A DNA stretch of 42,636 nt from a virus. Below, piece by piece: positions 1-42,636 of the stretch. The translations under genes were made by a program, and so were the position numbers. The DNA is taken from the IMG/VR virus record IMGVR_UViG_3300024255_000053, positions 1-42,636 of that record, one strand, 5' to 3'. The notes under the pieces were generated by a model. It did not search any database and was not told the origin of the DNA. It was given only the letters and a program-made list of their open reading frames with translations. Position 1 is the stretch's first letter, and each line of letters begins with the position of its first letter.

Positions 1-529
1 CGAACTCATCCAGAAAAAGAATGTTAAAAGACATTCCTCGGACAGCTGAAGCGGAAGTTGATGCTGCAAGTATTTTTGATCCGTTTTCCAGTTCTATGTT
101 TCCTTTATTCCAGACCAGAATACCTTGCTGCATCCATTTAGGTAAGTTCTCATATGCAGTAGCCAGTCTTGCTAATAGTTCTCTTGCAGTTGTTGCTTTG
201 TTTGCGAGAATACCAATGTTTACACTATCATTAAAGATAGCATAGTGAAGTAGATACGATACACAGGTTGTAGACTTACCAGTCTGTCTAGGCATCTTAC
301 AGATATTAAATCTGTTCTCGTGGAAATTATTGATTAACTTATCTTGAAAATCGTAAGTTCTAAATGGTTGAAGACCATGATCCAAGGTCACAATCTTTAC
401 ATAATTATTTGCAAAGTATACCGGGTCTTGCTTGCACTTAATATATTCTTCAATATTCTCTTGCGTAAACTCAATTGAAGTATTCGCCTTCTTCAATAAT
501 GGGTTGCCCAAATAGACATCATTACTCAT
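1..529 (-). CDS. gp17: Terminase large subunit gp17, N-terminal part (runs off the window)
   Basis: DNA-packaging ATPase/nuclease of the T4 head-filling motor. Only the first 176 residues are inside the window; the frame is open to base 1. It starts at ATG 529, two bases after the stop of the upstream gene. The ATPase signature is visible: a Walker A region at residues 79-87 (MPRQTGKST, the variant P-loop typical of phage terminases) and a Walker B region at residues 169-175 (NILFLDE) with the catalytic Glu. The stretch before Walker A (LQPFRTYDFQDKLI) is the usual terminase adenine-binding/Q-motif region. The nuclease domain lies beyond the window. It sits downstream of gp13-gp16, the T4 order, although five extra genes separate it from gp16. 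Family assignment is secure. Confidence 0.96.
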   Translation of the reverse strand, partial: MSNDVYLGNPLLKKANTSIEFTQENIEEYIKCKQDPVYFANNYVKIVTLDHGLQPFRTYDFQDKLINNFHENRFNICKMPRQTGKSTTCVSYLLHYAIFNDSVNIGILANKATTARELLARLATAYENLPKWMQQGILVWNKGNIELENGSKILAASTSASAVRGMSFNILFLDEF

Positions 530-531
530 AA

Positions 532-1458
532 TTAATTATCCGTAAGCAAAACATCAAATGTACAAGTATATCCACCATTATTTGTTAATGTGTGCATTCT
601 TGCATCAATATCTGTTTTTTCTGGGAATGACTGAGGAACTGGATAAGTAAGTTGATATTGACCACCAACACCATTTACATATGCAACGTGTTTTACTCCA
701 AAATTCCCTGTGCCTCCTTCACGAACAAAAAGTTTAAAACTACCTGTTGATGTTCCCTGTGCAGTTACATCTAATCTCATTATATGACCAGTTTTACCTG
801 CAGGAACAGTATATATTGCCATCAGTGTCTGTCCTATATTTTCTAATATTTTTGCAACAGTGGTTGTAGATACTCTTATTAGAATACGCTTACTGTTTGC
901 AATATCAGCAGTGTTTGCATAGATCGCTCTATACACTCTGTAAAATGTATTAGTAGTAGTTGCTGAGAATCCAGATATAGTTACAGTCTCTGTAATGACA
1001 TTGTAATTTACATCAAGTCCTTGTATCTCTACAGTATCTCCATCAAGGTCAGTACTAGTATTATTTTCATTATTTGGCTCTACAACTCGAACTTCAAGTT
1101 GACTGCCTGCAGAAATTGTATCCCAAGGATAATTTGTGTCATTCTCATCCCAAATCGTTCCATTAGTATTTTGACTCATTTCAGGAACAGCACCAAACTT
1201 GTGGATTTGTCCGTATCCTGGAGGTAAAGAAATTTGGGGTATGGGTGATACAACCCAAGGTGAAGTTCCTTGATTTACCGTAATACTATTGCCAATGGAG
1301 ATAACTGTATCTGAAGAGATTCCCGATATATTAGCATCTACGGGAAATCTATTATCAGTAGAAATATATTGACCATCACTTGATGCAATCCCCATCACTT
1401 CAAACAAGGTAGTCTCTTGTTTAAGAAATGTACCTATTCCAGAATTCCAAATAGCCAT
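532..1458 (-). CDS. Putative virion structural protein
   Basis: 308-residue protein of unknown exact role, lying between the small-terminase region and gp17. It has no membrane segment or signal peptide, is rich in Thr, Ser, Asn and Gly, and looks all-beta. The middle (KFGAVPEM, an acidic segment ending NYPWDT, then DTVEIQGLDVNYN, ITETVTISG and FYRVYRA) resembles a pattern I know from marine phage virion proteins in which a Trp/Tyr-Pro-Trp segment precedes a V-x-I-x-G-L-D strand and an E-T-V-T-L/I-S-G strand. That recall is not a database match. The C-terminal half (TVPAGKTGHIMRLDVTAQG) looks like another beta domain. It starts 3 bases after the stop of the upstream gene and ends 2 bases before gp17, so it is co-transcribed with the motor gene. 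Confidence 0.75.
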   Translation of the reverse strand: MAIWNSGIGTFLKQETTLFEVMGIASSDGQYISTDNRFPVDANISGISSDTVISIGNSITVNQGTSPWVVSPIPQISLPPGYGQIHKFGAVPEMSQNTNGTIWDENDTNYPWDTISAGSQLEVRVVEPNNENNTSTDLDGDTVEIQGLDVNYNVITETVTISGFSATTTNTFYRVYRAIYANTADIANSKRILIRVSTTTVAKILENIGQTLMAIYTVPAGKTGHIMRLDVTAQGTSTGSFKLFVREGGTGNFGVKHVAYVNGVGGQYQLTYPVPQSFPEKTDIDARMHTLTNNGGYTCTFDVLLTDN

Positions 1459-1461
1459 AAT

Positions 1462-1800
1462 TTAAACCCAATCTAATTTGCCAGGGTGATATCTTCGTAC
1501 ATCACCAAACTTCACTGTTGGACTTTGTTCTACTGGATATACCCTTTGAACAATTGCACCAGGATATTCACTTTGTAGTTGTTCTGCCAACTCTTGATTA
1601 GTTGGTAGTCTTACAGAATTGTTTTGTTCCAACTTCATTCTATATATACTTCCCATCCAAACAAAATCTGCAACATATTGATAATTTTCTTCCACCTGTT
1701 GTTCGGGAGAAGCAGAATTATCACCACCAACATTGAGTGTTCCATTAAAGTCACCATTAATAGTGACGGATTCATTGAGAAATTCTTTAAAGTCTTTCAT
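1462..1800 (-). CDS. Small virion/internal protein with predicted prohead propeptide; paralogue of a module in the 513-aa neighbour
   Basis: 112 residues from ATG 1800, which follows the stop of the upstream gene by one base; a longer in-frame start at 1845 would overlap that gene and is less likely. The N-terminus MKDFKEFLNES looks like the short propeptides on many T4-like cyanophage capsid-associated proteins, with L8-N9-E10 followed by Ser matching the gp21-type prohead protease rule (hydrophobic-x-Glu, cut after Glu). A Gly/Asn-rich linker follows, then a domain at about residues 40-100 (YVADFVWMGSIYRMKL, EYPGAIVQR) that aligns with residues 320-380 of the 513-aa protein encoded just upstream. 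Function unknown; packaging into the head is an inference from the propeptide and context. Confidence 0.78.
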   Translation of the reverse strand: MKDFKEFLNESVTINGDFNGTLNVGGDNSASPEQQVEENYQYVADFVWMGSIYRMKLEQNNSVRLPTNQELAEQLQSEYPGAIVQRVYPVEQSPTVKFGDVRRYHPGKLDWV

Positions 1801-1801
1801 A

Positions 1802-3343
1802 TCAGCAGTTCCACGCTTTGAGTGATTTGGACAATCTATCCTCACCTGTGTTATTAGAAGGTTTCTGTCTCTTTCTCATTCCTTTCATCCTTGCACAGAA
1901 TGATGTTCTTCTCTTGTTACCAACTTTCTTTGAAGGTGCTTTTAGATCAGAACCAGGATTTTCTTTTTCATAAGACTTACGTCCTTTTTCGTTAAGACCA
2001 CCAGACTTATTCTGACCTTCTTTTTTGGTCCATGCGGCTCCTTCACTCATATCACCACCTTCATCGTGATTCTCATCTTTCATCAAATCACCATTTCGCA
2101 TTACATGATGACCTTTAGGTACTGGCTTACATTTTTTAGAGTCATTACAATAGTACTCACCTTTAGAACAACTCTTACTAGATTCTTCATTAACACCAAC
2201 ATTCAGCATTGGTTCGCCGGGGTTATACGGTGCAAGATCAAATCTTTGAAGATAACAGCCAGGATAAATCTTCTCAAGTACTGACTGTACTTCTTTTCTA
2301 GATGGTCTCTTAACATCAGGGAAGAAAAGTTTCATCATTACGTATTTACCTCTCCAGGTAAACCCTACCAAATAAACATTACCATTCTGTGCAGGAACTC
2401 TAGTCGCCTCTTCGATAGTCTTTTCTTCCTTCATCTTCTCACGCTTTGCTTTCGTCTTAGCAAGGATACGTGCCTTAGCATCATCCTGATCTTTCTTAGG
2501 AATAGGAGTTACGGCACCAACTGTTTGATCAATATCACCAACATCATATCCTTCAGTCTTTACACAATTGGGAACTACTCTTTTACCCTTCTTCTTCATA
2601 CCCTTCTGGGTATAACCAGACCAACACTTTTCGTCAAGAACTTCTACTTCAATACCCGCGGCTTCCATACACCTGATCTGAAGATCAGTCATCTCAGGAA
2701 GAGCCATAAACTCTTCATTCTTTGACTTACCGTAGTTGGCAGCACCTTTCTTACGGCATTGAACCAAACGACCAGAAGCATATGCAGAAGGCCATACAGA
2801 AGCAGATGCCTTTACCTTATGGTAACATGCATCCTTCTTACCACTACCTTTACCCTTCTTGTCCGCTTCATTGATTTCCATTTCTTCTTTCATTTTTTTC
2901 TTTGGTTTGTCAGTTGAAACGTAAGTTGGTTTTGCAGCACCAGACTTTGATTGTTGGTTTGGGTCTGCTTTCTTCTTTCTGCTTTGTACAGACTTTCTTT
3001 CAGCAGGAGTCATACTAGCCCTCTTTGAAGAAGATACACACTTGGGTGTTCCTTCACCTGGTTTATCACTAGCACATGTGCCACCAGTGACCACATTGAC
3101 CCAACCAGACTTACCGTCTTTAGACTTGGATCCCTTAAACCATTTATGTAGATTACCTTCTTGTATTTGTGTTTTAATCCAATCGTCGGGAATCATATTG
3201 TGTTTAGCCTTGAACTTATGATGAAGTTCTGTTGCAGAGATGTCATTATCTTTCGCAACCTTCTTCATAAGTCTATCGACTGAATTATGAGATGTATTAT
3301 TTAGTTTTACTAAACCTTTTTCAAGATCAGTTACTACAGACAT
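1802..3343 (-). CDS. Multi-module basic Cys-containing protein (DUF5872/DUF6321-like), possible head polyprotein
   Basis: 513 residues, very Lys-rich, no membrane segment. Modules seen in order: a DUF5872-like block (about 64-150, GNLHKWFKG, DKPGEGTPKCVSSSKRAS); a DACYHKVK/WPSAYASGRLVQCRKKGAANYG block (171-205); a KCWSGYTQKGMKKKGKR/PNCVK block (239-262); a mixed alpha/beta module (320-380) paralogous to the next gene; a YYCNDSKKCKPVPKGH block (397-412); and a DUF6321-like block (437-513, AWTKKEGQNKSGGLNEKGRKSYEKE then SFCARMKGMRKR, ending KAWNC). These blocks recur as separate small proteins or in other combinations in cyanophages, by my memory of the families. Candidate prohead-protease sites lie between blocks (I157-N-E, L215-P-E, I310-E-E, M432-S-E). 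Preceded by a perfect late promoter (3362-3369) and an AGGAGA ribosome site, so expressed with virion genes. True function unknown. Confidence 0.85.
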   Translation of the reverse strand: MSVVTDLEKGLVKLNNTSHNSVDRLMKKVAKDNDISATELHHKFKAKHNMIPDDWIKTQIQEGNLHKWFKGSKSKDGKSGWVNVVTGGTCASDKPGEGTPKCVSSSKRASMTPAERKSVQSRKKKADPNQQSKSGAAKPTYVSTDKPKKKMKEEMEINEADKKGKGSGKKDACYHKVKASASVWPSAYASGRLVQCRKKGAANYGKSKNEEFMALPEMTDLQIRCMEAAGIEVEVLDEKCWSGYTQKGMKKKGKRVVPNCVKTEGYDVGDIDQTVGAVTPIPKKDQDDAKARILAKTKAKREKMKEEKTIEEATRVPAQNGNVYLVGFTWRGKYVMMKLFFPDVKRPSRKEVQSVLEKIYPGCYLQRFDLAPYNPGEPMLNVGVNEESSKSCSKGEYYCNDSKKCKPVPKGHHVMRNGDLMKDENHDEGGDMSEGAAWTKKEGQNKSGGLNEKGRKSYEKENPGSDLKAPSKKVGNKRRTSFCARMKGMRKRQKPSNNTGEDRLSKSLKAWNC

Positions 3344-3361
3344 TGGTACGAATTCTCCTAT

Positions 3362-3369
3362 TATTTATA
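3362..3369 (-). promoter_or_regulatory. T4-type late promoter (TATAAATA)
   Basis: A perfect TATAAATA on the minus strand, 19 bases before the ATG of the 513-aa gene at 3343, followed by AGGAGA as ribosome site. This octamer is the late promoter box read by the gp55-type sigma factor in T4-like phages. It overlaps the last codons of the upstream tail-fibre-like remnant. Confidence 0.75.
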
Positions 3370-3682
3370 GAATACTGATAGAAGTATAAGAATCCAGTTC
3401 GAATGCTAGTGACTTCCACTCAGTTCCAAGATAAATCTGAACTTTACTCTCTGTTGTATTATAAATCATCGCACCTTGTGTCACAGTCAATGCATCTCTT
3501 TGTGTTGTCGTCAGAGTTGGTGGGTAAAATTTATCTGATGCTTTTACTGTAGTAGAAGTTACGTTACCAGTGACATCTCCAACAAAACCACCTGTTGATG
3601 TAGTAATGCCAGAAACATTAATGTTATTGACCTCAAAACCTTGACTATGTAAATTTTGAGTATGGAAAAGTACTCTTAAGAT
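3365..3682 (-). pseudogene. Tail-fibre-like C-terminal fragment, out of frame with the preceding gene
   Basis: An open stretch of about 105 codons without any ATG, GTG or TTG near its 5' end, ending in TAA at 3365-3367. From codon 7 it reads HTQNLHSQGFEVNNINVSG, then FVGDVTGNVTSTTVKASDKFYPPTL, TTTQRDALTVTQGAMIYNTT and KVQIYLGTEWKSL. The last part is the ending typical of cyanophage tail-fibre or other virion proteins with a pyocin-knob-like C-terminus. It overlaps the 3' end of the 105-aa gene by 38 bases in the +1 frame relative to it. The simplest reading is one gene split by a single-base indel. A +1 ribosomal frameshift at TTT C (tRNA-Phe re-pairing from UUU to UUC) would also join the frames. 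A real mutation, regulated frameshifting or an assembly error cannot be separated from sequence alone. Confidence 0.6.
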
Positions 3683-3962
3683 TTAATAGTTCAGTTTCTA
3701 AAACCTTTACTGTCTTTATTGCACTCTGTTCTACCCTTGGGGTCTCATTAAACAAGAATGCTTCAAAAATCTTAGCATCTTTTTTAATTTTTTCTAACTC
3801 TTTCTCTTTTTTTAAACTTTTTTCTTTAACCTTCTTTTTTTCTTCACTCAAACTTGCAAAAAGGTCTCCTAAGGATACCTCTCCAAGTATTTCTTTAGTC
3901 TTTTCTTTGTCTTTTTTCTTTTCTTCACCAATAAGAGAAAAGAAATCTCCTAAGTTATCCAT
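3645..3962 (-). CDS. Cyanophage virion-associated protein N-terminal domain, truncated by frameshift
   Basis: 105 residues beginning MDNLGDFFSLIGEEKKK. This opening, with the repeat-like DLFASLSEEKKK at about residues 33-44, is one I recognise from the start of much longer cyanophage structural proteins, in which a Lys/Glu helical head leads into a fibre or coiled-coil body. Residues 15-68 are almost entirely Lys and Glu and should form a charged helix. The frame closes at TAG 3645 just as the +1 frame opens into a fibre-like C-terminus (3365-3682), so the original product was probably about 195-200 residues or longer. It starts 3 bases after the stop of the upstream gene. Function unknown; fibre or assembly scaffold is a guess. 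Confidence 0.7.
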   Translation of the reverse strand: MDNLGDFFSLIGEEKKKDKEKTKEILGEVSLGDLFASLSEEKKKVKEKSLKKEKELEKIKKDAKIFEAFLFNETPRVEQSAIKTVKVLETELLNLKSTFPYSKFT

Positions 3963-3965
3963 TTT

Positions 3966-4301
3966 TTACACAGATATAGTAGCATTTACCATAACAGAAC
4001 CCTCAAATACCTTAGAAACTACACTAGAACCTGATGTTACAAGGATATCATAGTAGTTTCTACCTACTGTCAGATTAGATGTAACTGTAGTACCCATTGA
4101 CAAAGTAATTGTTCCAGTAGTTGATGCAATACCTACAGCAAAACTTTGAACATTACTAGAGTCTTCAGGATACTTTCTTACTTTAGATACCCCTGTATAT
4201 CCAGTCAAATCGATAATGGTTTGGTCAGGGTTCTTCATCACAAAATTTTGTGAAAAATCTGTTCCCTTATCAATTTGTATATTAATAGATTCGACAGCCA
4301 T
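3966..4301 (-). CDS. Small beta-sandwich phage structural protein (Ig-like/BppU-N-like)
   Basis: 111 residues. The pattern INIQIDKGTDFSQNFVMKN, DLTGYTGVSKVRK, GTITLSM, GRNYYDILVTSG, KVFEGSVMVNATISV matches a widespread class of small phage proteins in which a D-x-G-x-D-F start, a D-L-T-G-Y strand and a final E-G-x-V-x-V-x-P/A strand form an immunoglobulin-like sandwich. Such proteins often sit near tail or baseplate genes and may be adaptor domains. A CATAAATA late-promoter variant lies 16 bases upstream, at 4317-4324 inside the gp16 end. The role in this phage is not known. Confidence 0.75.
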   Translation of the reverse strand: MAVESINIQIDKGTDFSQNFVMKNPDQTIIDLTGYTGVSKVRKYPEDSSNVQSFAVGIASTTGTITLSMGTTVTSNLTVGRNYYDILVTSGSSVVSKVFEGSVMVNATISV

Positions 4302-4311
4302 TTCAATCTTT

Positions 4312-4737
4312 TTATGTATTTATGTCTTTACCGGCATTCTTTAACATCTTTTGAAGGTCTGCCGTTGAACCTACAAAAAGGGCATTGTTGACAGTAGTTG
4401 GTCCTTTCGATTCCTCTTCCTTATTAACATCCTTCAGTTTTTTCTGAAGGTCCATCAATTTATCAGTTGCATCAGAAACACTCTTAATCAATTGTCCCGC
4501 AACTTCATATGCACGAGGCATCTCACTTTCTTGTGCAAGTTCAAGAATACCATTAATTGCTTCTTGTCCTTTTTCGATAATCGAATACAAATTACCTCTG
4601 GTATATTCGTAGTCTTTACGAATATCTTCTTTAGAATTTTTATAGTGTTCTATCTTTTTTTCGATAGCATTCTTTTCCGGTATTACTTCTATTGGTTCAA
4701 TATCAAAAGTTTCATTGAGTTTTTCATACTTATCCAT
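4312..4737 (-). CDS. gp16: Terminase small subunit gp16
   Basis: 141 residues, the usual size of cyanophage gp16 (T4 gp16 is about 164). gp16 forms a ring that regulates gp17 and recognises the DNA substrate. The protein is mostly helical: a charged helix (about 20-60, KNAIEKKIEHYKNSKEDIRKDYEY), then a long central helical pair (GNLYSIIEKGQEAINGILELAQ; MPRAYEVAGQLIKSVSDATDKLMDLQKKLK) that matches the central coiled domain of the family. The C-terminus ends ADLQKMLKNAG. It lies directly after gp15, exactly as in T4, 8 bases from its stop. Confidence 0.9.
   Translation of the reverse strand: MDKYEKLNETFDIEPIEVIPEKNAIEKKIEHYKNSKEDIRKDYEYTRGNLYSIIEKGQEAINGILELAQESEMPRAYEVAGQLIKSVSDATDKLMDLQKKLKDVNKEEESKGPTTVNNALFVGSTADLQKMLKNAGKDINT
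4317..4324 (-). promoter_or_regulatory. Late promoter variant (CATAAATA)
   Basis: CATAAATA on the minus strand, 16 bases before the ATG of the 111-aa gene at 4301, inside the last codons of gp16. It differs from T4 late TATAAATA only in the first base. The same NATAAATA form appears before gp15, gp25 and the giant-protein/215-aa junction, which supports it. Confidence 0.45.
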
Positions 4738-4745
4738 GATTTACC

Positions 4746-5747
4746 TCAGAAAAGATTTCCATCAAAACCGAAATTGTCACCAACTTCGATTTGTGCATTA
4801 TCTGCTTGGGTTATCGTATATACCTTTTCCCCAAGTAAATGATTTTGTAGTGGTGACTTATCTTGAGCTCTCTTAACTGATAACCTATTACCTGTCACAT
4901 TCTCTACATACATCTCTTCTTGACCGATGTAAATATAAGATTTCTCTGGAATTTTAGTTCCATCATCAACATCGATTACAGTTTCTACCATATCAACATT
5001 CTCTGCAAGAAGAGTTGCAACCACACCATCATAATCTTTGACTGCTCTTGGTGTAACTTGATAAGTAACATCTCTCTGATAAGAATTTCCACTGGTAGAA
5101 CCAGCAACATATCCAACAGTAACCTTCTTGATGATATCGGAAGAAACATCTTTGAGAGGACCAAAGACATAAGTCTTTGCAGTAAATGTTATAGTATAAA
5201 TTAGTGCTCTTCTTGTATCAAAATTACCCTCATAATCATCACTCATATCAATGTTGTCCAGTTGAACTGGAACATTGATTACTTCATTCAGATTTCCCAA
5301 GAACTTGATGGGGAGTGTATAACCTGGTTGAAAGTATGGAACAATCTGTTCGATAATTTGAAGCATATCATCGTTCAATTTTGTGTAAATTGAAAGAGTG
5401 ATTGTCATGTTATATGGAACGGGAAGATATCCTTTCTTCGTCTCTGTTCCGTCAGGATTTGTATAAACTACAGTCTGTGTTTGAGTTGATTTTCTCGAAG
5501 AATCATATGCAAGATTCGTAAACTCAAATGACATCCTCGGAAGTGTCATTTGAACCGGTGCATTCAAATCCGGGTTCTGTTTTAGTCTTGCAAGAAATTT
5601 TTGAGTAGGTCCGTAAGCAAGAGGAACTTTGATGACACTAAAAGTAGAATCATTTTCGTCCTTATGGTGAATTTCGATTCCATTGAATAATGAACCAAAT
5701 CCAATAATTACAGATCTAAAGATCTCATTGTAAAAATAATCAAACAT
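4746..5747 (-). CDS. gp15: Tail sheath stabiliser gp15
   Basis: 333 residues. The start MFDYFYNEIFRSVIIGFGSLFNGIEI is the family opening (T4 gp15 begins MFGYFYN), followed by the I-x-V-P-x-x-Y-G strand (VIKVPLAYGPTQKFLARL) and LPRMSFEF, all diagnostic. gp15 caps the tail tube and sheath and joins tail to neck. T4 gp15 is 272 residues. Here about 60 extra C-terminal residues (IDVDDGTKIPEKSYIYIG, LSVKRAQ, NHLLGEKVY) form a separate module also seen in the giant baseplate proteins of this window. It is preceded by a GATAAATA late-promoter variant and sits between gp14 and gp16 as in T4. Confidence 0.92.
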   Translation of the reverse strand: MFDYFYNEIFRSVIIGFGSLFNGIEIHHKDENDSTFSVIKVPLAYGPTQKFLARLKQNPDLNAPVQMTLPRMSFEFTNLAYDSSRKSTQTQTVVYTNPDGTETKKGYLPVPYNMTITLSIYTKLNDDMLQIIEQIVPYFQPGYTLPIKFLGNLNEVINVPVQLDNIDMSDDYEGNFDTRRALIYTITFTAKTYVFGPLKDVSSDIIKKVTVGYVAGSTSGNSYQRDVTYQVTPRAVKDYDGVVATLLAENVDMVETVIDVDDGTKIPEKSYIYIGQEEMYVENVTGNRLSVKRAQDKSPLQNHLLGEKVYTITQADNAQIEVGDNFGFDGNLF

Positions 5748-5768
5748 TACTTTGAAGACATATACTTC

Positions 5769-5776
5769 TATTTATC
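5769..5776 (-). promoter_or_regulatory. Late promoter variant (GATAAATA)
   Basis: GATAAATA on the minus strand, 22 bases upstream of the gp15 ATG at 5747, overlapping the 3' end of gp14. One base from the T4 late consensus; same class as the box at 18341. Confidence 0.45.
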
Positions 5777-7244
5777 AGGGCATACCAAATGGATTGGATG
5801 TTGAGAAATCCAAAATTGTTTTTGCTTCTGATTCAATGGTATCATTATCTGCAAAAGGAGTTACTAAATCGTCAGTATTTGCAGAACCAATTACATACCT
5901 GGCTCCAGATGTACTACCGGTTAGATATTCTTGTGGAACAAAACTACCGCTTACAATACTGATTTCAATAATGTTTGTAATACCATTCCATTCCTTAACT
6001 CTTGCAGTTGTTCCAGATACAGAACCAGTTACAATTTCATTGAACACAAACATTCCACCGACACTAATGTTGGGGTTATCAACAAACGGTGGATCAATAA
6101 TTACAACCGGGTCGGTATCATATCCAGAACCACCATCTATAATATAAATTGCAGTAACAATACCCGCACTAATTGTCGCAAGACCCACAGCATATCTAGA
6201 TGGTGATGGGTATAATGAGTCAAATGTACTAGTAGAATCATCCCAGTAGTAATTGGTATCACTGAATAGTGGATAAGTTCCTGCAGTTAAACCAATAGAA
6301 ACCTTGGGCGGTTTAATATATCCAGAACCACCATCGGTAACTGTAATTTTACGAACAGAACCGTCTGAAGAAATACCAGTAATAGCAGCTGCACCAACAC
6401 CAGTATCACCAGTTATTGATACCCAAGGGGGAACTACATATCCACAACCAGCATCTGTCATATGAATGGCGGAAATTCTACCACCTATACCATTACAATT
6501 TGGATAGTCATAAGATAGTGATGCAATACCTGTAGCAGTAATTCCTCCTGGAGGTGCTGAAGAGAAACCGACCTGAGGTTGTGTCACATAATCTTTACCC
6601 ATATTGGTAATAGTTACCTGACTAACTGCACCTGCGGGACATACCTGTGCGGTTGCTGTTGCGGATCTACCAGCACCAATTAGTGTCAGTGTCTGAATAT
6701 AACCAATCTGTGCAATCTTATCATCAATGTCTTCGATACCCGTATCGATAACTTCATCTTCATAACGGAAGAGTTCACATCTTAATTCATAGACATACGT
6801 TTTCTTGAGTTGGTAGAACGGTTGCTCATGTTCTACAAACTTAATTTCAAACAATCTATCCCCAAGAGGGAAGTAAATCAAATCACCTTCTTTTGGTCTT
6901 GTTGAAAGTTCAATATCAGGAATATCTTTAATCAGTGGTGTAATATAGTCTTCGTACCTTTCTTTCGAAATTATGAGTTGTAAGTCATCTCTATTTTCAA
7001 TACCAAACTTCGATAGAATACTTCCTTGACCAGTATATCCATCATAGTTATCTACATATGCCTCAATTGGATATGCATTAGTAAAGTCAGACTGAATGAC
7101 TTCTTGTATAACTGTATTAGTTGTAACATACCTTCTGGGTAAGTAATAAACTTCTATTCCATACATCCTCAACTGTTCGTTGACAAGACTCTGGACTAGA
7201 TTCTGCTCAGTTTGACTACCGTTCAGGAAAAATGGGTTGAGCAT
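5775..7244 (-). CDS. gp14: Neck protein gp14 with repeat-rich C-terminal extension
   Basis: 489 residues. Residues 1-180 carry the gp14 core: MLNPFFLNGSQTEQNLVQSLVNEQLRMYGIEVYYLPRRY, IEAYVDNYDGYTGQGSILSKFG, and YELRCELFRYEDEVIDTG. gp14 with gp13 forms the neck that seals the filled head and docks the tail. T4 gp14 is only 256 residues. The extra part, about residues 185-480, is built of repeated units with G-x-G-Y-x-x-P-P-x-V-x-I (GKDYVTQPQV, GCGYVVPPWVSI, GSGYIKPPKVSI, GSGYDTDPVVII), beta-turn modules that also occur in gp8 and both giant baseplate proteins here. The extension probably decorates the neck, which is inference. The start is 6 bases after the gp13 stop. Confidence 0.93.
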   Translation of the reverse strand: MLNPFFLNGSQTEQNLVQSLVNEQLRMYGIEVYYLPRRYVTTNTVIQEVIQSDFTNAYPIEAYVDNYDGYTGQGSILSKFGIENRDDLQLIISKERYEDYITPLIKDIPDIELSTRPKEGDLIYFPLGDRLFEIKFVEHEQPFYQLKKTYVYELRCELFRYEDEVIDTGIEDIDDKIAQIGYIQTLTLIGAGRSATATAQVCPAGAVSQVTITNMGKDYVTQPQVGFSSAPPGGITATGIASLSYDYPNCNGIGGRISAIHMTDAGCGYVVPPWVSITGDTGVGAAAITGISSDGSVRKITVTDGGSGYIKPPKVSIGLTAGTYPLFSDTNYYWDDSTSTFDSLYPSPSRYAVGLATISAGIVTAIYIIDGGSGYDTDPVVIIDPPFVDNPNISVGGMFVFNEIVTGSVSGTTARVKEWNGITNIIEISIVSGSFVPQEYLTGSTSGARYVIGSANTDDLVTPFADNDTIESEAKTILDFSTSNPFGMP

Positions 7245-7250
7245 AACGTA

Positions 7251-8123
7251 TTACCCAATAAGATCTAAAGGTGGAAGTTCATATGTACTCATCATCTTTT
7301 CTTGGATCTTATCAAGATCTGCTTGACCGTCTTCATATATTTGTCTTCCATTAAATTCAATACCACCTGGAAGTTTCACACCCTGAAACTTAATTAAATT
7401 CTGACCCCATTGTTTTTTGACAAGGGCAGTTACATATGGTTTTAGGAATGAGTCATTCCAAATTCTTGGATAATCATTGGGGTCATTTGCTGCCCAACAA
7501 TCAATAACAAGAAACTCACCAACTGACAATTCACTCCAATCAATATCCAAATATAGTCTATCAGTTCTCTGATTGAATCTAATCTGTTTATGAGTATTCA
7601 GGATAAAGTTAACTGTCTCCAAATAACTCATCGTCATCGAATACGATGTCAAATCATATCCAGATGCACCCCATCCATTAAGACCAATAAAGTCATTCAA
7701 CATCATTTGATATCTGACATTGAACATACCCTGTCCCATTCCACCACCAAACTGAAATGCTTTATTCACTCCAATGATTGAAGGTGGGAGTTGTATATAA
7801 TTACTATTTTGATAATATGTAAATGTAGTGGCAGTCCCTACAATATTTGCGGTAGCGGATGTTGATGCCATACCAACAGTCCCATTCTGATTTTGAGGAG
7901 CACCAGGTGGTCTTGCCCTACCTCTATTAATATCGTCTTGAGTTACCTGATACTTTAAGTATACCTGGGTGACACCATCAAAGTGCCTCTCGTTAAAATA
8001 TTGAATGGCATCATCAATCAAATCCTGAACCTGTTCGTCAGCAACATTGACCTCCAAAATAGGAGCACCAAGTTGTCTCAAAACATAATCAGTGAATTCT
8101 TGTCTGGTGGTAGGCTGAGCCAT
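7251..8123 (-). CDS. gp13: Neck protein gp13
   Basis: 290 residues, close to T4 gp13 (309). The N-terminus MAQPTTRQEFTDYVLRQLGAPILEVNVADEQVQDLIDDAIQYFNE is the family signature. Further landmarks are IIGVNKAF, the SYLETVNFILNTHKQIRFNQRTDRLYLDIDW segment, and the C-terminal WGQNLIKFQGVKLPGG. gp13 closes the portal vertex after packaging and joins gp14 and gp15. A perfect late promoter lies 25 bases upstream. Assignment is secure. Confidence 0.94.
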   Translation of the reverse strand: MAQPTTRQEFTDYVLRQLGAPILEVNVADEQVQDLIDDAIQYFNERHFDGVTQVYLKYQVTQDDINRGRARPPGAPQNQNGTVGMASTSATANIVGTATTFTYYQNSNYIQLPPSIIGVNKAFQFGGGMGQGMFNVRYQMMLNDFIGLNGWGASGYDLTSYSMTMSYLETVNFILNTHKQIRFNQRTDRLYLDIDWSELSVGEFLVIDCWAANDPNDYPRIWNDSFLKPYVTALVKKQWGQNLIKFQGVKLPGGIEFNGRQIYEDGQADLDKIQEKMMSTYELPPLDLIG

Positions 8124-8146
8124 TTATATAAGAACTTCTATATTGA

Positions 8147-8389
8147 CTATTTATAGTTCGGTTTCAACATCGATGTAATGTTTGAAAGTAAACTCTTAAT
8201 ATCACTCATATCATCCTTTAGAGATGAAACTTCTGTTTGGAGAGAATTAAGTCTTTCTCTCTCTTCATTCATTTTTTCCCTATTCTTCACATAGGCTTGG
8301 AACTCAAGGTTATTTTTGTTGACAATGGCCCCGGTTGAGGAGTCTCTAAAATAACCATCCATTCCTTCTACTGGTATTAAATGTTTCAT
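8147..8389 (-). CDS. Small coiled-coil protein of the baseplate operon
   Basis: 80 residues from ATG 8389, which begins one base after the TGA of the 2561-aa gene; a GTG seven codons earlier is possible but would overlap that gene. Sequence MKHLIPVEGMDGYFRDSSTGAIVNKNN, then a heptad-patterned helix to the end (MNEERERLNSLQTEVSSLKDDMSDIKSLLSNITSMLKP), a likely coiled coil of about 45 residues. The short N-terminal motif with FRDSSTGAIVN is one I associate with small conserved cyanophage and T4-like proteins of unknown function. Coupling to a virion gene suggests a structural or assembly role. Confidence 0.78.
   Translation of the reverse strand: MKHLIPVEGMDGYFRDSSTGAIVNKNNLEFQAYVKNREKMNEERERLNSLQTEVSSLKDDMSDIKSLLSNITSMLKPNYK
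8148..8155 (-). promoter_or_regulatory. T4-type late promoter (TATAAATA)
   Basis: Perfect TATAAATA on the minus strand, 25 bases before the gp13 ATG (8123), overlapping the end of the coiled-coil gene. It separates the baseplate genes from the neck operon. Confidence 0.75.
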
Positions 8390-8390
8390 A

Positions 8391-11300
8391 TCAAGCGAAC
8401 GAAATTGCACGAAGGTTTCTTATCAGTGGAGCATTGGACTGATCGATCGATGTACCAACGATCTTGATACGGAAAGATGTAAATGGTATCAACTCATCAA
8501 TTGTGAATTTATACTCCTTGTAGAGGTTCACAGACGGTTCTGGTTGATAGGAATCAATAGAGGGTACTCTTACATCAGATGTACCATTATTGTTTGAGAT
8601 ATCAATAATAGAACCGTTACTCGCGATATTTGAATATCCAGGGAATGGTACAAAAACAGTCTCTTCTGGTTTAGTATCTTGATTCAATGCATAGAACAAT
8701 CTAATATCATTGTTATTAGAAATGTATGCATCCAATATGACTTGGAGAGATGTTGCAGGATTTTCAAGAATAATATTCTTGGAAACATATACAAACGAAT
8801 TTGGATCGTTCTCAGTGCCATTGACTCTAAAGTCAGATGCATAATTAGTAACAGGTCTATCTATTCTATTTGAAGTAAAGACTACAGATGCGTTATCCAA
8901 GTCAATTGCAGGACTCAATCTTTCATCAGTAGTAAACATACTGAACAACATAGAGAATGACTTTTGACCAGGGAATTGGTCACTATTCAAATATAGAGAC
9001 TCATTGAGTGGTGATGGAATCATTCTTTGAGAATCAAAGTAATTTTTACTAAACAAATTGACCTGCTCATAACCCTCATCAAGGTATGACTGTTGATTTC
9101 CAGAAATACTTGATGCAGAAATTGTTCTTACCTGAGTAATAAGATTAGTCGCAGTTGGTGTAATTGTGGTTACCTTGGGTGTAATCAATGAGAATGGTAG
9201 GTTGTAAGTACCTGTTACATTTGGACCACCACCGACAGTTCTTTCATTGAAGTATAGTGGTGGGAAACCATCTGCATTACCAGGTGCTCTATTGACACCA
9301 CCAATATTCATTTGAACTTTAATGTAGTAGTAATCCAATCCAATCGGAGCTTCTACCAAATCACTTGCATTAACATTTGATAGTAGGTGTTGTCTATTAA
9401 TTCTTCTCAACGAAACACCATTCAGTTCGTACTTAGTAACGATTTCACCCAAATCGTGAGTTGCTAATGTTGTATTATCAACTCCTCTTACAATACCGGT
9501 CAATGTTCTACCATTAGTTCCAGTGTAACTAATAATTTCTTCTCCAACCTTGATATATCCAGGGTTAGTAGCACCAACTCCAATATTCTCAAATGTTGCG
9601 AAATCAGTTATAACGCCCTCAAGAATGATGAATGATGTAGAATTGAATGGATATTCTTGAGCCAAAGTAGTTGGTGCCCCATCACTCGATACTCCATCAA
9701 TATTGAGTCTATCTACATTAGAATATAGACCGTGATTTCTTTGGAATACTTTGATGTAGTCACCATTAGTAACCGTAGTTATGGGTGATAGGGGAATTAC
9801 ATCTCCACCTACAGTGCTGTTGAGTTCTGTTGTAATACCACTATTATTATCAAAATATAATGGATAACTAGAATTGGAAACAAAGTTACCCTGAACATTT
9901 TCCAATACAAGAGTGTTATTTCCAAGAATAGATTCAACAGAAAGTTGCATCCCAGAACCAAGATTGACACCACCTAGATTGACAGGTGTCAGAACATCAC
10001 CGACTACGTAACCAACACCACCATTGTTTATAGTTGCTGCTGTAGCAGAACCGTTAGTAATGGTAATATTTGCAGTAGCATCTAGTCCTTTACCAGTAAT
10101 TGATGTTAGGGCAACTCCAGTATAAGATTGACTACCACTTGCAGGTACATATCCACTACCACTATTAGTAATAGAAAGATTTGATGTTGTAGATCCAGCA
10201 AAGGCAACTAGTGTTCCTGTTGCACCAATATTGAGTTGTTTGACAGTGTTACCCAATACCAAATCACTATCTTGAACAGTAGTACCAAGACCAACTCTAA
10301 TCTCTCTAGAATTCATAGAAAGACCAGTTGGATCGATCTGTGAAAGAGAAGATGGTAGATTTGGATTAAAGAATTGTACGTTACCAGATGGTCTGAACGA
10401 GGATCTAAATATCTCAAACTTAAGATCTTCATACTGACTTGGAGTCCATACTGAAGCATTTTGAGATTTAAACAAAGAACCAAGGAGTGGTTGTTCTGTT
10501 ACAAGAATCTGACCAGCCTCTTGATCTATAGTTCTTACATCAGCCTCACCCAGTCTACTAATCCATACTTTCCACTCAACGGAGTGTGACAACAGAACCA
10601 TAGCATATTCGGTTCCACCATTTAGATACACTGGAGAATCCAATGTAATGGTGTATGGAACAGAACCATCGGCACTGACTGTTACATCTGCAGGATTGAT
10701 ATCAACTTCAGAGAAAGGAAGAACCGTTTCTGTAGGTGTTCCAAGTTTACATTCTCTCAACTGGAAAGTTGCGGGAACGGTTGCATCTTTTGCTTGGAAG
10801 AATACATTGACCTTAGTAACAAAGATTCCAGTCTCATCATCAACTCGGAATGTTTGTGCGAGAGGGTCTCCTCCCTGCGGCCGAGGACGAGGTGGTGGTG
10901 TTGGTCGTCGTATAACATTAGTGGTGAAATTATTGTTAGTGACGTTAGTAATAAAATCTTGTTGGATATTTGTAATATCTTGTTCGATTGTAGTTATAAC
11001 ATCAAATCCACTTTCAACCGCAATAGTATTAGTTGTGAAGTTATCATTAATATTTCTTTGTTGACTAAGGTCCTCAATGCCAACTACAGCATTTCTCAAA
11101 GAAAGTGTTGCTTCTTGAGTTGTATCTACATCACCTTGTGAATAGAATGTCCCTTCTCCTGCAGTCGAGACAGCACCTTCAATTTGACTATTAATTTTAC
11201 TACTGGTGAGTCTAAATCTTGATCTACCAGTTTCAAACGTTGGGTTGGCATTATTCGCACCATCAGGTACTCTGAATGATGCCTGTAAAGTACCATTCTT

Positions 11301-14300
11301 ATCACTAATGAGTCTTACATTAGTAACTTTTGCTTGAGCACCACTAGTTCTACCGGTCAAAATCATCCCACTTGAGATGTATCCACTAAACTGTGGGAAA
11401 TCTTCAGACGAAAGACTGAATGTATCAATGTTTACAGTATTAGAAGATTCTGAATAGGCCGAATTGACAAAAACGTTTCTGTCATATGGACTTTCATCAT
11501 AAATGTCTGTTGGGTTGTTGTATGGACCATACTTATGATTAGATGTTGCAACTCTAAAGTCTATACGTGGAACAGAACTCGAATTGTTTTGTTGAGAACC
11601 ACCATTATTCAATCTACCAAAGACTGTCTCACCAATAGAGAATGACCCATGGATCATTTCAATTTCAATCAACTTAGGTACAATAAATTTGTTGACATCT
11701 ACTTGATCAAAGAATGAATAAAGTCTTGTAAATGGCCTGAATTTTGTTGCAGTAACATCAATGTTACGAGATCTCATAAAGTGAATGATATCTCTTCTTA
11801 CAACTCTATCTCCAAGAGATTCGGTCTCAATTACTTCATTGACTGTTGATTGTGTTCCAGATCTTTGTTGATCTAATGTAATTCCACCACCTGCAGAAAT
11901 GTTATTGACAATTGCATCACTTGCATCAACAATTCGATCGACACCAACATCTCTTCCACGAAGAAGATTATCTACAAGACCATTTGATACTACATCAGAT
12001 GCACCTTGAAGGAATTGTTGGTCATTTGACAATGACATATCCAAGTTGACACCAACAGTTTCCCACGAATTCCACAGAACAGGACTTACACCAGTTCTTG
12101 AACCATCTGCATTGGTTGTTACTTCCGCACCAAGAGATTCTGCAATACCTTGGAACGAACCCTCCATCATTACGTTATTGATTTCAAGTCTATTGACATC
12201 AATCCAAACATCAACATCTGGTGTCAATTTGATTGTACCTTGCCAGAACTGAATCAGGAAAGGAGTGACACTTTCAATTCTTGTTGCATATGGTTGTGTC
12301 AGCCAAGATTGATCAGTATAGTCAAGAGTAATAACTCTTCCTGTCTGTTTGATATTGTTACCAACAATATCGGCAAATTGTGAGTCTTGGTTTGCATCAG
12401 AAGTTGCACCAATTCCAGTAATTGCAGTTGTTCCTAGTTGAAGATTAAGTGCAGTAGTGTAGTGAGAAGGTCTCAGGATACCTTTTCTAGTATCGACACT
12501 ATTCTTAATACCGATTGTAGAATCTTGGGGTTCAAGAGAAGAGAAGTTATCTACAAAAATACCAGACTTGAACTTATTATTACCGTTTGCATCTTCTACA
12601 AACAAATTAAGAGTATTTGTCTCAATTTGACTCAATGAAGTATAATACTCAAGATTTTTAATTCTTTGTTCGAGTTTAGCAATATCAGTCATCTGATATC
12701 TCTTGTGCTCTACAAAGTTAATTTTTGCATCAGATGTCTTGTATAGGTATGCAGGTAAAAATACATTAGCAATATTCATTGCTCCACTGATACTATCAGG
12801 AAGTCTTGGTTGATCCTGAGGAGTACCTTGAATTACACTTATAGAACCTATTTTATCAATATAAATTCTATCTGCTCTTGGAAGATAGTACTCATAACCA
12901 AGAGTCATTACTTCATCGGAAGCAATAATGTGCTTAGAACTATGTTGATTGCCATCAACACCGTCTGCAAAATTTCTACCATCAAATTCTAGTGGTGACC
13001 TTGAACCAGCAACAACAGTATAATCACTTACCCTAGGTCTTGCATCAATGATATCGGAATTTCTATGTCCATTTACAGTAGATAGTTTTGCATAATCAAA
13101 ATTATTGTAAGAATTTGCCGTGGTAATATCACCCTGGTCAGCAGGATCATAATTTGCAGTCTGATAATAAACTTTCAGTTGTCTGGATGGGATTCCTGCA
13201 GAACCTTTTCTAATAATTCTTGAGTAGTCGTAATATCCACCTTTCTGTCCATTAGAGAACTTGAAATCTTTGGTGATATTTTTAGAACCGAGTTTTGCAC
13301 TATTGACAATACCATTAGTTGATGATAGACTTCCAGATACAATTTCACCGTTTTGGAAAGTCGAACTATTTAAGTAGATGAAATATACTTTAGTATCTGT
13401 AAACTTCTCAATGTATATTGCCTTGGCACCACTAGTTTGACCAGAGAGTGTCTCACCAACAATCAAATCGTTAGTTGTCCCACTAACACCATCCATCTGA
13501 GATAGTGTCATATATGGTGCAGTAGGTTCTCCTACATCGTCAGATTGGAATACACCATAAATTTTAGTTACATCAGGAGTATTCAGACAAATAACTTCGT
13601 CTTGTACTCTTGTACCAAAGGGGTAATTTCCAGAAACTAGTCCATCTTGTAGAGTTGTAGAACCAATACCAGAAGCAGATGAACTTGACTTGTCAATAAT
13701 AATACTATTAGAAACAGAATTCAGTTTAGTTTTAGATGTGACGTTATTCTTCTGAATCGTAGTTATGAGTTTGGTGTTAACATCATCAGCACCTAGACCA
13801 GTAATTTGAACAGACTTGAAAGAATTGGTAAATACAAACCTATCTTCAGTAAGTACTTCAGTCTGACCATTTGATCTGATTAGAGTATATCTTTCCTCAT
13901 CGAAAGGTAAGAATGACTCATTATCTCCCGCATTAATTACAGGAGTAGAGTTAGTCGTAATATTTGTATTATACTGTCTTCTAATAACAATCTCAGAATC
14001 AATCAGATCTACAGATGCAACATTAGTTTTTGGGAATGCACTGTATAGTGATTCATTATCAGTAATATTACCAGAACCAGTATTACGTTGAGCTCTGGTA
14101 CTGATTATTTGTACATTTGAAACTGTTTCAGTTCCTGAAGGAAGACCACCATCACAGATACCCGTAACTGTTGTTACACCACTAACTGTAATATTGGTTC
14201 TACCAACTCCTGTTACTCTTGCAAATGTTGCAGTATCAAGATTAGTTCTAGAGAACCTTACAAGGTTACCGACAGTGACAATACCAACGAAAGAGAAACC

Positions 14301-16076
14301 GGGATCTACTGGAATTGAAATTCTTGAAGAATTTGCAATCTGAGGTGAACAAGTTGCGTTACCAATATCATAAACCGGAGTTTGAATAATATCTGCAGTA
14401 AATGTGTTACCAGTTCCTACAATACCAAATACTGACTTAGTATCTGAGAGTGAAAAATTAGTTGACTCAGTAACGAATCTTGCATCATCAAGTGTTCCAT
14501 TGAATAGGAGTCTCTCACCTTTAAAGAAATCACCTTCAACACTATATGCAGTGATTGCAATTCCTGCACTTACGGAATACTTAAGGAACCCTGTTGCACC
14601 ACTTGATTCTCCTTTAATATATGTGGAGGTGTTAAGTGTTACTGGTTCGTTAACAGTAATGTCTGTATATGTTTGAACATCAAATAGAGACAGGTCCCAA
14701 ACATTCAGGTTCGGGAAGTTTGTATCATAAGAACCAGACTCAAGTGCAAAGTCGTAGATTCTTGCAATACCAATTTCTTTACCTGGTGCAGTTTCTTGAT
14801 TTGAACCAACTCTTCGACTTCTAAGACTCAAAGTGTTTGTGGTATTGATACCAATAGATGGAGATCCATAGACTCTATTGAGTGCTATGGTCGGTCCAAA
14901 CCCAAAGTTAATACCTTGATTTTTTAATTGTTTAGTTGCTCTTGGTTTTGCAAAGTCAATTAATGAGGGTACTATAGTTTCTACTTCGTAACCCCTGACA
15001 TATGCCTTACCCGGAGAAATCTTATAGACTCCAATATTATCGTCGGGGGTATTTCCAGACTGAGTGGTTTGTCCAGGATTGTATATTCCTCTGTTTCCTT
15101 CTTCGTTGTTCAGACTGTTTTTTACAGTAGTAACAAATTCTTTCACATAATAATGACCAGATTCGTCAAAAGTTCTTCTTGCGAACTCGTCACCTATAAA
15201 GTTGTATTCAGTATTTCTATTGATTACTCTCAGAATACCATTACTAACTTCTGAAAGTTGAACAAAGTTACTTTCATCAAAATTGTCGAGAGGTTTTTTA
15301 GCTAATACTGGGGTTATCTTAAGTCTATCTGCACCTGGTGCCGTATAATTATTAAATCCTTGTGCATTATCATTCAACGATGGATCAACATCAGAAGAAA
15401 TAATCTCTTCAATAATATCAAGACCAACTCTGTAAGATGGAGTATTACTATACTGGTCAAGAATTAGAGTCTGAGTTGCAACATCAACAAAATAACCTCT
15501 CAAGAAATAAATTCCTTGCGAAAGATTGAAAGACGAACCAATGACAGGAGCGTTTTGAGGAATTGTGGAACAAAATCCTTCACCAGATACAATGAAAGTT
15601 GATGCATAATTAATATTTGTACTCGTGGTTAAAACTTCACCACTTATAAAAGTACTTACATCTTCTTCAGAAGATGAGTTCTCATAGTTAACGTATAGTG
15701 TATAAGTTCCTCTATCCGATTCGTCATCCGTAATATAAGTTACAACACGTGCAGTTACATTCGACGATTGTCCAGTGATAATCGTCCCAACCAGTTGTTC
15801 TAGATATATACCTACAGGTATACCAAGAAACTCGGGCTCAATCTGAATTCCATAAAAGTTTTTGACATAAGTCAAGTCACCAGGAATAACCTTAGCACCT
15901 TCTTTGAAGAAATGGTTACCCATATCTTCAACTTGATTCTGAAGAATTGACTGCAGACCAGTTAGTTCTCTAGCCTGAACTGGATAGCCAGGTTTAAAAA
16001 GAATCTTATAATAATTTTGTTTAGGATCAAAGTCGTCAAAATAAGGAGCGACGTTTAGATTAGTTTCCTGTGGCAT
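8391..16076 (-). CDS. Giant baseplate/tail structural protein with DUF4815 domain (possible gp10-type role)
   Basis: 2561 residues. The N-terminus (NVAPYFDDFDPKQNYYKILF; PGYPVQARELTGLQSILQNQ; DMGNHFFKEGAKVIPGDLTY) is the DUF4815 signature found in large tail/baseplate proteins of cyanophages and related myoviruses. About residues 1685-1730 are Asn/Thr-rich, leading to a Pro/Arg linker (about 1728-1740, TPPPRPRP) and then DPLAQTFRVDDETGIFVTKVNVFFQAKD, a conserved domain start. The C-terminal third contains G-S-G-Y modules and an EEIISYTG/RTLTGIVRGVDNTTLATHD module. Position after gp8 in a baseplate operon suggests the place of T4 gp9/gp10, but I see no direct T4 similarity, so gp10 is inference. 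It starts 5 bases after the gp8 stop. Confidence 0.88.
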   Translation of the reverse strand: MPQETNLNVAPYFDDFDPKQNYYKILFKPGYPVQARELTGLQSILQNQVEDMGNHFFKEGAKVIPGDLTYVKNFYGIQIEPEFLGIPVGIYLEQLVGTIITGQSSNVTARVVTYITDDESDRGTYTLYVNYENSSSEEDVSTFISGEVLTTSTNINYASTFIVSGEGFCSTIPQNAPVIGSSFNLSQGIYFLRGYFVDVATQTLILDQYSNTPSYRVGLDIIEEIISSDVDPSLNDNAQGFNNYTAPGADRLKITPVLAKKPLDNFDESNFVQLSEVSNGILRVINRNTEYNFIGDEFARRTFDESGHYYVKEFVTTVKNSLNNEEGNRGIYNPGQTTQSGNTPDDNIGVYKISPGKAYVRGYEVETIVPSLIDFAKPRATKQLKNQGINFGFGPTIALNRVYGSPSIGINTTNTLSLRSRRVGSNQETAPGKEIGIARIYDFALESGSYDTNFPNLNVWDLSLFDVQTYTDITVNEPVTLNTSTYIKGESSGATGFLKYSVSAGIAITAYSVEGDFFKGERLLFNGTLDDARFVTESTNFSLSDTKSVFGIVGTGNTFTADIIQTPVYDIGNATCSPQIANSSRISIPVDPGFSFVGIVTVGNLVRFSRTNLDTATFARVTGVGRTNITVSGVTTVTGICDGGLPSGTETVSNVQIISTRAQRNTGSGNITDNESLYSAFPKTNVASVDLIDSEIVIRRQYNTNITTNSTPVINAGDNESFLPFDEERYTLIRSNGQTEVLTEDRFVFTNSFKSVQITGLGADDVNTKLITTIQKNNVTSKTKLNSVSNSIIIDKSSSSASGIGSTTLQDGLVSGNYPFGTRVQDEVICLNTPDVTKIYGVFQSDDVGEPTAPYMTLSQMDGVSGTTNDLIVGETLSGQTSGAKAIYIEKFTDTKVYFIYLNSSTFQNGEIVSGSLSSTNGIVNSAKLGSKNITKDFKFSNGQKGGYYDYSRIIRKGSAGIPSRQLKVYYQTANYDPADQGDITTANSYNNFDYAKLSTVNGHRNSDIIDARPRVSDYTVVAGSRSPLEFDGRNFADGVDGNQHSSKHIIASDEVMTLGYEYYLPRADRIYIDKIGSISVIQGTPQDQPRLPDSISGAMNIANVFLPAYLYKTSDAKINFVEHKRYQMTDIAKLEQRIKNLEYYTSLSQIETNTLNLFVEDANGNNKFKSGIFVDNFSSLEPQDSTIGIKNSVDTRKGILRPSHYTTALNLQLGTTAITGIGATSDANQDSQFADIVGNNIKQTGRVITLDYTDQSWLTQPYATRIESVTPFLIQFWQGTIKLTPDVDVWIDVNRLEINNVMMEGSFQGIAESLGAEVTTNADGSRTGVSPVLWNSWETVGVNLDMSLSNDQQFLQGASDVVSNGLVDNLLRGRDVGVDRIVDASDAIVNNISAGGGITLDQQRSGTQSTVNEVIETESLGDRVVRRDIIHFMRSRNIDVTATKFRPFTRLYSFFDQVDVNKFIVPKLIEIEMIHGSFSIGETVFGRLNNGGSQQNNSSSVPRIDFRVATSNHKYGPYNNPTDIYDESPYDRNVFVNSAYSESSNTVNIDTFSLSSEDFPQFSGYISSGMILTGRTSGAQAKVTNVRLISDKNGTLQASFRVPDGANNANPTFETGRSRFRLTSSKINSQIEGAVSTAGEGTFYSQGDVDTTQEATLSLRNAVVGIEDLSQQRNINDNFTTNTIAVESGFDVITTIEQDITNIQQDFITNVTNNNFTTNVIRRPTPPPRPRPQGGDPLAQTFRVDDETGIFVTKVNVFFQAKDATVPATFQLRECKLGTPTETVLPFSEVDINPADVTVSADGSVPYTITLDSPVYLNGGTEYAMVLLSHSVEWKVWISRLGEADVRTIDQEAGQILVTEQPLLGSLFKSQNASVWTPSQYEDLKFEIFRSSFRPSGNVQFFNPNLPSSLSQIDPTGLSMNSREIRVGLGTTVQDSDLVLGNTVKQLNIGATGTLVAFAGSTTSNLSITNSGSGYVPASGSQSYTGVALTSITGKGLDATANITITNGSATAATINNGGVGYVVGDVLTPVNLGGVNLGSGMQLSVESILGNNTLVLENVQGNFVSNSSYPLYFDNNSGITTELNSTVGGDVIPLSPITTVTNGDYIKVFQRNHGLYSNVDRLNIDGVSSDGAPTTLAQEYPFNSTSFIILEGVITDFATFENIGVGATNPGYIKVGEEIISYTGTNGRTLTGIVRGVDNTTLATHDLGEIVTKYELNGVSLRRINRQHLLSNVNASDLVEAPIGLDYYYIKVQMNIGGVNRAPGNADGFPPLYFNERTVGGGPNVTGTYNLPFSLITPKVTTITPTATNLITQVRTISASSISGNQQSYLDEGYEQVNLFSKNYFDSQRMIPSPLNESLYLNSDQFPGQKSFSMLFSMFTTDERLSPAIDLDNASVVFTSNRIDRPVTNYASDFRVNGTENDPNSFVYVSKNIILENPATSLQVILDAYISNNNDIRLFYALNQDTKPEETVFVPFPGYSNIASNGSIIDISNNNGTSDVRVPSIDSYQPEPSVNLYKEYKFTIDELIPFTSFRIKIVGTSIDQSNAPLIRNLRAISFA

Positions 16077-16081
16077 ATCTC

Positions 16082-17641
16082 TTAGAATTGCAAGATAACT
16101 TTAACATCTTCTTTCTGAGAAGAGGATCGGGTAACAGAAGGTCTATTATCAACATAGATGATATCGCCAGAATATTTTTGTGATTCTGGGTTCGATACTC
16201 CTTTCGTGAATTCCTGACCCAAGTAGTATGTCCTACTATTTATTGCCGTAGAAACGCCAGTAAAGTCGGTATCAATATTTAATGTATTACCTGAAGTAGG
16301 AATAATACTGATACTACCACCATTGGTTGGAGACGCAGTAAATTCTAATTGATTAAATCCATAGACTGGAACAGTGTTTTTTGTTCCATCAGTATTAAAA
16401 CCAGCAGTTCTTCTATCTTGCCAGTACTTTAGAACACCAGTTTGATTGTCATAAGAAACAACTTTTCCAACCGCAGTAGAGCCAAGACCAACAGTTTGAG
16501 TTACGAAGGAGTCTGCAGTGAATACTGCTTCACTATAACCAGTACCTACCAATTTAAGTGCATATAGTGCACTTGCTTTATCTTTGGTAAGATTTGATGA
16601 AGAACTGTGGTTTGTTGGATTTTTTACAATCCCTACTCGGGCAAATTGGTTTCCAGTAATAAAGTCAGGGTTTTGAGTATCATTTTCAAATCTTGCATAA
16701 GATAGAACATTATATGCACCCAGTTCAGAGTAAATATCAGCACCATGACCTCCGGGAGGAGGAATGATTACATCAAAAATCGGTGCAATTGTTCCATTTG
16801 GTACACCACCACTCTTCAGGTCTAATGTACCAAAAGTATAACCATGACCACCCCTAGAAACGGTGACAGATTCTACCTTTGCGTCATTGTTAATAACAAC
16901 CGTGGCTTCTGCTCCTCTACCATTACCTAGAATAGGTACTCTGGTGTAAGTAACATTTGCAGTTCCAATACCAACACCACGATTTCTAATCGTTACAATC
17001 TTGATTTGACCACTGTTTGTAGCATTCTCCTTTACCGGAGCATAAGATGCATTAGTATTCCAATCAGTTGGTACTGCTATATAACTTGTAGAATCAAATT
17101 TGATAATTTGATTTGGTTTGATGGTATAAAGATACTTCCAGATATAACCATCACCACTACTACCAGCCTCTCTAGGCTCTAGGTCAGTGAAGTTTGGCTC
17201 ATCCAGTGATGGACCACCTCTGTAACTATTCTCTGGATTTGCATTATTGAACAGACAAATATAAACTTTATACTCACTATTCATTACATAGAAATTTGAG
17301 TCATAAATGTCGTATGAATTAGAAGGAAGAGATGGGTTGTCCCTTGTAATATCATTTCTCCACATGTCATATGTGGTTCCAGATTGCCATATGATTTTTC
17401 TAACAACCTGGCTTACATCAGTAGAGTTGATTCTCTTAAGAGCCAACATCGTATCCCAATAATCATTAGATTGGTCTAAACTATCCTTAGGTGCTGGGGG
17501 GTTTGAATCCCAGTCACTTTGGAAGTCCGCAGGGTCTGGTAAACCAATCCATGCGTAATAAGAATTAGAAGAATTCTGGACATCATCCACAAAATTCTTC
17601 GCATTCAGAATACGTAATTGATCTGTAATTATCGCAGCCAT
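16082..17641 (-). CDS. gp8: Baseplate wedge subunit gp8
   Basis: 519 residues (T4 gp8 is 334). The family core is at the N-terminus: YYAWIGLPDPADFQSDWDSNPPAPKDS, MLALKRINSTDVSQVVRKIIWQSG, TYDMWR, FYVMNSEYKVYICLFNN, and GDGYIWKYLYTIKPNQIIKF. gp8 dimerises in the baseplate wedge and binds gp7/gp10 and gp6 in T4. The extra length is an inserted middle with G-x-G-Y/G-H-G-Y units (RGGHGYTFG, VGTGYSEAV) like those in gp14 and the giant proteins. The C-terminus ends YSGDIIYVDNRPSVTRSSSQKEDVKVILQF, typical of cyanophage gp8. High confidence. Confidence 0.94.
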   Translation of the reverse strand: MAAIITDQLRILNAKNFVDDVQNSSNSYYAWIGLPDPADFQSDWDSNPPAPKDSLDQSNDYWDTMLALKRINSTDVSQVVRKIIWQSGTTYDMWRNDITRDNPSLPSNSYDIYDSNFYVMNSEYKVYICLFNNANPENSYRGGPSLDEPNFTDLEPREAGSSGDGYIWKYLYTIKPNQIIKFDSTSYIAVPTDWNTNASYAPVKENATNSGQIKIVTIRNRGVGIGTANVTYTRVPILGNGRGAEATVVINNDAKVESVTVSRGGHGYTFGTLDLKSGGVPNGTIAPIFDVIIPPPGGHGADIYSELGAYNVLSYARFENDTQNPDFITGNQFARVGIVKNPTNHSSSSNLTKDKASALYALKLVGTGYSEAVFTADSFVTQTVGLGSTAVGKVVSYDNQTGVLKYWQDRRTAGFNTDGTKNTVPVYGFNQLEFTASPTNGGSISIIPTSGNTLNIDTDFTGVSTAINSRTYYLGQEFTKGVSNPESQKYSGDIIYVDNRPSVTRSSSQKEDVKVILQF

Positions 17642-17663
17642 TTTTACCGGACTTTTTTTTTAT

Positions 17664-18311
17664 TTAGACTGTAAACAGGTCGGGATATATCACAACAGTT
17701 CCACCCATACCCGCATGAGAAGTGCATTGATAGTACAATGAGTTTGGTGCATCAAATGGGACATCAAATCTAAGTGTTCCATTTGAAACCGCATTATTGG
17801 TAACACCTGTCGAGAATGCAGAACCACCATTCGATGAACGAATCTCAAATGGATGTGCACCCATGTTATTTACAAACTCATATGATTGACCTCTTGCAAG
17901 GTATATTACCGGATCAGCCGTAGCATTTAAACCACCAGGACCAGTGAATTGATAGTGGGTACTACCATCTGCCCCAAGATTCCATTTACCTGAAGTGATA
18001 TTGGATGCATCACCATAATATGTTGCACTGGTCACAACACCGAGAGTAGAGACACCACTTACATTCAAGTTTGTGGTGGTTATCTGTGATGGTGTAGGTG
18101 CAGATATTTGAACAGAACCATATGAGGTACTAATACTTACATTAGTACCTGCAGTAATTTGAGTTACAACCCCAACAAAGGTAGTAGTTCCATTACCTAC
18201 TACGTTGTAAAGTTCAACAAAGTTACTATTAATCTTTTCGGCACCTTCAATAAGTGAGTCACCTGTTCCACTATTGGGAGATGAACCCGTATTAATACCT
18301 TGGTATGCCAT
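17664..18311 (-). CDS. Virion-locus protein with C-terminal cupredoxin-like domain
   Basis: 215 residues in two parts. Residues 1-105 look like phage structural sequence (INTGSSPNSGTGDSLIEGAEKINSNFVELY; YYGDASNITSGKW). Residues 118-213 look like a cupredoxin: SYEFVNNMGAHPFEI with His153, then LYYQCTSHAGMGGTVVIY with Cys196, His199 and Met202. His...Cys-x2-His-x2-Met is the type-1 copper ligand set, and the C-x2-H-x2-M spacing equals that of amicyanin. The preceding strand ending in Y-Y-Q-C matches the Cu-loop strand of plastocyanin-like folds. No signal peptide. It lies between the giant baseplate gene and gp8, with a GATAAATA box upstream, so it is probably a late virion protein. Copper binding is inferred. 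Confidence 0.8.
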   Translation of the reverse strand: MAYQGINTGSSPNSGTGDSLIEGAEKINSNFVELYNVVGNGTTTFVGVVTQITAGTNVSISTSYGSVQISAPTPSQITTTNLNVSGVSTLGVVTSATYYGDASNITSGKWNLGADGSTHYQFTGPGGLNATADPVIYLARGQSYEFVNNMGAHPFEIRSSNGGSAFSTGVTNNAVSNGTLRFDVPFDAPNSLYYQCTSHAGMGGTVVIYPDLFTV

Positions 18312-18340
18312 CTTTTATACAGAATCCTTTTCTATGTTTG

Positions 18341-18348
18341 TATTTATC
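18341..18348 (-). promoter_or_regulatory. Late promoter variant (GATAAATA)
   Basis: GATAAATA on the minus strand, about 30 bases upstream of the ATG at 18311, at the very end of the 4045-aa gene. Probably gives late transcription of the cupredoxin-like gene, gp8 and beyond. Confidence 0.45.
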
Positions 18349-21300
18349 TAAACATTATAATTATTGAATTTCAAAGGTTCCAATCTCTGTACGAGAGGGG
18401 ATGACGACAATCCAGTATAACCTTCAGGGAAGAACTGTAACGCAGTTGCAGGAACTCTGTTTATGAACTGTACTTTACCCCATGTATACTCACCGAAAAT
18501 ACTTGAGTTATCGAATGTACCAGAACCAGAAGAATATCCTTGACTTGTAAATTCAATTCTTCTAACAACAGTGACACCAAGACCAATACTTGAAAGATTC
18601 TTGGTAACATTTTCTGCGTTCTTAACATAATAAATTCCGTCAAAGTTATTGCCAGTAAATATACCTACATTTGAATCATTAACTACGAAGAAGTCACCTG
18701 GAATCAATTGACTGACTGTAACAGCAACACCAGAAATAGTGTCATCTCTCATGTAAGAATCTTCTGGGATATAAAGTTCAATAAACGCAGTATTGATACC
18801 AGAATGTGCATAACCAACGATATTACCATAGTCACCAAAGTATGATGTAACACCAATCTGTTCTCTTCTAACGGAAGGTTGTTGAATAAGAACACTAGGT
18901 GCCTGAGTGTATCCTGTTCCTGCATTAGAGACAGAAATAGATACCACTCCATCACCAGTTACTGATGCAATACCTGTTGCTCGGGTTCCATTAATATCAT
19001 CTGGCAAAGATACTGATACTGAAGGAGTTGTTAGATAAGAATAACCGGCACCAACATTACTTACGGTAAATGATGTGATTATTCCACCAGAACCCGTAGA
19101 TGCAGTAGCAGTTGCAACATCAATGGCTCCCTGATCAATAATTACAACCTTATCCTGATAATCCAGAAGATTTGTTTCACGACTAGAATTAAACAATGGT
19201 CTAATACTATCAACATAACCATATACACTGGTAAACCCAACATAAGATGTTAGATATGCTGCAGGGTAAATATAAGGTTCTTGGTCAATTCTATCCTTAG
19301 TTACAAAATCACCATTAATGGTAATATCATCAGTCTGTTTACACCAAGTAACAGGTCTTACGAGAGCAGTATTCTTAGTAACACCAGGACCATTATAAGC
19401 AAGAGTTGTTGCAGTATCGAGTGTAGTAATACCAGTTACTACTCTTGGGTCTTGATATAAACCGAAAGTTTGACCTTTTGAAATATCGTTCTTCAGTTGT
19501 AATGTATCACCAATTTTAACGGTCTCAAGAATATCGACAAAGACAACATCAACATCTGGAGTACCCTTATAAAAGATAATTTTGCAAGTATCGCCTTTTT
19601 TCGGAGGTTCTGCAAATTCTACATAACCACCACCAGTGAAGGTATACGCAATTTCTGGAACTTGTAGGACATCATTGATCGTTATAATCAATGCTTGAGA
19701 TAGGCTAATGTTAGAACCTTTCTTAGATTCTATCGCAAACTGTTGTTGGGAAATCGTAAGAGGGAATTTAGTAGATAAACCATCAAACAGTTCGTTAACA
19801 CTATCAAATGCTTCAAGTTCACCAACAGTAAAACCGTTGAAGGTATCACGATATACATCAATGACATTCAATTCAAACGGAATGAATGGAAGACTTGAGT
19901 CAGTCTTAACACCTGTTGTACCACCAATGGCAATATTGAGTTTATCACCAATATTATATCCAAAACCACCACTTACAATATCAAAATTGATAACACTAGA
20001 ACCTTGTCCAACAACAATATCAACTCTTGCACCAGTTCCAACACCAGGTGCAGAATCAGAACTGTAGACCAAAGGAATATTTGAATAACCAAGAGGTTTG
20101 TCTATTACAACAACAGGTGGATTATTGGAGTCGAGGTTAGAGCCAAGATTATAAAGATCAATACTATCTACATAACCATCAACAATATTTGCAGTACCAA
20201 TACCAATAACCTTTACATCTCCAGTAGAAGATGTAATAATACCAACACCTACATTAGTTTGAATACCAGTTCTATAACCAGAACCACTATTACCAATACT
20301 AATCGAGTTGATTGTACCACCAGAGTTGACGAATACTGAAGCACCAGCACCAACTAATGGTTGGAAACCAAATCCTGGAGTAGAACCAACAGAAATAAGT
20401 GTTCCTCCTCTAGGAATTGATGCTTTATTGGGATCTTCTTCAGATGAAACACTATCACCAAGATATGTGATACTTGTAACACCAGCAACTTCAAGGAAAC
20501 TATAGTCTCCAGATGTTATCTGACCACCCAGTGGTTCTTGAAGAATGTTTGAATTTAATATGATTGCCTGATTGGTTGCAAATCCAACTAAGTTCTCACC
20601 GTTCTGAGTCAAAGTAAAGATCCTTCTCTGACCATTAAATCCACTTTGAATATTGTCAAAGGTGTAGTTTGTACTATAAGTATCTCTATCATCATTGAGA
20701 ATACCACTTCTCATAAACGTTCTACCTTGGAAACTTGAGTATGTGGTAACACCAACCCAATCTACATTATCAGGACCTGCTGTAGTTGTTCCAATTGGAG
20801 TTGCTCCAAACGGGGCAGAAGCAAAGTGGACCGTATTATCAACAATATTATAGTTGCCACCAAGTAGATTAACTGAGGTTCCTATATTATGTGATGCAAC
20901 TTCTGTTCCCAATTGTGCTCTCAAAACTCTGAGACTATTCTCAGAAGAAACTCCAGTGTTCTGGACTAGCATAATTTCATCATCAATCTTAAGTAAATCA
21001 TTTGCCCTGAATGATGCAATTCCTGCAACATCAAAGTCTACATCAAATACGATATTTTCACTCAAACTTGTTTCAATATTCACTTCGGTTACCGGTGACT
21101 GAATCATATTATCAACTGCCAACAATGCTCTAGCATTTTGGTTGGTTGCTGTAATTTTGTGGAATGTGCCGATACCAATTGAAGTAATATCAAGTACGGT
21201 AGGAACTACGTTCAATGCATCAGCTGCACTTTTTGCAAAACCTACAGATTTTTCATTATACTTGACGATATAAAGAGTAGATGGAAGTTTGTCGGTAGAT

Positions 21301-24300
21301 ACACCGGCAATATTTGTAGTTCCAATCCCAATAGCGTTTGCAGTTGATAGAATAGAGTTCTCGTAACTATAAGTAACCTTCTCACCAGTTACAAAATAGT
21401 GATCTTTTAAAGTAACTTGGTTGGTAGTAGTATTAACTACAGAAGTACTGTTTCCTACAAAACTCCTCTCAAATACGTCCAGATTATTTGATTTCAATCT
21501 GAATGAAGTTTTCTTATCGAATTCTGTACCTGTATAAGTACCATATTCCGAGAATAGAATGTTGTTATTAAGATCAATCGAAGAAATACCAACAATATTG
21601 TTGAAATTCTTAAGAGAAATACCAAACGCTCTTATTTGAACATTGATATTTGGATTTGGTGTGTATACAAGATGAGTTTCGGTACTATCATTCGTAACCC
21701 CAACTGTTCCAAGACCTACGTAGGTTCTAATATCACCATATTTGACGATTCTGTTTACCCCATCATTATCAAGGACATTTACCTCAAACATCTCATACTC
21801 ATTGTTTGTAGTATCTTCTACTGATACAATAAAGTATTCAGAATTGAATGGAGATGTGTAAGAAGCAACAATATTTTCAACAGGAGAACCTGAAGATACA
21901 ATAGATTTAGAATAGGATGATAGATTTGTAACTACAAGATTTGATGTAGAAACTCCAGAAGCACTATTGTCTGCAATAGAAACAATACTCACATTTGCAG
22001 TAACCGCAGTCCCTACAGTTGGAATAATGTCAACTTTTACTAATCCACCAGAGATGTATGCATTGTAGGTTCCAAATCCAGAACTTGGTAGACCTGCAAG
22101 ACCAACTTTGTTGTCATTTGCACCATATTGAAGAGTGGTTACATTTGTTCCATCGTGAAGTATGTTTAGTTCATTACCGTAATAGTTATTTTCTGCATCT
22201 TCCATTTGAATAAGAAGTTTTGCAGATCTATAGGTAGAAGAAATTGATACCAGATTAGTAGTGGTTCCAACAGATACATTAGTACTCGCAGTAGAAATTC
22301 TAACTACATCACCAAGTTGTTGAGTCGCAATTCCAGTTACATCATTCAATCCACTAAAGGTGAAGTAAGATATGTCGTAGTTATTATACTTGAACAGAGT
22401 TGGATAGAATGTTAGACCCCATGAACTAGTTCCTGCACCAATGTAATCAAAATAACCCAAAGGCATTGCAGTATCTAAAGTACCATATTGGTTAACAAAA
22501 CCTCTAGTTCCATCTTGTACTACAGAAACAATACTAGATTGTTTTCTGTTTCTAACTTCACTGTCCTGAACCAAGGTAAAGAACTTATTGAAGTAGAATT
22601 TGTTGTCAAAGAAGTCTACAATAGAATATCTTGTATCTCTTGGATTACTATTAAATTGACCACTAAGATCATCCAGTTCTAATACTCTATTTCCTCTAGA
22701 TTCAAAGTAATCTAGTAAAATTCGATTTTCGAATATAATTTGGTCAGATACAGTCTTACCATTGATAACATCAATTGTGGTTTCTGTTGCACCGTCAAAA
22801 TCAGGGAAACAATATAGATCACCCTCACCGATAAGATCAACCACTGTATCGATAGTTACTTCTTTTGCTGATGCAATACCAGCAGCATTGTTATCGATAA
22901 CCAAATCTGCAAATTTATCAAAACCAGCAGTATGATTGAGGGAACTTACTGGGTCATCCCAAGTCTTGTAAGGAACTCTCGACTTGAGTGAATATGAGAA
23001 GTTCTGGTAGTACTCATTATTGGGAATGACTTGAAGATTGTCATTCAACATACCAGAGTTGGATTGCCAACCATCAATAAATGTTGTTCCTGCACCAATA
23101 CTGATAGTTGAGTTAAAATCAATCTTAGATTTGACTCTAGACTTAATTTGAGAGGTTTCAGACTCAATAATACTACCGACTTCGAAATCAGAATTAGTAG
23201 AAACAAACAGATACTCACTAACAGGATCCCATCTTTCTACAATACCTACAGCATCATCATTTATTACTTTTTCTCCATCAAAGAAATTGGAAATTTTGAG
23301 TTTAATGTCAAAAATTGGGAAATATGTCTTTGGTGTTACTTTTGCTGCCGCAAAAGATGTTATTTGACCTGGAAATTCTCCGTCACCAAGATAATCTGAA
23401 AGATCATACTCGATATATGAACCAGAACCACCTAAATTACTGTCAGTCGCAGTCAAACTGAATAATGCATATTCATAATTCTCTGAATTATAACCTTTTC
23501 CAGTGGTATTAAAACCAATGGCAATATTTTCAACAATTACTGTCTCACCAACTTTAAATGGCCACTCCTGAGGGTCACTAAACTGTTTAGATAGAGAAAG
23601 TCTTACAATTTTTGATACGGAATTGTAAGTAATAGAACTAATACTAAATCCATTCGAGTTATTGATCGGAATAATCGATGGAGTAACATTATTCAAAGAA
23701 ATTGTGTTCTGAATAATTGTAACTTCAGTATCATCCAACTCATAATCCAATTTTACATCAGTTATTTGTAGTTTTGATGATCCATCAACTACGACAAGTT
23801 CAGGAGCCTCGTAGTAATTCAAACCAGCAGAACTAATACCAATATAATCGAATGAAGCCAAAGGTTCAATTCTCAAAATCTCAGGTAAGTTACCAGCAGC
23901 ATTGAGAGTTGTATCTGAAGGGTAACCAAAACCAATATAGTTAACTTTTGTTGATATGATATTACCAATAGAAGTACTGGTTGGTTGTAATAGTGCACCA
24001 GAACCTGTCAAACTTCTTACCGAGGTAAATCCAGGAAGAGATCTGTAACCTCTACCACCATTCAGGATACTTAATCTTGAAATCGGACCAACTGTACCAG
24101 AAGAGTTTGTATTGTAACTAATAACTGCATTAGTCGAATCGTATAGATTCGTAGTATCTCTATTGTAAGGTACGTTATAATCAAAAGTCATAGATGTTAT
24201 ACCTACAACACTATAATTACCATCAAATTTATTACCAACAACATTAATTTGATTATTATTATAAACTGAAGTATCGGTATACTTTCTTGTCTTCACTGGA

Positions 24301-27300
24301 AGATTAATATCTACATTATCAACTTCAAAGTTATACCACAAATTAGTAGGAATGTCCTCAGTAACCTTAAGAGTCAAGTTTGCACTGGTGTCAACACCAA
24401 TAATACCAGATTTCGTAACTTCGAATGAATCGGAATTTTGTGAAATCCAGAATTTGTTTTTATATGACGGATCCTTGTAGATAAACATATCAAATGCTGC
24501 AAATGTTGCACCAGCATTAGTGAATGACAAAGAGTTATCAGAAAGATTGAATTTCAAATTCTGATTTTTTTGAACCTTAATCGCAGGATTGATTCTAGAG
24601 ATTGTTGTAGTATGTGCGGTTCCAATATTGACAAATGTTGGGTTCTCTTTCCCTAATTCGGAAGCGTACTTGACCAATTTGATTCGATCATTCTTAAAGA
24701 CATAAACATAATATAGACCTTTGTTGGAAAGACTAGGATCAGGTATTACTGAACTATAGATAACCTTGTCACCAACTTGATACTTATTGTTGGGTACAGT
24801 AAATGTATTAAATGCAGTGTTGATTCCACTAGGTTCGATAGTATCGGGATCAAATACCATTCTCCTATTATAATCATCATAGATGACAGTTACTTCTGTA
24901 GTTGTAGTTGGATTTACATCAATCTCAACTCTATCACCAGGTTTTGTACCATGAGTACTTGCAGTAGAAACAGTAACAACATTTTTAGAAACTCTACCAC
25001 TCAATACTGATGGAAGATTAGTTTTAAAACTATGATAACTACCAAGACCTGCAGATGTTGTGAAGTAGAGAAGTGCACCGGTTCCACTAGTAACTCCAAC
25101 ATATTCACCAGAAATACTATCAATACCAACACGAACAGTTGCAATACCAAGTATGTCCTTATTGATGGGAACTGCAAAAAGATTTCTGGTAGACTCTAAT
25201 TGGAATATATTAGAACTAGTAATACCACTCCATGCACTAATTGATGTTCCTCCATTAGTATAATAGGTTATAGGGGTATTCAATCCCAATCTATGGTCTG
25301 GGATATAGATTTGTTGTTGATCAACTCTCAACTGGGTTTGACCTACACCTGGATTAGCAAAAACTAATGTGGTTGCTGTACCAACAGTTTGAGTACCAAG
25401 ACCTATTGCCTCGTTTGGTTCAAAATAAAGTTGTCTGTTTGTTACAAGTTGTTTTGTGGTAACAATACCTGTAGCAGTAAATGCTAGTTTTCTAGGATCA
25501 TTTCTAACTAATGTACCGGCACTATGAGTAACAGCAAAAGTATTATCGTAACCTCTCAAAACTCTAATTCTACTTGATTTTTTATCAATGTTTAGAACTT
25601 TAAGTTTTTCAAATTCAATTCTTAAAATATCATCTGGTGCAATGATAGATTCATCAAGTGAACCAGAAACATACACATAAGTCACAATACCAGTTACTGG
25701 TCCTGTATTAATACCCAAAGATGTGTACCATCTGTCACTACTTACACCAACACTATAAGAACCTTGCAAATTCTTGTATGACTCAGAAATACCATCAATA
25801 AAAATAATATTGCCAGGAAGAAAATTGTGTGGTGCTGAAGTTAAACCAACGAATTGACTAGAAACACTATTCGAATAAAATTCAACATCATTGATGACTG
25901 TCGTCGCAAGACTCACATTATTTACTTTTTTACCACCAACTTGAGAAACCTTGATATTTAGATTACTACCTTTGGTTCCAGTATTATTAAATATCACTCT
26001 ATCATTGACTCGGTAATCAGTACCAGAATCAAAGATTGAAATGTCATCAACAGATCCTGCAGATGTTGCAGTAACATCAATAGTCTGCTTTCTTACTGTG
26101 TTGGAGTTAAAGATATAATCATATCCACTCTGTCCATCATTCGTATAGTAATACTTGGTATTTCTAAACCAACCCTTACCTTCAATATCATAATCAGTCT
26201 GGTTAGATCTTGCTAAGAAGTTAAACGCAATGGGTGTTGACTTATATGTGTCACCAATCGCATATGGAAATACTGGTCTTCTGTAATTATTGAATGGACC
26301 ATCAGTGTCAATTCCTTCAGAGATAGTACAGAAATATGCGTATACCCCATTTGGGTAATCGGGTGTTACACAGAATCTTCCATTATGAACATCTAAATCA
26401 CCATCTCCAGTAAAGATATAGTCATTGGCAAAGAAACCATTTGGAAATGAATTATAAGAAGGTCTACCTTTTTGAACTCTAGCCAATTTATAACCAGATA
26501 CCATTCGAGAAATGTCACCGGTACCATCAATATTTTTAAATCCATATGGACCATAAATCGGATTACCATCATAAGCCCATCCAACAATGGGTGAGTGGTA
26601 AATACTATTAATTTCTTCACCAGTCTGTTGATCAAAACTTAGGTCAAAAGTACCATACAGTTCATTATCCTTATCAAAACCATTAACTACATTCAAAGTC
26701 CTACGAAGAGGTCTGGGTAGATATGTTGCACAATACTCTAGTGATTTATTAGAAAGATTCTCTTCAATAACACCATCATCATCGAGTATATTATTGAAGT
26801 TTTTCTCAAACAAGTTTATATTCCAAGCCTGAATATTCGCATTTACTCTAGCACCACCGCCAGACGGTATTACATTAACACTAGTCTTTCCTGTAACATA
26901 ACCAGCACCACCTTTCGATACGATTATATTTTTGATAGAACCATTTTCAATAATAGGAATCAGAACCGCATAGTTGCCAGTTTCACTTACAATCTGTAAA
27001 TCTGGTGGAGAATTATAACCATTACCTGGGGTATTGATAACAACTTCTGCAATTTCACCATTATTGATGATAGGCGTCAATTTTGCATTAACACCAGCTT
27101 CAAATGTAACTTCTGGTTGTCTTACGAAATCGACAATATCTGAGGAACCATAACCAACACCAGTTGAAGTTAAATCAATAGTCTCAATAGAACCTCTAAA
27201 GATCGGTTGAAGTTTGGCATCATAAAGAAGAATGTTACCAATAAACGGATTATCACTAATCAACCAGTTAGTACCCTCATTTACTTCAACATAAAATTCT

Positions 27301-30300
27301 TCTGTTTGTGTCCCATTATGTGTAATTTCTGCTAGACCACCGTCAGGACCAGTCCATGCAAGAACAAACACGGGAGTTGTAATATTTTCTTCAATTGGTG
27401 ATTCAATTATGAATAGTTCCTGGAAATTTTCAACAAATGTCTTATCATAAGATGCTGCAGCTCCTTCAACGGTTACAACAATCGGTGGATAATTGAAAGA
27501 ACCCAAACCTTCATTGGAGAAATTAATAATAATACCATTATCATAATAATGATCTGTTGCAACTGAATCAATTCCAACATTTGTCAACGAGAATGCATTA
27601 TCATTAACCTTGACAACATAATAATCAGTATTTTCAGATAGTCCCTGAATACTATCTCCAACATCTGGTTTCGTATATCTTACAATTTCTTTTGATTCAT
27701 ATCCATGATTTGCAATCTCTACCTGATCAGATACTGTGTTGACACCTATAGCAGGAATTGTTCTTCTCTTGTTCTCGTAGTTTTGTCCCGGATCAGTCAC
27801 TACAACCGAAGATACAACCAGTTTTAGATCTGATGCAACAAAGTATTGTGTACCAGATCCATACTTTGTAATATTGACTGTATTAATACCAACAAAGGCA
27901 TCACCTTTATTAGTATGAAGTTTCATACTTTTTTGACCAGTAACTCTAACATAGTATGAACCACCTGTTGTAAGACCAGAAACGACTTCTGTTCCTCTTG
28001 GTTCGTAAATTATCTCTTCACCATCCAAAAATTTATGATCACTTGGGAAGATAATTGTGTTATTGATTAGATCAACTTGACTCGGGAAATCTGCAAAGAA
28101 TGAATTTTCATGTTTAATAGAAACCATTCTTGGTTCTGCCTTAGCCCCAGATCCATTACCACCACTAATAGAGATTGTGGGAGGTTCATAATAACCAAGA
28201 CCAGAATCTGTAACATCGAGTCTTATGAGTGACCCCTTTACGTTACAGAATCCAGTAGCACCATAACCAACTTCATCCTTAATTGACAATACTGGAGGAT
28301 TGATGATGTCATACCCACCACCACCAGTTGTCATGGACAAACTATTAAGTTTTCCATAATAAACACTACTTTGTGCTTTGTAGTTTAATAGTTCAACACC
28401 ATTAACGAATATGCCAGTATAACCAGCTCTAGTGATATAAGACTTATTGTCATTAATTGGTTTTAGAATTTGTCTATACAAACCCTGAGGTTCTATCTCT
28501 TTATCGTAGAAATCAAGATATGCAAGAGATGCATTAACTACAGAACCATTAAATGTGATGTAAAGTTTTCTAGACAAGTCAGCCTTACTTCTAGAAAGTT
28601 TAATAGTCTCCTCATCAACTCTGAAAACAAAGTAAGACGCTGATGGCATACCCTCAAAACCATTTCCTGCAGAGGTAAAATATACTGCATCACCAGTATA
28701 AAAACCATGATCAGGTCTTGACGTGGGATTAACTGGTAGTGTGAGATTTTCTGTTGAAGTTAAATTTGTACTAAAAGTTATTTTTTTGTCGTATGGATCA
28801 GTTTCAATGTCATCATACTTTGCAATAGAGTTAGATGCAATAATCACATCGTCATTATACTTAGAATATGTGTTTTGAACGTTTGCAATATAATTATTCA
28901 GGTAAGGATATGCCTGAGATGCACCCTTCAACGTCTGATTTTCAATTACAAACTGACCTTTCAGGTTAATTTGTTGCGAAAAAGTCACTCTAATGGCCGT
29001 TGAAGAGAAAACTCTGGAAACTGTACCAAAAATAGAGTAAGTTCCGTCTAAATTTTCATATCTTACGGTATAACCTTCTCTAAAAAAGTGCTCTTTTGCA
29101 AATTCAAACTGATAAACAAAGGCATCTGCGTCAATAACACTAGATTCTACGACATCCCAGTTAGTTTTTACGTTTAATACGTAATTATTTGCCTTTTTGG
29201 TGGGAGATTCGTAACCAAGAGACTTCAGTTCTATGGTATCATGTGGTTTATAGTAATAATTTAGTTCATTGGGGATAAAATCCTTCACTGCAGCAGTAAA
29301 TCTGACTCTTATCTGCTGAGTAGTGTCAATACCGACGTATGCATACGAATATGTGTCTAAAGTTATATTAGTTTTCTTTACAATTTTGCCACTAACACCA
29401 CTTGTATTGAAAAATTGGTTTAAAGTCTTGCCATTATATGCGACAGATAACTCATTGTTGTCAATATCCAGTACACTAAGACTACCAGTCTCGGGAAATC
29501 CAATTGTAGAATCAACATCAATGATAGTTGAACCAATACTTACGTCATTTAGGACTTTTGTGAGTGGATTTGGTTTAAATTGTCCGTAGATGGAACCACT
29601 TACATCACTATCTCTAGCAAAACCAGAGTCAATACTGATTTGATAGTACTGAAAGTTCTCATAAGGTATCTGTTGAACGTTAGTAACAGACCCTCTTGCA
29701 CCAGTTAAGTCTTGATATATCGTAAGATTCTTTAAATTTAACGGATCACCCTGAAGTTGTTCTACAACAAAGTCTTTAGTGACCTTGTAATCGGCGTTAG
29801 ATGGTGTTAAAAGGAACTTTGATGGACGAATAAGTTCAACATCTTCCCCATACAGTGCTAGGAAGAGTATTTCGTAAGATTGTTCAGTACCTTTTGACTT
29901 ATAAAAACTGTCAGAATTGATTATAAAGTTTCTTTTATCCAATCCTGTGTAAAAGTTCCTATCAGTAAACCCTGGTGTTACCTGTCTTTTAAGTTTAGTG
30001 AGGAATTGCTTAAGAAAAAGTATATTTAAATTCTTAACAGTCGCACCTGTAGTGTGAGAATCTGCGATTGTTGAAGAAAATGTTAGTTCATCTGGTGCAC
30101 CAGAGGTAATATATGTTGTAACTCCACTAAAACCTCTAGAACAATCTACAAATGTAGTTGAAGTTTTGGTTCCATAGTATATAATTTCATTATCAATTTG
30201 AATAATACCATTGTTATCTGAAAATCCTTCAGTAGAATTTACAACAATAGTAGTATCAATAGTATCTAATGAATCAACAAGTGTAGTAGAGTCAACAATA

Positions 30301-30485
30301 TCACATAATTGATCTACTTTTACGTACTGATCAATGTTATTAAGAATATCAATAGGACCACTTTCAATTTCCTGAGAGATATAATACTGTTTTATAAAAT
30401 CGCTTAACAGAGGAAAGTCTTCCCTAACGTACCTAGGGAGTTGACTTTCAACGATTTCTTGAAATTTAACTCTATCTACTGTCAT
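18348..30485 (-). CDS. 4045-residue giant baseplate protein with YHYH-like domain
   Basis: The largest gene of the window, 12.1 kb. The N-terminus (VKFQEIVESQLPRYVREDFP; LLSDFIKQYYISQE; GPIDILNNIDQYVKVDQL) is the conserved opening of the giant protein that follows gp6 in cyanomyoviruses. The rest is beta-rich and repetitive: many G-G-x-G-Y-x-x-P-P-x-V units (GGGGYDIINPPVL, GLGYYEPPTISI, GNGYNSPPDLQI, GAGYSYLTTPSVSV) and several G-F-x-x-x-x-I-I-Q-I-D-x-E-I-I-Y modules. At about residues 1290-1410 lies a YHYH-type domain (SIYHSPIVGWAYDGNPIYG then NGVYAYFCTISEG). By position it may replace T4 gp7, the wedge initiator, but I see no direct similarity. No frameshift was seen. Co-transcribed with gp6, 18 bases downstream of its stop. 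Confidence 0.88.
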   Translation of the reverse strand: MTVDRVKFQEIVESQLPRYVREDFPLLSDFIKQYYISQEIESGPIDILNNIDQYVKVDQLCDIVDSTTLVDSLDTIDTTIVVNSTEGFSDNNGIIQIDNEIIYYGTKTSTTFVDCSRGFSGVTTYITSGAPDELTFSSTIADSHTTGATVKNLNILFLKQFLTKLKRQVTPGFTDRNFYTGLDKRNFIINSDSFYKSKGTEQSYEILFLALYGEDVELIRPSKFLLTPSNADYKVTKDFVVEQLQGDPLNLKNLTIYQDLTGARGSVTNVQQIPYENFQYYQISIDSGFARDSDVSGSIYGQFKPNPLTKVLNDVSIGSTIIDVDSTIGFPETGSLSVLDIDNNELSVAYNGKTLNQFFNTSGVSGKIVKKTNITLDTYSYAYVGIDTTQQIRVRFTAAVKDFIPNELNYYYKPHDTIELKSLGYESPTKKANNYVLNVKTNWDVVESSVIDADAFVYQFEFAKEHFFREGYTVRYENLDGTYSIFGTVSRVFSSTAIRVTFSQQINLKGQFVIENQTLKGASQAYPYLNNYIANVQNTYSKYNDDVIIASNSIAKYDDIETDPYDKKITFSTNLTSTENLTLPVNPTSRPDHGFYTGDAVYFTSAGNGFEGMPSASYFVFRVDEETIKLSRSKADLSRKLYITFNGSVVNASLAYLDFYDKEIEPQGLYRQILKPINDNKSYITRAGYTGIFVNGVELLNYKAQSSVYYGKLNSLSMTTGGGGYDIINPPVLSIKDEVGYGATGFCNVKGSLIRLDVTDSGLGYYEPPTISISGGNGSGAKAEPRMVSIKHENSFFADFPSQVDLINNTIIFPSDHKFLDGEEIIYEPRGTEVVSGLTTGGSYYVRVTGQKSMKLHTNKGDAFVGINTVNITKYGSGTQYFVASDLKLVVSSVVVTDPGQNYENKRRTIPAIGVNTVSDQVEIANHGYESKEIVRYTKPDVGDSIQGLSENTDYYVVKVNDNAFSLTNVGIDSVATDHYYDNGIIINFSNEGLGSFNYPPIVVTVEGAAASYDKTFVENFQELFIIESPIEENITTPVFVLAWTGPDGGLAEITHNGTQTEEFYVEVNEGTNWLISDNPFIGNILLYDAKLQPIFRGSIETIDLTSTGVGYGSSDIVDFVRQPEVTFEAGVNAKLTPIINNGEIAEVVINTPGNGYNSPPDLQIVSETGNYAVLIPIIENGSIKNIIVSKGGAGYVTGKTSVNVIPSGGGARVNANIQAWNINLFEKNFNNILDDDGVIEENLSNKSLEYCATYLPRPLRRTLNVVNGFDKDNELYGTFDLSFDQQTGEEINSIYHSPIVGWAYDGNPIYGPYGFKNIDGTGDISRMVSGYKLARVQKGRPSYNSFPNGFFANDYIFTGDGDLDVHNGRFCVTPDYPNGVYAYFCTISEGIDTDGPFNNYRRPVFPYAIGDTYKSTPIAFNFLARSNQTDYDIEGKGWFRNTKYYYTNDGQSGYDYIFNSNTVRKQTIDVTATSAGSVDDISIFDSGTDYRVNDRVIFNNTGTKGSNLNIKVSQVGGKKVNNVSLATTVINDVEFYSNSVSSQFVGLTSAPHNFLPGNIIFIDGISESYKNLQGSYSVGVSSDRWYTSLGINTGPVTGIVTYVYVSGSLDESIIAPDDILRIEFEKLKVLNIDKKSSRIRVLRGYDNTFAVTHSAGTLVRNDPRKLAFTATGIVTTKQLVTNRQLYFEPNEAIGLGTQTVGTATTLVFANPGVGQTQLRVDQQQIYIPDHRLGLNTPITYYTNGGTSISAWSGITSSNIFQLESTRNLFAVPINKDILGIATVRVGIDSISGEYVGVTSGTGALLYFTTSAGLGSYHSFKTNLPSVLSGRVSKNVVTVSTASTHGTKPGDRVEIDVNPTTTTEVTVIYDDYNRRMVFDPDTIEPSGINTAFNTFTVPNNKYQVGDKVIYSSVIPDPSLSNKGLYYVYVFKNDRIKLVKYASELGKENPTFVNIGTAHTTTISRINPAIKVQKNQNLKFNLSDNSLSFTNAGATFAAFDMFIYKDPSYKNKFWISQNSDSFEVTKSGIIGVDTSANLTLKVTEDIPTNLWYNFEVDNVDINLPVKTRKYTDTSVYNNNQINVVGNKFDGNYSVVGITSMTFDYNVPYNRDTTNLYDSTNAVISYNTNSSGTVGPISRLSILNGGRGYRSLPGFTSVRSLTGSGALLQPTSTSIGNIISTKVNYIGFGYPSDTTLNAAGNLPEILRIEPLASFDYIGISSAGLNYYEAPELVVVDGSSKLQITDVKLDYELDDTEVTIIQNTISLNNVTPSIIPINNSNGFSISSITYNSVSKIVRLSLSKQFSDPQEWPFKVGETVIVENIAIGFNTTGKGYNSENYEYALFSLTATDSNLGGSGSYIEYDLSDYLGDGEFPGQITSFAAAKVTPKTYFPIFDIKLKISNFFDGEKVINDDAVGIVERWDPVSEYLFVSTNSDFEVGSIIESETSQIKSRVKSKIDFNSTISIGAGTTFIDGWQSNSGMLNDNLQVIPNNEYYQNFSYSLKSRVPYKTWDDPVSSLNHTAGFDKFADLVIDNNAAGIASAKEVTIDTVVDLIGEGDLYCFPDFDGATETTIDVINGKTVSDQIIFENRILLDYFESRGNRVLELDDLSGQFNSNPRDTRYSIVDFFDNKFYFNKFFTLVQDSEVRNRKQSSIVSVVQDGTRGFVNQYGTLDTAMPLGYFDYIGAGTSSWGLTFYPTLFKYNNYDISYFTFSGLNDVTGIATQQLGDVVRISTASTNVSVGTTTNLVSISSTYRSAKLLIQMEDAENNYYGNELNILHDGTNVTTLQYGANDNKVGLAGLPSSGFGTYNAYISGGLVKVDIIPTVGTAVTANVSIVSIADNSASGVSTSNLVVTNLSSYSKSIVSSGSPVENIVASYTSPFNSEYFIVSVEDTTNNEYEMFEVNVLDNDGVNRIVKYGDIRTYVGLGTVGVTNDSTETHLVYTPNPNINVQIRAFGISLKNFNNIVGISSIDLNNNILFSEYGTYTGTEFDKKTSFRLKSNNLDVFERSFVGNSTSVVNTTTNQVTLKDHYFVTGEKVTYSYENSILSTANAIGIGTTNIAGVSTDKLPSTLYIVKYNEKSVGFAKSAADALNVVPTVLDITSIGIGTFHKITATNQNARALLAVDNMIQSPVTEVNIETSLSENIVFDVDFDVAGIASFRANDLLKIDDEIMLVQNTGVSSENSLRVLRAQLGTEVASHNIGTSVNLLGGNYNIVDNTVHFASAPFGATPIGTTTAGPDNVDWVGVTTYSSFQGRTFMRSGILNDDRDTYSTNYTFDNIQSGFNGQRRIFTLTQNGENLVGFATNQAIILNSNILQEPLGGQITSGDYSFLEVAGVTSITYLGDSVSSEEDPNKASIPRGGTLISVGSTPGFGFQPLVGAGASVFVNSGGTINSISIGNSGSGYRTGIQTNVGVGIITSSTGDVKVIGIGTANIVDGYVDSIDLYNLGSNLDSNNPPVVVIDKPLGYSNIPLVYSSDSAPGVGTGARVDIVVGQGSSVINFDIVSGGFGYNIGDKLNIAIGGTTGVKTDSSLPFIPFELNVIDVYRDTFNGFTVGELEAFDSVNELFDGLSTKFPLTISQQQFAIESKKGSNISLSQALIITINDVLQVPEIAYTFTGGGYVEFAEPPKKGDTCKIIFYKGTPDVDVVFVDILETVKIGDTLQLKNDISKGQTFGLYQDPRVVTGITTLDTATTLAYNGPGVTKNTALVRPVTWCKQTDDITINGDFVTKDRIDQEPYIYPAAYLTSYVGFTSVYGYVDSIRPLFNSSRETNLLDYQDKVVIIDQGAIDVATATASTGSGGIITSFTVSNVGAGYSYLTTPSVSVSLPDDINGTRATGIASVTGDGVVSISVSNAGTGYTQAPSVLIQQPSVRREQIGVTSYFGDYGNIVGYAHSGINTAFIELYIPEDSYMRDDTISGVAVTVSQLIPGDFFVVNDSNVGIFTGNNFDGIYYVKNAENVTKNLSSIGLGVTVVRRIEFTSQGYSSGSGTFDNSSIFGEYTWGKVQFINRVPATALQFFPEGYTGLSSSPLVQRLEPLKFNNYNV

Positions 30486-30503
30486 TTGTATTCTGACTTC
30501 TTA

Positions 30504-32561
30504 TTAGTAAGATGATGAACTGGTTCTTCTACTTGTAGTAGATACACCTTCCACAGATGTGGTTACATTTGTGGAAGAAGATGTTGTTGGTCCTGAGTTT
30601 GTTTCGACTTGGAATATGGGGTTACCCCTAACTAGAGCGTTAGATCCGTAACTAGAAGAAACAATATAGTTGGTTCCTGATACGTCATTTCCAGAAGAAA
30701 TGTTGTCAGTAACAACATTAACTACTGTGTTATTTACATCCAATTGTAGATAGAGATCCTGGAGACCAATTACGTCATTTGAGTACGGAGTTGCAGAAAC
30801 TTCGACCAAAGGAGTCCCTCTATTCACTAGTGTTGATATAATATTAATGGGATTAAGTTTAATCTCACCCTTAACATAATCAATTGTACCTACATTCTGT
30901 CTTACAATATATGGTTCTGATGAAGAATTTAGTTTGAATAGGAATACTGTACCCTTACTCAAATTACCAACCGAACTATCACCGAGGTATACAGTTCCAC
31001 TAATACCACTGACAGTAAAACCGGATGATTTAATATTATACCCAACGAGATTTCCATTGAAGTTTGCACTATGTCCGTGGTTTTTTACATAGAACCGATT
31101 ACCATAACACAATTCATACTCTGCAAAAGTATTCAGTTGGGCATTAATATCTCTTCTGATATCAATGTTTGTGATGTTTGACATCACAGACTCATGACTT
31201 TGATCAATTACTTTTTGGAATTGTGAATATTTAAATCTTCCACCAAACTTATTGACATCAGATGATTCAGAATACTTGACGATATTGGTTGTAACTAGGT
31301 TTTGAACGAATGATACCGTTGGTGCAAGGTTAGAATCGTAGTATACCTTACTGTTTGGTTCAATATACAAATACTTTAGATCGACAATCTCAGATAAAAT
31401 ACCAGCAACAGAGTATTTCCTGATCTGTTGTTGTAAGTTTTGTTTGATTGCACTCGATAAGAAGACACCGTTATATGGTTTGATACTTACAAATACCTTA
31501 CCAAATGAAGGTGGAGTCAAATCCTCACCACCAAAGACAGAAACTGATTCAGCTTCAGGGTAGATTTGTGGAATCAATGCTTCATAATCAGCAGCAGTTA
31601 CTGCTCTATTCTGTGATGCATAGATTTGAGGAGCATACTTCTTAACAGAGTCAATAGATTCAATTGGTTTACCACCACCAGAAGATATCTCTGTGGTTAC
31701 AATGGATACTCCAGAACTAATCGTATCTCCAGAACTAGACTTTAAGTTACCTATAAATGCAAATTTGTTAATATTGTTTGCTGATTCTCCATTAGTAATG
31801 ATATAACTTGCTTCAACAAAATTATCATTATCTAACTTGACACCAAATATTCCATCACCAAACAATAGTTCGTATCTCTCCTGACCAATCTCTTGAATAA
31901 AGTATGCTCTAGTCGATGCAGTAACATCAAACAAACTATTGAATAGTTCGAACTTTCTAGTTACAGTTGATTCTTGAGTATCTCTTACGACAACCGACAA
32001 TAGATCAGTGTCAATACCAGAGTTAGGTAATACAAATTTCTGATTAACGTTACTACTATTAACAGTAAATGTTTGTGTAATATATGTTCCTTCGTATACA
32101 TCGATATTATAGAAGTCTGCAAACCCAGAAGAGTTAACTGGAACTGTAATATCGTTTGGAATTGAGAATATAAAGTTCTTAGTACTATTCACACCAACTG
32201 ATCTAGATGCCATTACAGCACCAGCCTTAAGTGTCACTGCTACAGCTGTGGTGTTTGAAACGTTTACTGTAAAAGAAACTTTGGCAACAGAAGCTTTCTT
32301 TGAACGAGGAACATACCCTATATTACGCGCTAGAGATACCACATTCTCTCTTAAGGTGGCACTATCAATGAACACCTCATTAGATACCATATTGGCATTA
32401 TAGGAGGTTATATATGTGTTGTAAGCTAACGTATCTAGAATAGTTGATAGATTAGATCCCTCAAAGTCGTAGTCCGTGAAGTTTGAATTCGCACGGAGAT
32501 AATCCTTAATGGATGTCTTTATCTGATCAAAATCTAAGTTGCTAAAATTGACTAAGGGCAT
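30504..32561 (-). CDS. gp6: Baseplate wedge subunit gp6
   Basis: 685 residues (T4 gp6 is 660). The start MPLVNFSNLDFDQIKTSIKDYLRANSNFTDYDFEGSNLSTILDTLAYNTYI is diagnostic, followed by SNEVFIDSATLRENVVSLARNIGYVPRSKKAS. The central region AVTAADYEALIPQIYPEAESVSVFGGEDLTPP is the baseplate J-like core, and the C-terminal portion (SVMSNITNIDIRRDI, YIVRQNVGTIDYVKGEIKLNPI) carries the dimerisation domain. Gp6 forms the continuous ring of the inner baseplate. The ATG is immediately next to the gp25 stop, so the two are translationally coupled. The Ser/Thr-rich end (STTSRRTSSSSY) is low-complexity. Confidence 0.95.
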   Translation of the reverse strand: MPLVNFSNLDFDQIKTSIKDYLRANSNFTDYDFEGSNLSTILDTLAYNTYITSYNANMVSNEVFIDSATLRENVVSLARNIGYVPRSKKASVAKVSFTVNVSNTTAVAVTLKAGAVMASRSVGVNSTKNFIFSIPNDITVPVNSSGFADFYNIDVYEGTYITQTFTVNSSNVNQKFVLPNSGIDTDLLSVVVRDTQESTVTRKFELFNSLFDVTASTRAYFIQEIGQERYELLFGDGIFGVKLDNDNFVEASYIITNGESANNINKFAFIGNLKSSSGDTISSGVSIVTTEISSGGGKPIESIDSVKKYAPQIYASQNRAVTAADYEALIPQIYPEAESVSVFGGEDLTPPSFGKVFVSIKPYNGVFLSSAIKQNLQQQIRKYSVAGILSEIVDLKYLYIEPNSKVYYDSNLAPTVSFVQNLVTTNIVKYSESSDVNKFGGRFKYSQFQKVIDQSHESVMSNITNIDIRRDINAQLNTFAEYELCYGNRFYVKNHGHSANFNGNLVGYNIKSSGFTVSGISGTVYLGDSSVGNLSKGTVFLFKLNSSSEPYIVRQNVGTIDYVKGEIKLNPINIISTLVNRGTPLVEVSATPYSNDVIGLQDLYLQLDVNNTVVNVVTDNISSGNDVSGTNYIVSSSYGSNALVRGNPIFQVETNSGPTTSSSTNVTTSVEGVSTTSRRTSSSSY

Positions 32562-32981
32562 TTACCTAGTGGGCTGTAATGCAAATGATAATTGTTGTCG
32601 AGGAAGATCGATACCTACAATGTCATACTTAAGAGTTACTTCAAAGATATTATCATCAAAATTTGGATTGACGATAACCGCGGTTAAACGGACTCTAGGT
32701 TCAAAGTTATTAACTGTGTTCCTAATTTCAGATTCAATTGAACTAGCTGTAAGTCTATCTAAATTTTCAAATAGTAGTTTAGTTACATTACAACCAACAT
32801 TAGGTTGAAATGGTTTCTCACCAGGTAAGGTAAAAATTAAGTTACGAATTGATCGTGCAATAGCATTCTCGTTTCTCAACGCAATTAAATCGAGATTTAA
32901 CGGATTGATCTTGAATGATGCACTTACATCTTTAAAACCTTGACTGACTCTTTGGACAGGCACGTAATGTTTCCACAACAA
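32562..32981 (-). CDS. gp25: Baseplate wedge subunit gp25 (TTG start)
   Basis: 139 residues, GPW/gp25 family (T4 gp25 is 132). Landmarks: YVPVQRVSQGFKDVSASFKINPLN, AIARSIRNLIFTLPGEKPFQPNVGCNVTKLLFE, and NFEPRVRLTAVIVNPNFDDNIFEVTLKYDIVG. The motif of F-x-P-x-x-G-C/S followed later by E-P-R is the family core that contacts gp6 and gp53 and helps start sheath assembly. An in-frame TAA directly precedes two TTG codons at 32981 and 32978, and no ATG lies ahead of the conserved YVPVQRV, so translation must start at TTG or similar. An AATAAATA late-box variant lies just upstream. Confidence 0.93.
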   Translation of the reverse strand: MLWKHYVPVQRVSQGFKDVSASFKINPLNLDLIALRNENAIARSIRNLIFTLPGEKPFQPNVGCNVTKLLFENLDRLTASSIESEIRNTVNNFEPRVRLTAVIVNPNFDDNIFEVTLKYDIVGIDLPRQQLSFALQPTR

Positions 32982-32989
32982 TTATGAGT

Positions 32990-32997
32990 TATTTATT
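32990..32997 (-). promoter_or_regulatory. Late promoter variant (AATAAATA) before gp25
   Basis: AATAAATA on the minus strand, 9 bases from the gp25 start codon, in the short gap between the 53-aa gene and gp25. Same one-base-variant class as the boxes at 5769 and 18341; spacing to the start is short. Confidence 0.35.
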
Positions 32998-33014
32998 ACA
33001 CCAAACCTAAACTT

Positions 33015-33176
33015 TTAATCAATCAATGTTTGCTTGTCATCTGTAGGGTCTTCATTCTCCCAAAAGTCTTTAAAGTCAACTTCAGATGCTTCATAAAATC
33101 CATCCTCACGAACCCTCTTGGTATTCTTTGGTGTCTTCTGATCGTTATTAATCTCTCTTAGAAAATTCTTATCCAT
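33015..33176 (-). CDS. Small acidic conserved-type protein (53 aa)
   Basis: 53 residues from ATG 33176, overlapping the stop of the upstream gene by 8 bases (ATGGATAA arrangement). Sequence starts MDKNFLREINNDQKTPKNTKRVREDGFYEASEVDF and ends FWENEDPTDDKQTLID. No membrane segment, basic first half, strongly acidic second half. The overlap arrangement and the lack of other coding sequence here support it as real. I do not recognise a function; it lies just ahead of the baseplate operon. Confidence 0.65.
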   Translation of the reverse strand: MDKNFLREINNDQKTPKNTKRVREDGFYEASEVDFKDFWENEDPTDDKQTLID

Positions 33177-33768
33177 CTATAATAAACCCCAATCTCTTGT
33201 AGTTACTTTGTTCTATGTAGTCCGATACATCATCTCCTTCCCATACTGGAGTGATTGAGTCGCCACCATAATTAAAATTAGGATTACCTCTTAAATGTAT
33301 CTCAATTAACATACCATCAATATACTCACAATTTAACCAATCATATCTCTGACTAACTTCTTTAAACACTTTGGGTAATGGTATAACTCTATCTACCTTA
33401 TACCACTTCTTCCACTTGTACAGAGGATCCTGGGGATCTCTCACACCCTTTACAGTTAACTCCTGTTGTCCCTTGTAATAATCAACTGATATATGTTCTC
33501 CTTCAAATACTTCACACCAAAACTCAGCTGGATGTAGATGCTCAGTATCACCTTCAAGATATTCAATACGAGCATGACGACTCATACCCATGAAATTAAT
33601 ACATGGTCGAACAATATAAAAATCGGGTCTAGGTACGGCGAGACCAGCTGGTCCACACTCGTATCCTAATACCCGACTTACTTGTAACTTATTATAGACC
33701 CACAGATCATATGAATGAGTTGATACCCATTCATATTCTGTACTATATCTATCCTCGTCCTTGACCAC
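33169..33768 (-). CDS. Conserved cyanophage hypothetical protein (about 200 aa; start uncertain)
   Basis: The conserved-looking body begins SYDLWVYNKLQVSRVLGYECGPAGLAVPRPDFYIVRPCINFMGMS and continues EYLEGDTEHLHPAEFWCEVFEGEHISVDYYKGQQELTVKG, a pattern I associate with a widespread cyanophage protein of unknown function that may have an ATP-grasp- or ligand-binding-like beta fold. No ATG is well placed. The ATG at 33858 would overlap the 49-aa gene by over 100 bases, so I chose the in-frame GTG at 33768. The sequence AGGACGAGG at the end of the 49-aa gene could serve as its ribosome site if a rarer start is used. Fold and function are not certain. Confidence 0.75.
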   Translation of the reverse strand: MVKDEDRYSTEYEWVSTHSYDLWVYNKLQVSRVLGYECGPAGLAVPRPDFYIVRPCINFMGMSRHARIEYLEGDTEHLHPAEFWCEVFEGEHISVDYYKGQQELTVKGVRDPQDPLYKWKKWYKVDRVIPLPKVFKEVSQRYDWLNCEYIDGMLIEIHLRGNPNFNYGGDSITPVWEGDDVSDYIEQSNYKRLGFIIDG

Positions 33769-33898
33769 GATAACGTTTCCTTTTGTTATTACGACTACTT
33801 GCAGCGTACTTGGTATGTGCACCACAACCTTGTCGTGTCTTCTTTGGTTGAGATTCAATCATTGTTTGTCCCAATAAGGACTTTTTAATCTTTGCCAT
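33749..33898 (-). CDS. Small basic conserved cyanophage protein (49 aa)
   Basis: 49 residues: MAKIKKSLLGQTMIESQP, then KKTRQGCGAHTKYAASSRNN and KRKRYRGQGRG. This very basic peptide, with the K-K-T-R-Q-G and H-T-K-Y-A-A-S/T-S-R-N motifs, is one I know from many T4-like cyanophages, where it is a conserved ORF of unknown function. Its charge suggests nucleic-acid or ribosome binding. It starts 3 bases after the stop of the 51-aa gene. It is coded in a different frame from the next gene, whose 5' end overlaps it. Confidence 0.8.
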   Translation of the reverse strand: MAKIKKSLLGQTMIESQPKKTRQGCGAHTKYAASSRNNKRKRYRGQGRG

Positions 33899-33901
33899 AA
33901 T

Positions 33902-34057
33902 TTAATTACTCTCTTGATTGTACAGTGATTCTAATTGTTCTCGGTTCTTTAAACTCTGTCGATATTGCTCCAAATACTTATCACTATTGGTTTCAGTGAT
34001 AAGTGTCATCTTTGAAGCAAATTCTACAGATCTATCAACGTTAAATTGATTTGCCAT
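33902..34057 (-). CDS. Small helical protein (51 aa)
   Basis: 51 residues from ATG 34057: MANQFNVDRSVEFASKMT, LITETNSDKYLEQYRQSLK, NREQLESLYNQESN. No Cys, no membrane segment; residues 25-48 form an amphipathic helix. It starts 7 bases after the stop of the glycosyltransferase-like gene and ends 3 bases before the next ATG, so it is clearly part of the operon. I do not recognise a function. Confidence 0.7.
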   Translation of the reverse strand: MANQFNVDRSVEFASKMTLITETNSDKYLEQYRQSLKNREQLESLYNQESN

Positions 34058-34064
34058 TTATACC

Positions 34065-34844
34065 TTAGATAACTCTGGTTTTCTCATGACCAACACGAAT
34101 ACGTGGATCACACCAAATCTCATATCCTGCTTCAATTGCATCAAGACAGAACGAAACATCCTCTCCACACATATCTTGAACAGCACCACTTTCAAAGACT
34201 TGCATCTTAGGAGCAAACCATGGATACTTCATACCCTCATTCTCAAAGACACCCTTCTGAATCATGACCCATCCAAAACCAGTATAGTCAACAGTAAAAG
34301 GCTTCTTACGCTTACTAATACCATCTACCATCTCATGATTCATCACTCCACCATTATTGCGGAAGTCATCTTCTTCCAACCAGTGGGCTACAGAGGTTGT
34401 CCGACCGTCTTCAGTCGAATACCACCCGGCGCTGATAGGACGCTCCGTTCCATCAGCATCTAATGCCACATCACATAATTGCCAGAACTTCTCAGTATTG
34501 AAAATAATATCAGAGTCAATCCACAACTGATAATCATACTGTAACTTACCATCCCATGGAATTTGGTCAGGCCCTCTCAATACATTGGCACCGAGACACT
34601 TACATCGTGCGAAATTCACCATAGACGAGTAATCCTGACTAATCTGAATACTCATCTGGTTTTGTACAAGATCAAAACATAACTGTACAAAGTTCTTCAT
34701 GAATGCATAACTACATCCCCTTCCAGGTAGACAAAATACAATTGCCTTTCCTCTCATTCTTTCTTTGATTGCATCAAAATCCCACTCAGGTCCTTCTTCT
34801 TTCTTCTTTGGTGTTGATGCCTTGACTGTAAATCCCTTTGCCAC
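34065..34844 (-). CDS. GT-A-fold glycosyltransferase-like protein
   Basis: 259 residues, soluble. GT-A features visible: first strand AIVFCLPGRGCSYAFMKNF (33-51), SMVNFARCKCLGANVL (74-89), a DxD motif in LWIDSDIIF (Asp110 and Asp112, the metal/nucleotide-sugar site), YTGFGWVMIQKGVFE (the acceptor-side strand) and GEDVSFCLDAIEAGYEIWCDPRIRVGHE, where the E-D and final G-H-E match the catalytic/metal positions of family-2-type enzymes. Likely role: sugar transfer to phage DNA, virion or a host target; the substrate cannot be told. A perfect TTGACA-N17-TATAAT promoter lies just upstream, so it may be expressed early, unlike the late genes beyond it. Confidence 0.72.
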   Translation of the reverse strand: MAKGFTVKASTPKKKEEGPEWDFDAIKERMRGKAIVFCLPGRGCSYAFMKNFVQLCFDLVQNQMSIQISQDYSSMVNFARCKCLGANVLRGPDQIPWDGKLQYDYQLWIDSDIIFNTEKFWQLCDVALDADGTERPISAGWYSTEDGRTTSVAHWLEEDDFRNNGGVMNHEMVDGISKRKKPFTVDYTGFGWVMIQKGVFENEGMKYPWFAPKMQVFESGAVQDMCGEDVSFCLDAIEAGYEIWCDPRIRVGHEKTRVI

Positions 34845-34869
34845 GAACTAATTCTCCATTTCAACTTTT

Positions 34870-34898
34870 ATTATACTTCGATATTTAGAACTTGTCAA
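34870..34898 (-). promoter_or_regulatory. Sigma70-type promoter (TTGACA-17-TATAAT)
   Basis: On the minus strand TTGACA (34893-34898), exactly 17 bases, then TATAAT (34870-34875): a full-consensus host sigma promoter. It points at the glycosyltransferase-like gene (ATG 34844) and overlaps the end of the 64-aa gene. Confidence 0.85.
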
Positions 34899-35089
34899 TA
34901 GGATTGTTCCTCATTTGATTGTAGTGGTCTTACTACTTCATACGACAGGTCTTCCGCCACGTAATCTGTCTTCATAAACCCTACCATCATATTCAAACAT
35001 TCCCAATTCGTTTTAAATTTCTCCTTCGTTAAACACGGAAGTATGCAACTATCCTTTAGATAAATGTGATAAACTTCTGAACTACTCAT
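34895..35089 (-). CDS. Conserved small cyanophage protein (64 aa)
   Basis: 64 residues: MSSSEVYHIYLKDSCILPCLTKEKFKTNWECLN, MMVGFMKTDYVAEDLSYEVV, RPLQSNEEQSY. The opening M-S-S-S-E-x-Y-H-I-Y-L-K-D and the M-V-G-F-M-K-T-D-Y ... E-D-L-S-Y-E segment are ones I recognise from small cyanophage proteins of unknown function. The ATG overlaps the stop of the HNH gene (ATGA), so translation is probably coupled to it. Its 3' end overlaps the -35 box of the next promoter. Confidence 0.8.
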   Translation of the reverse strand: MSSSEVYHIYLKDSCILPCLTKEKFKTNWECLNMMVGFMKTDYVAEDLSYEVVRPLQSNEEQSY

Positions 35090-35457
35090 ACCTTACAATA
35101 CCTCCCGTTAATGCCTCTAGGTTTATCTCTGAGATTGGTAGTTCTATCACACCATCTCAGATTGTATACACAATTATTGAGCTTGCCTCTATCTATGTGA
35201 TCTACCTCTGTATACCTGTGAGGGTTATCTACCAGGGTTTCAGCGACCAGTCTATGTACATACTCCTTCCTCCGATATAATGTCTTACCCTCGGAGATAT
35301 TTACAGAGGGATATTGCTTATTAGATACTCCTCGGAGAAATGGTTTTATCTCCATAAATTTTTCCTCGGTTTTTTTTACACCATCTCGAAATACACGGCC
35401 GGTTTCAGTGACATAATAGCCGGGATACTCTGTGGGATATAATTTTTCAGCTGACAT
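35086..35457 (-). CDS. HNH endonuclease with NUMOD4 domain
   Basis: 123 residues from ATG 35457; the frame is open for another 57 codons upstream, but MSAEKLYPTEYPGYYVTETGRVFR is the natural start of a NUMOD4 domain (DNA-binding, W/Y-x-x-Y/I-x-G-Y-x-V-s-x-x-G-R-V). The nuclease core follows: VHRLVAETL (about 68-76), HRYTEVDHIDRGKLNNCVYNLRWCD (about 80-105) with the V-D-H-I-D and N-N-x-x-x-N-L-R-W residues of the HNH motif. Free-standing homing endonucleases of this type are common mobile elements in T4-like phages. It is preceded by its own consensus sigma70 promoter with a leader of about 145 bases, and is coupled by ATGA to the next gene. Confidence 0.88.
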   Translation of the reverse strand: MSAEKLYPTEYPGYYVTETGRVFRDGVKKTEEKFMEIKPFLRGVSNKQYPSVNISEGKTLYRRKEYVHRLVAETLVDNPHRYTEVDHIDRGKLNNCVYNLRWCDRTTNLRDKPRGINGRYCKV

Positions 35458-35608
35458 TTTTTTATTCGCAAAATATATAAAGGCCGATCGAGTGTCGTTG
35501 TAGCCTATCGAGCACGCATTTTCTTTAAGGGGGGCGCTATGCGACCATAAGGATAACATCGAAAAACCCAAAACACTGTCGCTCATGCATATTAACTGTC
35601 CCTCGCTA

Positions 35609-35638
35609 ATTATAACATAAGGAGCCACTAAGTGTCAA
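35609..35638 (-). promoter_or_regulatory. Sigma70-type promoter (TTGACA-18-TATAAT)
   Basis: TTGACA (35633-35638) and TATAAT (35609-35614) on the minus strand, 18 bases apart. It points at the HNH gene. The predicted leader (about 35602-35458) contains GAGG followed by a 17-codon ORF (ATG at 35590, MHERQCFGFFDVILMVA), a possible leader peptide that I cannot support further. Confidence 0.82.
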
Positions 35639-35666
35639 GTATTGTGGCTCCACTATGTGTTAACTA

Positions 35667-35909
35667 TCAACCGTAAATCTTCTTATGTACTTGACAATCA
35701 ATCCACTCTAATAATTCACATGCATCAACACGTTCTTGCGGTTGATAAGATAAAACAAAGGACTGTTCTAAGTTAAACCCGATTGAAACATTACGAGCTC
35801 GATCATAACTAAGCTTTCTGTTGGTATCACTCTCATGAAATACTAGAGCCGCCATAGTATCATAAGACCCTGCAATTGGTGTTCTGTTGAATAGACTTAA
35901 GAATGCCAT
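35667..35909 (-). CDS. Hypothetical protein (80 aa)
   Basis: 80 residues: MAFLSLFNRTPIAGSYDTMA, ALVFHESDTNRKLSYDRARN, VSIGFNLEQSFVLSYQPQERV, then DACELLEWIDCQVHKKIYG. No membrane helix. I do not recognise the family. It is the first gene after repeat copy A (35926-35960), which ends 17 bases before its ATG, and it stands alone upstream of the HNH promoter. Confidence 0.65.
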   Translation of the reverse strand: MAFLSLFNRTPIAGSYDTMAALVFHESDTNRKLSYDRARNVSIGFNLEQSFVLSYQPQERVDACELLEWIDCQVHKKIYG

Positions 35910-35925
35910 GTGTGTTGTGGTTGGT

Positions 35926-35960
35926 GTTACACTAGAGGAGTCAATTAGAGGTGAGGTACT
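35926..35960 (-). repeat. Intergenic cis-element type 1, copy A (divergent)
   Basis: Copy of the ~36-base element found before most small genes. Minus strand: TACCTCACCTCT, AATTGACTCC, TCTAGTGTAAC. It is the most divergent of nine (TCTAGT in place of TATAGT). It lies 17 bases ahead of the 80-aa gene. Confidence 0.7.
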
Positions 35961-35990
35961 ATAAGGGGGTGTTATATAGGCCCCCTTATA
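35960..35990. terminator. Strong hairpin, possible terminator or processing site
   Basis: Perfect 10-base inverted repeat, TATAAGGGGG (35960-35969) and CCCCCTTATA (35981-35990), with an 11-base loop. It lies between the 49-aa gene ending at 36020 and repeat copy A. There is no downstream T-run on either strand, so it could equally be an RNA-processing or stability hairpin. Confidence 0.5.
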
Positions 35991-36019
35991 TAATGCCTCT
36001 ATATATGGCCCTTATCTAA

Positions 36020-36169
36020 TCAGAACTCCAATTCCATAAGTGTTGGCTCATTGGCGACTTGCGATACTTGCTGTTCACTACTGCCCTCGGAGATAGACTC
36101 AAGGATTTCAAGAATCTGTGAACCTGTGTTACCCTTACGGAGCAGTGAGATCATTACAGATTTGGTCAT
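36020..36169 (-). CDS. Conserved small cyanophage protein (49 aa)
   Basis: 49 residues: MTKSVMISLLRKGNTGSQIL, EILESISEGSSEQQ, VSQVANEPTLMELEF. The opening (V-M-I-S-L-L-x-K-G-N-T-G-x-x-I-L-x-I-L) is one I recognise from short conserved cyanophage proteins of unknown function. The acidic-hydrophobic end MELEF looks conserved too. Type-2 repeat element 36175-36203 sits 6 bases ahead of the ATG. Likely early gene. Confidence 0.75.
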   Translation of the reverse strand: MTKSVMISLLRKGNTGSQILEILESISEGSSEQQVSQVANEPTLMELEF

Positions 36170-36174
36170 AATAA

Positions 36175-36203
36175 AGTGTTACTTAGTGGTGTGTGAGTAA
36201 GTG
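36175..36203 (-). repeat. Intergenic cis-element type 2, copy 1
   Basis: Minus strand CACTTACTCACACACCACT followed by AAGTAACACT, 6 bases ahead of the 49-aa gene. One of four similar elements (others near 36605, 39168 and 39546), each just before a start codon. Confidence 0.55.
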
Positions 36204-36421
36204 ATAGTTTAGAGTCATTACGGACTGTTAGTTAGCGCTAATACTAAATAATACTGTTATGTGTTCCGCGAGTTCACTTATTGGCGCTTGAGTTATTACA
36301 ACTGAACTCTCCTACGGGGTAAAGAGTCAGATACAACTAAGCACAACCAGTAAGTAACACATAGGACAAACACATCAGCAGACAATAACATACAAAAGGT
36401 TTTTAGAGAGATAGGCCTTAA
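36204..36421. other. Non-coding or weakly coding stretch
   Basis: Between the 49-aa gene and the hairpin at 36422 no convincing gene is seen. A 31-codon minus-strand ORF (36296-36391, MLLSADVFVLCVTYW... with a hydrophobic centre and an RRR end) could encode a tiny membrane peptide but has no clear ribosome site. A 10-base palindrome TTAGCGCTAA lies at 36232-36241. Confidence 0.35.
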
Positions 36422-36462
36422 CTCTATTTTTTAGTGCGTATATATAACACATAAAAATAGAG
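36422..36462. terminator. Bidirectional hairpin terminator candidate
   Basis: Inverted repeat CTCTATTTTT (36422-36431) and AAAAATAGAG (36453-36462), with GTG/CAC pairing further in. Each strand has an A-tract/T-tract on the stem, the usual look of a short bidirectional intrinsic terminator, although the GC content of the stem is low. It lies 12 bases after the stop of the 39-aa gene. Confidence 0.55.
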
Positions 36463-36474
36463 TGAGCATGTGAA

Positions 36475-36594
36475 TCAGAGCACTGACTTGCGTCTACGCT
36501 TAATCTGTGAGGGGAGCACAGTGACTGTTACTTTGTAGTGACCATGAGCCTTAAGAGTGTCAATGGTCTGTAGCAGTTGTTGTGTAGAGCTCAT
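36475..36594 (-). CDS. Small basic protein (39 aa)
   Basis: 39 residues from ATG 36594: MSSTQQLLQTIDTLKAHGHY, KVTVTVLPSQIKRRRKSVL. A helix then a beta strand, with a basic end (IKRRRK). It is preceded by type-2 element 36605-36631 and followed by the hairpin at 36422-36462, which gives it the shape of a complete single-gene unit. No family recognised. Confidence 0.55.
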   Translation of the reverse strand: MSSTQQLLQTIDTLKAHGHYKVTVTVLPSQIKRRRKSVL

Positions 36595-36604
36595 AGCTGG
36601 AGTA

Positions 36605-36631
36605 GGTGTTACTTAGTGAGTGAATGAGTAG
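36605..36631 (-). repeat. Intergenic cis-element type 2, copy 2
   Basis: Minus strand CTACTCATTCACTCACT followed by AAGTAACACC, 10 bases ahead of the 39-aa gene and just after the stop of the 66-aa gene. Confidence 0.55.
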
Positions 36632-36638
36632 TGTTTAC

Positions 36639-36839
36639 TTAACCGTGGAATCCTAACTCCTCCCAATCCCATTGAACTCCTTCTGGCGAACACTCAGGAA
36701 GGTTCATAGATTTACAATAATTAACTGCTGCTTCTTGGGTTGAGAAGATTTTAGCAGCGCTGTTGCCTCTCAATATAATTGTTTCACGAATGCTGTCGGA
36801 GTTAGTGAAAAAAGGAAAGGTGATAAAGGCTGAAGTCAT
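36639..36839 (-). CDS. Hypothetical protein (66 aa)
   Basis: 66 residues: MTSAFITFPFFTNSDSIRET, IILRGNSAAKIFSTQEAAVNY, CKSMNLPECSPEGVQWDWEELGFHG. The shape (beta strands, then a helix with AAVNYCKSMNL, then an acidic-aromatic end) resembles small phage proteins with an A-x-x-Y-C/A-K-S segment, but I cannot name the family. Repeat copy B lies 15 bases ahead of the ATG. Confidence 0.68.
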   Translation of the reverse strand: MTSAFITFPFFTNSDSIRETIILRGNSAAKIFSTQEAAVNYCKSMNLPECSPEGVQWDWEELGFHG

Positions 36840-36853
36840 GTGGCGATTGTGTG

Positions 36854-36890
36854 GTTACACTATAGGGGTCAATTCGAGGTGAGTAACTTT
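36854..36890 (-). repeat. Intergenic cis-element type 1, copy B
   Basis: Minus strand AAAGTTACTCACCTCG, AATTGACCCC, TATAGTGTAAC, 15 bases ahead of the 66-aa gene. A -10-like TATAGT is present; no good -35 box stands 16-18 bases ahead of it. Confidence 0.8.
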
Positions 36891-36935
36891 AATAGAGTGA
36901 ACTTTCAGGGTTTCTGAGTATTTTGGGGGAGGGGG

Positions 36936-36964
36936 TTGACATTAGGGAGAAGGCCTGATAGAAT
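36936..36964 (+). promoter_or_regulatory. Plus-strand sigma70-like promoter (TTGACA-17-TAGAAT)
   Basis: TTGACA at 36936-36941, 17 bases, TAGAAT at 36959-36964. It is the only strong plus-strand promoter noticed in this block and has no plus-strand gene after it. Its transcript would run into the DnaA-box cluster at 37006-37070, so it may make a replication primer or a small antisense RNA. Confidence 0.6.
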
Positions 36965-37005
36965 GCACTCTTAGATGACAATAAGATCTGACATTAATTA
37001 ATACC

Positions 37006-37070
37006 TTTTCCACAGATTACAACACTTATCAACACCTTTAACCCTACTATTCCACAGCCATTGTGGAAAA
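37006..37070. other. DnaA-box cluster, candidate replication origin
   Basis: Four DnaA-box-like 9-mers in 65 bases: TTTTCCACA (37006-37014, plus strand), TTATCAACA (37026-37034, plus strand), TATTCCACA (37048-37056, plus strand), and TTTTCCACA on the minus strand (37062-37070). TTTTCCACA is the box form known from cyanobacterial chromosome origins. The last two boxes form an inverted pair (TTCCACA/TGTGGAA). Both flanks are AT-rich and the whole interval 36891-37131 is free of genes. Confidence 0.55.
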
Positions 37071-37131
37071 CAATAAAACACTCATATACATTTAAAAAGG
37101 CCTTTATTAAACGTTTTTAATGAAAATAGTC

Positions 37132-37139
37132 TATTTATA
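37132..37139 (-). promoter_or_regulatory. T4-type late promoter-like box (TATAAATA)
   Basis: Perfect TATAAATA on the minus strand, overlapping the stop of the HNH gene and pointing through the DnaA-box interval towards the 66-aa gene. It may give late transcription across the candidate origin; it could also be chance in AT-rich DNA. Confidence 0.4.
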
Positions 37140-37470
37140 AGTGTTTTTTGGGGTTATTCTTGGTTGTTACTCCCCATCTCGTTCTTACTCGATGAGGTGA
37201 CTTTGGTCTACGGTTATTGGCCTGTGTAATCTTATCAGCCCACCTACAGTTCTCCTTACTATATCCCTGATTATTGTCTATCCTATCTAATGTAAACCCC
37301 TCTGGTCTTTGTCCCATATCTTCAACGAACTGCCAGAAGTCTTTACTCCATTCTTCACACATAGTGATACCTCTTTCCCCGTAATTAGAATAAGAAGCGT
37401 TTGTCTTACAGTTACATCTACTCTTTGCATTTGCCCAGGTTTGATACAGTGGGTGATTATTTGGCCTCAT
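37135..37470 (-). CDS. HNH-type homing endonuclease
   Basis: 111 residues from ATG 37470 (a GTG three codons earlier is possible). The pattern [72 protein letters not shown] is that of a common phage HNH subfamily: paired Cys, Y-G-x-R-G-I-x-x-C, then L-D-R-I-D-N with N-C-R-W-A as the nuclease site. It would nick or cut DNA at a specific target. It sits at the end of a coupled run of small genes and beside the DnaA-box region. It overlaps the stop of the preceding gene by 14 bases. A selfish insertion is likely. Confidence 0.85.
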
Positions 37471-37621
37471 ACTTAACACCTACCTGTTGACATAAGTCTA
37501 CCATTGATAGTGGTGATTTGTCAACCAATTGTTCATCTAACTCCTCCTTAGTTGGTATAGGTGAGTGGGGTTTATAAGCCGCTATGATACCACTTAGTTG
37601 ATAGGTTAGTTTATCATCCAT
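37457..37621 (-). CDS. Small hypothetical protein (54 aa)
   Basis: 54 residues from ATG 37621: [54 protein letters not shown]. The longer in-frame start (37711) would lie inside the coupled membrane-peptide gene, so the downstream ATG, which overlaps the stop of that gene by 8 bases, is preferred. Helical, acidic, no membrane segment. Function unknown; it is part of a four-gene overlapping run. Confidence 0.68.
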
Positions 37622-37739
37622 CCGTGTATTGCGTAGGTGATAAATCTCGTGATTCATTGAGTTGTAGATAGAAACAATAGAACACAAATAACCATGGGAT
37701 GGTAGGAGCAACTAAGACTCCTAACATATACTTAATCAT
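37614..37739 (-). CDS. Mini membrane protein (41 aa)
   Basis: 41 residues: [41 protein letters not shown]. One hydrophobic helix at about residues 5-25, short polar tail. The ATG overlaps the stop of the upstream gene (ATGA), and its own stop overlaps the next ATG, so it is embedded in a chain of translational couplings, which is good evidence that it is real despite its size. Its topology and target are unknown; tiny phage inner-membrane proteins often alter host envelope processes. Confidence 0.65.
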   Translation of the reverse strand: MIKYMLGVLVAPTIPWLFVFYCFYLQLNESRDLSPTQYTDG

Positions 37740-38059
37740 GAGAACACATATCCATTTCTGAACTCTTTAGTGACATTGTTATCTCTTACATACCAGGTGT
37801 AATTCTTTTGAAAGACACCATCAGTGAATGCATTACAGAACTCATTGATAAGTGCATTGAGTCTTGACTTAGTAGTGTTTGATTGATAACCACCATCAAA
37901 GATAGTCATAAAATCATCACCAACTTCTGCAATCTTATTACCATGAAGACGAACAATTGAAATGTTATCTTCCTCATTGAATGATACTGTTGTGTTTGTA
38001 TTTGACCAGTTCTCAGAATTGTGAACTGCGGAACACATTTGAGTTTCGATCTTTCTCAT
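37736..38059 (-). CDS. Conserved phage protein of unknown function (107 aa)
   Basis: 107 residues: MRKIETQMCSAVHNSENW, TTVSFNEEDNISIVRLHGN, KIAEVGDDFMTIFDGGYQS, NTTKSRLNALINEFCNAFTDG, VFQKNYTWYVRDNN. The M-R-K-I-E-x-x-M start, L-H-G-N-x-I-A, D-G-G-Y-x-S-x-T-T-K-S-R-L-N-A-L and V-F-Q-K-N-x-x-W are ones I recognise in many phages and some cyanobacteria, always without known function. Repeat copy C lies 31 bases ahead of the ATG. It heads the coupled run of four genes ending in an HNH nuclease. Confidence 0.85.
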   Translation of the reverse strand: MRKIETQMCSAVHNSENWSNTNTTVSFNEEDNISIVRLHGNKIAEVGDDFMTIFDGGYQSNTTKSRLNALINEFCNAFTDGVFQKNYTWYVRDNNVTKEFRNGYVFS

Positions 38060-38090
38060 GATGTTGAATTGGTTGGGATGCCGTATGGCG

Positions 38091-38130
38091 GTTACACTAT
38101 AGGAGTCAATTGGAGGTGAGTAACTTTAAT
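38091..38130 (-). repeat. Intergenic cis-element type 1, copy C
   Basis: Minus strand ATTAAAGTTACTCACCTCC, AATTGACTCC, TATAGTGTAAC. It begins 4 bases after the stop of the 82-aa gene and lies 31 bases before the 107-aa gene. It is one of the consensus-like copies. Confidence 0.85.
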
Positions 38131-38133
38131 ACC

Positions 38134-38382
38134 TTACGATAATGCTGCAATACCATCATTTACAACATACTCCATAATATCACTTGATGTGCAATCATCA
38201 CCAAGATATACTTTGGTGAATCGTATTGCGTCTTCAGTTGTATTGAACTCAACTCGTACATTATTAAACTGATTGTTGTTAAATGCAATACTGAGTGGAG
38301 TGACTTGTGTCATCTCTAATACTTCCGCAACAGCGGTACAAGTGTTATCTTCAATGAAATCGTAGTTGATGATTTGTTTCAT
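38134..38382 (-). CDS. Small conserved protein, paralogue of 39756-39980 (82 aa)
   Basis: 82 residues: MKQIINYDFIEDNTCTAVAEVLEM, TQVTPLSIAFNNNQFNN, VRVEFNTTEDAIRFTKVYLG, DDCTSSDIMEYVVNDGIAALS. It aligns along its length with the 74-aa protein at 39756-39980: Y-D-F, T-A-V-A-E-V, V-T-P-L-S, V-E-F, D-A-I-x-F-T, Y-L-G, S-D-I and E-Y-V. The fold looks like a small alpha/beta unit. Function unknown. Confidence 0.75.
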   Translation of the reverse strand: MKQIINYDFIEDNTCTAVAEVLEMTQVTPLSIAFNNNQFNNVRVEFNTTEDAIRFTKVYLGDDCTSSDIMEYVVNDGIAALS

Positions 38383-38419
38383 GGTCTTGATTTGTTTGAT
38401 GTTAGTTTATTAGTCATAA

Positions 38420-38695
38420 TCAAAGCTCCTCCATCATTTCATTCATCTCATCATAGTTGATTACGGGGTCATTCCACTTAACACCATCAGCTGTAGCAAA
38501 TCTTTCACTGTTATTCATACAACGAACAAACTTCTCATATGGGGTATCATCTTCATTACAGAATTTGACACAAGCTTTTGCAGTATTATACAAAAACTCA
38601 CTATTACCAATCCATAGACTTGCGTTCCAAGTTTCATAATTAGTCCAACCATTGTAAGTTGTGTCTTCCATTGTTGTCTGATAGGTTGATGTCAT
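38420..38695 (-). CDS. Conserved phage protein (DUF7249-like, 91 aa)
   Basis: 91 residues. The centre YNGWTNYETWNASLWIGNSEFLYNTA is a strongly recognisable segment of a widespread small phage protein of unknown function (N-G-W-x-N-Y-E-T-W-N-x-x-L-W-I-x-N); I recall the family as DUF7249 but cannot check. The first Met is used; a second one at residue 9 is also possible. The C-terminus is acidic (DEMNEMMEEL). The leader contains a stem-loop (38725-38788) just after repeat copy D. Confidence 0.85.
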   Translation of the reverse strand: MTSTYQTTMEDTTYNGWTNYETWNASLWIGNSEFLYNTAKACVKFCNEDDTPYEKFVRCMNNSERFATADGVKWNDPVINYDEMNEMMEEL

Positions 38696-38724
38696 GATTG
38701 TGGTGATTAAAAAGATTTAGTGAT

Positions 38725-38788
38725 GGGTCAGTGAAACAAACTCTCTGAAACAATACTAAGAGAGAAGAGAGAGTGAGAAGACTGACCC
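38725..38788 (-). promoter_or_regulatory. 5'-leader stem-loop
   Basis: GGGTCAGT (38725-38732) and ACTGACCC (38781-38788) form a perfect 8-bp stem around a loop that itself can pair CTCTCT with AGAGAG. It starts right after the TATAGT of repeat copy D, where the transcript for the 91-aa gene would begin, so it may be a 5'-end stabilising hairpin. Confidence 0.5.
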
Positions 38789-38828
38789 CTTACACTATAG
38801 GGGTCAATTCGAGGTGAGTAACTTTAAT
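38789..38828 (-). repeat. Intergenic cis-element type 1, copy D
   Basis: Minus strand ATTAAAGTTACTCACCTCG, AATTGACCCC, TATAGTGTAAG. A minus-strand ORF of 25 codons (from 38866) would run through this copy but is not convincing. Confidence 0.82.
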
Positions 38829-38871
38829 TCGTGCTAGAAAGACATTTGAAAGAAGTAATGCACCCATTAGT

Positions 38872-39153
38872 CTAGACCATTTCCTGTTGATATGACATGA
38901 ATTGCTCCTCTGTAACCTCATCCACACTCTCTTGAATAACCTGATAGATGTAATCATTGTTTCCTACATCATCAAAGATACGTCTAATCAATGCAGGATT
39001 TTCTACCTGATGATCATAATCAACCTCACCATTTTCATCCTTTACATGTATATCTTCCTTCGTATAAATCCATGCGGCACATTCTGCATCTTCTCCCTGT
39101 TGTGCAATCATACTATTAACACGGTCTTGAAGTTGCTTGAGAGTGTAGTTCAT
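38872..39153 (-). CDS. Hypothetical conserved cyanophage-type protein (93 aa)
   Basis: 93 residues: MNYTLKQLQDRVNSMIAQQG, EDAECAAWIYTKEDIHVKD, VDYDHQVENPALIRRIFDDVG, NNDYIYQVIQESVDEVTEEQF. The arrangement of an N-terminal helix, A-A-W-I-Y-T-K-E-D strand, and then an acidic helix ending in Q-E-S-V-D-E-V looks like a conserved small protein of marine phages. No membrane segment. The type-2 element at 39168-39190 lies 15 bases upstream. Function unknown. Confidence 0.75.
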   Translation of the reverse strand: MNYTLKQLQDRVNSMIAQQGEDAECAAWIYTKEDIHVKDENGEVDYDHQVENPALIRRIFDDVGNNDYIYQVIQESVDEVTEEQFMSYQQEMV

Positions 39154-39167
39154 GATTTGAATGAGAG

Positions 39168-39190
39168 AGTGTTAGTTAGTGTGAGTAAGT
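39168..39190 (-). repeat. Intergenic cis-element type 2, copy 3
   Basis: Minus strand ACTTACTCACACTAACTAACACT, overlapping the end of the 56-aa gene and placed 15 bases ahead of the 93-aa gene. Confidence 0.55.
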
Positions 39191-39346
39191 TCCCATATGA
39201 TCACCTAATTCAATAACAGTATGTCCGAGGTAATCTTCAACCCAGACAATGGAATTAAACTCTTCGAACATTGAATAGGCAACATCGATAGCATGTGCTT
39301 GTGCCACTTTGACCAACTGTCCACTCTCGGCCGACCTGAGTATCAT
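39176..39346 (-). CDS. Small hypothetical protein (56 aa)
   Basis: 56 residues from ATG 39346, which overlaps the stop of the 64-aa gene (ATGA): MILRSAESGQLVKVAQAHAI, DVAYSMFEEFNSIVWVEDYL, GHTVIELGDHMGTYSH. Mixed helix/strand, acidic. The coupling to the previous gene and full use of the gap before the next element support it as a real gene. No family named. Confidence 0.6.
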   Translation of the reverse strand: MILRSAESGQLVKVAQAHAIDVAYSMFEEFNSIVWVEDYLGHTVIELGDHMGTYSH

Positions 39347-39537
39347 TTAGTGGGGAAATTACGGCAGACAGCATCACATAGCATCTCCTGCAACATATCA
39401 CTAGACTCCTCACATATGTGTCCTGAATCACTACAATCAGAAACAATAGAGATAATATCTTCCATCAATTGTTCCCGTGTTGATAACATCTCTGCATAAG
39501 CATTCTTGAGTTGATCGATTTGATTGATAGTCATCAT
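39343..39537 (-). CDS. Small helical protein (64 aa)
   Basis: 64 residues: MMTINQIDQLKNAYAEMLST, REQLMEDIISIVSDCSDSGH, ICEESSDMLQEMLCDAVCRN. Helical throughout; either of the first two Met codons may start. The opening T-I-N-Q-I-D-Q-L-K-x-x-Y-x-E-M matches the opening of the frame-broken gene at 40545-40749 (T-I-N-Q-L-D-Q-I-K-x-x-Y-x-E-M), so the two are paralogues at least at this end. Type-2 element 39546-39570 is 9 bases upstream. Function unknown. Confidence 0.68.
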   Translation of the reverse strand: MMTINQIDQLKNAYAEMLSTREQLMEDIISIVSDCSDSGHICEESSDMLQEMLCDAVCRNFPTK

Positions 39538-39545
39538 TTGAAAAA

Positions 39546-39570
39546 AGTGTTAGTTAGTGAGTTGAGTGAG
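39546..39570 (-). repeat. Intergenic cis-element type 2, copy 4
   Basis: Minus strand CTCACTCAACTCACTAACT followed by AACACT, 9 bases before the 64-aa gene. Confidence 0.5.
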
Positions 39571-39583
39571 GGTTAGTTAAGAG

Positions 39584-39751
39584 TTAGAATACGTTGGTCC
39601 ATGAATGATGCTTTGCAGCACTAATCCTACCATCTTTGAGTAATCCATCACAGACACGACAGAATACTTCAAACTTTTCCAATCGTGTCATGTTAGGATC
39701 AACGTCCCTTGCAGTTTCACCGACGACTTTGAGAACTTGACCTTTGAGCAT
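39584..39751 (-). CDS. Conserved small cyanophage protein (55 aa)
   Basis: 55 residues from ATG 39751: MLKGQVLKVVGETARDVDP, NMTRLEKFEVFCRVCDGLL, KDGRISAAKHHSWTNVF. The combination L-K-G-Q-V-x-K-V-V-G, T-R-L-E-K-F-E-V-F/Y-C and W-T-N-V-F/Y is one I recognise from short conserved cyanophage proteins. The longer in-frame start (39853) lies inside the upstream gene and is rejected. It begins 4 bases after the stop of the 74-aa gene. Confidence 0.78.
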   Translation of the reverse strand: MLKGQVLKVVGETARDVDPNMTRLEKFEVFCRVCDGLLKDGRISAAKHHSWTNVF

Positions 39752-39755
39752 GATG

Positions 39756-39980
39756 TTAATTAGTGACGTACTCACAAATATCAGAAGGATCTGTTGATCC
39801 AAGATATATCTCAGTGAAAAGGATTGCGTCCTTTTGATCGACAAACTCAACACTTATATTATCATGCATTGTAGAATTGAATGTAACAGATAGTGGTGTT
39901 ACATTTGCAATCTCACATACTTCTGCTACTGCAGTAAGTGAATGATCAGAGAAAAAATCGTATTTGATGGTGATAGACAT
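39756..39980 (-). CDS. Small conserved protein, paralogue of 38134-38382 (74 aa)
   Basis: 74 residues: MSITIKYDFFSDHSLTAVAE, VCEIANVTPLSVTFNSTMHD, NISVEFVDQKDAILFTEIYLG, STDPSDICEYVTN. It aligns with the 82-aa protein encoded 1.5 kb further on, clearly by duplication. The two genes are not adjacent, so either several genes were inserted between them or the duplication was dispersed. Repeat copy E lies 14 bases ahead of its ATG. Function unknown. Confidence 0.75.
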   Translation of the reverse strand: MSITIKYDFFSDHSLTAVAEVCEIANVTPLSVTFNSTMHDNISVEFVDQKDAILFTEIYLGSTDPSDICEYVTN

Positions 39981-39994
39981 AGTTTAGAAACGTG

Positions 39995-40029
39995 GTTACA
40001 CTATAGGAGTCATTTGGAGGTGAGTAACT
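39995..40029 (-). repeat. Intergenic cis-element type 1, copy E
   Basis: Minus strand AGTTACTCACCTCC, AAATGACTCC, TATAGTGTAAC. It shares two bases with the stop codon of the 70-aa gene (40028) and lies 14 bases ahead of the 74-aa gene. Confidence 0.8.
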
Positions 40030-40240
40030 AGAATAACCAAGATAAGAACCCTCTCTTTTCATCTTTATCACTATTGTGTTCTCTTACCACTGTTGGCCAA
40101 GTTGCAGTGGAGTTTGGTATCATACCTTCGACAAGTCTCATTGCTTCATCATTATACATTGCCTCCACATTGATGTGACGAGTTCCAGCTTCTGTTGGTA
40201 CAGTGTAAGGAACTCGAAAAGTATAAGTGATTTGTGCCAT
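40028..40240 (-). CDS. Small hypothetical protein (70 aa)
   Basis: 70 residues: MAQITYTFRVPYTVPTEAGT, RHINVEAMYNDEAMRLVEG, MIPNSTATWPTVVREHNSD, KDEKRGFLSWLF. A beta strand start, a helix with DEAMRLVEGM, then a hydrophobic-aromatic tail (GFLSWLF). I think of it as a small phage protein with ferredoxin-like or stress-response-like proportions, but have no family name. It shares an operon with the 73-aa gene upstream (35 bases apart). Confidence 0.68.
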   Translation of the reverse strand: MAQITYTFRVPYTVPTEAGTRHINVEAMYNDEAMRLVEGMIPNSTATWPTVVREHNSDKDEKRGFLSWLF

Positions 40241-40275
40241 GATAAAAAGAAAAAAGTTGATTGATAAAGTAAAAA

Positions 40276-40497
40276 TTAACCGCCGTAAACTTCTTCGGCC
40301 ATTGGTGTGTCAGTGTAGATACTTGGTACCTTAACTGATTCCCCAAACATTTGCTCAAAAATATCAGGTTTAAATTGTTTTTTGTATTCGTGATTAAGTC
40401 GTGCAATCTCTTCTTTACATGCTTCGACTTCCATTTGTGCCTTCCACATTCTGTGGCGAAGATCATATTGTAAGTTGTTTCTTTCGGTGATTGTCAT
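40276..40497 (-). CDS. Small helical protein (73 aa)
   Basis: 73 residues: MTITERNNLQYDLRHRMWKA, QMEVEACKEEIARLNHEYKK, QFKPDIFEQMFGESVKVPSI. Residues 5-42 form one long charged helix with a heptad-like pattern, probably a coiled coil. The C-terminus is acidic with Pro. Repeat copy F is 15 bases ahead of the ATG and the leader CACACAATCAACTC is nearly the same as that of the 115-aa gene at copy I. Function unknown. Confidence 0.68.
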   Translation of the reverse strand: MTITERNNLQYDLRHRMWKAQMEVEACKEEIARLNHEYKKQFKPDIFEQMFGESVKVPSIYTDTPMAEEVYGG

Positions 40498-40511
40498 GAG
40501 TTGATTGTGTG

Positions 40512-40545
40512 GTTACACTATAGTGGTCAATTGGAGGTGAGTAAT
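40512..40545 (-). repeat. Intergenic cis-element type 1, copy F
   Basis: Minus strand AATTACTCACCTCC, AATTGACCAC, TATAGTGTAAC, 15 bases ahead of the 73-aa gene; the upstream end touches the stop of the frame-broken gene. Confidence 0.82.
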
Positions 40546-40749
40546 TATAAAGCAATCAAATCGTCCCATACTTCTTCACCGTAACAATCACTAATCTCTT
40601 CCTGTAAATCTTCCATCTCATATTTTTTTTAAGTTTTCCACAATACTATCCTCAGAGAATTCGATCAATAGTTTCATATCCATTCCCTCTACAATCATCT
40701 CTGTGTATGATCTTTTGATTTGGTCTAGTTGATTGATAGTCGTGTTCAT
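40545..40749 (-). pseudogene. Small gene split by an 8-A run (frame-broken or slippage-expressed)
   Basis: From ATG 40749 the first frame reads MNTTINQLDQIKRSYTEMIV, EGMDMKLLIEFSEDSIVENL, KKI and stops at TGA 40618. Immediately after the run of eight A (40623-40630 as T on the plus strand) another frame continues YEMEDLQEEISDCYGEEVWD then DLIAL to TAA at 40545. Removing one A joins them into a 67-residue protein with a single helical design, whose opening matches the 64-aa gene at 39343-39537. The join is at a homopolymer, so a sequencing error, true loss, phase variation or transcriptional slippage are all possible. Confidence 0.7.
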
Positions 40750-40763
40750 TTGATTGATTTGCA

Positions 40764-40792
40764 AGTGGAATAATTTAGAGGTAAGTGACTTT
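40764..40792 (-). repeat. Degenerate type-1-like element
   Basis: Minus strand TAAAGTCACTTACCTCTAAA, then TTATTCCAC: recognisable as a decayed type-1 element (compare TAAAGTTACTCACCTCCAAT) without the TATAGT part. It lies between the 65-aa gene and the frame-broken gene, the place where a full copy would be expected. Confidence 0.45.
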
Positions 40793-40793
40793 A

Positions 40794-40991
40794 TCACCCA
40801 ACAGAAACCAGTTCTTCAAACCTGTCAAGAGTTGCATATCTTACGACTCCATTCTCATCTGTGAGTTGAACCATTGGCCACATAGGTGAATCGGCGAGAA
40901 ACTTACCACCGGTAATGGTATGAACTATTCCAGTTTTTTCATCTTCTACTTTACAACCGATTGTTTCTTGAACCCAGTTAAGAAAACTCAT
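40794..40991 (-). CDS. Small conserved-type protein (65 aa)
   Basis: 65 residues: MSFLNWVQETIGCKVEDEKT, GIVHTITGGKFLADSPMWP, MVQLTDENGVVRYATLDRFE, ELVSVG. It reads as a helix followed by a small beta barrel (V-x-T-I-T-G-G...M-V-Q-L-x-D-E-N-G-V...Y-A-T-L-D-x-F-E). I recall such short proteins in cyanophages, function unknown. Repeat copy G lies 18 bases ahead of the ATG. Confidence 0.72.
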   Translation of the reverse strand: MSFLNWVQETIGCKVEDEKTGIVHTITGGKFLADSPMWPMVQLTDENGVVRYATLDRFEELVSVG

Positions 40992-41009
40992 TTGAAACGA
41001 AAAACAGAA

Positions 41010-41048
41010 CTACACTATAGGAGTCAATTGGAGGTGAGTAACTTTAAT
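41010..41048 (-). repeat. Intergenic cis-element type 1, copy G
   Basis: Minus strand ATTAAAGTTACTCACCTCC, AATTGACTCC, TATAGTGTAG, 18 bases ahead of the 65-aa gene. Confidence 0.82.
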
Positions 41049-41148
41049 ATCCGACAAAGGGCCTTACATTGTAATACTGTAACCACCACAGAAATTGTAT
41101 TACAAATGCCCATAGATTAGCGGGTTGAGGCTGATACTTGAACCGCAG
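41044..41148 (-). CDS. Possible tiny aromatic/membrane protein with non-standard start
   Basis: A 34-codon open stretch with no ATG, GTG or TTG: from CTG at 41148 it reads LRFKYQPQPANLWAFVIQFL then WWLQYYNVRPFVGY and stops next to repeat copy G, as most real genes of this block do. The composition (Trp/Tyr/Phe-rich with one hydrophobic helix) looks like a protein rather than chance. It overlaps the 35-aa gene by 32 bases in another frame. CTG initiation or a frame error would be required. Speculative. Confidence 0.3.
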   Translation of the reverse strand: MRFKYQPQPANLWAFVIQFLWWLQYYNVRPFVGY

Positions 41149-41224
41149 TCATTACCTTCTGTGTTGTTGAATCAATCCACACAATCTTGTGGGTCTTGAT
41201 GTCTGATGCAATGTTGTAGATCAT
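41117..41224 (-). CDS. Small hypothetical protein (35 aa)
   Basis: 35 residues from ATG 41224: MIYNIASDIKTHKIVWIDS, TTQKVMTAVQVSASTR. Two or three beta strands, no membrane part. It starts 3 bases after the stop of the 28-aa membrane peptide. Supported by position and a sensible composition only. Confidence 0.45.
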   Translation of the reverse strand: MIYNIASDIKTHKIVWIDSTTQKVMTAVQVSASTR

Positions 41225-41227
41225 TTG

Positions 41228-41314
41228 TTAAAGAATGATGAGGATTAAGACAATGGAGTAGAAGTTGGCGTAGACTTTCGCCCACTCTTTTTTAGTTTTT
41301 GTCACTTTTACCAT
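41228..41314 (-). CDS. Mini membrane protein (28 aa)
   Basis: 28 residues: MVKVTKTKKEWAKVYANFYS then IVLILIIL. A basic N-terminal stretch followed by a hydrophobic C-terminal helix, the shape of a tail-anchored membrane peptide. It overlaps the end of the 61-aa gene by 23 bases and is closely followed by the 35-aa gene. Small size makes this tentative, but two similar mini membrane genes sit in the same block. Confidence 0.4.
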   Translation of the reverse strand: MVKVTKTKKEWAKVYANFYSIVLILIIL

Positions 41315-41477
41315 TAGTGAAAGAACCTAGGATTGGCTCTGGGCCACAAAGATTACGTTTAACTTCTGCATATCCAAACTCTTCAGATAGATCACAACAA
41401 ATACGCCATGCTTGATCTAAATCATTTGTGGTTACATCTTCATATCGAGCGGATGGAACAATGATCCTAAACTCCAT
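41292..41477 (-). CDS. Small hypothetical protein (61 aa)
   Basis: 61 residues: MEFRIIVPSARYEDVTTND, LDQAWRICCDLSEEFGYAEV, KRNLCGPEPILGSFTNGKSD. A strand-helix-strand unit with two adjacent Cys in the helix. Repeat copy H is 17 bases ahead of the ATG with the leader CACGCAATCAATTC. Function not recognised. Confidence 0.65.
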   Translation of the reverse strand: MEFRIIVPSARYEDVTTNDLDQAWRICCDLSEEFGYAEVKRNLCGPEPILGSFTNGKSDKN

Positions 41478-41493
41478 TTGAATTGATTGCGTG

Positions 41494-41530
41494 GTTACAC
41501 TATAGTGGTCAATTGGAGGTGAGTAACTTT
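41494..41530 (-). repeat. Intergenic cis-element type 1, copy H
   Basis: Minus strand AAAGTTACTCACCTCC, AATTGACCAC, TATAGTGTAAC, 17 bases ahead of the 61-aa gene and touching the stop of the 67-aa gene. Confidence 0.83.
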
Positions 41531-41732
41531 ATTTCAGTTCAATTCGTTCGTATAGACACATACCAAGGTCAAAATATAGATCCTCATCCATCTCACCCAT
41601 TTTGGCGTCTAATGCTTCTTGAACACAATGACGCATAACCTCGTTATATTTCTCGTTTGCGTAAATGTGTTCGATGATGTCATCTTTGAGTGCATCAGCA
41701 ATACGTGATACAGTGACTGCAGAAAGTGCCAT
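41529..41732 (-). CDS. Conserved small cyanophage protein (67 aa)
   Basis: 67 residues from ATG 41732: MALSAVTVSRIADALKDDII, EHIYANEKYNEVMRHCVQEA, LDAKMGEMDEDLYFDLGMCL, YERIELK. All-helical; the G-x-x-D-E-D-L-x-F-x-L-x-M-C-x-x-x-R-I-x-L-K ending is one I recognise from short conserved cyanophage proteins of unknown function. The frame is open further upstream, but that extension lies across the upstream genes and is not used. It begins 5 bases after the stop of the 24-aa membrane peptide. Confidence 0.78.
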   Translation of the reverse strand: MALSAVTVSRIADALKDDIIEHIYANEKYNEVMRHCVQEALDAKMGEMDEDLYFDLGMCLYERIELK

Positions 41733-41737
41733 AGTAG

Positions 41738-41812
41738 TTAAGAAAAGTGTTTGATAATGGTTACAAAGAATGCCCCGACGGCAATATAATAAAAGAAGCG
41801 GAACATAAACAT
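41738..41812 (-). CDS. Mini membrane protein (24 aa)
   Basis: 24 residues: MFMFRFFYYIAVGAFFVTIIKHFS, given here in full as MFMFRFFYYIAV and GAFFVTIIKHFS. Almost entirely one membrane helix. Its ATG shares a base with the stop of the 115-aa gene (TGATG), and it ends 5 bases before the next ATG, so the spacing argues for a real coupled gene. I have a recollection of near-identical peptides in other cyanophages but cannot verify it. Confidence 0.55.
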   Translation of the reverse strand: MFMFRFFYYIAVGAFFVTIIKHFS

Positions 41813-42159
41813 CAACGAAGATAAAGGAATGAACCGTATTGGTCAATAGCCTCGGGGTGATCAAGCAAGAAATCGATATAAAATCTAATGCCTTTGGCTG
41901 GTGCCTTGTGACTGGCTGGTTTGTAACATGCACCAGTTTCTTTATCAACAAACATAAAACAACTGCGACCCTCTCTGACAACACCATCATAGCATTTTGA
42001 TTGCCACACTTTGATATACTTACGACCAACTTCCATTGTTAGATACTCATGGAAGTTACGTCCATTCTCAACAGCCAAGACTTTCCAGTCATTGTTAAGA
42101 ACTTCAATCAAGCATTCTGTTTGATACTCAGCTTTGTATTGTGGTGCGGTGAAAGTCAT
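41812..42159 (-). CDS. Conserved-type hypothetical protein (115 aa)
   Basis: 115 residues: MTFTAPQYKAEYQTECLIEV, LNNDWKVLAVENGRNFHEYL, TMEVGRKYIKVWQSKCYDG, REGRSCFMFVDKETGACYKP, ASHKAPAKGIRFYIDFLLDH. The middle (K-Y-I-K-V-W, S-C-F-M-F-V-D-K-E-T-G-x-C-Y-K-P-A-S-x-K-A-P-A-K-G-I-R) is the hallmark of a small phage protein seen in many tailed phages, with no assigned function as far as I know. Repeat copy I is 14 bases ahead of the ATG. It is translationally coupled to the 24-aa membrane peptide. Confidence 0.8.
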   Translation of the reverse strand: MTFTAPQYKAEYQTECLIEVLNNDWKVLAVENGRNFHEYLTMEVGRKYIKVWQSKCYDGVVREGRSCFMFVDKETGACYKPASHKAPAKGIRFYIDFLLDHPEAIDQYGSFLYLR

Positions 42160-42173
42160 AAGTTGATTGTGTG

Positions 42174-42212
42174 GTTACACTACAGTGGTCAATTGGAGGT
42201 GAGTAACTTTAA
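42174..42212 (-). repeat. Intergenic cis-element type 1, copy I
   Basis: Minus strand ATTAAAGTTACTCACCTCC, AATTGACCAC, TGTAGTGTAAC (TGTAGT in place of TATAGT). It lies 3 bases after the stop of the 98-aa gene and 14 bases before the 115-aa gene. Confidence 0.82.
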
Positions 42213-42215
42213 TCT

Positions 42216-42512
42216 TCAATTGTCCTCCAGTTGGTTGACTGCTTCGATGAGCTGTTCTCTTGTCATTTTGCTTTGATCAATCATGTCTACTATCTCTTGG
42301 AGTTCATCCAAGAACTTTTTAGGATAGGTTTCATCCATACTGAGAGATGCCCAAAACCACTCATAACACTCAGTGTAAGGATCATCACCAGGCAATATAG
42401 CATAACCTTCATAATCACCGGCCATTAAATCACTCCACATATAGAAGTTACATTTAAACGAATAAAACCAGGCCGGAATGAGGTGTTTGAAAATGTAGTT
42501 AGTCCAGGTCAT
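42216..42512 (-). CDS. Small hypothetical protein (98 aa)
   Basis: 98 residues from ATG 42512, preceded at 7 bases by AGGAGG, the strongest ribosome site in the block, which fixes this start over the longer in-frame one. Sequence: MTWTNYIFKHLIPAWFYSFK, CNFYMWSDLMAGDYEGYAIL, PGDDPYTECYEWFWASLSMD, then an acidic helical end (LDELQEIVDMIDQSKMTREQ). Aromatic-rich first half, no clear membrane helix. Function unknown. Confidence 0.72.
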   Translation of the reverse strand: MTWTNYIFKHLIPAWFYSFKCNFYMWSDLMAGDYEGYAILPGDDPYTECYEWFWASLSMDETYPKKFLDELQEIVDMIDQSKMTREQLIEAVNQLEDN

Positions 42513-42546
42513 GAGTTGTCCTCCTGTCATTTGTTTTTGAAAACTT

Positions 42547-42636
42547 TCATCGCCTCCTGGTTCTTGTGGTGATTGTATCATAACCTCCACCGTCACCGTC
42601 ACCGTCACCGAAACCGTCACCGTAACCATCACCGGA
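42547..42636 (-). CDS. C-terminus of a Gly-Asp repeat protein (runs off the window)
   Basis: 29 codons visible before TGA 42547, open to the window edge: repeated G-D units (GDGYGDGFGDGDGDGGG) then YDTITTRTRRR. The DNA is a 6-base tandem repeat of the type GGTGAC (about 42590-42636). Gly/Asp/Tyr repeat small proteins of this kind occur in cyanophages; their role is unknown and Ca binding is only a possibility. Another frame through the same repeat (Val-Thr) joins the next gene but is not credible. Confidence 0.55.
   Translation of the reverse strand, partial: SGDGYGDGFGDGDGDGGGYDTITTRTRRR

Follow-up and report, generated by a model that had tools for sequence, protein, structure and literature searches.

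Virus-specific boxes in predicted early promoters of T4-like cyanophages co-vary with a candidate reader protein

Introduction

The accessible text of PMC2988021 places a phage box centred near −30 at T4 middle promoters, 12 ± 1 bp from the −10 element, and describes the MotA box as occupying −35 to −26, at a distance of 13 bp from the −10. Predicted early promoters of T4-like phages resemble GTTTAC at −36 to −31 in the sections available of PMC1524935, and the T4 internal proteins are described as a defence against restriction enzymes in those of PMC3012670 and PMC9026906. Here, we analyse a repeated element in 42,636 nucleotides of virus DNA (IMG/VR record IMGVR_UViG_3300024255_000053; the whole stretch is referred to as the window). 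Each copy looks like a promoter of a T4-like cyanophage that serves one small gene or a short gene group, and a ten-letter box within it is nearly constant in one virus and different between viruses.

Results

Nine elements were located on the minus strand of the window as matches to the 34-mer GTTACTCACCTCNAATTGACNNCTATAGTGTAAC with at most three mismatches; no match was obtained in 100 dinucleotide shuffles. The nine coordinates and the shared orientation given by the original prediction were borne out, the sole shift being the seventh copy, which starts at 41009 and not at 41010. Element 1 (42174–42207) consists of a box at −35 to −26 (42198–42207) and the hexamer TGTAGT (42179–42184), with a predicted +1 at 42172, and is followed by a 115-aa ORF (ATG at 42159). 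Elements 2 (41494–41527; box 41518–41527, TATAGT 41499–41504) and 3 (41009–41042; box 41033–41042, TATAGT 41014–41019) precede ORFs of 61 aa (ATG at 41477) and 65 aa (ATG at 40991). A decayed tenth copy on the same strand (40756–40789) retains the box block GTCACTTACCTC with two mismatches, and its −10 is unrecognisable. Elements 4 (40512–40545; box 40536–40545, TATAGT 40517–40522) and 5 (39995–40028; box 40019–40028, TATAGT 40000–40005) lie ahead of ORFs of 73 aa (ATG at 40497) and 74 aa (ATG at 39980), and element 6 (38789–38822; box 38813–38822, TATAGT 38794–38799) lies ahead of a 91-aa ORF (ATG at 38695) with a predicted leader of 92 nt. They are followed by element 7 (38091–38124; box 38115–38124, TATAGT 38096–38101) with a 107-aa ORF (ATG at 38059), element 8 (36854–36887; box 36878–36887, TATAGT 36859–36864) with a 66-aa ORF (ATG at 36839) and element 9 (35926–35959; box GTACCTCACC, hexamer TCTAGT) with an 80-aa ORF (ATG at 35909). 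By eye, a hairpin is seen upstream of the 35926 copy.

The expected distance of 14–31 nt between element and ATG was found for eight of the nine copies, the ninth (38789) being 93 nt upstream of the 91-aa gene. The stem-loop proposed for the leader of this gene (38696–38787, minus strand) is also predicted here; it occurs in relatives, and two of its stem pairs are altered on both sides (compensatory changes) among five leaders. The lack of a Shine–Dalgarno sequence proved to be general: of 716 leaders from the window and related loci, only 10 have a tetramer resembling an SD in the 18 nt before the ATG. That the copies begin a few bases from a stop codon holds for four of the nine (at most 10 nt from the stop of an upstream ORF of at least 45 aa, alternative starts permitted) but not for three others (49–72 nt) or for the remaining two (none within 120 nt).

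The element had been suggested to be a modular early promoter, an RNA-processing site or both, and it is the promoter half that finds support: the copies are directional, lie ahead of small genes and have TATAGT at the −10 position, and the element is found again in relatives with its 13-nt spacing unchanged. TATAGT at −12 to −7, already proposed as a −10 box, agrees with TATAAT in five of six positions and is present in seven of the nine window copies; the remaining two have TGTAGT and TCTAGT. A TTGACA-like −35 at 16–18 bp is absent, as had been remarked, because the virus-specific 10-nt box fills −35 to −26. On the promoter strand of 287 loci, which are partly redundant, 1178 exact modal boxes were counted; the gap to TATAGT (at most one mismatch) is exactly 13 nt in 1010 of these, 47 show other distances and 121 have no TATAGT. 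The opposite strand of the 287 loci contains no exact modal box. The position of the start site is a prediction from sequence, and the term 'early' reflects the gene context. Mimicry of a host promoter was rejected, as RTTACTCACCTC-N10-CTATAGT, the one box class searched, had no exact match among the prokaryote genomes of 84,980 species (one genome each).

An RNA element (a processing site, a hairpin or an anti-Shine–Dalgarno sponge) is a most improbable reading. The box class of the window does have GTTAC...GTAAC ends and does contain CACCTC, part of the 16S 3′ tail according to the original prediction, but GTTAC and CACCTC are both absent from other box classes. The anti-Shine–Dalgarno function was rejected because of this lack of CACCTC in other classes, which extends to the boxes of orthologous promoters elsewhere and removes the case for the 16S-tail likeness as a conserved function. 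Compensatory changes between copies had been suggested as a check; pairing of the GTTAC/GTAAC ends is at or near the level expected for independent columns. No Rfam match was obtained in the window at gathering thresholds, and sequence beyond the predicted +1 is hardly conserved. A hairpin or processing site was rejected on the Rfam and pairing results.

The earlier proposal to look for the motif in relatives was fruitful: the 287 loci carry the same promoter, with one box per locus and many boxes between loci (46 modal boxes). Identities were compared for 888 promoters anchored independently of the box. Box identity is 0.531 between orthologues at different loci versus 0.945 for unrelated genes within a locus; the corresponding values are 0.947 and 0.953 for the −10 block and 0.303 and 0.323 for the upstream flank. 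Promoters closer to their own locus than to their orthologues number 552, with 18 showing the reverse and 19 tied. Box-class frequencies are not usable as estimates because the scan patterns favour the boxes and spacers that they contain and the counts are at-least values for the loci listed. In Syn9 (positions 1–100 kb) the window-type element was not found, and, with one mismatch allowed, neither a TTACTCACCTC nor a AAGGGGGGTCG box was present in pieces of the whole record. Inspection by eye suggests that Syn9 uses other promoters.

Such uniformity could also arise if ordinary σ70-type early promoters had spread as PeSL-like cassettes, the box being readerless and kept uniform by recombinational homogenization. 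The available text of PMC4503421 reports that promoter–terminator cassettes between T4-like phage genes mediate gene shuffling, and the spacer is partly homogenized too (identity of 0.907 within a locus versus 0.679). The homogenized tract, however, has fairly sharp edges that exclude the flanks. Box and spacer moreover vary independently at the fixed 13-nt spacing: spacer AAAGTGTC is combined with 28 different boxes, and box GTTACTCACC is followed by 11 different spacers. We consider a readerless box very unlikely, also in view of a protein whose C-terminal helix predicts the box, its N-terminus doing so much less well.

This protein, termed the factor, is an unnamed basic protein of ∼200 aa encoded outside the window (347 factor-encoding stretches were found, of which 80 are listed), and its C-terminal helix tracks the box. 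In a screen of 44 protein families for co-variation with the box (32 scorable), the factor scored best (z = 10.8), with a best column of 0.80 against at most 0.64 in other families. Box class is also associated with other gene families, at z values of at most 7.5 and below that of the factor; common ancestry would produce such associations. Shared descent was controlled for with the factor's own N-terminus and with held-out cases, and not with a formal phylogenetic model. The helix correlates with the right half-box at r = 0.689, compared with a permutation maximum of 0.162 and 0.134 for the N-terminus, and with the left half-box at r = 0.544; the values for the factor tail are 0.546 (right) and 0.503 (left). 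Half-sites are reused in different combinations across boxes (GTTA+GGATCG, ACTT+GGATCG, GTTA+CTCACC). By eye, helix and tail seem to follow the two halves of the box, and the code may have two parts, although these correlations do not separate the halves. Leave-one-out prediction of the box succeeded in 68 of 76 cases from the helix, whereas the N-terminus gave 32 of 75. Minus the commonest class, the counts were 28 of 35 and 5 of 35, respectively. Misfits were seen at L097 (ERN), L122 (ERH with TTACTCACC) and L161 (with GGGTCG).

Two viruses found by protein alone carried the expected box class: P-TIM68 (12 exact copies of GTTAGTWACC, all on the same strand, and a single GTTAGGTACC) and the single-cell virus AG-345-E15 (three copies of AACTGAAGCG). 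Among 16 further held-out cases, nine right half-boxes were predicted exactly, against a shuffle mean of 1.8 and a maximum of 7; 13 were correct to within one base (shuffle mean 5.05, maximum 12). The right half was inexact in seven of the 16, and the full 10-nt box was correct in only seven; L361 was a clear miss and in L375 the left half was wrong. Taken as co-variation, these data indicate that the factor is probably the reader of the box, which would entail DNA binding.

The factor resembles no known family: 65 members gave nothing better than E = 0.013 against Pfam, four members gave nothing better than 0.0079 against PHROG, and the PDB yielded no useful match by sequence or by fold. AlphaFold models consist of long helices, not a standard HTH, with low pTM (0.39 and 0.26). 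Nothing in Syn9 qualifies as a credible factor (best tblastn hit, E = 0.006). Synechococcus phage S-B43 carries elements, and a factor homologue was not detected in it at E values up to 1; of the S-B05 region that surrounds the factor gene, only the helicase end matches S-B43.

Other candidate readers were discarded. A family of 79-aa proteins, initially suspected on grounds of synteny, showed no separation by box (z = 4.1). The small 'transcriptional regulator' encoded next to phoH is more alike between S-B05 and S-SM2 (55%), which have different boxes, than between S-B05 and SynMITS9220M01 (33%), which share one. In a whole-genome similarity screen, none of the 50 families scored was outstanding, and the factor was not among the 25 listed; an enrichment screen was uninformative because enrichment follows clades. 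Presence/absence and similarity lists for three genomes yielded no single candidate. MotA (PF09114) and AsiA (PF09010) were rejected, with none over the cut-off in 17 records (13 from IMG/VR, which may be fragments) and one weak sub-threshold match each. A phage sigma factor with −35 recognition was likewise rejected: PF04542 matches gp55 in four annotated records, and region 4 (PF04545) was absent in six records.

A late-promoter motif lies within 60 nt upstream of 69 of 83 factor genes and 12 of 16 structural genes, and of none of 555 early-element genes and 146 of 2390 other mechanical ORFs; the factor thus looks to be made late. Its N-terminus, MKTFxEF, recalls MKTYQEFIAEA of T4 ipII and ipIII and MKTFKEF of ipI, and 81 of 110 members match a capsid-targeting-like N-terminal pattern (a pattern match only). 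Two to four proteins per genome have such an N-terminus in three element-bearing genomes and none in Syn9. Possibly, then, the factor is packaged in the head and enters the host together with the DNA.

Discussion

We regard a co-evolving promoter–activator pair, MotA-like in action and with a factor that is possibly head-packaged, as the best explanation and a likely one. Host RNA polymerase would read TATAGT through its sigma factor, and the box, read by the C-terminal helix of the factor, would substitute for the usual −35 contact. The factor would activate box promoters by keeping the polymerase there, in the manner of MotA at the middle promoters of T4. Synthesized late, packed by way of its head-targeting-like N-terminus and injected with the DNA, it would allow the promoters to fire at once. 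To the fuller proposal, in which a virion-packaged, sequence-specific activator switches on private early promoters and box and activator diversify as lock and key, leaving each of many cyanophages with a promoter language of its own, we give about an even chance.

Activation is itself a matter of interpretation, as a late product could equally be a repressor. The box would then be its operator, and early promoters would be shut off late, or a superinfecting virus that shares the box would have its early genes blocked. The late-promoter motifs at the factor gene and the overlap of the box with the −35 position suit this reading, and private operators are typical of immunity-like systems. On the other hand, the promoters have neither a σ70 −35 nor a TGn and therefore seem to require assistance, and it would make little sense for a virus to inject a repressor of its own first genes, as the head-targeting-like N-terminus would imply. 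The geometry is also that of the activator MotA (box at −35 to −26, 13 bp upstream of the −10, in the accessible text of PMC2988021). We consider a repressor unlikely.

An activator of this kind would offer a possible route for the takeover of host transcription by a T4-like cyanophage group in which neither MotA nor AsiA is recognisable, and a likely reader gene can be named. The matched DNA boxes and protein tips form a natural set that is useful for reading a protein–DNA recognition code from sequence alone, and the diversification of private boxes (cross-talk avoidance, exclusion or defence) becomes a testable question.

Among known systems, the intergenic repeats of halovirus HF2 are likewise short between-gene repeats that act as promoters, in an archaeal virus and with no mention of a virus-specific code and co-varying protein in the available text of PMC8707807. 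T4-like early promoters share the σ70-type −10, the small variable genes and the many copies per genome (PMC1524935, available sections), whereas here positions −36 to −31 hold many unrelated virus-specific boxes and not a GTTTAC-like sequence. PeSL cassettes are similar as early promoters repeated between variable genes and possible exchange sites (PMC4503421, in part); the present feature differs in combining a virus-specific box with a co-varying protein. The candidate reader resembles the T4 internal head proteins in being basic and in its late-promoter motif and ipI/ipII/ipIII-like N-terminus, although none of these is described as a sequence-specific early-promoter reader in the accessible text of PMC3012670 and PMC9026906. 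Unlike MotA, it resembles no known family and looks like a late product. As at T4 middle promoters, a phage box replaces the −35 with identical geometry (13 nt in 1010 of 1178); TGCTTtA is absent among the 46 modal boxes of the 287 loci, and whereas MotA tolerates deviations (PMC2988021, accessible text), the box described here is strict and virus-specific.

Element copies in the window and in related viruses

The finding is carried by minus-strand small genes at 35.9–42.6 kb of the window, a 42.6 kb virus record taken, on the strength of its relatives, as a piece of a T4-like cyanophage genome (Kyanoviridae); S-B05, RB11-B and RN05-S were the best named matches to this region. The original prediction of nine repeated elements ahead of these genes (35926–42212), read here as promoters, was borne out by a 34-mer search (three or fewer mismatches), which returned nine matches, all on the minus strand, and none in shuffled sequences. 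The short distance predicted to the following gene also held, with 14–31 nt from copy end to ATG for eight of the nine copies and 93 nt for the remaining one. Placing TATAGT at −12 to −7 gives predicted leaders of 13–30 nt, apart from that of the 91-aa ORF, which would be 92 nt long. A decayed tenth copy (40756–40789, minus strand) has lost its −10 and keeps a recognizable box (two mismatches), the box being the 10-nt block at −35 to −26, 13 nt upstream of TATAGT.

The predicted leader of the 91-aa ORF (38696–38787, minus strand) contains a predicted stem-loop common to five related leaders, with pairs altered on both sides (GC to UA, UA to AU). A hairpin-like AAGGGGG...CCCCCTT, terminator-like by eye, lies at 35966–35990, just upstream of the 35926 copy, and imperfect tandem ACCGTC repeats occupy the end of the window (42577–42634).

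The motif search in other cyanophages that had been proposed as a check recovered the element well beyond shuffles in SynMITS9220M01 (12 clear copies in the first 70 kb, scoring 1.3 to 38.3 against −9.4 or less in shuffles) and gave 14 copies in the 208.9 kb of S-B05, scanned piecewise. Twelve of the latter lie in the small-gene cluster and two near 156–157 kb, one of which precedes a helicase gene. Two 102 bp repeat_region features of S-B05 (40399–40500 and 158813–158914) adjoin its two element clusters. The exact core of the window element was found in 30 IMG/VR stretches and RTTACTCACCTC-N10-CTATAGT in at least 119, with no exact match to the latter in genome_contigs. Copy orientation was uniform within each of 129 loci, single-copy loci included (469 copies), and in a wider set, of the 183 loci holding at least two promoters, 182 had them on a single strand. 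The element was not found in the parts of Syn9 searched; a different recurrent promoter-like sequence, TTCTATAAGAGTCAAAGG, was noted there by eye shortly before the ATG of small genes (NC_008296, about 46.4, 47.3 and 51.1 kb).

Box sequence within and between viruses

In S-SM2 and the single-cell virus AG-345-O18 the right half of the element, AAAGTGTCCCTATAGT, is kept and the left block differs, reading AAGGGGGG(T/A)CG at unchanged spacing. Searching with the right half alone gave each locus its own left block, so this pattern is general. Among 287 loci there were 46 modal 10-mers, whose frequencies are biased because known boxes or spacers served as the starting point of several searches; for screening, a rule-based grouping put them into 14 classes and a remainder, 'other'. 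Of 1178 exact boxes, all on the promoter strand and none on the opposite one, 1010 stood 13 nt from TATAGT, 47 at other distances and 121 without TATAGT. Position by position in 55 distinct loci, identity within a locus exceeded identity between loci most strongly at −35 to −26, and a second such stretch lay in the spacer; the C at −27 was invariant (1.00), within-locus identity fell to 0.37 at −43, and the two identities were nearly equal after +1.

For a comparison by gene, 888 promoters from 284 loci were anchored on the spacer and −10 only, leaving the box free; the loci are contig pieces, some from the same contig, and the pairs are not independent. Between loci, orthologous genes (8413 pairs, 35–85% amino-acid identity) shared 0.531 of box letters, whereas non-homologous genes within one locus (1865 pairs) shared 0.945. 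Neither the −10 block, which belongs to the anchor (0.947 versus 0.953), nor the flanks (0.303 versus 0.323) or leaders (0.389 versus 0.358) differed; the spacer, on which the anchoring also relied, showed a smaller gap than the box (0.679 versus 0.907). Promoters were closer to their own locus in 552 cases, less close in 18 and tied in 19. All boxes of one virus therefore tend to change together.

A candidate reader of the box

No match above the cut-off was obtained for MotA or AsiA in 17 records, or for sigma region 4 in six. Of 44 protein families of the cluster, 32 had enough members to be scored against box class, and one, a basic protein with 110 members in all (hereafter the factor), stood out (z 10.8, column association 0.80). 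Other families also track box class (next z 7.5, 6.1 and 6.0; best columns 0.64 or less), as shared descent would give. The factor is encoded at 49522–50103 in S-SM2 (193 aa), 40815–41420 in SynMITS9220M01 (201 aa) and 154660–155322 in S-B05 (220 aa).

Its N-terminal part is conserved over box classes, whereas its C-terminus is class-specific: R-x-E-R-D accompanies nearly all CTCACC boxes, ERM the GTAACC, GTTACC and GTATCG boxes, ERN the GTTA+(G/C)GATCG boxes, ERL the ACTTGGAT(C/G) boxes, ERK(A/S)LYK the GGGACG boxes, ERKA(L/V)TKK most GGGTCG members and EKK(K/R)xV the GGGCCC boxes. Misfits include loci L097 (ERN) and L122 (ERH), both with TTACTCACC, and L161, with GGGTCG. Over 86 distinct entries the C-terminal helix correlated with the right half-box at r = 0.689 and with the left at 0.544, against 0.134 and 0.123 for the N-terminus, near the permutation maximum of 0.139. 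No useful relative was found in Pfam, PHROG or PDB. AlphaFold gave a long C-terminal helix beginning at the box-specific residues (local pLDDT about 82–92); mean pLDDT was 72 and 70 and pTM 0.39 and 0.26, too low for confidence in the overall arrangement.

The factor was not found in the 42.6 kb of the window (tblastn, E up to 0.01). Because contig IMGVR_UViG_3300025769_000818 joins the element variant of the window (L007, L025) with an ERD factor (L118), the window virus should carry an ERD-type factor elsewhere in its genome.

Prediction of boxes from the factor

Right half-boxes were predicted by leave-one-out nearest neighbours after removal of relatives with more than 60% N-terminal identity. 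The helix gave 68 of 76 correct and the N-terminus 32 of 75; for the full 10-nt box the correct numbers were 47 and 14, respectively. With the commonest class left out, the right half-boxes numbered 28/35 and 5/35.

Searching named phages with the protein (E up to 0.01) placed the factor in ten records of eight viruses, two of which, P-TIM68 and AG-345-E15, had not previously been found by box. From the ERM helix and GTTA-type tail of P-TIM68, GTTAGTWACC was expected; in the 35 of 197 kb examined (NC_028955) it occurs 12 times exactly, all on the plus strand of a small-gene cluster at 47.1–56.1 kb, and one further GTTAGGTACC in the same setting brings the total to thirteen (shuffles with up to one mismatch to GTTAGTAACC: mean 2.1, maximum 6). 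The copies of this Prochlorococcus phage have their own −10, often near ATTAAT. The AG-345-E15 factor resembles those that go with AACTGAAGCC/AACTGTAGCC; in the 16.8 kb of this virus, AACTGAAGCG, which differs from AACTGAAGCC by one mismatch, occurs three times on one strand (shuffles mean 0.7, maximum 3). Both cases are supportive and not blind: both calls rested on visual judgement, and one of the AG-345-E15 boxes had been in view together with the protein sequence beforehand. The remaining six viruses have boxes too (RN05-S and RB11-B by BLAST places only). Eight of nine named element-bearing viruses thus have the factor; in S-B43 elements are present and it was not found.

For a larger test, factor-bearing contigs were fetched by protein alone (best 80 of 347 relatives), giving 75 new loci, 33 of which share less than 2% of 60-mers with earlier data. 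Setting aside 13 without a detected promoter, one without a readable factor and three repeats left 16 cases. With the box taken from the closest helix in the training set, the right half was exact in nine cases and within one base in 13, and the full box was correct in seven; 20,000 shufflings of the boxes gave means of 1.8 exact (maximum 7) and 5.05 within one base (maximum 12). The prediction clearly failed for L361, the left half was wrong in L375, and the script mistook another stretch for the helix in L397 and L421.

Proposed timing and packaging of the factor

Of 83 distinct factor genes with a capsid-targeting-like start and enough upstream sequence, 69 have a late-type motif ([AC]TAAATA or TATAAAT) within 60 nt upstream, ending mostly 21–30 nt ahead of the start. 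The motif also precedes 12 of 16 genes for structural proteins in S-SM2 and SynMITS9220M01, none of 555 genes with the element and 146 of 2390 other mechanical ORFs. The element promoters would, from their gene context, be early. The strongest rival to an activator is a repressor that would be made late.

The factor N-terminus, MKTFxEF, resembles those of T4 ipII/ipIII (MKTYQEFIAEA) and ipI (MKTFKEF), read from NC_000866; passages of published work describe such sequences as directing proteins into the T4 head and then being cut off (PMC9026906, PMC3012670). The pattern occurs in 81 of the 110 members, and a similar one is otherwise rare, with 3, 2, 4 and 0 proteins in S-SM2, SynMITS9220M01, S-B05 and Syn9, the factor included. 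We infer an activator that would be packaged and injected to act on the predicted early promoters. A second protein (408–432 aa, MK.F...F.SEA) with a head-targeting-like N-terminus, in S-SM2, SynMITS9220M01 and S-B05, is perhaps another packaged protein.

Comparison with known systems

No prior description of the element or factor was found in titles, abstract beginnings and passages, and an earlier one may exist. A survey of 16 cyanomyoviruses used BPROM to predict sigma70 promoters and also looked for T4 late, Pho and NtcA sites (PMC3037559). In T4 middle promoters, a MotA box placed 13 bp upstream of the −10 covers −35 to −26 (PMC2988021). The present pair is not a member of T4 sigma appropriation, from which it departs in box sequence, MotA and AsiA; by analogy, the element and factor would nevertheless work like that system.
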